Made by a program: the position numbers and the translations under genes. Source: Candidatus Parcubacteria bacterium (GTDB taxonomy: Bacteria > Patescibacteriota > Patescibacteriia > PEXW01). From it: a stretch of DNA of 45,171 nucleotides. The stretch lies in contig QZJU01000019.1 in the NCBI GenBank assembly GCA_003597955.1, forward strand, positions 1 to 45,171. The letters are read 5' to 3'. The notes under the pieces are model-generated. The model saw nothing but the letters and a program-made list of their open reading frames with translations, was not told the origin of the DNA and did not search any database. Shown piece by piece: positions 1 to 45,171 of the stretch; the stretch's first letter is position 1; each line of letters opens with the position of its first letter.

Positions 1-2
1 TG

Positions 3-341
3 ATGCGGCCGCATTTCGCCCCGGCCGTGGATGTTTACGAAGAAAAGGACAACGTCGTGGCTGAAATGCCTTTGGCCGGCGTTGATCCGGAAAAAGTGGA
101 GATAACCGTGGAAGACAACATTCTTACTGTTTCCGGCAAGAATGAGCACAAAAGCGAAGTGGACGAAAAGAATTATTACCGCAAGGAAGTCCGTTATGGC
201 GCGTTCAGCCGTTCTGTGGCCCTGCCCAAAGCCGTCAAAGGCGAACAAGCCGAAGCGACTTTTGACAAAGGCATTTTGAAGATAGTTATGCCCAAGGCCG
301 AAGAGGCGAAGCCAAAAACCATCAAGGTTAAGGCTAAATAG
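3..341 (+). CDS. Hsp20/alpha-crystallin family small heat shock protein (5' truncated by window edge)
   Basis: Translation PAVDVYEEKDNVVAEMPLAGVDPEKVEITVEDNILTVSGK...YGAFSRSVALP...ATFDKGILKIVMPK matches the alpha-crystallin domain; N-terminal arm missing at window start. Confidence 0.9.
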   Translation: MRPHFAPAVDVYEEKDNVVAEMPLAGVDPEKVEITVEDNILTVSGKNEHKSEVDEKNYYRKEVRYGAFSRSVALPKAVKGEQAEATFDKGILKIVMPKAEEAKPKTIKVKAK

Positions 342-404
342 CTTATTTCCCCTTCGTCCTCCTAACCAGCCAGAAGTGGCTGGGATAGGGGGATCATAGG
401 AGAT

Positions 405-598
405 ATAAAAAGATTGCTTAGTCACTCGCAGACTCGTTCCTCGCAATGACGTAATAAAACATTTTCGTCTTTGCGAACCCCGCATTAGCGGGGTGAAGCA
501 AACTTTCGGGACAGAAAGTCAGGAAGATTGCTTACCTCCGCTAAGGATGACTAAAGAGGAAAGATTGCCACTCTCCCTCCGGTCGCTCGCAATGACAG
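405..598. repeat. Cluster of interspersed palindromic repeat copies
   Basis: AGATTGCTTAGTC..CTCGCAATGACG; GAAGATTGCTTACC..; AAGATTGCCACTC..CGCTCGCAATGACAG. Confidence 0.7.
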
Positions 599-669
599 TT
601 GATAAAATACCGACACCTATACCCTTCAACCATACTTCTGACCACAACTAAACCTAAAACCCTTCAATC

Positions 670-1011
670 ATGCCCCAATTCGCACTCCCAAATTTTTCAC
701 TTCCAAACGGCAAATCCGACAATCTGCGCATGGACGGGCATTGCCCAAATTGCGGAAACCTCTTTGACTTCCGGAAAACTCAAGTCTTGGCCGAAGAGGC
801 CAATTCCACGCTCTTGTTTCTGAAATGTTCCAATTGCGGCGTGGCGGCCGTGGCCACCATGAGCATGTCGCCGCAGGGCTTGCTTTTCCGCGGACTGGTC
901 ACCGATCTGACCGCCCCGGATGTGATGAAATTCAAAGACGCGGAAGAAATCACCAGCGATGATGTCGTGACCGTTCATCAAGCTTTAAATTCCAATTCTT
1001 TAATTAATTAA
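670..1011 (+). CDS. Small zinc-ribbon protein (CPNC...CSNC)
   Basis: Two CxxC pairs (CPNCGNLF, CSNCGV); immediately upstream of dnaK; longer than competing antisense ORF. Confidence 0.65.
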   Translation: MPQFALPNFSLPNGKSDNLRMDGHCPNCGNLFDFRKTQVLAEEANSTLLFLKCSNCGVAAVATMSMSPQGLLFRGLVTDLTAPDVMKFKDAEEITSDDVVTVHQALNSNSLIN

Positions 1012-1029
1012 TCTTTTCATTTTAAACAT

Positions 1030-2940
1030 ATGTCAAAAATACTCGGAATCGATTTAGGCACCACCAATTCCTGCATGGCAATAATCGAGGGCGGCGAACC
1101 TAAGGTTTTGGAAAACAAGGAAGGCAACCGCACCACACCTTCGGTCGTGGCCATTTCCAAAACCGGCGAACGGTTGGTCGGCCAGGTGGCCAAGCGCCAA
1201 GCCGTGGTCAACCCAGAAAACACTTTGTATTCCATTAAGCGTTTAATTGGCCGGCGCTGGGACGATGAAGAAGTCCAAAGGGATTTGAAGATTCTGCCTT
1301 TCAAAATAGTTCAGGCCGGCGTGGGCGTGAAGGTCGTAATGCAGGGCAAAGAATACACGCCCCAAGAAATTTCCGCCATGGTCTTGCAGAAAATGAAAGA
1401 AGACGCGGAAACCAAGCTCGGTGAAAAAATTGAAGAAGCGGTGATTACCGTGCCAGCTTATTTTGATGATTCCCAAAGACAAGCCACCAAAGACGCGGGC
1501 GAGATTGCCGGCTTGAAAGTCCGCCGCATAATCAATGAACCGACCGCGGCAGCTTTGGCTTATGGTTTTAACAAAAAAAAGGACGAAAAAATCGCGGTTT
1601 ATGACTTGGGCGGCGGGACTTTTGACATTTCCATCCTGGAAGTCAGCAATGACACGGTGGAAGTGAAAGCCACCAATGGCGACACGCATTTGGGCGGCGA
1701 TGATTTCGACCAGCGGATAATCCATTGGATAATTGAGGAATTCAAAAAAGACCAAGGCATTGATTTAAGCCAGGACCAAATGGCTTTGCAAAGATTGAAA
1801 GAATCAGCGGAAAAAGCCAAGCACGAACTTTCCACGACCACGGAAACCGAAATCAACCAGCCTTTCATTACCACGGACGCGTCAGGCCCGAAACATTTGG
1901 TTTTAAAAATGACCCGGGCGAAATTGGAACAGCTGGTCGGCGATTTGGTGGAAAAAACCTTGGAACCAACCAAGAAGGCTTTAGCTGACGCAGGCCTAAA
2001 AACCTCTGACATTAATGAAGTGGTTATGGTCGGGGGCATGACCCGCATGCCATTGGTCCAAGGCACGGTTGAAAAATTTTTCGGCAAAAAGCCGCACTTG
2101 GGCGTGAATCCGGACGAGGTCGTGGCCATTGGCGCGGCCGTACAAGCCGGAGTTTTGCAGGGCGAAGTCCGCGATGTTTTATTGCTGGATGTTACGCCAT
2201 TGTCATTAGGTTTGGAAACCCTGGGCAGCGTGATGACGCCTTTAATTGAAAGAAACACCACGATTCCCACCAGCAAATCCCAAGTCTTTTCCACGGCCGC
2301 GGACAACCAAACTAGCGTGGAAATCCACGTGCTCCAAGGCGAACGGCCCATGGCCCATGACAACAAGTCCTTGGGCCGGTTCATACTTTCCGGCATTCCG
2401 CCAGCGCCCCGGGGCGTGCCCCAGGTTGAAGTGACTTTTGACATTGACGCCAACGGCATCCTGAATGTCAAAGCCAAAGACAAAGCCACTGGCAAGGAAC
2501 AGAGCATTACCATCACCGCTTCCACGGGTTTGTCCAAGGACGAAGTGGAAAGGATGAAGCAGGAAGCCCAAACGCACGCTGAAGAGGATAGAAAGAAAAA
2601 GGAATTGATTGACACGCGCAACCTGGCCGAGAATTTGGTCTTTACCGCGGAAAAATCCCTGAAAGACGCGGGCGACAAAGTCAGCAAAGATGTGAAAAAG
2701 GAAATTGAAGACAAGATTGAAGCCGTGAAAAAGGTGAAGGACGGGGATGACAAAGACGCCATCAAAAAAGCCTCAGATGACTTAGGCCAGACAATCCAGA
2801 AAATTGGGCAGGCGATGTATGGAAGTCAGCAAGCTGGCAAGTCGGCAAGTTCGCAAGCTGGTGGGGAGGGAGCGAAGAGTGAAGAACCGAAGAAAGACGA
2901 AGGTCCAGTGGATGCGAAGTATGAGGAGGTTAAGAAGTAA
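1030..2940 (+). CDS. dnaK: Molecular chaperone DnaK (Hsp70)
   Basis: [41 protein letters not shown]; full-length 636 aa with ATPase and substrate-binding domains. Confidence 0.98.
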
Positions 2941-3002
2941 TTGTTTTAGAACCTATTACTTATCAACAACAATTAGCGGGGTATATACAGAGAAAGCCAT
3001 CC

Positions 3003-3476
3003 TTGGTTGGCTTGTATGAAAAATTCAAACAACTCACTCTTGATGACCAAATTCTTACGGGGATGATCATTGAAAAAGGCAATGAAGCATATAATTTTAA
3101 TTTGCTTTCACAGAGGTCAATTATTGTTGCAAATGTTTCTGTAGGCAAAACAGAGATACAGATTTTTTTCTTATCGGAACTTAAGAATTATAAAGTAACA
3201 GAAGATGCAGGCATGTTGCACTTTGATATAAGGTTTAGTAATGGTGCTTACGTCAGCGGCAGTATTAGTGGGGTTAAAAATCAGTGGGTAAAGAATTATT
3301 TTGTTTTGCTACCCAAACTTCTCACTTCGTTTAAAACGCGTTTTGAGCCGCCAAGAACTGAGGAATTACCTTCCGCACCCCTAGGCTTTGTTGATAATGA
3401 GCAAACCTCTAATGTAAAAAGCGGGGAGGAAGGATTGCCGCGTGGTCCCGCTATACAGCGGGGCTCCTCGCAATAG
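3003..3476 (+). CDS. Hypothetical protein; C-terminal tail derived from an intergenic palindromic repeat
   Basis: 157 aa ORF from a TTG start; last ~20 codons (SGEEGLPRGPAIQRGSSQ) are read through a repeat copy. Confidence 0.5.
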   Translation: MVGLYEKFKQLTLDDQILTGMIIEKGNEAYNFNLLSQRSIIVANVSVGKTEIQIFFLSELKNYKVTEDAGMLHFDIRFSNGAYVSGSISGVKNQWVKNYFVLLPKLLTSFKTRFEPPRTEELPSAPLGFVDNEQTSNVKSGEEGLPRGPAIQRGSSQ

Positions 3477-3520
3477 CGAATTCTACCCCGCCATTGCGAG
3501 CGAAGCGAAGCAATCTTTCA
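3428..3520. repeat. Interspersed palindromic repeat copy
   Basis: GGATTGCCGCG...CTCCTCGCAAT...CCATTGCGAGCGAAGCGAAGCAATCTTTC. Confidence 0.75.
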
Positions 3521-3533
3521 ATCATTCACGATC

Positions 3534-3830
3534 ATGCGCGATCATCAAGGTTACGTATATATCATGACTAATGCGGGTAATTCCGCCCTGTATGTCGGCG
3601 CGACCAGCGAATTACCTAACCGAGTCTGGCAGCACAAGAAAAAAGCCAACCCAAAATCCTTCACGTCCAGGTATAATCTCACTAAACTTGTCTATTACGA
3701 AATAGCCGATAATATCCTTGCCGCCTACGAGCGTGAACACCAAATCAAAGCCGGCTCTCGCAAGAAAAAGGAAGCGCTTATAGAAAAGATGAATCCAACT
3801 TGGAAAGATTTAAGTGAGGAAATAGAATAA
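3534..3830 (+). CDS. GIY-YIG domain nuclease, UPF0213/YhbQ-like
   Basis: YVYIMTNAGNSALYVGATSELPNRVWQHK...TSRYNLTKLVYYE...AYEREHQIK...KKEALIEKMNPTWKDL is the characteristic small GIY-YIG pattern. Confidence 0.9.
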   Translation: MRDHQGYVYIMTNAGNSALYVGATSELPNRVWQHKKKANPKSFTSRYNLTKLVYYEIADNILAAYEREHQIKAGSRKKKEALIEKMNPTWKDLSEEIE

Positions 3831-3862
3831 AAAACCTCCCCAAAATCAATTCAGCGGGTTTT

Positions 3863-3990
3863 TGTCATTCCGACCGGAGCCCAGCTTTGCGGGGCGGAGT
3901 GGAGGAATCTCGTTAGTACCAACTGAGATTTCCCCGCCTGCCTCGTCGGCAGACGGGCTTCGTTGGCCTTTGGTCGCCTCGCAATGACGG
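3863..3990. repeat. Interspersed palindromic repeat copy
   Basis: GTCATTCCGACC...GAGGAATCTCGTTAGTACCAACTGAGATTTCCCCGCCTG...CGCAATGACGG. Confidence 0.75.
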
Positions 3991-4015
3991 AAAAATAAAA
4001 AACCCTTTAAAATTT

Positions 4016-4043
4016 AAAAAAGGTCGCTTATGGATAAGCGACC
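4016..4043 (-). terminator. Intrinsic terminator of the 4060-4728 gene
   Basis: Minus strand GGTCGCTTA-TCCA-TAAGCGACC followed by TTTTTT. Confidence 0.8.
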
Positions 4044-4059
4044 TTGCAGAATGAAATCA

Positions 4060-4728
4060 TTAAAGTGTTAGCAAAACCTCGGTTTTATCCAAACAGTGCT
4101 TGATGACTTTTGGAAAGTTTTCAACGCGTTTCAGGCGCTCCTCCGGCTTCAGGTTAATCCGCCCGTTGATGTTTTTTATTACATGCGGCGGCGGGTCCGC
4201 AAAGTTCAGCTCGGCTTGGATGCCGAGGAGCTGGATAAAGACCGTAAATCTGGCTGAAAAAATATTTAGTTTTGTTGTGGCGCATTGCCAGATGGTTTCG
4301 GGATTATTCAGCATCGCGGTTTTCTCGTGGTAAATGAACTGAAAAAAGTTCAAAGCGTTGAATTTGCCCGCCAAATCCCATTTTGCGTCAATAAAGTCCT
4401 TAATACGGACGGGCAGGTCTCGCAGACGGTCTGGGGTACAATAGTCGGTGTCAACAAAAATGTCGTCAACCGTGATTGGGATAGCATAACGGGGCATATA
4501 CCACCCTTTGTATTTCTGGATTAGCTTGCAGGCATCCGGCGGGTAGAAATGCTGATTTTGGTAAGTCTTTTCCGCGAGCTTGTTTAAATATTCGTCAAAA
4601 GTTGGTGCTTGACCGCGTGGTTCGCTTTCAGCCAGTGCGCCGGCTTTAAACAAAGCAATGCGAACAAACTCCGGCATATCGACGATGCCAAAACCGCCTT
4701 GGCAAAGGTCAGACAGTTTTTCCCACAT
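4060..4728 (-). CDS. Hypothetical protein
   Basis: ORF with internal ATG (MWEKLSDLC) preceded by AAGGAGATATTT SD on the minus strand; followed by minus-strand terminator 4016-4043. Confidence 0.7.
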   Translation of the reverse strand: MWEKLSDLCQGGFGIVDMPEFVRIALFKAGALAESEPRGQAPTFDEYLNKLAEKTYQNQHFYPPDACKLIQKYKGWYMPRYAIPITVDDIFVDTDYCTPDRLRDLPVRIKDFIDAKWDLAGKFNALNFFQFIYHEKTAMLNNPETIWQCATTKLNIFSARFTVFIQLLGIQAELNFADPPPHVIKNINGRINLKPEERLKRVENFPKVIKHCLDKTEVLLTL

Positions 4729-4905
4729 AAATATCTCCTTTTTAAAGTACTTAGTTTTTCTTTTTAATCCGTAAAACTTAGTTGAATTTATACTTATTGT
4801 CAAATCCGTTCCGCTTTTTTAATTATTCGCAATGACGGATTTTCTTATGTTAGAAAAATAATGGTAGAATAAGAAAGCAAAAAAAATTAACTAACCTATA
4901 TATTT

Positions 4906-5226
4906 ATGAACCTCAAAGATTTTATCAGCACAACCCTGACGGCTATTGGCCAGGGCATGGACACGGCCAGCAAAACCACAGGCCACCAGTTCAGAATTAC
5001 CACCGATCGGCGGTCGGCAAGTTCTTTCATTGAATTTGATGTGGCCGTGACCAGTGAAAGCGAAAAGCGGGGGAGCGCCGGCATCAAGGTTTGGGTTTTG
5101 GGCGCCAAAGGCGAACGCGGCAAGAAAAGCCAGAATGTCAGCCGCCTGAAGTTTAAAGTTCTTTACAAAGGCAAATTAAAGCTTAGAAAGAAAAAAACCC
5201 CGAATCAAATGATCCGGGGTCGTTAA
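4906..5226 (+). CDS. Small protein resembling the trypsin-co-occurring domain 2 (trypco2) family
   Basis: SFIEFDVAVTSESEKRGSAGIKVWVLGAKGERGKKSQNVSRLKFKV pattern (beta-rich, LGAKGE...SRLKFKV); upstream TAGAAT-like -10 at ~4864. Confidence 0.5.
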   Translation: MNLKDFISTTLTAIGQGMDTASKTTGHQFRITTDRRSASSFIEFDVAVTSESEKRGSAGIKVWVLGAKGERGKKSQNVSRLKFKVLYKGKLKLRKKKTPNQMIRGR

Positions 5227-5275
5227 GGAGCCGAGCGGGCTGTCAATCGACTTTTCTTATTTCACGAACTAGGCT
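5191..5275 (-). ncRNA. Candidate small RNA 1 of tandem array
   Basis: Minus-strand TTGACT(5304-5309)-17 nt-TAAGCT(5281-5286), then ~85 nt with no obvious ORF ending in CCCCG..CGGGG hairpin + TTTTTTT (5191-5220). Confidence 0.45.
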
Positions 5276-5314
5276 GTTTCAGCTTAAACCACCATTCAGA
5301 ATCAGTCAAGAAAG

Positions 5315-5392
5315 CCCCCAGACTCATTTTTAGAGTTAGGGGGCGGGAGGGATCGCGCTGGAATGGTCATGGAAACAAACAGCCCCATTCCA
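5315..5392 (-). ncRNA. Candidate small RNA 2 of tandem array
   Basis: Minus-strand TTGACA(5420-5425)-16 nt-TAGGCT(5398-5403); GGAATGG...CCATTCC hairpin, C-rich linker GATCCCTCCC, GCCCCC...GGGGGC hairpin then TTTCTT. Confidence 0.4.
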
Positions 5393-5437
5393 AAGATAGC
5401 CTAGCCTTGCTTGAAAAATTGTCAAATAAGTTTTTTT

Positions 5438-5463
5438 AAAAAAAGACCCTTTTAAAAAGGGTC
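5438..5463 (-). terminator. Intrinsic terminator of the 5491-5886 gene
   Basis: Minus strand GACCCTTTTTAAAAGGGTC followed by TTTTTTT. Confidence 0.8.
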
Positions 5464-5490
5464 TAAAAGAAGCCTTTCGGACGGATGAAT

Positions 5491-5886
5491 TTAACTGTTT
5501 ACTTTAGGCTGAACTTGGTCGCAGGCTTTCCAGTAGGCAATACTGCTCAAAACCCAGCCAGCGAACACCACCAGGATAAAAGTCGGTTTTATCAAACTAG
5601 GCCAGAAATCGCCAAACAGCAAGGGGAAGGAAGTTAAGATAAAAAATAATCCCTGGCAAAAACTAATCAGCTGGGCATAAGGCTTTAGTTGGATCTGGTA
5701 GAATTTGCGCCAGCGTTTCTCAACGCTCAATGAGTAAAGCAGGATTATCAAGCCAATAATTTGAGTGATTGTCGGAGGCGGAAAGAATACGCCGGTAAAT
5801 TCACCTTGGCTAACATAAATCCACCAGGCACTCAAGATTAACAAAAACTGGCCAAGTACATTCATTATTTTCCAAAACGGGTGCAA
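5491..5886 (-). CDS. Hypothetical multi-spanning membrane protein
   Basis: 131 aa hydrophobic ORF; TTG start at 5886 preceded by AAGGAGGAGAA SD. Confidence 0.7.
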   Translation of the reverse strand: MHPFWKIMNVLGQFLLILSAWWIYVSQGEFTGVFFPPPTITQIIGLIILLYSLSVEKRWRKFYQIQLKPYAQLISFCQGLFFILTSFPLLFGDFWPSLIKPTFILVVFAGWVLSSIAYWKACDQVQPKVNS

Positions 5887-5950
5887 TTCTCCTCCTTATT
5901 TGTCAAAATACTATTTTAACCAACCTTAAACCCAAAGACCCAGATTTGTC

Positions 5951-6065
5951 AAAAAAATAAGCCCCGAACCAGGTGGTTCGAGGCAAGGAATGAAAATCAC
6001 AGGAGCCTTTTGAGGCGATATTACTGCATTAATTTCAACATTAATTTCAAAAGGTTCCTAACGGA
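5951..6065 (-). ncRNA. Candidate small RNA 3 of tandem array
   Basis: Minus-strand AGGAACCTTTTGA...TCAAAAGGCTCCT long stem, then GCCTCGAACC-ACCT-GGTTCGGGGC hairpin + TTATTTTTTT; promoter less clear. Confidence 0.35.
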
Positions 6066-6088
6066 GTATGGCCTATTTTTTAAAATAT

Positions 6089-6213
6089 AAAAAAAGTCCC
6101 GAAACCTATTAGATTTCGGGACACCCTAATAGGAGGGGACTCCAACCGGGAGGCTGGCTGATGTACACAATACTTGAGGGTATTGCCTTTAAAAGAGCTA
6201 TTGAAATCGCCAG
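6089..6213 (-). ncRNA. Candidate small RNA 4 of tandem array
   Basis: Minus-strand TTGACT(6243-6248)-17 nt-TATGCT(6220-6225), ~125 nt ending in GTCCCGAAA..TTTCGGGAC hairpin + TTTTTTT (6089-6122); no obvious ORF. Confidence 0.5.
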
Positions 6214-6260
6214 GTTTTCAGCATAAAATAAGTTTTTAAAAAAGTCAATTTTTTGGCGGC

Positions 6261-6372
6261 AAATAAAAAAGTCCCGAGACCAAAATAGATCTCGGGACGA
6301 CCAAGAGACGGGGATCGCAACAGGGCGAACTCTAGTACACAGTAAGATTAAAGATCAATTCTTAATGGTTGC
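6261..6372 (-). ncRNA. Candidate small RNA 5 of tandem array
   Basis: Minus-strand TTTACC-18 nt-TATATT, ~110 nt ending in GTCCCGAGATC..GGTCTCGGGAC hairpin + TTTTTTATTT; resembles small RNA 4 from TGTGTAC to the terminator. Confidence 0.42.
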
Positions 6373-6477
6373 AAATCAAATATAGTACAAATGTTGGAAA
6401 TTGGTAAATGTTTGGGAACTAATGCAGAAAATCCAGAAAAGCCTTACAATAAACTTAATTCTTAATTATTAAAACTT

Positions 6478-6771
6478 ATGAACCCACAAACCCAGCAGAT
6501 TCAAATAAAAGTCGATGACGCCACTTTAAAAGGCGTTTACGCTAATATGATGGGCGTTGCCCACACCAAGGAAGAATTCGTCTTGGATTTCATTAATATC
6601 TACCCGGCCCAAGCCACAGGCGTGGCTACGGCGCGGGTGATTGTCTCGCCCGGACACATGAAAAGGATTTTAAGCGCGATAAAGGACAACATTGAGAAAT
6701 ACGAAAAGAATTTTGGAACCATCAAAGCCGCAGACGCGCCCGCCAGCGGAGAAGTCGGGTTTAAGGGGTAA
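6478..6771 (+). CDS. DUF3467 family protein
   Basis: QIQIKVDDATLKGVYANMMGVAHTKEEFVLDFINIYPAQATGVATARVIVSPGHMKRILSAIKDNIEKYEKNFG is typical DUF3467. Confidence 0.85.
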   Translation: MNPQTQQIQIKVDDATLKGVYANMMGVAHTKEEFVLDFINIYPAQATGVATARVIVSPGHMKRILSAIKDNIEKYEKNFGTIKAADAPASGEVGFKG

Positions 6772-6782
6772 AAGCATGAGTC

Positions 6783-8030
6783 ATGAAGAAAAATAGATCC
6801 CGAAACGAGTTCGGGATGACAATTGAAAAAATGCCAGAATCAAAATCAACTTTAGCGCCAACAAACGCTGAATTAAAAAATCCGGAAACGAAAAAGTCCA
6901 GTTTTGACTGGAAAGTTTTGATTTTGGGCATTGTGCCACTAATTTTCGCCGGAGTTTTTTGGTGGACCCTGGACATTGCTTTGCAGCAAAAAATCGTTGG
7001 TTTGCCGCCCGTCAGCCAAGCCTGGCAGTTTTTGATTGCCTTATTCTTTTTCTGCATGACCCTGGCTTTGTTCGGCGTTTTTGCCATGGCCCGGACGCGC
7101 AAGCATTTTTGGCAAACTTTGGTTTTGGCATTCTTGGCTTCGATTATCCTGGTGGTTTTTTTCCCGCACCGCTGGGCTAGCTTGGCCGCGGCTGGCGCCG
7201 CGTTTCTAGGCTTCACCATCTGGGCCTGGAGCATTGCCGGCGATGTCCAAGCCCGCATAAAATTCCAGCCGCAGTTCACCATCCACGCGGGTTTTGGCAC
7301 AGGCTTATTTTTGCTATTGATCAGCCTTTCCCTTTGCTACTATACCTCGTTGGGCAACACGCGGGAAACCACGGAGCAGGTTAGGCAGAATTTAATCACC
7401 GCTACCGGCAATGGGATTAATATCGTGCTGGATAACCAAATTCCAGGCTATCGCAGTAGCATGAGCTTGGACGAATTTTTAAGCTTGGTGGCCACGGATA
7501 AATTCGGTGAATTGATCGTGCCGGAAATCACCAAAACTTTGGATTCGGACCAAGCCAAGGAAAACGCCTACAAACAAATAATTTCTGAATTGCGGAAAGC
7601 CAATCCCGCTTTTGAAAATCCGGAAACGACCGACGCCATTCAGCAAAAATTGGATGCGGAAATTTCCGCGGAACAGCAAGCTTTGCAAGAAGCGGCTTTA
7701 AACCAGCTTTCCGAAGTGCAAAAACAGCTCTTAACCGAAGCGCGGCGGGAATTTTTGGTCACTTTTAAGATTGAAGCCACAGGCGCGGAAAGCATGAATG
7801 TAATTTTGGAAAAAATCCTGGAGCAGAAAGTCGGTCAGTATGTGGACCCTTACGAGCGTCTGATCCCGCCCATCCTAGCCTTGTCTTTTTTCTTCATTAT
7901 TGAGATCATCAGTTTTGTTTACCGCTATTTGATTTTCGCTTTGGCGCCGATTGTTTCCTGGGTTTACCTGAAAATGGGCTTGATGCGACTCCGCCGCGTT
8001 CAAACCGAGGTGCAAAAGTTGGAAGTCTGA
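6783..8030 (+). CDS. Membrane protein of unknown function upstream of dnaJ (start may be 6816 or 6831)
   Basis: 415 aa ORF, several TM segments, 3 bp before dnaJ; the first ~11 codons overlap a short palindrome (TCCCGAAACGAGTTCGGGA). Confidence 0.75.
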   Translation: MKKNRSRNEFGMTIEKMPESKSTLAPTNAELKNPETKKSSFDWKVLILGIVPLIFAGVFWWTLDIALQQKIVGLPPVSQAWQFLIALFFFCMTLALFGVFAMARTRKHFWQTLVLAFLASIILVVFFPHRWASLAAAGAAFLGFTIWAWSIAGDVQARIKFQPQFTIHAGFGTGLFLLLISLSLCYYTSLGNTRETTEQVRQNLITATGNGINIVLDNQIPGYRSSMSLDEFLSLVATDKFGELIVPEITKTLDSDQAKENAYKQIISELRKANPAFENPETTDAIQQKLDAEISAEQQALQEAALNQLSEVQKQLLTEARREFLVTFKIEATGAESMNVILEKILEQKVGQYVDPYERLIPPILALSFFFIIEIISFVYRYLIFALAPIVSWVYLKMGLMRLRRVQTEVQKLEV

Positions 8031-8033
8031 CCT

Positions 8034-9152
8034 ATGGCTAAAGATTATTACCAAATTTTGGGAGTTTCCAAAAACGCCACGGCTGACGAAATCAAGCGGG
8101 CTTTTCGGAAAAAAGCCCACGAACATCATCCCGACAAAACTCACGGCAACGAGGAGCGTTTTAAGGAAGTCAATGAAGCTTACCAAGTTCTATCCAACCC
8201 GGAGAAGCGCAGCCAGTACGACCAATTCGGCACGACCTTTGACCAAGCCCGTAGGCAAGGTGGCGAGCCAGGAGGAGGTTTTGGCGGTTTCGGGGATTTT
8301 AGCCAAGGCGGGTTTCAGCAGGGCAACGTGGACTTTGGCGATCTGGGGGATATTTTTGGCGACATTTTCGGCTTTGGCTCAAGCGGCCGCCAAAGGAAAC
8401 GGCGGGCTCGGAGCGGCCAGGATATCCAGGTTGATTTGCCTCTGACTTTTCGGGAAGCGGTTTTTGGCGCGGAAAAATCTTTTGAATTATTTAAAAATTC
8501 TGTTTGCGAAAACTGCGGCGGTTCCGGCGCCGACCCAGGCTCAAAAATGCAAACCTGCTCCACCTGCAAAGGCCAAGGCCAGGTGCAAAGAGTGGTAAAC
8601 TCTTTTTTTGGACAAATCGCGCAAACCACAGTTTGCCCGGCTTGCGAAGGCCAAGGGCAAATCCCCACGGCTAAGTGCCGAAATTGCCGGGGCAGCGGCC
8701 GGATTAAAAAGACCTCGGTCATAAAAGTTTCGGTGCCGGCTGGCATTGATGACGGCGAAACCCTGCGTCTGGCCGGCCAGGGCGAGGCCTCGGAAAAAGG
8801 CGGGACACCGGGGGATTTGTATTTACGAGCCCGCGTCCAGCCCGACCCAAGGTTTGTCCGAAAAGGCGCGGATATTTTCAGCGAAGTCAATATTGGCTTT
8901 CCGGCGGCTGCTTTGGGCACGAGAATCGAGGTGGAAACTTTGGATGGTCCAGTGGTAATGAAAATTCCGGCTGGCACGCAGTCAGGCAAAGTTTTTCGTT
9001 TGAGCGATAAAGGTGTGCCGCATTTGCGCAAGCGCGGTCGCGGCGATCATCTGGTGACGGTAAATGTTTTAACGCCCACCAGGTTGCACGGCAGGCAGAA
9101 GAAGTTACTGGAAGAACTTGCTGATTTACAGGGGCATGGCGTTGACGAGTAA
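8034..9152 (+). CDS. dnaJ: Chaperone protein DnaJ
   Basis: J domain with HPD, Gly/Phe region, four CxxCxGxG zinc repeats, C-terminal domain. Confidence 0.98.
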   Translation: MAKDYYQILGVSKNATADEIKRAFRKKAHEHHPDKTHGNEERFKEVNEAYQVLSNPEKRSQYDQFGTTFDQARRQGGEPGGGFGGFGDFSQGGFQQGNVDFGDLGDIFGDIFGFGSSGRQRKRRARSGQDIQVDLPLTFREAVFGAEKSFELFKNSVCENCGGSGADPGSKMQTCSTCKGQGQVQRVVNSFFGQIAQTTVCPACEGQGQIPTAKCRNCRGSGRIKKTSVIKVSVPAGIDDGETLRLAGQGEASEKGGTPGDLYLRARVQPDPRFVRKGADIFSEVNIGFPAAALGTRIEVETLDGPVVMKIPAGTQSGKVFRLSDKGVPHLRKRGRGDHLVTVNVLTPTRLHGRQKKLLEELADLQGHGVDE

Positions 9153-9242
9153 GGAGGAAGAGAGCCTGTATATGTCCTTGATCAATTTGACAATCACAAC
9201 CGCGGTGGTAGTTTGAAAGCAAACAAACATGAGGTGCTCTTT

Positions 9243-9452
9243 ATGAAACATAGATGCCGGGGCTTGATTGCTATACTGCTTGGCGTTGCGATCCCCGTTA
9301 CTCTCTGCCGTGTTCTGGGAGTCATGCCAATGGTGGTAATCGTTATCTTTATTCTTGCCCCAGTGCTCGTGATCATTATTAGCGTGCTCGTTAGGCGGAT
9401 GAATCGTCAAGTCTCGCAAATAACTAATAAAGAGGCCGCCGGCCGCAAGTAG
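9243..9452 (+). CDS. Small membrane protein
   Basis: MKHRCRGLIAILLGVAIPVTLCRVLGVMPMVVIVIFILAPVLVIIISVLVRRMNRQ; two hydrophobic helices; followed by terminator 9469-9507. Confidence 0.5.
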   Translation: MKHRCRGLIAILLGVAIPVTLCRVLGVMPMVVIVIFILAPVLVIIISVLVRRMNRQVSQITNKEAAGRK

Positions 9453-9468
9453 CCCGCACTTGGATGTT

Positions 9469-9507
9469 CACCCTGTACCGACATTGGTTGGTATAGGGTG
9501 CTTTTTG
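9469..9507 (+). terminator. Intrinsic terminator
   Basis: CACCCTGTACC...GGTATAGGGTG followed by CTTTTTG. Confidence 0.7.
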
Positions 9508-9834
9508 TTCAGGAAGATATTCACGGCGTTTGCTTTTTAAGCCAGGCGTAGCGATGTGTGTTTATCAAGAAACGACATTTTACGATCTTCGCAATTCTAT
9601 TTTAGGCCGAAATCCACAAAGAGCGAACTGTTCGGTCTTCAGGCGACTGAGATTGGTTATGATATAACAAAGTTGAAGCCGTTTCTTGGCCGTCTGAATT
9701 TTTATATGACCGTGATATGTCACCGTTGTCTGCAAATTAGCGTGATCCACGGGGTGCGGAGACGGTTTGTGATAGTTGTGGGAAGTTGAAAAAAATGGTA
9801 TAATTCATTTAGACAAAATAAATAACCCCCCAAA

Positions 9835-10401
9835 TTGATGGATATTAACGCGGCTGCCACTTCAGTCCAAGGCCTCTTTGCCGGACTTAATTGGTCACAA
9901 CCCAGTTGGGACCTGTTTATAATAATGTTTTTCGTGATCGCCGCTTTTCTTTACGGTTTGTCTTTGGGCCGGGATCGGATAATCGTCATAATGGTTTCCA
10001 TTTACATGGCGTTGGCGGTGGTGAACACCGCGCCGTTTTTGACCAACACCGTCATTACCCTGCAAACGCCCTTTGTCATTAAGATCAGCGTGTTTCTGGG
10101 CGTTTTTGTGGCTTTGTTTTTCCTGCTTTCCCGCTCGGCCTTGTTAAGGACCATTGCGGCCTCGGAAGCGCAAGGCAAATGGTGGCAGGTTTTGGTTTAT
10201 TCCATATTGCACGTGGGTTTGCTGGTCAGTGTGGTTTTGAATTATTTGAATCCTGAAGCCGTGGCCAAGCTGGCGCCCTTAACCCAAAAGATTTTCGCTT
10301 CGCCAAACGCCAAGTTCATTTGGATCATCGCGCCTATCGTGGCCATGATTTTATTTGGCGGCGCCGCGGCGGAAAAGAAGAAATATAAGTACGAAATATA
10401 A
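9835..10401 (+). CDS. Hypothetical multi-spanning membrane protein
   Basis: 188 aa ORF with several TM helices; TATAAT at ~9797. Confidence 0.75.
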   Translation: MMDINAAATSVQGLFAGLNWSQPSWDLFIIMFFVIAAFLYGLSLGRDRIIVIMVSIYMALAVVNTAPFLTNTVITLQTPFVIKISVFLGVFVALFFLLSRSALLRTIAASEAQGKWWQVLVYSILHVGLLVSVVLNYLNPEAVAKLAPLTQKIFASPNAKFIWIIAPIVAMILFGGAAAEKKKYKYEI

Positions 10402-10533
10402 GAAATTCGGCGAGGAAACCTACGGTTTCCTCGTTCGATACCACTCCTTCCCTAAGTAGAGTCACTTCGTCAGGGCTCGGTTTGGGTACCCACGAGACCC
10501 TAAACCTCGCCCTTCCTCGTGATTTTTTATTTC

Positions 10534-10710
10534 TGTCATTGCGAGGAGTCGTGAGGGGAATCTTGGACGGTTCCGTAGTATTGTCATTCCGAGCGAAGTC
10601 GAGGAATCTCGTTTGTACTAACCCAGATTTCCCCGCCTGACGCTCCTCGCGGAACTATGGCGGTCAGGTCCATGCGACCTCAGAGACTTAGGCCTTAGTC
10701 GAAATGACAA
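10534..10710. repeat. Composite interspersed palindromic repeat
   Basis: GTCATTGCGAGGAGTCGTGAGGGGAATCTT; GTCATTCCGAGCGAAGTCGAGGAATCTCGTTTGTACTAACCCAGATTTCCCCGCCTG. Confidence 0.75.
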
Positions 10711-10733
10711 CAAAGGTGCAGGAGGGGTCAAAT

Positions 10734-10762
10734 AAAAACCGCCTAACATTTTGTTAAGCGGT
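10734..10762 (-). terminator. Intrinsic terminator of the 10774-11145 gene
   Basis: Minus strand ACCGCTTAACAAAATGTTAGGCGGT followed by TTTTATTT. Confidence 0.75.
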
Positions 10763-10773
10763 GGGGTTGTTAT

Positions 10774-11145
10774 TTAATGTATTATTTGGATGGTACCGTT
10801 TTGATGGATATCAAGGCAGTACCTTAAGATATTATGGCGCATATTAGAAACTACAATCCTAAGTAAGCCATCATCATTTTTCTCTGTAGGTAGACTGAAA
10901 ATTTGATCCGCCCCAGCCAGCTCGTAATAGCATAGCGGTCCAGACATATTTTCATGTTGTAGACTTACATGCATGATAATCCCATCCAGGCTAAACTCGA
11001 GATAAAGTCCGCTCATACCCTCAACTGGCCGACGATAACCCTTAGTAAGCATATTCGAGGAATTCGTTGGAAGGTTAAAGAACGTTTCAACTGCATTTTG
11101 GAAATCTTTCCAGCTTTTTACTTCGAGCAATTCTACTTGTGCCAT
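10774..11145 (-). CDS. Hypothetical protein
   Basis: 123 aa ORF; AAGGAGGTCAACGAA SD before ATG; followed by terminator. Confidence 0.65.
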   Translation of the reverse strand: MAQVELLEVKSWKDFQNAVETFFNLPTNSSNMLTKGYRRPVEGMSGLYLEFSLDGIIMHVSLQHENMSGPLCYYELAGADQIFSLPTEKNDDGLLRIVVSNMRHNILRYCLDIHQNGTIQIIH

Positions 11146-11242
11146 TTCGTTGACCTCCTTAATGTTTGTTTTGAGATTCTGAAAAGGTTAGCATTCTGAA
11201 AAACTTTTGTCAAGCACAAGGTCTTGCTACAATGTATTTATT

Positions 11243-12616
11243 ATGCCACTGAAGCTTTTTAACACCCTTTCCCGAAAAATTGAGGAATTTCAGCCGATTC
11301 GCCCGCCCAAGGTGGGCTTTTACGCCTGCGGACCCACGGTTTACGACCGGGCTCACATTGGAAATTTGCGCGCTTACATTTTTGAAGATATTTTGCGCCG
11401 GACTTTGATTCACAATGGCTGCCAGGTCAAATTGGTCATGAACATTACGGATGTGGGGCATTTGACCTCTGACGCGGATGAAGGGGAGGACAAGTTGGAA
11501 AAGGGCGCTAAAAGGGAAAATTCAAGCGTGTTTGAAATAGCGGAAAAATACACCCAGCTTTTTAAGCAGGATCTAAAAGCCCTGAATATCGCCGAGCCGG
11601 ATGTTTGGCTGAAAGCCACTGATCACATCCCCGAACAGATTGAATTGATAAAAAAATTGGAAGCCAAAGGCTTTACTTATAAGACCTCCGACGGAATATA
11701 TTACGACACCAGCAAATTTCCGCATTACGGAGATTTAGCAAAACTGAATGTCAAAGGCCAGAAAGAGGGCGCTAGGGTTGAAGTTAACCAAGAAAAAAGA
11801 AACCCTACGGATTTTGCTTTGTGGAAATTTTCGCCCCAAGGTCAAAAAAGGCAGATGGAATGGGAAAGCCCCTGGGGCGTGGGTTTTCCCGGCTGGCACA
11901 TAGAATGTTCGGCCATGAGCATGAAAGCCTTGGGCGAAAGTTTCGACATTCACACGGGCGGGGTTGATCATATTCCGGTTCACCACACCAATGAAATCGC
12001 GCAGAGCGAAGGTGCTACTGGCAGGCGATTCGTGAAATACTGGCTGCACAATGAATTTTTGTTGGTTGATTCTGGAAAAATGGCCAAGTCAGCCGGAAAT
12101 TTTTTCACCCTTGACGATTTGCAAGAGAAAGGTTTTTCACCCCTTAATTACCGTTATTTTGTTTTAGGCGCGCATTACCGCAGCAAACTAAATTTTACGC
12201 TTGAGGGCTTGAAAGCCAGCCAGAACGCGCACGAAGAATTAGTTAACCGATTAGCCAATATGCCCAGTGAAGCCAAGATCGGCTGTGCGGATTTCGAAAA
12301 TAATTTTTTTGAAGCGATAAATAACGATTTAAATACGCCCCAGGGTCTGGCCGTAATGTGGGAAATGCTGAAAAGCGACAATCCTGATTCAGCCAAAAAA
12401 GCCAGTTTGCTAAAAATGGATGAAATTTTAGGTTTGGGCTTGGCTAAAGTTAACCCCATCAAAATCCCGAAAGAGATAAAAGAACTGGTTGAAAAGCGAG
12501 AAGTCGCCAGAAAAAATAAAGATTTTAAGTTAAGTGATGAGATTAGAAATCGAATTGTGGAAAAAGGCTTTCAGGTTGAGGACACGGAAGGCGGACCATT
12601 GGTTAGGGTAAGATAA
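11243..12616 (+). CDS. cysS: Cysteinyl-tRNA synthetase
   Basis: [68 protein letters not shown]. Confidence 0.97.
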
Positions 12617-12621
12617 GTCTC

Positions 12622-13581
12622 ATGAAAAATTTTTGGCAAAAACTTTCCAAGCCGATTTTGGCTTTGGCGCCCATGGCCGGAGTGACGGATTCGGCTTTCC
12701 GGCAAATGTGCAAAAAAGGCGGGGCAGATGTCTTGTACACGGAATTTGTTTCCACAGACGCCATTGTTTATGAAAGCAAAAAGACCTTTGAAATGCTGAA
12801 GTTTTCCAAAATGGAAAAACCCGTAGTCGTTCAGATTTTCGGCAAAAACCCCGACCACTATTTCAAAAGCGTGAAAGTTTTAAGCGAGCTGGGTTATGAC
12901 GGGGTGGACATAAACTTTGGCTGCCCGGCGTACAAAGTCGTCAAAAGCGGCGGCGGCGTAAAATTGATGCTTAATTTGGATTTGGTGAAAGAATTGGTCC
13001 AGGCGGCGTGCGAGGCCGCCAAAATACCCGTGTCGATAAAAGTCCGGGCCAGCATAACTGATAAGGCAACCCAGGCAAAAATCACTGCCAATGACTTGCT
13101 GGAAAAGATTAAAGGCTTGCCGATTGCCGCAATCATGGTGCATGGCCGTTCCTTTGAGCGGCCTTTTGACGGCCAAGTTGACATTGAAGCCATAACCAAA
13201 GTCAAGCGGGTCTTTTCAGGTATTACTTTGGCCAACGGCGGTGTTTATTCGCCCGACGCTGGCAAAGCCTTGCTTGTGCAAACGCAAGCTGACGGACTGG
13301 GCATTGCTCGCGGCGCTTGGGGCCGGCCGTGGATTTTTAAACAAGTTAAGGATTTTTTGCGAACCGGCCAGTACAAAATTGTTGATTGGCCAGAGATAAA
13401 AAAACAAATGCTTGAACACGCTGAGCGCGCATTACAAAGCAAGGGCGAACATGGTTTAGTGGAATTACGAAAGCAATTAGCTTGGTATGTGAAAGGCCGG
13501 CTAAATGCCGCGGAAATGCGCGCAAAACTGGTCCGGGTAAATACATTACTAGAGGTACAAGATATTTTGAAAAAGTATTAA
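12622..13581 (+). CDS. dus: tRNA-dihydrouridine synthase family protein
   Basis: LAPMAGVTDSAFRQMCKKGGADVLYTEFVSTDA; DINFGCPAYKVVKSGGG; IMVHGRSFERPFDG; GIARGAWGRPWIF. Confidence 0.93.
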   Translation: MKNFWQKLSKPILALAPMAGVTDSAFRQMCKKGGADVLYTEFVSTDAIVYESKKTFEMLKFSKMEKPVVVQIFGKNPDHYFKSVKVLSELGYDGVDINFGCPAYKVVKSGGGVKLMLNLDLVKELVQAACEAAKIPVSIKVRASITDKATQAKITANDLLEKIKGLPIAAIMVHGRSFERPFDGQVDIEAITKVKRVFSGITLANGGVYSPDAGKALLVQTQADGLGIARGAWGRPWIFKQVKDFLRTGQYKIVDWPEIKKQMLEHAERALQSKGEHGLVELRKQLAWYVKGRLNAAEMRAKLVRVNTLLEVQDILKKY

Positions 13582-13620
13582 AAAGACAAAGCGCGGTTTT
13601 TATTTTTGACCACTGGTGTC

Positions 13621-13668
13621 AGCGAGATTCCTCGACTTCGCTCGGAATGACAATACCACGGAACCGTT
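13621..13668. repeat. Inverted copy of the 10566-10613 repeat segment
   Basis: Reverse complement matches 45 of 48 positions of 10566-10613 by eye. Confidence 0.85.
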
Positions 13669-13810
13669 CAAAGTTCTCTCACAAAAAATAACCATCGCAA
13701 GGAAGAAGGAGCATCAAACTTGCTTTGTGCGACGATTGACGACGCGATTCAACTAAGGGGAAGTGTGGCACCGGGCGAGGAAACCGAAGGTGTCCCACCC
13801 GAATGAATAC

Positions 13811-13844
13811 AAAAACTTGACTCCCTATTTGAAGTCAAGTTTTT
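13811..13844. terminator. Bidirectional intrinsic terminator between convergent genes
   Basis: AAAAACTTGACT...AGTCAAGTTTTT. Confidence 0.8.
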
Positions 13845-13898
13845 GGGTTAACCTCTTCTAACTTTAAGCTTTTATTAAAAGCTTTTTGAGGTTTGTTT

Positions 13899-14348
13899 TT
13901 ATTTTACCAGCGTGTTTGCTACAGCTTCAACGCTGAAATCTCCAGTGCCAGCTTTGGTGACATTCACATAAACCGCACCGCCCCAACTGGCCGGAATGCT
14001 TTTGCCGGCGCAAGTTGCGACTTTGGTGTTCAGGTCTTGCAGTTTGGTGGCGTCGTATTTGTTGACGATGTCCGTAACTTTTTGAGTCGCGGTTTTCTTG
14101 GCGTCAGCTAAAGTACCGGCGTTGTCAGCCTGCACATAACCAACCAAGCAACCTTTACTGGCTGCCCAAGCGCCATTTGTGTAAACCGTAGAAACCAGTT
14201 CTTGATCTTTCTTTTGAAAAGAGGCAAGATTTTGGCCAAAGCCTTCGGAAGCGTTGCTGATAGTCCAGACAAAGAAGATGCCAAGCAAGAACACGAAAAC
14301 AAAAGTTAGCACTAGCGCGACTGGCGATCCATAAGGCATTTTTTCCAT
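13899..14348 (-). CDS. Hypothetical protein with N-terminal membrane anchor
   Basis: N-terminal TM (SPVALVLTFVFVFLLGIFFVWTI); GGGGG SD upstream of ATG; last gene of a CorA/AAA+ cluster. Confidence 0.65.
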   Translation of the reverse strand: MEKMPYGSPVALVLTFVFVFLLGIFFVWTISNASEGFGQNLASFQKKDQELVSTVYTNGAWAASKGCLVGYVQADNAGTLADAKKTATQKVTDIVNKYDATKLQDLNTKVATCAGKSIPASWGGAVYVNVTKAGTGDFSVEAVANTLVK

Positions 14349-14382
14349 AATTCTCACCCCCTTTCTTAAATTAAAGAAATCA

Positions 14383-15345
14383 TTATTTATTAGTGGTTTT
14401 TATTGGGCTTTCTTTTTGCGGCAGTTCAACTAAATTATCGACGATTAAGCGCAAATCTTCAAGTGTGACCTCGCCAACGAATTGGTCGCCTTTGCCAGAT
14501 TCCACCTGGGTCAGATGTACCCGGGAACCGGCTTCGTCCATTATGTCAATGGCTTTATCGGGGAAAACCCGTTCCTTTAAATGCTTGTGCGCCAGCAGGA
14601 CGATAGCTTCCAGAATTTGATCAGAATACTTAACGTGGTGGTAAGCTTCGTATTTGGCCCGTAAGCCTTTCAGGATCCCCAAGGTCTGATCCGGAGTGGG
14701 CTCCTCTACGATAATTGGCTGGAAGCGTCTTTCCAAAGTTTGATCTTTTTCCACATATTTTTGGTATTCTTCCATGGTCGTGGCGCCTATAACCTGAAGT
14801 TCGCCGCGAGCCAAGGCTGGTTTCAAAATGTCTGCGGCGTCGATTGCGCCCGAAGCTTCGCCAGCTTCAGCTAAAGTGTGGATTTCATCAATAAACAAAA
14901 TTATGTGCCTTTGCGCGGCAATGATTTCATCAACCAGAGTCTTTAAGCGTTTTTCAAATTCTCCACGGTATTTGGTGCCGGCCACAAGTCCAGAGAGATC
15001 CAAAGCCAAAATCCTTTTGCTCTTTAAGATTTCTGGAACGTTTCCATGTGCGAGTTCGTTGGCTAATTCTTCCACGATCGCAGTTTTGCCCACGCCGGAC
15101 TTGCCGATGAGCACCGGATTGTTTTTTGTGCGCCTGGAAAGAATTTCAATCACCCGGTAGATTTCGTGCTTGCGGCCGATGACCGGGTCCAGTTTTCCGG
15201 CTTTGGCCAAAGCGGTCAGGTCTTTGGAGTAAAGTTCCAGAATTCGGCCAGTGACCAAAGATCCGCTTTCAGTCTGCTTGCGCAAAAGGACTAAGACGAA
15301 AGCTAAAATCGCAACAATAATTACGCCCAGCAGGGTGGTGTTCAT
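14383..15345 (-). CDS. Membrane-anchored single AAA+ module resembling the ClpA/B/C D1 ring
   Basis: N-terminal TM ([19 protein letters not shown]) then [45 protein letters not shown]...[13 protein letters not shown]; no N-domain and no D2. Confidence 0.88.
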
Positions 15346-15494
15346 ACCTTAAGTTTCCAAATGGTGGTGAAAAGCGTGAAAACCAAGAGTCCGCTGCCCA
15401 TAACCACCATGGCCGCAAGTTTATAACCCACAGCCAGTTTTAGTTCATAAGCGGTTTGGGTTTTTACCAAGTTTTTTATTTTTGGCTTTTCCAT
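15342..15494 (-). CDS. Small single-TM protein (50 aa) translationally coupled to the AAA+ gene
   Basis: Read directly: [50 protein letters not shown]; stop overlaps next ATG (ATGA). Below the ORF-track length cut-off. Confidence 0.65.
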
Positions 15495-15503
15495 ATTTAT
15501 ATT

Positions 15504-16439
15504 TTAAATCCAGCGCATTTTTTTGAAAATTGCCACAGCGCTCGTGCCAATCAAGAAGAGGATAAGTATAAGTAGATAAAATCCAAATTGCATTTCTACA
15601 AGTGGGGTGTTCGGAAGCCGGGCGGCAAAAATCGTTACGGCCAAGGTCAGGGTGAAAATCACGACCGAAATTGTAGTATAAGTTTTCATGATGTCGTTCA
15701 AACGGAAAGAAATCAGCGATTCGTTGGTGGCCTGGAGGGCTTCCACCGCCTCCTTGAACGCTTCCAAGTGATCCCAAATTTCTTTGGACTTTTCCACGGC
15801 GTTAGAAATAACGGCATCGCTTTGGTTTTCAGGCACGAGTTTCAAAAGCCGGTTAGCCGGGCTTAATTTTTTTATGGTATTTTTGTGAGCCTGCATGATT
15901 TTCCGGAAATCCACGATATTCCGCCGGGAAATCAAGATTTCTTGCACCATGGATTTTTCCTGGCCGCGGAAAATCAGCTTTTCAATCGCGTGTAAATCCA
16001 AGGACATGTGATCCAACATTGGCATGCAGGCGTTCAGCTGCTGGGTGATAATGTCAGCTAGCAAAAGTAAAGCATTACTCTTGGTGAGGGAGCCGGATTG
16101 GCTGTGCGCGAGGAAGTCTTCGAACATTTTATTGACCACGGGCAGCTTGCCGTCATGGGTTGTGATCAGATAATCTTTGCCGATAAAGAAATCAATTTCC
16201 GAAGACTCGATTTCCCTGGTTTTGCGGTTGTAAACCGGGAAAAGCAAAACCAAAAAGGCGTAAGAAGGGTAAATCTCCAGTTTGGGTCTTTGGCCGGTAG
16301 TAATACACTCTTTAATATCCAGAGCATGGAAGTACGGAAAATTCTTCCTCAAATAGTTTATTTCAGGCGTGTCATCAGCCGTTGCGCCTGTAATATAGAT
16401 CCAACGACAATTTGAAACCTTGGCTTCACGAATCGGCAT
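15504..16439 (-). CDS. CorA-like magnesium/divalent cation transporter
   Basis: C-terminal two-TM region SVVIFTLTLAVTIFAARLPNTPLVEMQFGFYLLILILFLIGTSAVAIFKKMRWI preceded by CorA-like helical domain. Confidence 0.87.
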   Translation of the reverse strand: MPIREAKVSNCRWIYITGATADDTPEINYLRKNFPYFHALDIKECITTGQRPKLEIYPSYAFLVLLFPVYNRKTREIESSEIDFFIGKDYLITTHDGKLPVVNKMFEDFLAHSQSGSLTKSNALLLLADIITQQLNACMPMLDHMSLDLHAIEKLIFRGQEKSMVQEILISRRNIVDFRKIMQAHKNTIKKLSPANRLLKLVPENQSDAVISNAVEKSKEIWDHLEAFKEAVEALQATNESLISFRLNDIMKTYTTISVVIFTLTLAVTIFAARLPNTPLVEMQFGFYLLILILFLIGTSAVAIFKKMRWI

Positions 16440-16840
16440 AAAAAGTAGTGGTTTTTATTTTTGTTGGGATTTTGTTTTATCCGCCTTCGCAGGAAACCCC
16501 GGGTTTACCCGTGGATGAATGCGATTGAGAGCGCTGCGGCGGATGTCACTTCCCAAGCGCGGCGGATAACCCGCCGAAACATCTGTGCGTAGGCGGGTAT
16601 TTATGCAGGTGCCACGGACTAGCCCGTAAGGCTCCATTTAACTATATTTTAGCACGATTTGGGATTTTTTGCAAGTTTCTGTCTTAATAAAATTTAGGTA
16701 TAACCTTTGGGTTATGCCTAAAACCCGAAACCATCATTTTTAAGGGTTATGCGGCCAGTCGGGATGTGTAAAAGTTTTGTTGTCAGCGCTCGCTTTGGAA
16801 ATGAAAAAAAATTTTCAATTCGCTCGTTTCGTTTGGCAAT

Positions 16841-16872
16841 AAAAAACCGGCAATTCATTTTTGAATTGCCGG
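16841..16872 (-). terminator. Intrinsic terminator of the lipoprotein gene pair
   Basis: Minus strand GCCGGCAATTCAAAAATGAATTGCCGG followed by TTTTTT. Confidence 0.8.
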
Positions 16873-16877
16873 CAGAA

Positions 16878-17309
16878 TCAATACGCGTCTCGCCAGGTTC
16901 TCACCGTAAAAGTGAAAATTTCGGTATCGGCATAGCGGTTGTCACCAGCCCAAGCCGAAGTAATTTCGCACCTGATTTCGTGGTCACCGTTTGCCGGATT
17001 GCCAAAATGAAAGCGCGGGCCGTTTTCTCGGAGAATACCATCCACAAACCATCGGATTTCTGAAACATAGGTGGATTGTTTTAAGCCTGTTTCATAGAAG
17101 ACAACCAGCCCGCCGGCTGAAGTTGGCCAGAGCAAGGTGGAGTTATCCAGAATCTGTCTGGGCGTTCGGCCTGGCCCTTCAACCATGACCCCGCCACCGG
17201 CCGGCCGATCCGAGCGCTGGCCAGAGATTCCGCCCTGAACCGTCCAACTGGCGCAACCTATGAAGCTTAAACAAAGAATGACGGTTAAGAATATAATCAG
17301 AGTTCTCAT
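16878..17309 (-). CDS. Putative lipoprotein
   Basis: Signal plus lipobox LSFIGC; overlaps upstream lipoprotein gene by 4 bp. Confidence 0.7.
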   Translation of the reverse strand: MRTLIIFLTVILCLSFIGCASWTVQGGISGQRSDRPAGGGVMVEGPGRTPRQILDNSTLLWPTSAGGLVVFYETGLKQSTYVSEIRWFVDGILRENGPRFHFGNPANGDHEIRCEITSAWAGDNRYADTEIFTFTVRTWRDAY

Positions 17310-17719
17310 TTGCAGCCTCCAGTCAACTCTGACACGATTAGAGTCGTGTCGTTTTTGTATACTTCATACGGTCCGTAGAAAAATGGCCCGTAAGCCAGAT
17401 TGATGCTGACATACTGGACGGGCGAAGGCACGCCGATTTGGACCGCGCTATTCACCAGGTCAAAATCTTTAGTCGCCGGCTGGGTGGGCGCGGGCACTTG
17501 GCTAACAGTGATTCTCCCGCCGCATAAGTATAAACCGTCGGCAGTCTGGAATTTGACCGTGAACCAGTCCCGAGGGAAATTTCGGTTTGAATCGAATTTC
17601 ATTCGAACATCCAGGCTTCCGCCCTCAACGAAGTATTCGGGATGATTAAAAGGTGCACAACCCATGAATCCAACGCCTAAAATTAAGACGCATATTGCGA
17701 ATTTAAAGAACAGTTTCAT
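17306..17719 (-). CDS. Putative lipoprotein
   Basis: Signal plus lipobox GVGFMGC. Confidence 0.7.
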   Translation of the reverse strand: MKLFFKFAICVLILGVGFMGCAPFNHPEYFVEGGSLDVRMKFDSNRNFPRDWFTVKFQTADGLYLCGGRITVSQVPAPTQPATKDFDLVNSAVQIGVPSPVQYVSINLAYGPFFYGPYEVYKNDTTLIVSELTGGCK

Positions 17720-17815
17720 GTTTACCTGCCTTATTTTTTGGTTTTTATTATCGACTTACACTATCACCAAAAACCTAATTTGTCAAGAGCTAAATAAATC
17801 AGTTAAGCTAAACAC

Positions 17816-18328
17816 ATGTGGTTTTGGCTTATCTTTATTGTGGCGTTGTTTGTTTTGGGCACGATGGCCTGGGCAGGTTTGAAGGCCGCGCCCTGGGTGC
17901 CAACGCGTTCGGCGGATTTTGAAAGAATACTTAAGCTCGCTGAAATAAAAGCCGGACAGACAATTTTTGAGTTGGGCGCAGGCGAAGGCCGGTTGTTGAA
18001 AGTTTTCAGCCAGACTCCGGCCGCCAAAATAATCGGTTACGAAATTTCAATCCTGCCTTTTTTGATTGCGCGATGGCGGTGCCGGAAATTGGGACATAAG
18101 GTCGAATTAAAGTTTAAGGACTTTTTTCAAGCGCCCTTTGCCAAGGCAAATGTGATTTTTTGTTTTTTGACACCAACGGCAATGCGAAAACTTAAAACAA
18201 AATTTGAGGCCGAGTGTGAGCCGGGAACCCAAATCATTTCTTATGCTTTCAGCGTTCCGGGCTGGAATGCCGATGCTGTTGACAAACCTGGCGCTAAAGA
18301 CATTGGGATTTATAAATACACGATTTAA
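17816..18328 (+). CDS. Membrane-anchored class I SAM methyltransferase (ATPSCKMT/FAM173-like)
   Basis: N-terminal TM; APWVPTRSADFERILKLAEIKAGQTIFELGAGEGRLLKVF...CFLTPTAMRKLKTKFEAECEPGTQIISYAFSVPGW. Confidence 0.75.
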   Translation: MWFWLIFIVALFVLGTMAWAGLKAAPWVPTRSADFERILKLAEIKAGQTIFELGAGEGRLLKVFSQTPAAKIIGYEISILPFLIARWRCRKLGHKVELKFKDFFQAPFAKANVIFCFLTPTAMRKLKTKFEAECEPGTQIISYAFSVPGWNADAVDKPGAKDIGIYKYTI

Positions 18329-18337
18329 ACCCGCTTG

Positions 18338-18382
18338 ACCCCGCACCACCCTGCACCGAAATGGTGCAGGGTGGTGCGGGGT
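18338..18382. repeat. Perfect 20-bp inverted repeat with 5-nt loop
   Basis: ACCCCGCACCACCCTGCACC-GAAAT-GGTGCAGGGTGGTGCGGGGT. Confidence 0.9.
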
Positions 18383-18444
18383 TGACTGGTTTTTCCGCGT
18401 TTGGTAAATTAAGTCCATCAAACAAACCGTTTAATTAAACAAAT

Positions 18445-19119
18445 ATGACAGACCAAAACACAGATCCAATTATGCAAGTTCGACAGTTGCTGGCTGAAGC
18501 CAAAGCTTCCATTCAGTCGGCTGAATTTATTTTGGGCGAAAATTCGGAATTGCCTGGCAAAAAAATTAATGTCAACGCGCAAGCGCGCAAAGAAGGTTCA
18601 GTATCAGTGGAAGGCGAAAACCGGGTAATTGAAGGTATTTTTGACGGTCAGCACATGGTCGGTCCGGACGGCAAGCAGTATTCCGTGCCGGCGAACTATG
18701 CTTCCAAATCCAAGCTGGTGGAAGGCGACAAGTTGAAGCTGACGATTACGCCGGACGGCGCTTTTATTTATAAGCAGATCGGTCCGATTGATCGCGTTCG
18801 CGTGGTTGGTAAGCTGGTTCGGGACGAGCAGACGGATGAATTTCAAGTTGTGGCCAATGGCGCGCCTTACCGGGTTTTGCTGGCAAGCATAACTTACTTT
18901 AAAGGTGATGCCGGCGATGATGTCGTGATTTTACTGCCAAAAGACCACCAAGCGAAATTTGCAGCCGTGGAAAATATTATAAAGCGAGTCCCCGGCCAGG
19001 AGCCCGTGGAAGCCGTGGCAGCAGAAGTTGTGGAAGGCGATTCAGGCGAAATCCTGCTTGAAGTAAAAGCTGGGGAAGTGGAAACGCCAGAAACTCAGGA
19101 TAAAATTGACGAAATTTAA
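18445..19119 (+). CDS. Hypothetical soluble protein
   Basis: 224 aa ORF with beta-rich central region and acidic C-terminus. Confidence 0.75.
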   Translation: MTDQNTDPIMQVRQLLAEAKASIQSAEFILGENSELPGKKINVNAQARKEGSVSVEGENRVIEGIFDGQHMVGPDGKQYSVPANYASKSKLVEGDKLKLTITPDGAFIYKQIGPIDRVRVVGKLVRDEQTDEFQVVANGAPYRVLLASITYFKGDAGDDVVILLPKDHQAKFAAVENIIKRVPGQEPVEAVAAEVVEGDSGEILLEVKAGEVETPETQDKIDEI

Positions 19120-19122
19120 AGC

Positions 19123-19587
19123 TTAACGCTTTTTCTGCCGCCGGCTTTTCACGCCTTCGGAAATCAGCCAAAAGCACAAAACCGTTCCGCTGATGATGGG
19201 CAAATCCGGCGGCAGGCGATAGCCATGGCCGTTGCCCCAGAGCGTGACTAGGGCGACCAGAATAATCAGCGTGAACATCCAAAGCAGGACAAAAAGTTCG
19301 CCGCGCAGGCCACGGCTGGCGTATTTTTTCTGCATCCTTAAAATTTCTTTATCGCCCACATAGGCGCCGACCAGCGTAAGGTATAAAGTCGAGGCCAGTG
19401 TGGGAACGCGAATTTGGCTTTTTGAAAAAAATTCCAAAATCAGCCAGCCCCAAACGATAAGTGTGTAGGCATTCAAAAAATAAATGAAAGCTTTTACTCG
19501 GTGAATCATTTTTTCAAAACTTGCTTGGGTTTCTTGGGAAAGTTTAGCGTCAACAAGCCGCCGTGTCAATAAATCTAGCACCTTCAT
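19123..19587 (-). CDS. Hypothetical membrane protein
   Basis: 154 aa ORF with four hydrophobic segments. Confidence 0.65.
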   Translation of the reverse strand: MKVLDLLTRRLVDAKLSQETQASFEKMIHRVKAFIYFLNAYTLIVWGWLILEFFSKSQIRVPTLASTLYLTLVGAYVGDKEILRMQKKYASRGLRGELFVLLWMFTLIILVALVTLWGNGHGYRLPPDLPIISGTVLCFWLISEGVKSRRQKKR

Positions 19588-19690
19588 ACGAGTTATTCTT
19601 ACACAGGTGTTGGATAAACTAATACTAATTTGACATGAGTTAAAGCCTTGTTTATACTGTTAAAGCTTAAGCTTTTAATATAAATATTTT

Positions 19691-20302
19691 ATGTCTAAAT
19701 CTTTTGTCACCCCGCCCTTGCCTTACGCGTATAATGCCCTGGAGCCGTACATTGACGCAGAAACCATGAAATTGCACCACGACAAGCATCACGTGGCTTA
19801 CACGACAAAGCTAAACGCGGCCTTGGAAAAATACCCTGCCTGGTTTGACAAATCGGCCGAAGAAATTTTGACTGACCTGGTTAAAATCCCCGAAGACATC
19901 CGAGCGCAAGTCAGGAATTTTGGCGGCGGACATGTTAACCACGCCATGTTTTGGGAGGTTATGGCTCCTGACGCGGTCGGCAAACCGTCAGGCGAGTTGC
20001 TAAAAGCCATTGAAAAAGATTTCGGCAGCTTTGAAGAATTCCAGATTAAATTTGAAGATGCGGCCAATACTCAGTTTGGTTCAGGTTGGGCCTGGTTGAG
20101 CGTGGCTGATGGTAAACTTCTAGTGGAAAAAACCGCAAACCAGGATTCGCCATTGACTTTAAGTCACCGGCCAATTTTGATGCTGGATGTTTGGGAGCAC
20201 GCTTATTATTTGAAATACCGAAACATGCGTCAGGATTATGTGAAGGCTTTTTGGAATGTTGTGAACTGGCAGGCCGTCATGGCGAAATTCAAAAGCGCTT
20301 AA
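19691..20302 (+). CDS. sodA: Fe/Mn superoxide dismutase
   Basis: LPYAYNALEPYIDAETMKLHHDKHHVAYTTKLN; GGGHVNHAMFWEVMAP; LDVWEHAYYLKYRNMRQDYVKAFWNVVNW. Confidence 0.97.
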   Translation: MSKSFVTPPLPYAYNALEPYIDAETMKLHHDKHHVAYTTKLNAALEKYPAWFDKSAEEILTDLVKIPEDIRAQVRNFGGGHVNHAMFWEVMAPDAVGKPSGELLKAIEKDFGSFEEFQIKFEDAANTQFGSGWAWLSVADGKLLVEKTANQDSPLTLSHRPILMLDVWEHAYYLKYRNMRQDYVKAFWNVVNWQAVMAKFKSA

Positions 20303-21008
20303 AGATCGAAACCAAATTATGCCCGAATAACCAACTGGTTTTTTGGCCTTTTTTGGTGGCGTATTGTCTTAGGGTTTGTAAGCCGGAAGATTCGGCTAAT
20401 TTTTTCAATTCCCAAAAAGTAAAGCCGTGCAGGTATCTTTTGCCGATTATTTCGCCATCGCTGTTTTTCCAGTATTTAAAAACATCACCAAAATCAAGAG
20501 GCAGGCCTTGGAAAATTTTTTTCAAACATATGCGCAATTGCCCGCGCCACCAGCCAACTTGCCACAAATTCCAATTTAACAGAATCAGGAGTCCGTCCTT
20601 TTTTAAAACTCGAGCGAGTTCTCGCATGGCCTGGTGTCGATAAATATCAGAAGGAATATGGTGCAAGGTCGCCAGGCACAAAACAACATCAAAAGTTTGG
20701 TCCGGATATGGCAAGGCAAGAATTGAAGCGGTTTGGAAGCGCTGATTTGGAAATTTCTGTTTTGCCAAGCCGACTAATTTCGGGCTAGAGTCAATGCCCC
20801 AGTATTCCACCGGCTTATTTTTCAATAATTCCAAAAATCGGCCATTTCCGCAGCCCGCGTCTAACACTTTATCCCCGGCTTTGATATACTCCAAAAAGTC
20901 TTGGAAGTCTGGCCAGTTAAAATGCCGGGTTTGCGAAAACTGCTCGGCGATCGTCTCATAGACTTTTTGGTTATCAGCAATTATTCTATCGGCGAATTCT
21001 TTATTCAT
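20289..21008 (-). CDS. SAM methyltransferase resembling the Trm9/ALKBH8 tRNA wobble-uridine methyltransferase domain
   Basis: VYETIAEQFSQTRHFNWPDFQDFLEYIKAGDKVLDAGCGNGRFLELL...LPYPDQTFDVVLCLATLHHI...AMRELARVLKKDGLLILLNWNLWQ follows the Trm9 pattern. Confidence 0.7.
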   Translation of the reverse strand: MNKEFADRIIADNQKVYETIAEQFSQTRHFNWPDFQDFLEYIKAGDKVLDAGCGNGRFLELLKNKPVEYWGIDSSPKLVGLAKQKFPNQRFQTASILALPYPDQTFDVVLCLATLHHIPSDIYRHQAMRELARVLKKDGLLILLNWNLWQVGWWRGQLRICLKKIFQGLPLDFGDVFKYWKNSDGEIIGKRYLHGFTFWELKKLAESSGLQTLRQYATKKGQKTSWLFGHNLVSIFKRF

Positions 21009-21013
21009 AATTC

Positions 21014-22633
21014 ATGAAAAATCCCAATTTAATTAAAACTATTAGCGCGCTGTTAAAATTTTCTCCGACTTCGGAAGACGAGTTGCACCAGGCCAAGCGG
21101 GCGATTGCCAAGCGCTTTGAATTGGCCATGCCAACCAACGCCGGTTTGCTTAAAGCTTATCGGCAATACTTAAAACAGACAAATGTTAAGCCTAATCAGG
21201 CTTTGTTAAATGTGCTTAAGCGTCGGTCGATTCGGACGCTTTCGGGCGTGGCTCCGATTACCGTGCTGACCAAGGCTTACCCCTGCCCCGGCCGATGCGT
21301 GTATTGTCCGACGGAAATCCGAATGCCCAAAAGCTATTTGGCTTCCGAACCGGCGGCGCAAAGAGCCGTGCAAAACCACTTCGATCCTTTTCGGCAAGTG
21401 AAAAGCCGGATTGCCCAATTGGAAAAAAACGGTCATGTGGCGGATAAAATCGAATTAATTGTTTTAGGCGGCACTTGGTCTTTTTATCCGGAAAAATATC
21501 AAAATTGGTTTATCAAGAGATGTTTTGACGCGGCAAACGGGAAATCCAGCCTAACTTTGGCGCAGGCGCAGAAACTTAACGAAACCGCCAAGCGCCGGAT
21601 TATTGGTTTGACTTTGGAAACCCGGCCGGATTATGTCACCAAAGCCGAGCTTTGGCGCATGCGCGAGCTTGGCTGCACCCATGTGCAGATCGGCGTGCAG
21701 TCTTTGGATCAAAAAGTTTTGGATCTGAACAAGCGCGATGATTCGATTGTTAACATCGGCCGCGCCATGGGTTTACTGAAAGATTTTGGGTTTAAAATAA
21801 CTTTTCACATCATGCCAGGCATGCCCGGCGCCACCCCAGCTTCCGACCTGAAAACTTTTAAAAAATTGTTTTCTGACCGACGTTTCCAGCCGGATATGCT
21901 GAAAATTTATCCGACGGTGGTGATTAAATCCGCCTTGCTTTACCAATGGTGGCGCACCGGCAAATACAAGCCTTATACCGATGTAGTCTTGCAGAATTTG
22001 CTGGTGCGGATTAAAAAATTGATTCCGCCCTATGTCAGGATCAATCGCCTGATTCGCGACATTCCAGGGCCAGACATTATTGACGGAAATTTAGTGACGA
22101 ATTTGCGCCAGCGCTTGCGGGCCCAGGGCGTAATCTGTCAGTGCATTCGCTGTCGAGAAGTCCGGGGTGAAAAATTTTCAGAAAAAGATTTGACCTTAGT
22201 CAAAAGGTCATATCCAGCAAATCAAGGCCAGGAGTACTTTTTGAGTTTTGAAAGTCGGGATCGAAGAAGGCTTTTTGCGTTTGTGAGGTTAAGACTGCCG
22301 GATAAATTTAAAAAACCCGCTAAAAAAGTTAGATTAATTAGATTTTTTGATAAAAAGGAGATCACGGCTGAAACCCAAACCCGAGCCTTCGATGAAAAAA
22401 CAGCATTAATTCGAGAACTGCATACCTATGGTGAGCTGATGCCGGTTGGCTCGGGGCGAAAGGCTGTGCAGCATATCGGTTTGGGCAAAAGACTGATGCG
22501 GGCCGCGGAAGATTTGGCCAAAGCCAAAGGATTCGAGAGAATCGCCGTTATTGCCGGAATTGGGGTGAGGGAGTATTACCGAAAACTGGGCTATAATGAT
22601 GAAAAAACTTATGTTGTCAAACCTTTAAAATAA
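21014..22633 (+). CDS. Elp3 family radical SAM / GNAT tRNA uridine(34) acetyltransferase
   Basis: Radical-SAM CPGRCVYCP; YLASEPAAQRAVQNHFDPFRQ; C-terminal GNAT VQHIGLGKRLMRAAEDLAKAKGFERIAVIAGIGVREYYRKLGY. Confidence 0.93.
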   Translation: MKNPNLIKTISALLKFSPTSEDELHQAKRAIAKRFELAMPTNAGLLKAYRQYLKQTNVKPNQALLNVLKRRSIRTLSGVAPITVLTKAYPCPGRCVYCPTEIRMPKSYLASEPAAQRAVQNHFDPFRQVKSRIAQLEKNGHVADKIELIVLGGTWSFYPEKYQNWFIKRCFDAANGKSSLTLAQAQKLNETAKRRIIGLTLETRPDYVTKAELWRMRELGCTHVQIGVQSLDQKVLDLNKRDDSIVNIGRAMGLLKDFGFKITFHIMPGMPGATPASDLKTFKKLFSDRRFQPDMLKIYPTVVIKSALLYQWWRTGKYKPYTDVVLQNLLVRIKKLIPPYVRINRLIRDIPGPDIIDGNLVTNLRQRLRAQGVICQCIRCREVRGEKFSEKDLTLVKRSYPANQGQEYFLSFESRDRRRLFAFVRLRLPDKFKKPAKKVRLIRFFDKKEITAETQTRAFDEKTALIRELHTYGELMPVGSGRKAVQHIGLGKRLMRAAEDLAKAKGFERIAVIAGIGVREYYRKLGYNDEKTYVVKPLK

Positions 22634-22726
22634 ATTTATACTTTAGGGTAGTAGTTTATTAAAATTTGGCGGCCGCCGAAAAAAGTAGTTTATTTTGAAG
22701 ATTTCAACATTAACACAAAAAGGCCT

Positions 22727-24439
22727 ATGAGAAGACTTCTCATTGCAGTCGCAGCTTGCGGACTGTTTTTTATTGTCAAGCCAGCTTTGGCCGCTAACGG
22801 CACTATCAGCGGCACTGTCACCCATGCCGTTGACGGCACACCAGTCGTTGGTATTTGGCTTTCAGCAACAAACATAAGCACCTCGGCAACAACATACGTT
22901 TATGGTACTGGCGCTGATGGTTCGTACAGTCTTTCGCTAGCCCCAGGCACATATGATGTTTCGACTTACACTTCCACATCCGAAGAGCCGGGCATGCAAT
23001 TTATCAGAAAAACTATAACTATTACTCTTGCTGACAGCGAGGTGCGGCCTGGTCAGAATTTTTCCTTAAACCGGCGGGGTTGGTTTATCGGCACTGTGTA
23101 TTCATCTGACGGGGTAACGCCCGTGGCCGGCGCTGCGATTACAGCTTCCAACGCCAGCGGGTATCTTTCTGGTTATGGTTCCACAATATCTACCTCAACG
23201 GGCTCTTATGTCCTGGCTCCAGCCCCCACGGATACCACGGCTTCCGCCACGGGCAGTTATAATTTCACTATTACCAAATCTGGCTACTTTGCCGCGCAGA
23301 TTACCGGAGTCGCGCTTAGCGCCAATGACGCTGCGGTGACGCGTAATGTCACGCTGACCCCGGCCAGCACGATTTCCGGAACAATAACGGATTCAAACGG
23401 CGCCGTGCTTGCCGATGCCACAGTCACGCTGACACGAACCGTCGGCTCGCAGACCGGATTAGCTTACGCGGCAGTCACGGACGTTTCGGGAAATTATTCA
23501 GTTTCTATTTTTGACAATTACTATTACAACGGAACCGCTATCGGTGAATATTCCATTTCAGTAAGCAAAAGCGGTTATGTCTCCCGATCGGGGACGGTTT
23601 CGATCGATGCTGACGCCTCGGCCGTGAGCGGGAAGAACTTTGCCATGAAACTCGGCAAGACTTACAGCGGCAGCGTTTTGGTAAAAAGCGACAATGCGGC
23701 CTTAGCCAGTGCGACTGTGAATCTTTATAAGCGGAACAAAGCCCGCAGTGAAGTGCCGGATTACATTGCCACGACAGACAGCAGCGGCGCCTTTTCCATC
23801 ACGGGCATTGCATCGGGAAACTACCGGGTGAGGGTCACGCGGAATAAATATGTGAACATCGTTACGGATTTGTTGAGCATAAAGAAAGACATTTCTGGTG
23901 CCGTATATAAGATGGAAGCCGGCGGCACGATTTCCGGACAGGTTTATACCGGCAACCGAGTCGGCGTAGACGGCGCCTCAATTGGCGTCTATGCTTTGAA
24001 AAATGGAAAGCAGGTGTCTTACACATCCGTGTTGGCAGATGATCAAGGCAATTATACCGTCAGCAGCCTGAAGGCCGGCACCTACCGTTTGAGAATTAGT
24101 TCCACCGACAATGTGACGCAATTAGCGAATGTGGCCGTTAAGGTCGGCAGGACATCAACGAAAAACATTAAAATGGTCGCCGCCGGTTCGATTTCCGGAT
24201 TTTTGACTGATCGGGAAACTGGTTTGCCAGTAGGCTATACGATCGTACGCGTCGTCGGAACGGCCATTACCGGCATTTCTGATATAAACGGTTATTATGT
24301 CATTGATGGCATTGCCCCGGGCAGGCGAAAGATCAGCGTAATGAGCTATTACTATGACATTACCAGCTGGAGCAATATCACAGTGAGGTCAGGTAAGATT
24401 ACTTCGGGTATTAACTTTGCTCTGAATCCAAAACAGTAG
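22727..24439 (+). CDS. Secreted protein with tandem carboxypeptidase-regulatory-like beta-sandwich domains
   Basis: Signal peptide MRRLLIAVAACGLFFIVKPALA; repeated GTISGTVT...G..V.GA.V....D..G.Y.V..L..G.Y.V motifs. Confidence 0.85.
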   Translation: MRRLLIAVAACGLFFIVKPALAANGTISGTVTHAVDGTPVVGIWLSATNISTSATTYVYGTGADGSYSLSLAPGTYDVSTYTSTSEEPGMQFIRKTITITLADSEVRPGQNFSLNRRGWFIGTVYSSDGVTPVAGAAITASNASGYLSGYGSTISTSTGSYVLAPAPTDTTASATGSYNFTITKSGYFAAQITGVALSANDAAVTRNVTLTPASTISGTITDSNGAVLADATVTLTRTVGSQTGLAYAAVTDVSGNYSVSIFDNYYYNGTAIGEYSISVSKSGYVSRSGTVSIDADASAVSGKNFAMKLGKTYSGSVLVKSDNAALASATVNLYKRNKARSEVPDYIATTDSSGAFSITGIASGNYRVRVTRNKYVNIVTDLLSIKKDISGAVYKMEAGGTISGQVYTGNRVGVDGASIGVYALKNGKQVSYTSVLADDQGNYTVSSLKAGTYRLRISSTDNVTQLANVAVKVGRTSTKNIKMVAAGSISGFLTDRETGLPVGYTIVRVVGTAITGISDINGYYVIDGIAPGRRKISVMSYYYDITSWSNITVRSGKITSGINFALNPKQ

Positions 24440-24572
24440 TTATTCAATAAAAAAGGAGTGCGAGATGCTTGATTGTTTCAGTTGTGGTATTGACCTTACT
24501 GGGGATTTGTGAAGTGTTAAGCTCAGTAATTAGAAAACCTAAGCACGGTTAGGAACCAAATAGTTGGTTTTT

Positions 24573-24605
24573 AAAAAGCGTTCCATTATAATGAAACGCT
24601 TTTTA
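24573..24605. terminator. Bidirectional intrinsic terminator
   Basis: AAAAAGCGTT...AACGCTTTTT between convergent genes. Confidence 0.75.
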
Positions 24606-24621
24606 TCTTCACGAATTTTGT

Positions 24622-25131
24622 TTAGGCGAATATGGTCACGGTTTGCCTGACCTCTTCAGGAATGCCCAAGATGCACGGGTATTTTTTGACTTCTTCGGCA
24701 TCCACCCAGGCGTAATCAGTAAAAGCGCCCGCTTCAGGTTGGACATCCCCGGATTTATATTTAGCGGCGAATTTCACCAAAATCACTGGAATGCCGTCTG
24801 GCCTGATAAAAGCCACGCTGTTTAAATAGTGGAGCCGATCTTCAATTTCCACGCCAGCCTCTTCTTTAACTTCCCGTTTTAACAGCTCCTCGACTGTATT
24901 TTCAAAATCCAAAACTTCGCCGTTTAGCCGTGTGGGGTGGTTTAAATCCAAATCTTGCCATTCCAGTTTCCCGCCCGGCACGGCGTACTTGCCAGGGTGG
25001 ACTTTTTCCGTTTCCGATCTTTTCAAAACCAAGCATCTTTTATCGGCTGCGCGGTAAACCACGACATTGGCGACAAAATAAAATAATTTGTTGGTTTTGG
25101 CTTTGTCCAAGCTGATTTTTTTAGCAGGCAT
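24622..25131 (-). CDS. NUDIX hydrolase
   Basis: GGKLEWQDLDLN...EELLKREVKEEAGVEIED; Nudix-box pattern with insertion. Confidence 0.85.
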   Translation of the reverse strand: MPAKKISLDKAKTNKLFYFVANVVVYRAADKRCLVLKRSETEKVHPGKYAVPGGKLEWQDLDLNHPTRLNGEVLDFENTVEELLKREVKEEAGVEIEDRLHYLNSVAFIRPDGIPVILVKFAAKYKSGDVQPEAGAFTDYAWVDAEEVKKYPCILGIPEEVRQTVTIFA

Positions 25132-25142
25132 GTTAAAAATAT

Positions 25143-25430
25143 TTATTTTTTAGCCCAGTGCTTTTCGATATAAACCATTTTCCACCAGAATCTGCCAAGC
25201 CAAAAGCCTCCGGCTAGACCCAGGAGGATTAAGCCAATCTGGAGCGCTGGCGGCAAGGCGCAGCCGCCGTACCAGGTGACAACCCTTTGGTTTTGCTCGG
25301 ACCAATTTAAATACCAGGCTTCAATGCCCGCGTGGGCGAGCAAGCTTAAAAGCCCGCCTAAAATGGTTGTAGCCAGCAAATAGATGCTGTGTTTTAATTT
25401 AGTGACTTTTAGGTTTGGAGATAGAAACAT
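25143..25430 (-). CDS. Hypothetical membrane protein
   Basis: 95 aa ORF with two TM segments. Confidence 0.6.
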   Translation of the reverse strand: MFLSPNLKVTKLKHSIYLLATTILGGLLSLLAHAGIEAWYLNWSEQNQRVVTWYGGCALPPALQIGLILLGLAGGFWLGRFWWKMVYIEKHWAKK

Positions 25431-25656
25431 ATATTGATTAAAGTTTTTAGTAAAAGTTTTGTGTCAAAAAGCAAGAATAAGTGTCTTAAATTAAGCAATC
25501 GAATTTTATCTCTTTTTTGGTCCCCGGCAAAATGAAGCCTGCAGTGAGAAACGAGCTGGCTCCGATTACTGGACGACGTTAGAAACGTGATTATAAGTGG
25601 AAAGTCCAACTTTTGCTTCCAAAAGTTGCATGTTTAATCACTGCAACACTAAACTA

Positions 25657-25956
25657 CTACACAAGCTCTAAGCCAACCGTTCGATATTTACAATCGACTG
25701 TAGCCTTGTAGCCAAACTTTGAAAGAAAACTGATGCCAGCTAATGGCACCCCTTCTTGTATTAATACTTGAATTAGATTAACCCTTCCTTCCATTGCAGC
25801 AAAAGCAATCGCAAAAGGCGCGTTAACCGTTTGCCCATTTGCAATTGTTACTGGCGTAACTCCACCAACTAGAAGTCCAAGTTCTTGCGCCATTTTAGGT
25901 GTCACCTGCAAGTCCCCTGTGAATCCAGTATCAAGTATGACAAGAGGCGTTTGCAC
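25657..25956 (-). CDS. Clan AA retropepsin-like aspartic protease (N-terminus uncertain)
   Basis: VILDTGFTGDLQVTPKMAQELGLL...VTIANGQTVNAPFA...LAGISFLSKFGYKATVD; DTGF catalytic motif; GTG start assumed. Confidence 0.8.
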   Translation of the reverse strand: MQTPLVILDTGFTGDLQVTPKMAQELGLLVGGVTPVTIANGQTVNAPFAIAFAAMEGRVNLIQVLIQEGVPLAGISFLSKFGYKATVDCKYRTVGLELV

Positions 25957-26015
25957 TGCCCGCCCCCAGGCAATGACCGTTGGTATTTAAGGGTGTATTT
26001 TTGTCGAAAAAACCC

Positions 26016-26300
26016 CTAAGCATTTCCGCTCAACCCAAATGACCTTGCCAAAGTTTCGGCGCTCTCAAAGCCAATCTTGACTACATAGAATACTTTATCG
26101 GGGTGATTTTTCCTTGCCAGCTCTAGTGCTTCAGCGCTTGTATTCCCAAGATACGTATTTTCAGAATCTATATCTATTGCTAAAAACTTCCCATTTTCCT
26201 TGGGTTCAAACTGCACTTTTACTTTTTGGTATATTGCCGCCCCTTTTTCGGCAATTTTTTGAATATCTGCCTTTTTTATCAATTCTTGGCTATCAGTCAT
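26016..26300 (-). CDS. Small conserved protein (DUF type) paired with the aspartic protease
   Basis: MTDSQELIKKADIQKIAEKGAAIYQKVKVQFEPKENGKFLAIDIDSENTYLGNTSAEALELARKNHPDKVFYVVKIGFESAETLARSFG; recalled as a common partner upstream of clan AA proteases. Confidence 0.7.
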   Translation of the reverse strand: MTDSQELIKKADIQKIAEKGAAIYQKVKVQFEPKENGKFLAIDIDSENTYLGNTSAEALELARKNHPDKVFYVVKIGFESAETLARSFGLSGNA

Positions 26301-26420
26301 AGACAAATGGAATATACCATGGATTAGGGTTTTAACATACTGAAAATGCCGCCGGTATTGTTTGCCCAACGGCTGCTCCCACTCGTCGAAAAAGTGTCTT
26401 AATTTTGGGGGTCTTGACAG

Positions 26421-27206
26421 GTGCAGGCGCTCCTCGGCCGACCGTCCCAGGAACGCATGCAGAAGCACGAGTTCGCCTTCCGCGGTCCTATCCGGTGCGG
26501 GGAGTGCGGTGCCATGGTGACGGCGGAAGCGAAAAAGAAGCGGCTGGCGAATGGCACGGTGCAGCGCTACGTCTACTACCACTGCACGAAGCGCCGGAAC
26601 CCCACCTGCTCCCAGCGCTCCATTGAGGAAGGGACGGTGAAAGAGCAGGTTGCGACGCTGCTGGAGACGTTGGAAATCTTACCCGACTTCAAAGACTGGG
26701 GACTTGCTCGGCTGAAGGAGATGCACAAGCAGGAGGTGAAGGACCGGGAGCACATCTACGGCAGCCAGCGGCGCGACTACGAAGCGTGCGTGCAGCGGAT
26801 TGACGGCCTCGTCGAAATGCGTGCCAACAAGGAAATTGACGCGGTGACCTTCCAGGAGAAGCAAGCGAAGCTGCTGCACGAGAAGGCGCAGCTCCTCGCC
26901 CTGCTCAAGGATACAGACCGTCGCATTGAGAAGTGGCTGGAGGTAGCGGAAAAGGGCTTCAATTTCGCTGACCGGGCAGAGTACGCCTTTACCCACGGGA
27001 GCCTGGAAGCCAAGAAAGAGATATTTTCCCAGCTAGGTTCGAACTACGTGCTCAAGGACGGAAAACTGACGATTTCCCCGGACATTCTCCTCGTTGCCAT
27101 TAAAAAGTTGAGTAATGCCGTGCATCCCGCTATGTTCAAGTTAGAACCGCAGAAGCAGACCGTCGTTGCAGCACAAAACAGCGCTTCAATGCCGCTTCGT
27201 ACAGAT
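26421..27206 (+). pseudogene. Truncated large serine recombinase (zinc ribbon and coiled coil only)
   Basis: HEFAFRGPIRCGECGAMVTAE...YVYYHCTKRRNPTCSQ followed by coiled coil; no catalytic resolvase domain; TGA at 26415-26417 in frame; ORF runs into antisense of tRNA-Gln. Confidence 0.8.
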
Positions 27207-27280
27207 TGGTTCCGGGACTTGGATTCGAACCAAGATATTCAGGTCCAGAACCTGAAGTCCTACCATTAGACGATCCCGGA
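27207..27280 (-). tRNA. tRNA-Gln (anticodon CTG), CCA encoded
   Basis: Minus TCCGGGATCGTCTAATGGTAGGACTTCAGGTTCTGGACCTGAATATCTTGGTTCGAATCCAAGTCCCGGAACCA folds as cloverleaf. Confidence 0.93.
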
Positions 27281-27284
27281 ATAA

Positions 27285-28814
27285 TTAACCTTCGAATGCG
27301 TTGACAATTTTATCCCAAAGCTGATCCGCGGAGTTTCTAGGGCCGCTTTTGGTTTCCTGCGATACCGGCTTTGGCGGATAGGAATTTTGACTTTTCAAAT
27401 TAACATTGTCAAGTCTGGCGTTTAGGTCTAATTCCAGAATAACCTTGGCTTTTTTGCCGATTATGCTTTTGGCGGCTTCGGCCAAAAGCGCTCTTGCCTT
27501 TGGCGCGTTTAATTTTTCGACATGCAAAGTAAAAGGGCAGACGATCTGAAGCTCATCCTGGCTTAAACTTTTCGGCCGCACCATTTTTAAAGACAAAGCC
27601 AAAGCTGGCGCTTTCCGGCTGACTTCCTCCATCATTTGTTCCCAAATTTGAATCAAATTTAAATCAGCCGCCGCATTTTCGGTCTGCGTTTCAATCGGTT
27701 TGGTTTTGCTTTCCGGCAGGGGGTCGGGAGTTTGTGTTCCGAGTTTTTCGGAAGTTGATTCAATCACCGCCAGTTCCAAAGGCAATTGCGGCAATGGGCT
27801 GGCTAAGATGTATTGTTGGATGCTCAAAAAGATTTCCAAAAGCTTGACGATTTTTAGGGGAGTAAAAGCATTTAAGGCTTCAGCTAAATTTGGCTGCATT
27901 TGCGGCCGAAGATTCGGGCTTACCACCCGGTAAAGCAAACCATCTCGCAGTGTCCGAATTATATCGTTGCGGTAGGCTTCCAAATCAATGCCATTTTCAA
28001 CTTGGGCGCTTAAATTTTTTAATGCCGCAGCACGGTCATTCGTCAAAATCGACAAAATTAACTGCTCAACTGCGGCTTGGTTGGAACGCGGCAAAACCAA
28101 ATCCGCTTGCTCAAGGGTTATCTTTTTTTCGCCTAAAGCAAAGACCTGGCCCAAAACGCTTTCTGCATCGCGGCTGGAACCATCAGCCAGTCGGACGATT
28201 TCCTCAATCACATTGTCGTCAACCGTGAAGTTTTCCTGCTTAACAATCATTCGTAATCTCCTCGCCAGGGCTTCAGCCGGAATGCGATGGAAGTCGAATT
28301 TTTGACAGCGCGATTGGATGGTTTCCGGAACTTTGTGGATTTCGGTTGTGGCGAGCACGAAGAGCGCATGGGCAGGCGGCTCTTCCAAAGTCTTCAACAG
28401 GGCATTAAAAGCCGCCGTAGAGAGCATATGCACTTCGTCGACGATAAAGACCTTGTATTTCAAATTCGAAGGCGTAAAGCGGCTATGTTCAATGACTTCT
28501 CGGATGTTGTCTACGCCAGTGTAAGAAGCCGCGTCAATTTCCAAAATATCCAAAGCCCGGCCCTGGGTTATGCTCATGCAGGCTTCGCATTGGTTGTCGG
28601 GTTCGCCGTTTTTTGGCTTGAGGCAATTTATAGCTTTGGCCAACAGCCTGGCTGTGGTGGTCTTGCCCACGCCCCGCGGTCCGGAAAAAAGATAAGCATG
28701 GGAGATCTGGCTTTTTTGGATTTCGCTTAAAAGCGTGTGAGCGATATGCTCTTGGCCGATCAGGTCGGCAAAAGTCTGCGGACGGTATTTCCGGTACAAA
28801 GTATTAGAGCTCAT
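27285..28814 (-). CDS. dnaX: DNA polymerase III subunit gamma/tau
   Basis: NTLYRKYRPQTFADLIGQEHIAHTL...YLFSGPRGVGKTTTARLLAKAINC...FIVDEVHMLSTAAFNALLKTLEEPP. Confidence 0.97.
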   Translation of the reverse strand: MSSNTLYRKYRPQTFADLIGQEHIAHTLLSEIQKSQISHAYLFSGPRGVGKTTTARLLAKAINCLKPKNGEPDNQCEACMSITQGRALDILEIDAASYTGVDNIREVIEHSRFTPSNLKYKVFIVDEVHMLSTAAFNALLKTLEEPPAHALFVLATTEIHKVPETIQSRCQKFDFHRIPAEALARRLRMIVKQENFTVDDNVIEEIVRLADGSSRDAESVLGQVFALGEKKITLEQADLVLPRSNQAAVEQLILSILTNDRAAALKNLSAQVENGIDLEAYRNDIIRTLRDGLLYRVVSPNLRPQMQPNLAEALNAFTPLKIVKLLEIFLSIQQYILASPLPQLPLELAVIESTSEKLGTQTPDPLPESKTKPIETQTENAAADLNLIQIWEQMMEEVSRKAPALALSLKMVRPKSLSQDELQIVCPFTLHVEKLNAPKARALLAEAAKSIIGKKAKVILELDLNARLDNVNLKSQNSYPPKPVSQETKSGPRNSADQLWDKIVNAFEG

Positions 28815-28937
28815 AGTGGCTATATTTTACTCCACTTAAAATCATTAGTGAAGCGCTTTAGTTATGGTGCAATAATTCCCAATCGAATTCGGGGTTTTTG
28901 GCGGTTTTTTTAAAATATGTTAGCCTGTATTCTGCCT

Positions 28938-29939
28938 ATGAAAATAATTTTAGCCAAACCCAGAGGTTTTTGCGCGGGCGTTGACCGGGCGATCGACACC
29001 GTTGAATTAGCTTTGGAACTTTTTGGCAAGCCGGTTTATGTCAAGCATCAGATTGTCCATAATACCCATGTCGTCGCTGCTTTGGAAGCCAAGGGCGCAA
29101 TTTTTGTGGAATCGGTTTTGGAAATTCCCAAAAAATCAGTTTTGGTTTTTAGCGCGCACGGCGTACCGCCGGAAGCTTGGCAGCAAGCCCGCGCCAGAGA
29201 ACTGGAAGTAATTGACGCGACTTGCCCTTTAGTCACGAGAGTGCATTTTGAGGCTAAGAATTTCAGTCGCAAGGGTTACGATATACTTTTAATTGGTCAT
29301 CGGGGGCACGTGGAAGTTGTCGGAACCATGGGCGAGGCGCCCGGCAAAATTCAATTAGTCAATGATGTCAACGAAGCAAAAAAAATTCAAGTTAACAATC
29401 CTGACAAACTGGTGGTTTTGAGCCAAACCACTTTGAGCCTGGATGACACGGCAGAAATTTTAGAAGTTCTAAAAAGCCGGTTTCCAAAATTAGAAACGCC
29501 GCCAAAAGGGGACATCTGTTACGCAACAACAAATCGGCAAGCGGCAGTTAAGGCTTTGGCCAGCAGAGCGCAAGTAATTTTAGTGGTCGGTTCCAAGGAA
29601 AGTTCAAATGCGAATCGCCTGCGTGAAGTCGCCGAAGTTGCCGGTGCTAGGTCTTGGCTGATTAACGATCCCGGGGAAATTAAAACAGAATGGCTTGAGG
29701 GTGCAGAGAGTATTGGGATTACTTCTGGCGCTTCGACACCCGAAGATATTTTTGAAACCGTCGTGGCGACAGTTCAAAGGTTAACAAAAGGTGAAGTCGT
29801 CGAATTGGAACATTTGCGCGAAGGGGTCTGGTTCGCTTTGCCCGAAACGATTTTGAAATCAGCCAAGGACAAAAACTTGGGCGGTGCAATTTTAAAAAAG
29901 CATGAAATTGCTAAGCAAGCTAAAATGACGGTAAATTAA
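28938..29939 (+). CDS. ispH: 4-hydroxy-3-methylbut-2-enyl diphosphate reductase
   Basis: MKIILAKPRGFCAGVDRAIDTVELALELFGKPVYVKHQIVHNTHVV; ATCPLVTRVH; TSGASTPEDI. Confidence 0.96.
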   Translation: MKIILAKPRGFCAGVDRAIDTVELALELFGKPVYVKHQIVHNTHVVAALEAKGAIFVESVLEIPKKSVLVFSAHGVPPEAWQQARARELEVIDATCPLVTRVHFEAKNFSRKGYDILLIGHRGHVEVVGTMGEAPGKIQLVNDVNEAKKIQVNNPDKLVVLSQTTLSLDDTAEILEVLKSRFPKLETPPKGDICYATTNRQAAVKALASRAQVILVVGSKESSNANRLREVAEVAGARSWLINDPGEIKTEWLEGAESIGITSGASTPEDIFETVVATVQRLTKGEVVELEHLREGVWFALPETILKSAKDKNLGGAILKKHEIAKQAKMTVN

Positions 29940-29943
29940 ATTT

Positions 29944-30246
29944 ATGGTGACCAAAGCTCAAGTGCAGAAAATCTTAAGAACCTGTGATGATCCCGAATTA
30001 GGCGTCAATGTCGTGGACCTTGGCCTAATTTATGATATTCAAATTTCCAAAAAAGGCTTCGTTAAGGTAATCATGACTTTAACCACGCCTGGTTGCCCTT
30101 TGTTGGACTATTTCGTTGACACGACAGCCAGCAAAATTCGGGGTTTAAAAGGGGTAAAAGACGCCAAAGTGGAAATTACTTTTGATCCGCCTTGGGATAA
30201 ATCCAAGATGACAAAAATTGCTAAAGACCAGTTAGGCTTGGATTAA
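29944..30246 (+). CDS. MIP18/DUF59 family Fe-S cluster assembly-like protein
   Basis: ILRTCDDPELGVNVVDLGLIYDIQI...VIMTLTTPGCPLLDYFVDTTASKIRGLKGVKDAKVEITFDPPWDKSKMT. Confidence 0.9.
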   Translation: MVTKAQVQKILRTCDDPELGVNVVDLGLIYDIQISKKGFVKVIMTLTTPGCPLLDYFVDTTASKIRGLKGVKDAKVEITFDPPWDKSKMTKIAKDQLGLD

Positions 30247-30274
30247 AAACCCCCGCTTTTGTGGAAAAGCGGGG
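30245..30274 (-). terminator. Minus-strand intrinsic terminator
   Basis: Minus strand CCCCGCTTTTCCACAAAAGCGGGG followed by GTTTTTAATC. Confidence 0.75.
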
Positions 30275-30283
30275 AATCATAAG

Positions 30284-30447
30284 TTATTTATCCAATTTTT
30301 GGTCAAGTGAGCAGTCTGTTGTTGGGGTTGCTTTTGGCGGCGCCTGCTGGTCTTCAGTTTCATCTCCGAGCGGGTATCTGCCAGCTTGGATCATTCGGCT
30401 GATCCTTCTTTGCCACTTTTTTGTTTTTGAACATCTGGACTGTACAC
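30284..30447 (-). CDS. Possible 54-aa CDS requiring a -1 frameshift at an A6 run
   Basis: AAGGAGGAAAA SD then GTG; frame 0 VYSPDVQKQK, then -1 frame KWQRRISRMIQAGRYPLGDETEDQQAPPKATPTTDCSLDQKLDK ending just before a terminator. Confidence 0.35.
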
Positions 30448-30494
30448 TTTTCCTCCTTGCTAGAAGTAAGTTTTGGGTAAATAGGGCAAACTAA

Positions 30495-30752
30495 TTAGTC
30501 TGCCGGGGGTTTGGGGGTGGGTAAACTTGGCCCGAATTGAATTTGGTCGCGTTTAGCAAGCTCTTGGGCTCGCAAGTTGTAAATGCTGGTTGGATCAATG
30601 ACCCTAGGCGGGCCAATGATAGGCAAAGGCAATTGTGGTCCCGGATTCTGGGCAATCAGCATTGACGGATAAGTGTCTCCATCCATGATTGGTTCAGATT
30701 CGAGCGAACCTTGGGCATTGCCTAACTTTTTCCTTAACCAACTAAAGGCCAT
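30495..30752 (-). CDS. Hypothetical proline-rich small protein
   Basis: MAFSWLRKKLGNAQGSLESEP...; CAAGGAGGAAGC SD before ATG. Confidence 0.6.
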   Translation of the reverse strand: MAFSWLRKKLGNAQGSLESEPIMDGDTYPSMLIAQNPGPQLPLPIIGPPRVIDPTSIYNLRAQELAKRDQIQFGPSLPTPKPPAD

Positions 30753-30920
30753 GCTTCCTCCTTGATTTTGAAAGTTCAAAACAGCCAAGCTTTGGTTTTT
30801 AGATTTATAAGTCTAGCCTAATAATGAAAGAATGTCAATCCAGCACCACTTTCCGGCGAAGCGTTTACAATTGGACCAAGATATTCAATCAGGTAAATAA
30901 CTTTTGTTAAAATTTAAGAC

Positions 30921-30962
30921 TTTTAGCGGAAAGAGGTGCGGGGTCAACCCCAGACGCTAAAA
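30921..30962. promoter_or_regulatory. Inverted repeat upstream of the ZIP transporter promoter
   Basis: TTTTAGCG...GGGGTCAACCCC...CGCTAAAA nested palindrome ending ~22 bp before TATAAT (30985-30990). Confidence 0.45.
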
Positions 30963-30996
30963 TCACCATAAAAAATTCTTATGCTATAATTATAAC

Positions 30997-31746
30997 ATGA
31001 CAACAATTTGGCTATTTTCGATTTTGAGCGTCATTTTTATAAGCTGCGTTTCTCTCGTTGGAATTTTTACATTGTCATTTCAAGAAGCCAAGCTAAAAAA
31101 GTGGCTGCTGTATTTAGTGAGTTTTGCCGCAGGCGCAATGTTGGGTGACGGTTTTATTCATTTGTTGCCTAAAAGTTTGTTGGAAAATACTAAATCCGAA
31201 GCCGTCGGCTTTTCGATCCTAATTGGGATTGTTTTGTTTTTTATTCTGGAAAAAGTGATTTTTTGGAGGCATTGTCACCAACCGACAACTGAAAAGCATG
31301 TGCACAGCTTTGGCTTGATTAATTTAGTGGGGGATGGTTTGCATAATTTTATAGACGGCATAATTATCGCCGCCAGTTTTTTGGTGAGTCTGCCTTTAGG
31401 TTTGGCCACCAGCATCGCTGTGCTCGTGCATGAGATCCCCCAAGAGATTGGAGATTTTGGAGTTCTATTGCACGCCGGTTACACCAAGCGTCAAGCTATT
31501 TTTTACAATTTTTTGTCGGCCGCGGCCGCGCTTTTTGGTGCGGTGATTACCCTGATTGTCGGCGCTGGAGCCGAAGGTATCGTGAGCTTTCTGCTGCCTT
31601 TAACCATTGGCGGTTTTATCTACATTGCCGCGGCAGATCTTTTGCCGGAACTGCATAGGGAGAAACACACCGCCGAATCTTTTTTACAGTTGTTTTTCTT
31701 CCTGTTGGGTATCGGTTTGATGGCCCTGCTTTTATTACTCGAATAA
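30997..31746 (+). CDS. ZIP family metal transporter
   Basis: GAMLGDGFIHLLPKSL; LVGDGLHNFIDGIIIAASFLVS; AVLVHEIPQEIGDFGVLLHAGYTKRQA. Confidence 0.92.
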   Translation: MTTIWLFSILSVIFISCVSLVGIFTLSFQEAKLKKWLLYLVSFAAGAMLGDGFIHLLPKSLLENTKSEAVGFSILIGIVLFFILEKVIFWRHCHQPTTEKHVHSFGLINLVGDGLHNFIDGIIIAASFLVSLPLGLATSIAVLVHEIPQEIGDFGVLLHAGYTKRQAIFYNFLSAAAALFGAVITLIVGAGAEGIVSFLLPLTIGGFIYIAAADLLPELHREKHTAESFLQLFFFLLGIGLMALLLLLE

Positions 31747-31773
31747 CATTTTAAAATTTCGGGAAATTCATTT

Positions 31774-33120
31774 TTAGGAAATCGCAACGCTTTTAATAAA
31801 ATCAATCACTTCTTTGTGTTTGTCCGATAAAATTTTTTGGGTATCGCCCTCGACCGTGATTCTTAAAAGCGGTTCGGTATTGGAAGGCCGGACATTCACC
31901 CACCAGTCTGGGTATTCAATGGTCACCCCGTCCAATTCGTCTTGGCGGCCGTCTTGATATTTTATCTTCACCGCTTGGATGACTTCGGGAATGTTTTTGA
32001 CCACGATATTGGTTTCGTCAGCTCGGAAATAGGGATTTAAGCCTACAATAATTTCCGAAAGCTTTTTGCCTTCCTGGGAAATAAGCATTAGCAAAATCAA
32101 AAAAGAAATAAAACCCGAATCGGCGTAAAAATTATCTCGAAAGCTGTAATGGGCTGAAACTTCTCCGCCCATTATTCCGTTGTGATCACGTAGGCCGTTG
32201 GCGACATTCACAAAACCAACGGCGGTGCGGATTGGCCGGCCACCCCATTCTTTTATTCTTTGCGGTACGGCTTTACTGCATATGGCATTGTAGGCAATGC
32301 CGGCGCCCGGATTCCTTTCTAAAAAATACTTCGCCAAAACCAGCAAAGTTGTGTCGGCCCTAACAAATTCGCCTTTTTCGGTGACAAAGAAAAGCCGATC
32401 GGTGTCACCGTCCATGATAACACCAAAGTCCGCCTTGGTTTCCAAAACTTTAGCCTTGATTTGCGTCTGTGATTCAGGCAAAAGGGGGTTGGAAGGGTGG
32501 GCGGGAAAATTGCCGTCCAATTCAAAATTTATTGGGATTAATTGACAGGGCAGCTTTTCAAAAATCAAAGGCATTACTTTGCCGGCCATGCCATTGCCGG
32601 CGTCAACCACGATTTTAAAAGGCTTGATTTTGGAAATCTCGGTGAAAGCAAAAATGTGTTTTAGGTAGTCGGGCCAGAAGTCTTTTGGCGAAATTTTGCC
32701 GGGGACGGTCATGGCGAATTCCCGATCTTTAATGTATTCGTAAACTTCTTGACCCCGGACAATCCTTAGGCCATCCCGAAAAACCGTCATTTTTATACCA
32801 TTGTATTCTTTGGGGTTATGGGATGCGGTAATCATAACTCCGCCGTCGTATTTAAAGTGGCCAGTAGCAAAGTAGACCATGTCAATTGGAACTTGGCCCA
32901 AGTCGTGGATTTCCACGCCTTGGCTGGCCGCGCCTGCCATGAATCGCTCGGCCAATTTCGGAGAGCCAATTCGCATATCTCTGCCGACCACGATTTTTTT
33001 GGTTTTGGTTAATTGCGCGTAACCTTGGCCGACCACATAAGAAGTTTCGGGGTTAAGTTCGTCTGGATAGATACCGCGGACATCATAAGCTTTAAAAATT
33101 TTTGGGTTTAAGTTTGCCAT
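31774..33120 (-). CDS. Phosphomannomutase/phosphoglucomutase
   Basis: KAYDVRGIYPDELN; GVMITASHNPKEYNGIKM; GVIMDGDTDRLFFV; RPSNTEPLLRITVEG. Confidence 0.96.
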   Translation of the reverse strand: MANLNPKIFKAYDVRGIYPDELNPETSYVVGQGYAQLTKTKKIVVGRDMRIGSPKLAERFMAGAASQGVEIHDLGQVPIDMVYFATGHFKYDGGVMITASHNPKEYNGIKMTVFRDGLRIVRGQEVYEYIKDREFAMTVPGKISPKDFWPDYLKHIFAFTEISKIKPFKIVVDAGNGMAGKVMPLIFEKLPCQLIPINFELDGNFPAHPSNPLLPESQTQIKAKVLETKADFGVIMDGDTDRLFFVTEKGEFVRADTTLLVLAKYFLERNPGAGIAYNAICSKAVPQRIKEWGGRPIRTAVGFVNVANGLRDHNGIMGGEVSAHYSFRDNFYADSGFISFLILLMLISQEGKKLSEIIVGLNPYFRADETNIVVKNIPEVIQAVKIKYQDGRQDELDGVTIEYPDWWVNVRPSNTEPLLRITVEGDTQKILSDKHKEVIDFIKSVAIS

Positions 33121-33232
33121 TTTTTATATTGTTAAATTTTCAAAGTTAATCAAACTAAGACTTTTAGCCTAAATAATTATTTAAGTGAATTATAACCCAC
33201 AAGAAAAAATTTTTCCAAAGGTCTGTAGGCGA

Positions 33233-34162
33233 TTATTTATTAATTAAAAATTCAGTAAGCACAAAAAAGATCCAAAAAGCTACAAGCATTAAACTCTCCC
33301 TTTTTGATAGAGTTCGGCCGGTCCGCATGAAATGAAACAAAATAAACGCGGCCACAACCATAAACACGCCGGTGGAATAGATGATTTTTTGAGGAAAGGA
33401 GAAAGGATTTAGCAACGCGAGAATGCCAACCACTATGGTGGCATCGGCTAAAACCGTGCCAAGCACATCGCCGACGGCCAAAGAGTCGGCGCGCTGTTTA
33501 ACGGATCGCAAGGAAAAGAAGAATTCTGGCATGGTCGTGCCCAGGCTGACAATTAACATGCCGATAATAACCGGACTGACTTCAAACGAGCGGGCGAGCG
33601 AAGTTGCTGAAGTAACTGTGAAATGTGAGCCGGTTAACAACACCGCCATACTAAAAAGCAAAAGAAAGAAATTTTTCAGTTTGTTTTCCGCGTTGTCAAA
33701 AGATTTTCTGCCGTCAACTCCGTTTTGAAGGGAGATGTAATAAAATACACCGCCAGCGAGAATTAGCGCCAAGCCGTCAATGCGCGAGAAATTGCCGTCC
33801 AAGCCTAGGATTAACGGCAATAACAATAAAAATGGATAAACACTGTGGTGTTTTAGGATTTTGCTTTGAATTTTTAGTCCCCGGCTAGTCAAAAGAACAA
33901 TTACGGCAAAAACCAAGGTTAAATCCGCAATATTTGAGCCGAAAAGCATGCCTAAACCGAAAGCGGGGACGCCTTGAATGGCAGCATTTATGGAAATGAA
34001 AGTTTCCGGCAAAATTGAAATTATGGCGACGACGATAAAGCCGATTGTGTATTTTGACAATCTAAAACTTTCAGCTAAACGCGCGGCGAATCTCGTGGCC
34101 AGGGTAGCGCCCTTGATTACCAAAAAGAGCGAAACGCAGAAGATGAATAAGTTCGTTAGCAT
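33233..34162 (-). CDS. Sodium/calcium exchanger family (CaCA) membrane protein
   Basis: Two alpha repeats (FIVVAIISILPETFISINAAIQG; IGMLIVSLGTTMPEFFFSLRSVKQ); start set to MLTNLF. Confidence 0.9.
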   Translation of the reverse strand: MLTNLFIFCVSLFLVIKGATLATRFAARLAESFRLSKYTIGFIVVAIISILPETFISINAAIQGVPAFGLGMLFGSNIADLTLVFAVIVLLTSRGLKIQSKILKHHSVYPFLLLLPLILGLDGNFSRIDGLALILAGGVFYYISLQNGVDGRKSFDNAENKLKNFFLLLFSMAVLLTGSHFTVTSATSLARSFEVSPVIIGMLIVSLGTTMPEFFFSLRSVKQRADSLAVGDVLGTVLADATIVVGILALLNPFSFPQKIIYSTGVFMVVAAFILFHFMRTGRTLSKRESLMLVAFWIFFVLTEFLINK

Positions 34163-34208
34163 ATTCAGCAATACTTTTTTATTTGATCGGGGATCCGGCC
34201 TGCCCGCC

Positions 34209-34246
34209 ACCCGCCCGAACGACTGAAGTCGTTCAGTCGGGCGGGT
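34209..34246. repeat. Nested palindrome
   Basis: ACCCGCCCGA-ACGACTGAAGTCGT-TCAG-TCGGGCGGGT. Confidence 0.8.
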
Positions 34247-34377
34247 CGCTGCGCTTAGGCGCGGCAAGGCGGGGACTTGTTCCGCCATGGGGCGGGATGC
34301 CATCTACTTTTTCGATTTCATTAGATGGCGGTAAACCCTCAACCCGTGCGTCCCATAATGCGCTAGTTTTTGTGAAC

Positions 34378-34453
34378 TGGTCGGAGTGGTGGGACTTGAA
34401 CCCACGGCCTCAGCGACCCGAACGCTGCGCGCTACCAACTGCGCCACACTCCG
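34378..34453 (-). tRNA. tRNA-Pro (anticodon CGG), CCA encoded
   Basis: Minus CGGAGTGTGGCGCAGTTGGTAGCGCGCAGCGTTCGGGTCGCTGAGGCCGTGGGTTCAAGTCCCACCACTCCGACCA folds as cloverleaf. Confidence 0.95.
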
Positions 34454-34516
34454 TTATCATAAATCGAGATTATCTATATATTGACGAAATGTCAAAGTCG
34501 GGGTAAATTAAGATTT

Positions 34517-35218
34517 ATGTTAAACACCAAACAATTAGCTGTGCCTCAACATATCGGTTTTATAATGGACGGCAATCGCCGTTGGGCTAAAGAACGCGGT
34601 TTACACACGCTCGAAGGCCATCGGCGCGGCTATGACAATATAAAGAAAGTCTTGCAATGGTGCATTGATCGCGGCGTTAAAGTCGTTACGGTTTATGCGT
34701 TTTCCACGGAAAATTGGAATCGGCCGAAGAATGAAGTTAAATATCTGATGAGGTTATTGGCTTGGGCGTTTAAAAAAGAATTGATCGACTTGCAAAAGAA
34801 GAATGTTAAAGTGAATTTTTTCGGACGCTTGGAGGGTTTGCCGAAAAATGTCCAAAAGGAACTACTGGTGTTGCTTGAGAAGACTAAATATAATACTAAA
34901 GCGGTTTTGAATTTGGCAATCAACTATGGTGGCCGCGCCGAAATTCTTGACGCAATAAAAAAACTGATGAAAAAAAGTGCCGAGGCTTTTCAGCTGACTG
35001 AATTGAATTTCAGGAATTTTTTGTATAACAGCTCTGTACCTGATCCTGATCTTATAATTCGGACGTCTGGTGAACAGCGGCTCTCTGGGTTTTTGCTGTG
35101 GGAGGCGGCTTACGCAGAATTGTATTTTACCAAAAGGAAATGGCCGGAATTTTCTGAAAAGGACTTGGATGTCGCGATTGAAGATTTTGCTCAGCGGAAA
35201 CGGAATTTCGGAGCCTAG
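34517..35218 (+). CDS. uppS: Undecaprenyl diphosphate synthase (isoprenyl transferase)
   Basis: VPQHIGFIMDGNRRWAKERGLHTLEGHRRGYDNIKKVLQWC; VTVYAFSTENWNRP; DLIIRTSGEQRLSGFLLWEAAYAELYF. Confidence 0.96.
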   Translation: MLNTKQLAVPQHIGFIMDGNRRWAKERGLHTLEGHRRGYDNIKKVLQWCIDRGVKVVTVYAFSTENWNRPKNEVKYLMRLLAWAFKKELIDLQKKNVKVNFFGRLEGLPKNVQKELLVLLEKTKYNTKAVLNLAINYGGRAEILDAIKKLMKKSAEAFQLTELNFRNFLYNSSVPDPDLIIRTSGEQRLSGFLLWEAAYAELYFTKRKWPEFSEKDLDVAIEDFAQRKRNFGA

Positions 35219-35295
35219 GGGATTATTAGAAAGCCTGCGTTCAGCCTTTGGCTAAAAGCCAGGGCTTTTGTTATAATTTTAAGGCAAACGAATTT

Positions 35296-36297
35296 ATGAT
35301 CAGCCACCCCTTACTTCAACCAAAAAGAACTTCCTTACAAACCAAGATCGCGAATCTGGCGCAGGACGTTTCCACGCGGGAACCAGACGAGCTGGATAAG
35401 CCTTTAAGTATTTACAATAAAAATTGGGTATTGGTGATGACGATTTTCAGCCTGATTTCGGTTTTGGCGTTTATGTTGGTGCCTGTCATTACGCTGACTA
35501 CAGGCGAATCAACCACAAATTTTTTGGAGAATGTCAAAGATTTGGTTAATTTTGGCGCGCCGACTTTGCTGATCGTTGCCATTTTAGTTGGCACCACAGG
35601 TTATTTCGGTTATTCAAAAATCGCCTGGTGGCTAAGTTTTGGTTTTTGGGTGAGCATAGCGGTTTTGATAATCAATATTACCACCGGAGTAAATTGGCTA
35701 AACTTCGGCATTTTTTGGATAATCATTGGCACTTTGGTCGGAGTTTTACTTGGCTCGATTTTTGAACTGATTACCGCGTTCCGGCACCATCGGGAAACCT
35801 TTATTAAAGTTCTGTTGTTCATCGGTATCTTAGCTACAGCCGCGGCAAGTTTCGTTTCCATTCAAAACGGCTCCAAAAAAAGCGTTTTAGCGATTACTTT
35901 AGAAGAAGCGCAAAATCGGCTGGATTACGCGATTTTCAAACCCACCGACATTCCCGACCGCTTCAGCATCTACCAACCTTTTGTTTATGTCTCCAGGGAT
36001 AAGCTGCACATGTATTTTGGCGATGACCCTTATCCGCCGCCGCCAGTAATTGAATTTTTAAAGGGCTTGGAGGTGGTGGAAACGAAAGGAGTGGGGCAGT
36101 TACCCGAAGAATATATCAGCGATTATTCCAAAGTCATGATAAATGGTTCCGAGGGTCGCTATAGGGAAGATCGCGGTCGGACAATCGTCGAGTGGCAACA
36201 AGACAACACTTACATCATCGTAGCAAGTTATAGCCCCATCAACGGCAAAGAATTGCTGGACTTCGCCAGGTCTTTCGTGCCGCTTTACGCTCCTTAA
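35296..36297 (+). CDS. Hypothetical membrane protein with extracytoplasmic C-terminal domain
   Basis: Several TM helices then soluble domain; start set to MISHPLLQP. Confidence 0.75.
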   Translation: MISHPLLQPKRTSLQTKIANLAQDVSTREPDELDKPLSIYNKNWVLVMTIFSLISVLAFMLVPVITLTTGESTTNFLENVKDLVNFGAPTLLIVAILVGTTGYFGYSKIAWWLSFGFWVSIAVLIINITTGVNWLNFGIFWIIIGTLVGVLLGSIFELITAFRHHRETFIKVLLFIGILATAAASFVSIQNGSKKSVLAITLEEAQNRLDYAIFKPTDIPDRFSIYQPFVYVSRDKLHMYFGDDPYPPPPVIEFLKGLEVVETKGVGQLPEEYISDYSKVMINGSEGRYREDRGRTIVEWQQDNTYIIVASYSPINGKELLDFARSFVPLYAP

Positions 36298-36301
36298 ATA
36301 T

Positions 36302-36745
36302 ATGCGATTGAGAGAAGTGATGACCCACAAGGTATTTTGTCTGCAAGCAGACCAAGACATAAATTCGGCGATACATTTTTTCGCCGAGCACAAAATTACA
36401 GGCGCACCGGTGCTGGAAAAAAAACAGGTGGTGGGAGTTCTTTCTGAAAAAGACATTTTTCGCGCGCTTTACCCGAGCGTAGCTGAATTTTATGAAAACC
36501 CGGAACTCTGGATGGAAGAGGTCGAATTGGAAGCTAACGCAAAATCCATTTTGAATCAGCCGGTGAAAATTTATATGTCCAAAAATCTGATTTGCGCCAC
36601 GCCTGACACTCCGGTAATGCAGGCTGGTTCAATGATGTTGGCTCACCGGGTTCACCGCATTTTAGTCATGGATGCCGAAAAATTAGTGGGAATCGTTACA
36701 CGGGCGGAAATTTTTCGGAATTTGTTTCGACTTTATTCTAAGTAG
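36302..36745 (+). CDS. CBS-domain pair protein
   Basis: MTHKVFCLQADQDINSAIHFFAEHKITGAPVLEKKQVVGVLSEKDIFRAL; second CBS MSKNLICATPDTPVMQAGSMMLAHRVHRILVMDAEKLVGIVTRAEI. Confidence 0.9.
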   Translation: MRLREVMTHKVFCLQADQDINSAIHFFAEHKITGAPVLEKKQVVGVLSEKDIFRALYPSVAEFYENPELWMEEVELEANAKSILNQPVKIYMSKNLICATPDTPVMQAGSMMLAHRVHRILVMDAEKLVGIVTRAEIFRNLFRLYSK

Positions 36746-36747
36746 TT

Positions 36748-37662
36748 ATGCCTGAACTGCCAGAAGTCGAAACCGTCGTAAAGGGCCTGCGGTTTTTGGT
36801 CGGCAAGAAAATAAAAAATATTTTAGTGACAAAGCCTAAGCTGGTCTCGGTCGGGCCGGAGGTTTTGAGTCCCAAACGCGTTCACGGTCATCGACAGGTT
36901 AGGGAATTCGTCGCGGCGCTGAAAGGCCGGCGGATTTTAAAAGTCGCCCGGCGGGCGAAACTAATAATTATTGAGCTGGATGAAGATTGGTGGCTTTTGG
37001 TGCATTTAAAAATGGCCGGCCAGCTGATCATCCAGAAAGCCAAGCAGAAACGACTTTTGGTAAGGCTTTTGAATTCGCCCACGGCGCCATTGCAAGCCTT
37101 GCCCGGCAAACACACGCACATTGTCATAGAATTTTCTGACGGGACGAAACTTTTTTACAACGACATTCGGATTTTTGGCACATGGCGGGCGGTCAAGGCC
37201 AAAGATTTGGGCAAGGTAGATGACCTGCAGGGTTTTGGGCCCGAACCTTTGGCTAAAAATTTTACACCAGCGCTTTTAAGAAGCCGGTTGCTAAAAAGGC
37301 CAAACCTGAAAATCAAGCAAGCGCTAACCGAGCAAAGTTTATTGGCCGGCGTTGGCAACATATACGCGGATGAAACTCTTTTTGCCGCAAAGATCCGGCC
37401 GCTTAGGCAGGTAAAGAAGCTTCAGCGTCAAGAATGGCCTAAGCTTTATCAGGCCTTGCAGAAAGTTTTAAAGAAGGCCATTCTCGAGCACGGCTCTTCA
37501 GTGGGAGATTTTATCCAGACCAACGGCCAGCCTGGAAATTTTGGGAATTTTCACAAAGTCTACGATCGCAAAAACCAGCCTTGTCGAGTTTGCAAGACCC
37601 TGATTAAGAGAGTTACTCTTGGTGGCCGCAGCGCGCATTTTTGTCCGCACTGCCAGAGATAG
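36748..37662 (+). CDS. mutM: Formamidopyrimidine-DNA glycosylase
   Basis: MPELPEVETVVKGL; LLAGVGNIYADETLFAAKIRPLR; C-terminal zinc finger CRVCKTLIKRVTLGGRSAHFCPHCQ. Confidence 0.96.
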   Translation: MPELPEVETVVKGLRFLVGKKIKNILVTKPKLVSVGPEVLSPKRVHGHRQVREFVAALKGRRILKVARRAKLIIIELDEDWWLLVHLKMAGQLIIQKAKQKRLLVRLLNSPTAPLQALPGKHTHIVIEFSDGTKLFYNDIRIFGTWRAVKAKDLGKVDDLQGFGPEPLAKNFTPALLRSRLLKRPNLKIKQALTEQSLLAGVGNIYADETLFAAKIRPLRQVKKLQRQEWPKLYQALQKVLKKAILEHGSSVGDFIQTNGQPGNFGNFHKVYDRKNQPCRVCKTLIKRVTLGGRSAHFCPHCQR

Positions 37663-37738
37663 TTGTGGTCTGGAGTTTTTTGGTGTGGGGAGCCGTATCG
37701 TCAACGGCGTAGTCTAGATGGTGAAGGCGGGCAGGATT

Positions 37739-38161
37739 CTAGAAAAGTTGAGCCAGCATTCCAACGATAATGCCAATCAACGAGCCGACGATGATTTGAC
37801 TGGGCGTATGGCCCCAGCGTTCAGAAAGCAAAGGGTAAGTTTTGGCTTGAGCCTGGGGGTGTTCGCGAACCAGGCGGTTTAAAATTTTGCTGTGCACGCC
37901 GATCTCATATCGAAAGCCCATGGCGTCTCTGACCGTAAGAATCGCCAGGACCAAAGCGATGGCGAAAGCCGCCGAGCTCCAGCCTTCTTGATAACCAGCC
38001 ATGGTGGCCAAGCAGGCCACAAAAGCGGCATGGGACGACGGCATGCCGCCGTAACTGTCCCAAATGCGTTTAAGATCCAAATTGCCTTTAATCTTGTCAA
38101 CGGATAATTTCAGGATTTGGACCCCAAGAGCGGTTAATATTGGTATAATAACTATTCCCAT
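37739..38161 (-). CDS. DUF212 divergent PAP2 family protein
   Basis: GGMPSSHAAFVACLATMAGYQEGW; VRDAMGFRYEIG; LSERWGHTPSQIIVGSLIGIIVG. Confidence 0.92.
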   Translation of the reverse strand: MGIVIIPILTALGVQILKLSVDKIKGNLDLKRIWDSYGGMPSSHAAFVACLATMAGYQEGWSSAAFAIALVLAILTVRDAMGFRYEIGVHSKILNRLVREHPQAQAKTYPLLSERWGHTPSQIIVGSLIGIIVGMLAQLF

Positions 38162-38175
38162 ACTTTTTAGGATAT

Positions 38176-38991
38176 ATGGACATTATACACGCTTTTATTT
38201 TAGGTGTCGTGCAGGGTGTGACCGAATTCCTGCCGATATCCAGCTCCGGTCACCTTTTATTTTTTCACGATGTGCTTAATTTTGACATGGCAGACAGCCT
38301 CAGCTTTGACGCGGCTTTGCATTTAGGCACGCTCTTGGCGCTGATATGGTTTTTTTGGCCAGAGGTGAAAAAAATTCTCAAGGGTTTCTTAGGTTCCTTC
38401 GTAAAATGGGAAGTGAGAACAGATGAGAATCAAAAGCTAGCCTGGTTGGTGATTTTGGGTGCGATTCCCGCTGGACTCTCAGGTTTGCTTTTGGAAAATT
38501 GGCTGTCAGAAAACACGCGCAACCTTTGGCTGGTGGCCGCAACCTTACTCTTTGGTTCTGGAATATTTTGGCTGGTGGAATATTGGTCAAAACGGAAAAT
38601 TCAAACCCCGGAAATTTCTTTTCGGACTTCGTTAATCGTCGGCTTGGCCCAAGTTTTGGCTTTAGTCCCAGGAATTTCCAGATCCGGCGCGACCATTGTC
38701 GCCGGCCTTTTTCGAAAATTGGATCGGGCAAGCGCGGGTCGTTTTGCTTTTTTGATCTCTCTGCCCGTAATTGCTGGTGCCAGCCTGCTAAAACTGACCG
38801 AGATCGCCAAAAACGCGCCAATCGGACAGGAGCTTGTAGCTGTGGTTGTGGGCGTATTGGCTTCCATGCTGGCCGGGTATCTGGTAATCAAATATTTTTT
38901 GAAATTTTTACAAAAACATTCACTTTCGGCTTTTGCCTGGTACCGGGTCTTAGCTGCGCTGGTCATCGCTGTTTATTTATTAACCAGTTAA
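38176..38991 (+). CDS. uppP: Undecaprenyl-diphosphatase
   Basis: FILGVVQGVTEFLPISSSGHLLFFHDVL; LVPGISRSGATIVAGLF. Confidence 0.96.
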   Translation: MDIIHAFILGVVQGVTEFLPISSSGHLLFFHDVLNFDMADSLSFDAALHLGTLLALIWFFWPEVKKILKGFLGSFVKWEVRTDENQKLAWLVILGAIPAGLSGLLLENWLSENTRNLWLVAATLLFGSGIFWLVEYWSKRKIQTPEISFRTSLIVGLAQVLALVPGISRSGATIVAGLFRKLDRASAGRFAFLISLPVIAGASLLKLTEIAKNAPIGQELVAVVVGVLASMLAGYLVIKYFLKFLQKHSLSAFAWYRVLAALVIAVYLLTS

Positions 38992-39001
38992 AAAATTTTT
39001 T

Positions 39002-39035
39002 AAAACCCCTGAACTTTGAATTTCAGGGGTTTTTC
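39002..39035. terminator. Bidirectional intrinsic terminator
   Basis: AAAACCCCTGAA...TTTCAGGGGTTTTT between convergent genes. Confidence 0.85.
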
Positions 39036-39037
39036 GT

Positions 39038-40345
39038 TTAAACGGGTTTTTGATCAGGCGGTCCGGAATCTTTAAGCTCCACGCGCTGATAGTAAACGCT
39101 GATGAAAATAACGCTTATGCCTAAGACCGTCCAAGGCCACCAGAGGTAAGTGTTGTTGCAAAAAAGCTGGGAATAGATCAGTAACAAGCCCAGCGTCAAA
39201 ACGCCCGGTGCAACCCACCAGAGTTTGAAAGGTTTTTTGATCAACCAAGTAAAGTAAGCGGCCAGAGCGATAATTTGTAAAAGCAGAATGATAATGGTCC
39301 AGGGGTGGGCGATGTTTTTACAATTTTCGACTGGCGCAGTTGACTGCAAACTATTTGAATTTTCAAAATTCTCAGTCACCGGGACTTTTTCGATTTCTTC
39401 AGCAGACACGCGGGGAGCGCGAGCAATGGTTTTGGGTTTTTGCACGGAAACTATTTCGTCAGTTGTCTCTGTGGCGCTGGGCTCAGCGCCGTTAACTATA
39501 ATGGAAACAATTGTTCGTTCGCCCGAAACTTCGGCGATTAAATTTGTTTGACCGGGTTTTAAGGCTTTCAGTTTTCCATCCTTTGAAACTTTAGCCACTT
39601 TTGGGTTTGTGGTCTGCCAACTTACATTTGTTGTTATCTGATTGCCGGCGGCGTCCGTGGCCTTTGCATTGAAATTAAATTGATCGCCAATGTCCAAATT
39701 TACTTTCTCGCCCGGCGTTATCTCCAAATTTTTTACCGAGCCCGGAGTGACCGTAACGGGAAAACCGGCGGTCTGGCCTTGGAAGCTTGCGCTGACTTGC
39801 CAATTGCCGACTGAATGCGGCTGATAACCTTCTGCGGTAACTTGGCCAGAGGGATCGGTTGTGGAAAAAACTGATTCTTTTGTCACATCCCAGCTATTGC
39901 CATTGCTGTCCAAAGCATAAACCCGAATTGGCAAAAAACCGTCAGTCGGCAGGCTGGCCTGGACAGGCAGGATATTTAATTTACTTATGGGCCCATGGGT
40001 AATGCTAATGCTGGCCGTGGCGCTTAAACCCTGGTAAAGGCCAGTCAAAACCCATGTACCTTGGGCTATGGCGACAAATTCGCCCCTTTGACCTGGAATT
40101 CCAGTAAAGCCGCCTCCTGGCAGCTCAAATCTGGCTTTTTGGGTTACATCAGCGCTTGTACCGTCGTTATACAGGGCAGTTAGGGTGAAAACTGCTGTTT
40201 GGCCGGAAACCAAGCTAAGTTGGCCTGGAGACAGGCTAAGGCCGGTCAAAACCGGGCCTTCAGCAGCAAATGCCTGGTTTATGGGTAGAATTATCAAACC
40301 AAGGCTAAGGCAGGACGCAAGTAAGATGCTTTTAAGTTTTCGCAT
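39038..40345 (-). CDS. Surface protein with BIG2-type bacterial Ig-like domains and C-terminal TM helices
   Basis: Signal peptide; LSLSPGQLSLVSGQTAVFTLTALYNDGTSADVTQ; SWQTTNPKVAKVSKDGKLKALKPGQTNLIAEVSG. Confidence 0.85.
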   Translation of the reverse strand: MRKLKSILLASCLSLGLIILPINQAFAAEGPVLTGLSLSPGQLSLVSGQTAVFTLTALYNDGTSADVTQKARFELPGGGFTGIPGQRGEFVAIAQGTWVLTGLYQGLSATASISITHGPISKLNILPVQASLPTDGFLPIRVYALDSNGNSWDVTKESVFSTTDPSGQVTAEGYQPHSVGNWQVSASFQGQTAGFPVTVTPGSVKNLEITPGEKVNLDIGDQFNFNAKATDAAGNQITTNVSWQTTNPKVAKVSKDGKLKALKPGQTNLIAEVSGERTIVSIIVNGAEPSATETTDEIVSVQKPKTIARAPRVSAEEIEKVPVTENFENSNSLQSTAPVENCKNIAHPWTIIILLLQIIALAAYFTWLIKKPFKLWWVAPGVLTLGLLLIYSQLFCNNTYLWWPWTVLGISVIFISVYYQRVELKDSGPPDQKPV

Positions 40346-40361
40346 GGGTTTTGTTATAAAA

Positions 40362-40461
40362 AAAGGCTAATAGTCGTCAAAAATCTTAGGAAAATCTTGA
40401 GAAAACCTTTTAATCGAGGTTTTCGGAATTTTCGAATAATTTTTGCTTACTATTAGCCTTT
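40362..40461 (-). promoter_or_regulatory. ~100-nt imperfect hairpin followed by U7, directly upstream of the 40345 start codon
   Basis: AAAGGCTAATAGT/ACTATTAGCCTTT outer stem with inner CAAAAAT/ATTTTTG, AAAAT/ATTTT and AAAACC/GGTTTT segments; minus strand continues TTTTTTTATAACAAAACCC-ATG. Confidence 0.6.
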
Positions 40462-40672
40462 AAGGATTTTTTGAGGCTTTTTGGGGATGTGATTGATGGA
40501 GATTTATACTCCAGAAGGAACAAAGGTTTTTGTCAAGTTTATTTTGGATTTTTTGAAAACACTTAAGAGCTTTTGCCCCTCCTTTGGCAAATGTACAAAA
40601 TTTAATTAGTTTTGGTTTTTGTGAAAATAGATTAGCAAAGATACGGCCATTGGTCAAAATCCCGGGATTTGT

Positions 40673-42148
40673 TTAAACCGAAAACCAGATTTTGCCCAAA
40701 ACCTTGACTGCGGGCGCGATTTTTTGCAAAAAGTGGAATTTCATAAGTAAAAACCCAGAAGCAATGGCGATAACCGCCAATGTTTGGCCAATGATATGGG
40801 CGTGCTGGACGCGGATTTTTACGAAGATGTTGATTGCCAAGGCAATAGCCAAGAACAACAAAACGCCTAGGTAGAAATTATCCACAAAATTCATTAGCTT
40901 GCTGACAATGTCGTTGGGCGCTTGTTTGGTGACTTCCTGGCTGATGATTTCTGGGGTTGAGGCTGTTTCCGGAACTATCGGGGCACCAGCTTGAGTTTCA
41001 ATTTGCGGTTCTTGAACTTGCGCCACTGCCGTGGGTGCGACCGTGTTAATTTCAAAATCCACGACGGTATTTGGCACCTGCGTGCCGTCGGCTGTAAACA
41101 AAGAGAATTTTTCAAGATTTGAACCGGCCTGGTCTGGCGCTTTTATTTTCCATTCAAAACGCGTTACACCCTTAGGCGCGACCTCAGTTTCCAAACTGGC
41201 GATTGTAGATTTGCTTTCCCAGCTCGCATCAGCCAGTGCCGATTCGCGTTGTTTCGGTTCTGTGGTTGCAAGTTTTAAACTCTCGGGTTTCCATGCCGAA
41301 TCGCCGGTGTTTTTGAATTCGGCCCAGACTTCCACGGCAGCGCCCGTAAATAATGTGAATTTTTCTTGGCTCTGCTGGATAAAATCGCCTTTGGGCAAGG
41401 CCGTGACCTCGGCTTGCACCTTTGGTTGAGTGGAAGGTTTAGGCGCGGTTGAAGTTTGTTTGGGCGGAGCAGTGGTTGCGACCTTCTTGGGTTTTGGCGT
41501 GGTCACTTTGGCTACCGGAGTTTTTTTGGCAACTTGGGTGCCGAACATTTCCACCAGCACAGTGGTTTCCACGCCGTCCATGGCGCCGGTGACCACGGCC
41601 ACGCCGATTTCCTTGTAGCGTTTGTTCAAAATGTTTTCGCGGTGAGAAGTGCTGGCCATAAGCGCGCTATGGGCGGCTTCAGGCGTGGTAAAGTCAATGG
41701 CCAAGTTTTCGCCGGCCACAGCGTAGTCGTAGCCCGTTGAATCAATCCATGTCCAAAAGCGCTTGCCTTCGGGTGTAGTGTGGGCAAAATAATTTTTGGA
41801 AAGCATGTCTTTGGCTTTATTCAGAGCAGCCTGGACCAGCTTAGGATTGGATGTTAATGCGTTCAATTTTGAATTCTGGCGGGATTCATTGGTTAAACTG
41901 ATTATGGTGCTGGCCGTGTAAGCTGCATATTCGGCTTGATTGGGGAAAGCCGCAAACAGAAAAACCGCACTTGCGATTTTTGCGGAAATCAAAATATAAG
42001 CATAAATTTTTAAAGCCCGAGTCCGTAAAGCGTGCGGCTGGTGGTTGTTGCCTTCATGCGGAATAAACCAGTGTTTCGCGTGATGTTTTACGCGGTGAAT
42101 CATACGCTTGGGCAAAGGGTTGTCATTGGAATTTTTTTCGGTCTTCAT
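40673..42148 (-). CDS. CAP/SCP-domain membrane protein with NBR1-like Ig domain
   Basis: SLTNESRQNSKLNALTSNPKLVQAALNKAKDMLSKNYFAHTTPEGKRFWTWIDSTGYDYAVAGENLAIDF...STSHRENILNKRYKEIGVAVV; EVWAEFKNTGDSAWKPES. Confidence 0.9.
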   Translation of the reverse strand: MKTEKNSNDNPLPKRMIHRVKHHAKHWFIPHEGNNHQPHALRTRALKIYAYILISAKIASAVFLFAAFPNQAEYAAYTASTIISLTNESRQNSKLNALTSNPKLVQAALNKAKDMLSKNYFAHTTPEGKRFWTWIDSTGYDYAVAGENLAIDFTTPEAAHSALMASTSHRENILNKRYKEIGVAVVTGAMDGVETTVLVEMFGTQVAKKTPVAKVTTPKPKKVATTAPPKQTSTAPKPSTQPKVQAEVTALPKGDFIQQSQEKFTLFTGAAVEVWAEFKNTGDSAWKPESLKLATTEPKQRESALADASWESKSTIASLETEVAPKGVTRFEWKIKAPDQAGSNLEKFSLFTADGTQVPNTVVDFEINTVAPTAVAQVQEPQIETQAGAPIVPETASTPEIISQEVTKQAPNDIVSKLMNFVDNFYLGVLLFLAIALAINIFVKIRVQHAHIIGQTLAVIAIASGFLLMKFHFLQKIAPAVKVLGKIWFSV

Positions 42149-42260
42149 AACACATTAGAATATCACAAAATACCCTTTAAGTCAAGTATAATGGGTGAAT
42201 AAGCGGGTTAGCAAGTTTTTTTGCTATTGCGAAGTGCCCCCGTCCCGTAATGAAAATTGA

Positions 42261-42980
42261 TTAAAGCAATTCCCCAATCACCACCAGCCTTTCCTTAGTT
42301 GAAAACAATGGATGGCAAGTAAAAACCGTGAGCTTGGGTTCCTGCGTGGGTTCGGCAATGTCCGTGTTTTGGCGCGGGACGATTTTGATCTGCCCAACGC
42401 GATAGTCATATTCCTTGCCTTGCCAGTAAACAATCATAATGTCACCGACGCTAAGCTTGTCCAACAAGTACAGGGTCAGATTTGAAGGCGGGCGGTAGCG
42501 AAAGCGGTGGGCGGAGAGCACGGTGTTGCCGCCGATTTTCGGCGTCGAAGAATTCGGAATTCGCCAGGCGCCACGGTTTAAAGCAGAATTTTCATTCTGG
42601 CCTTCAACAATTGGTAAGTTCACTCCGATTTTGGGAATAACTAATCTATTATCCGGCGGCCGGGAACGGGAAATGACTCTTGCCTTAACGCGCTTTGCGC
42701 TGGTTGAGGCGTTTATATTTTGAGGTTGATTGGTATTATTACTGGCTTGGTCTTGTGTTTCAAATGCTGAAACTGCAATTGTGCCGTCAGGCGCTATCAG
42801 ATTGCTTTCGTAAGGAAACACCGGTTCCTCGGCACTGGAAACTGGACCGGTTAGGTAATAGCGAACAATTGGCCAGAGCGGGTAAGTTAAGATTATAATG
42901 CCGGCCGCAATCAGAAGAAGGCCCGCCCAAAGGGCGGGCCCTCTCTTTCTTGGTTGACTCGTTGTTTGAAAGTCAACCAT
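42261..42980 (-). CDS. Sortase
   Basis: N-terminal TM; NRLVIPKIGVNLPIVEG; TVLSAHRFRYRP; LTVFTCHPLFSTKERLVVIGEL (His, Cys, Arg). Confidence 0.92.
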   Translation of the reverse strand: MVDFQTTSQPRKRGPALWAGLLLIAAGIIILTYPLWPIVRYYLTGPVSSAEEPVFPYESNLIAPDGTIAVSAFETQDQASNNTNQPQNINASTSAKRVKARVISRSRPPDNRLVIPKIGVNLPIVEGQNENSALNRGAWRIPNSSTPKIGGNTVLSAHRFRYRPPSNLTLYLLDKLSVGDIMIVYWQGKEYDYRVGQIKIVPRQNTDIAEPTQEPKLTVFTCHPLFSTKERLVVIGELL

Positions 42981-42986
42981 TAACTT

Positions 42987-45171
42987 TTACGCCAAATTAT
43001 CAGCTTGGTTCCGGCGGCGGATTAAGACATAACCGAGGACGATTAAGCTTAAGCCTAAAGCCGCGATACCGGCGTCAGTCAAACCTGCGCCCGTGTCAAC
43101 GGTTTCCGCCAAGACGCGACCGCGCTTGACTTCAACCGGAGCGCTGGCGACTAAGCGGCCGTGATTGTCAGCTGTGACGATAGCCACATTTTCGTAATCG
43201 CCGGCTGGCACGCTGGCGCCAACTTTAACCTGGTAATTCACCGTTTTGGTTTCGCCAGGATTGATGTCGCCAATTTGCCAAGACTTAGTGGTTTCTTCGG
43301 TATTGAAGAAGGTGAAGCCTAACGGCATAATGTCTTCAAGTTTGACATTCAAGGCAGCGCCCGTGCCGGTGTTCTTGATTTCAACTGTGTAAGTGAGGAC
43401 ATCATTCGGTGCGGCCGTGGTTTTGTTCACGGATTTCTTGAGCTGCAAAATCGGCTGGGTTTGCTCGCCCAAAACTTTGGGCACTTTGACTTCCACTGTT
43501 ACTTTGGTGGAAACTTCAGCCGCATTGTCAGCTTTGGCCTTGGCCATGTTGTCGTAATCGCCGGCCGTGGCACTGGGCGAAACATTGACCGCGTAAGACA
43601 CGGTTTTTTCTTCGCCCACCGCAAGGTTGCCTAAACTGAAAGTCTTGGTTGAGACGCCGCCATCAACAAAGGCAAAGCCGGCTGGCAAAGTGTCGGTTAA
43701 GGTGACATTGATTGCCGTGTCAGTGCCGATATTTTTGACCTTAACTGCATAAGTTACGGGATCGCCGGGATTTACAATATTTGCGCTCACCGTCTTGGTG
43801 ATTTGCAATTGCGGAGCGGTTGCGGCTTTGACATCTGCCTGGGCAAAGAGCGGATCAACTTCTGCGCTTTGGATTTTTGCCACATTCGGGATCACAGTTC
43901 CGTTTGGCACGGAAATGTCGGTTTTAACGACCAAGGTCAAAGTCCCGTTCTCGCCTGGGTTTCGATTGCCCAGATCCCAAGCCACGGAGCTGACTGGTGT
44001 GCCAGTCTGGCTCATATTGCAAGTGCCGGCCGTGGTGCCGCAACTCATAGAAACATAAGTGGTGTTGGCTGGGATCGGGTCAGTCACCAAGACGTTTGTG
44101 GCTTGCGAATTGCCAGCCACTGACCAGGTAATAGTGTATGTGACATCTTCCAAGCCGCCGACAGTTGCCGGGTTAGCCGTCTTTTCAATACCCAAGGTTG
44201 GCGCGGCGTGGACCGTGGTTGTAATGTCGTCTTTGTCGCACTTTTGTCGCCTCAAGTCTTCGCCATTGGAGAAGAACGGTTCGCCATCAGGAATTTCACC
44301 CAAACCGCAGATGTTTCCTGTGTTGGAAATTACAGTTTGGTTTGGCAGGGGACTGTTGACTTTTACGGTCAAGGTCACTGAACCGTTGGCGTTAGGATTA
44401 AAGCTGCCCAGATTCCATCTGACCGTGTTGCCGTCTAGGAAACCGCCATCGGAAGCCGAAACAAAAGTGGTGTTCACTGGAATTTCATCAAAGAGGTTGA
44501 CTTCCACGGGCGTGTTGCCGGTGACAGACCAGTTAAGTGTGTAAGTCAGGTTGTCGCCCGCTTCCACGATTTCTTTGTCCGCGGTTTTTTCAATGTCAAC
44601 ATTAAATTCATTTTTTCGGTTCCAGAAATCGTAGGACGGCGCTTCGCCATAGCCCGTGCCTGAAGTCACCACGACAGTGTGGTAATTCGGATCAACGGGC
44701 TGCATTTGGGTCCAGCCATACATCAGGTTTTCATAAACCTTGTAAGTACCTGGCAGAAGGCCGGTGAATTCATAATAACCATCTGGCCATTCGCCCGCAC
44801 CCGTGACGACGCAGTTTTCCTGCGGCTGAATTGTAAGCTCTTGGATAACCCGATCAAGCACAATTTGTTGTTTGACTAGGCAGATGGTCCAACCGTCCAA
44901 GGTGTTTTCAGTGTTCCAGTCATATTTGTAGCCGGTGATGCGGCCGTTGTGGAAGTTGGCGAATTCTAAGTTTTGGTTTTGGCCAGAGCTGGCATTTACC
45001 ACATAGTTATTCGGTTCAACCGGATAGGTTTGCGTCCAGCCGTCCTGGTTGGCTTCGGAAACAGTGTATGATCCTGGCCCCAGGTTGCTGAAGGTCGTGC
45101 AACCTTCAACCGTGGATTGGCTGGTTTGATTCAGATTAATCTGCCAGCCGCCTTCGCCTGTGTACAGCGGG
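42987..45171 (-). CDS. Surface protein with DUF11 repeats, C-terminal TM and RRR tail (5' end beyond window)
   Basis: Repeated NPGDPVTYAVKVKNIGTDTAINVTLTDTLPAGF-type DUF11 units; C-terminus ETVDTGAGLTDAGIAALGLSLIVLGYVLIRRRNQADNLA; frame open to 45171. Confidence 0.9.
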   Translation of the reverse strand, partial: PLYTGEGGWQINLNQTSQSTVEGCTTFSNLGPGSYTVSEANQDGWTQTYPVEPNNYVVNASSGQNQNLEFANFHNGRITGYKYDWNTENTLDGWTICLVKQQIVLDRVIQELTIQPQENCVVTGAGEWPDGYYEFTGLLPGTYKVYENLMYGWTQMQPVDPNYHTVVVTSGTGYGEAPSYDFWNRKNEFNVDIEKTADKEIVEAGDNLTYTLNWSVTGNTPVEVNLFDEIPVNTTFVSASDGGFLDGNTVRWNLGSFNPNANGSVTLTVKVNSPLPNQTVISNTGNICGLGEIPDGEPFFSNGEDLRRQKCDKDDITTTVHAAPTLGIEKTANPATVGGLEDVTYTITWSVAGNSQATNVLVTDPIPANTTYVSMSCGTTAGTCNMSQTGTPVSSVAWDLGNRNPGENGTLTLVVKTDISVPNGTVIPNVAKIQSAEVDPLFAQADVKAATAPQLQITKTVSANIVNPGDPVTYAVKVKNIGTDTAINVTLTDTLPAGFAFVDGGVSTKTFSLGNLAVGEEKTVSYAVNVSPSATAGDYDNMAKAKADNAAEVSTKVTVEVKVPKVLGEQTQPILQLKKSVNKTTAAPNDVLTYTVEIKNTGTGAALNVKLEDIMPLGFTFFNTEETTKSWQIGDINPGETKTVNYQVKVGASVPAGDYENVAIVTADNHGRLVASAPVEVKRGRVLAETVDTGAGLTDAGIAALGLSLIVLGYVLIRRRNQADNLA

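Follow-up and report, generated by a model that had tools for sequence, protein, structure and literature searches.

A head-to-tail run of candidate small RNA genes between dnaK and dnaJ in a Candidatus Parcubacteria genome

The minus strand of 4.0–6.5 kb in the window (the whole 45,171-nt stretch of DNA analysed here) is predicted from sequence to carry head-to-tail monocistronic transcription units: five units without a credible open reading frame (ORF), termed U1, U2, U3, U5 and U6, together with the gene for a 131-amino-acid (aa) membrane protein and one further gene. The run occupies a heat-shock gene region of this uncultured, ultra-small bacterium, in the gap between dnaK and DUF3467-dnaJ. 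We favour the interpretation that the five units are lineage-specific small RNA (sRNA) genes, set head to tail with two protein genes, whose products would act by base-pairing without Hfq (probability about 0.58), and we predict that they probably constitute a small set of new regulatory RNAs. The features of the region are as follows.

3–341, plus strand: hsp20
1030–2940, plus strand: dnaK
4020–4803, minus strand: last unit of the run, with promoter TTGACA-17-TAAGTT (4803–4775) and terminator 4045–4020
~4728–4060, minus strand: gene in the last unit, start near 4728, strong Shine-Dalgarno sequence, no family match
4906–5226, plus strand: Trypco2-domain gene (PF19631), convergent with the array
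5188–5274, minus strand: U6, candidate sRNA of ~85 nt; terminator 5221–5196, lying antisense to the Trypco2 gene at its 3′ end
5281–5309, minus strand: U6 promoter, TTGACT-17-TAAGCT; −35 box within the U5 terminator T-tail
5311–5391, minus strand: U5, candidate sRNA of ~80 nt, C-rich; terminator 5344–5315
5398–5425, minus strand: U5 promoter, TTGACA-16-TAGGCT, found by the strict scan
5491–5886, minus strand: gene for the 131-aa putative membrane protein; AAGGAGG Shine-Dalgarno sequence, own terminator 5464–5444
5923–5952, minus strand: TTGACA-18-TAAGGT, promoter of the membrane-protein gene; shares bases with the U3 terminator tail
5951–6062, minus strand: U3 candidate; hairpin (AGGAACCUUUUGA...UCAAAAGGCUCCU) and terminator 5984–5961, no good promoter
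6087–6213, minus strand: U2, candidate sRNA of ~125 nt; terminator 6122–6096; 3′ half (6182–6087) homologous to U1 6346–6262
6220–6248, minus strand: U2 promoter, TTGACT-17-TATGCT; −10 box of the TANGCT type, one of the most frequent in the genome
6262–6372, minus strand: U1, candidate sRNA of ~110 nt, putative paralogue of U2; weak promoter TTTACC-18-TATATT (6408–6379), terminator 6298–6271
6478–6771, plus strand: DUF3467 gene (PF11950), divergent from the array
Between the DUF3467 gene and dnaJ in listed order, plus strand: gene for a 415-aa membrane protein
8034–9152, plus strand: dnaJ

Transcription signals of the run

Five strict sigma70-type promoters (TTGAC[AT]-16..18-TANNNT) start at 6248, 5952, 5425, 5309 and 4803 on the minus strand of 4020–6478, where 1000 dinucleotide shuffles average 0.086 (maximum 2; 0/1000 reach 5), and the same strand holds five strong intrinsic terminators against 0.27 expected (100 shuffles, maximum 2), whereas the same scans of the plus strand of this interval returned 0 strict promoters and 0 strong terminators. 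A sixth terminator, that of U5 (5344–5315), was missed by the strict scan because of an internal loop and was seen by folding. A looser scan of 3.5–8.5 kb gave 18 terminator-like sites versus 8.2 in shuffles. Background statistics were drawn from the window and 14 further 20-kb stretches (325 kb, about one third of the genome, with genes from a simple gene caller); in this 325 kb the densest other 1.3-kb stretch has three same-strand intergenic terminators, versus five in the array. Packing is tight, with the terminator T-tail running into the next −35 box both from U3 to the membrane-protein gene and from U5 to U6. All five units end in an intrinsic 3′ terminator, and their predicted folds are more stable than those of shuffled sequences (z −2.6 to −3.5, with the terminators counted and contributing), and no Shine-Dalgarno-led ORF was found in any of them. 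Strict promoters of their own precede U2, U5 and U6; that of U1 is weak and none was found for U3, the transcription of which may be read-through from U2.

These results bear out much of a sequence-only reading of the same DNA, which had described a tandem array of up to five short transcription units at 5190–6390. The promoters and terminators that it named all lie where it placed them, including the U5 terminator that overlaps the next −35 box, and it was right that the units near 6065 and 6372 are less well served and that no unit holds a convincing ORF. Its membrane-protein gene with a terminator of its own inside the array is likewise present, and in addition has its own promoter (5952–5923). 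The units do occupy the proposed interval, but the run also extends to the next minus-strand gene and its terminator at 4045–4020.

The −10 boxes TATGCT, TAGGCT and TAAGCT are poor by the E. coli measure but standard in this organism. In the 325 kb, TTGACA-16..18-TANNNT occurs 52 times versus 2 in a reversed control; TAGGCT and TAAGCT rank with the most common −10 boxes there, and taking the commonest base at every position gives TAAGCT; genome-wide, TTGAC-N-TANGCT occurs 29 times versus 3 in the control. Most of the 25 TTGAC-N-TANGCT sites outside the array stand just upstream of ORFs with a clear Shine-Dalgarno sequence, and several precede small genes that stand alone and end in a terminator of their own. 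The promoters of U2, U5 and U6 are therefore credible, since their −10 forms match the organism's own standard, and the case for the array is strengthened because TANGCT is among its commonest −10 types. The consensus TTGACA-17-TANGCT is usable as a guide for searches in this group.

Three further observations concern these signals. Strong Shine-Dalgarno 5-mers stand at 19 of 241 predicted gene starts versus 8 in control windows, although start calls are rough, and most genes directly behind TTGAC-N-TANGCT promoters do carry a Shine-Dalgarno sequence. Outside the array, the genome has an isolated unit that resembles an sRNA gene (L086:5665-5820; G000:C6:25664 on) and consists of a terminator, TTGACA-17-TACGCT, ~110 nt and a terminator, with no Shine-Dalgarno-led ORF. 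A palindromic intergenic element of ~120 bp with the ends CCCGCACCACTTTCC...GGAAAGTGGTGCGGGG(TTGACA), the right end of which adjoins the −35 box of the downstream promoter, occurs in the window at ~30830–30950 (minus strand), in L082, L084, L086, L087, L091, L092 and L093, and in L008 at ~3608–3713; 32 arm matches in the 325 kb versus 0 in a reversed control correspond to perhaps ~16 elements, which may be MITE-like mobile promoters or conserved operators.

Relatedness of the units and searches for relatives

We regard U1 and U2 as diverged duplicates because their shared 3′ half outscores all shuffles even with the terminator left out (the alignment of the 50 nt before the terminator was matched by 0/2000 shuffles) and because a covariance model of U2, run against the whole genome, found U1 at 32.5 bits (E = 5.5e-5) and nothing else beyond U2 itself. 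UGUGUAC, GUUG, UCCCC and the terminator are common to both, and the terminator stem carries one compensatory pair change, A-U to G-C. Homology of U5 and U6 was rejected (151/2000 shuffles were as good), and no other pair passed the homology test: U3, U5 and U6 are siblings neither of U1/U2 nor of each other. As relatedness is confined to two of the five units, ‘array’ here denotes adjacency and not a repeated family. The sequence-only reading of repeated units thus stands for head-to-tail adjacency with individual signals and falls for copies of one repeat; its candidate sRNA array is partly upheld, as a set of separate, predicted short non-coding units, on the grounds of promoters, terminators, agreement with the organism's own promoter consensus, fold z-scores and absence of Shine-Dalgarno-led ORFs.

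Rfam searches of the units returned no family at gathering cut-offs or at permissive thresholds, in keeping with the earlier statement that no named family fits. In 57 and 115 genomes the array DNA gave chance matches only, to terminators and to AT-rich sequence, and covariance models of U2, U3 and U1+U2 found no relatives beyond U1/U2; across both kinds of search, 38–115 related genomes were covered. Matches of the R2 model in G011, G012 and G040 (E 0.001–0.009) and of the R3 model in G010 (E 0.06) were set aside as at or near chance for the number of genomes searched. Among the protein genes, the 131-aa membrane protein matched no Pfam, NCBIfam or PADLOC family, and no protein family was found for the gene at ~4728–4060.

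The locus in related genomes and alternative readings

The host genome belongs to the same genus as a Candidatus Kerfeldbacteria metagenome-assembled genome, and the closest named relative of the 415-aa membrane protein is from Candidatus Kerfeldbacteria CG08_land_8_20_14_0_20_43_14. A scan of GTDB genome contigs found a single further locus, on a Kerfeldbacteria contig of G001, the one other same-genus genome compared, in which the neighbouring proteins are 65–90% identical to those of the window. Divergent from DUF3467, this contig carries TTGACA-17-TATAAT, a ~165-nt unit without a clear ORF, a terminator and then TTGACT-17-TAGCAT, directly after which it ends, inside the array. When aligned to the window, its terminator corresponds to that of U1 and its second promoter to that of U2 (score 22.5 versus 17.1 ± 2.0), and the layout of U1 appears to be partly kept in this genome. 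Also in G001, one palindromic element immediately precedes the array's first unit, and an ORF for a Y1_Tnp (IS200-like) transposase, absent from the window, lies between DUF3467 and the 415-aa gene (L008:2722-3276, minus strand).

Distant families of the class (G019 and G015) have the same order, dnaK–DUF3467–dnaJ, and G027 and G044 fit it within the reach of the stretches. Since the dnaK–DUF3467 gap differs so much in length among genomes (<400 nt in G019 and G044, 2.6 kb in G015, ~4 kb in G027 and 3.5 kb in the window), we interpret it as a variable accessory site. A search for Trypco2 in 381 genomes of the class found four genomes besides this one, of which only G027 has DUF3467 beside it within the stretches read. 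The Trypco2–DUF3467 interval of G027, a more distant genome than G001 (Trypco2 62% and DUF3467 72% identical to the proteins here), contains three short units in the same orientation as the array, which encode 79, 23 and 53 aa in ORFs with Shine-Dalgarno sequences; promoters were found for two of them (TTGACA-17-TAAGCT and TTGACA-16-TAGACT). At the same site G015 has one small protein of 90 aa. Because the short units of G027 encode small proteins, the site is better seen as a putative hot spot for short transcription units with changing content. Also in G027, the dnaK–Trypco2 interval contains a gene whose product has weak PADLOC matches to SIR2 (L074:6068-7159, minus strand), which suggests that accessory genes collect there, and on the other side of DUF3467 there is a unit of TTGACT-16-TATACT, ~165 nt and a terminator, without a clear ORF (L047:1245-1449).

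These comparisons bear on what the five units are. If the interval is a hot spot for small-protein units, U1–U6 could be remnants in which the coding parts have decayed while promoters and terminators persist, so that RNAs are made but have no function. The terminator-bearing small-protein units of G027 and G015, the variation of the gap between <400 nt and 2.6–4 kb, and the lack of conservation of the unit sequences in the relatives searched are all consistent with decay, but the promoters and terminators of most units remain near the organism's standard, U1 and U2 have retained a non-coding 3′ half since their duplication and the units fold better than shuffles (terminators included), so we consider this account unlikely, though deserving of attention. 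That the units encode very short or leaderless peptides seems improbable to us: one of the G027 ORFs, with a strong Shine-Dalgarno sequence, is only 23 aa long, a few nucleotides downstream of the predicted U5 transcription start an ATG opens a frame of 27 codons, and U3 contains a 6-codon ORF; however, the U5 frame passes through the terminator, U1 and U2 have no ATG-started ORF of at least 5 codons, and a Shine-Dalgarno-led start, which most genes behind this promoter type possess, is absent from all five units.

We attach a similarly low probability to a purely local role, in which the units would be cis-acting attenuators, antisense elements or insulating terminators, with U3 regulating the membrane-protein gene, U6 the Trypco2 mRNA at its 3′ end, and none acting in trans. 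The U3 terminator lies ~75 nt upstream of the membrane-protein gene and that of U6 overlaps the Trypco2 3′ end, as this would predict, but where the U3 terminator ends, the membrane-protein gene has a promoter to itself, and what comes next after U1, U2, U5 and U6 is in each case another unit or a convergently oriented gene, leaving no gene to attenuate. Against the sRNA interpretation that we prefer, we count U3 without a promoter, the short units of G027 with Shine-Dalgarno ORFs, the absence of sequence or covariance-model relatives in the genomes searched, the absence of Hfq and the null result for pairing described below.

Possible mode of action and comparison with known sRNA arrays

If the units are sRNA genes, each candidate would be transcribed by the main sigma factor as a discrete RNA of 80–125 nt, with U3 perhaps produced by read-through. 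The RNAs would then act in trans, a C-rich single-stranded stretch pairing with mRNAs; base-pairing is how most small RNAs of such kind act, and we infer it here for that reason. Any such pairing would be Hfq-free, because Hfq was not found in this genome or in 18 relatives (0/19; control genomes positive). Anti-Shine-Dalgarno 5-mers are weakly enriched in the unit bodies (P = 0.016, for a motif chosen after looking), but the bodies paired no better than shuffled bodies with 241 translation-start regions (z between −0.7 and +2.0, none favourable, negative values denoting better pairing than shuffles), so a general anti-Shine-Dalgarno mode is not supported. A local antisense effect of U6 is possible because U6 and Trypco2 overlap at their 3′ ends.

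The array probably grew through duplication of U1/U2 and the gain of new units at an insertion-tolerant site. A broader and more speculative version, which we rate as doubtful, is that the dnaK–dnaJ interval in these Candidate Phyla Radiation bacteria would be a breeding ground for promoter-terminator cassettes of ~150 nt, acquired, copied and given new contents in the form of either an sRNA or a small protein, in which case each lineage would have its own set of regulators beside the chaperone genes. Our searches of the open-access literature turned up no paper dealing with regulatory sRNAs in Candidate Phyla Radiation bacteria; a compact array with clean signals offers defined probes for whether such reduced genomes use RNA regulation.

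The nearest layout is that of NsiR1 in Nostoc sp. PCC 7120, an sRNA of ~60 nt in 12 tandem copies upstream of hetF, with individual promoters and with repeat 1 antisense to hetF (PMC9045159). Both are short sRNA genes in tandem with their own promoters (here predicted), but seven NsiR1 copies are identical and the others diverged versions, whereas only U1 and U2 are related here, and NsiR1 is under one developmental promoter motif, whereas the present units have house-type promoters and interspersed protein genes; the Rfam NsiR1 model scored below its cut-off on the array. LhrC1-5 of Listeria monocytogenes are multicopy sRNAs of 111–114 nt that carry CU-rich sites and act on mRNA with no requirement for Hfq (PMC4132741); they are five near-identical copies under LisRK, and no sequence relation between them and the array was found. 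In arrays of the NsiR1/LhrC type all units are homologous copies, a property found here for U1–U2 only. As two related adjacent sRNA candidates, U1 and U2 resemble sibling sRNAs (reviewed in PMC4211561), from which the array differs in that U3, U5 and U6 are no siblings of any unit. Because homologous copies are limited to U1/U2 and no Rfam family matches, we class the array as candidate orphan bacterial sRNA genes, unusual in their density and in their host group.
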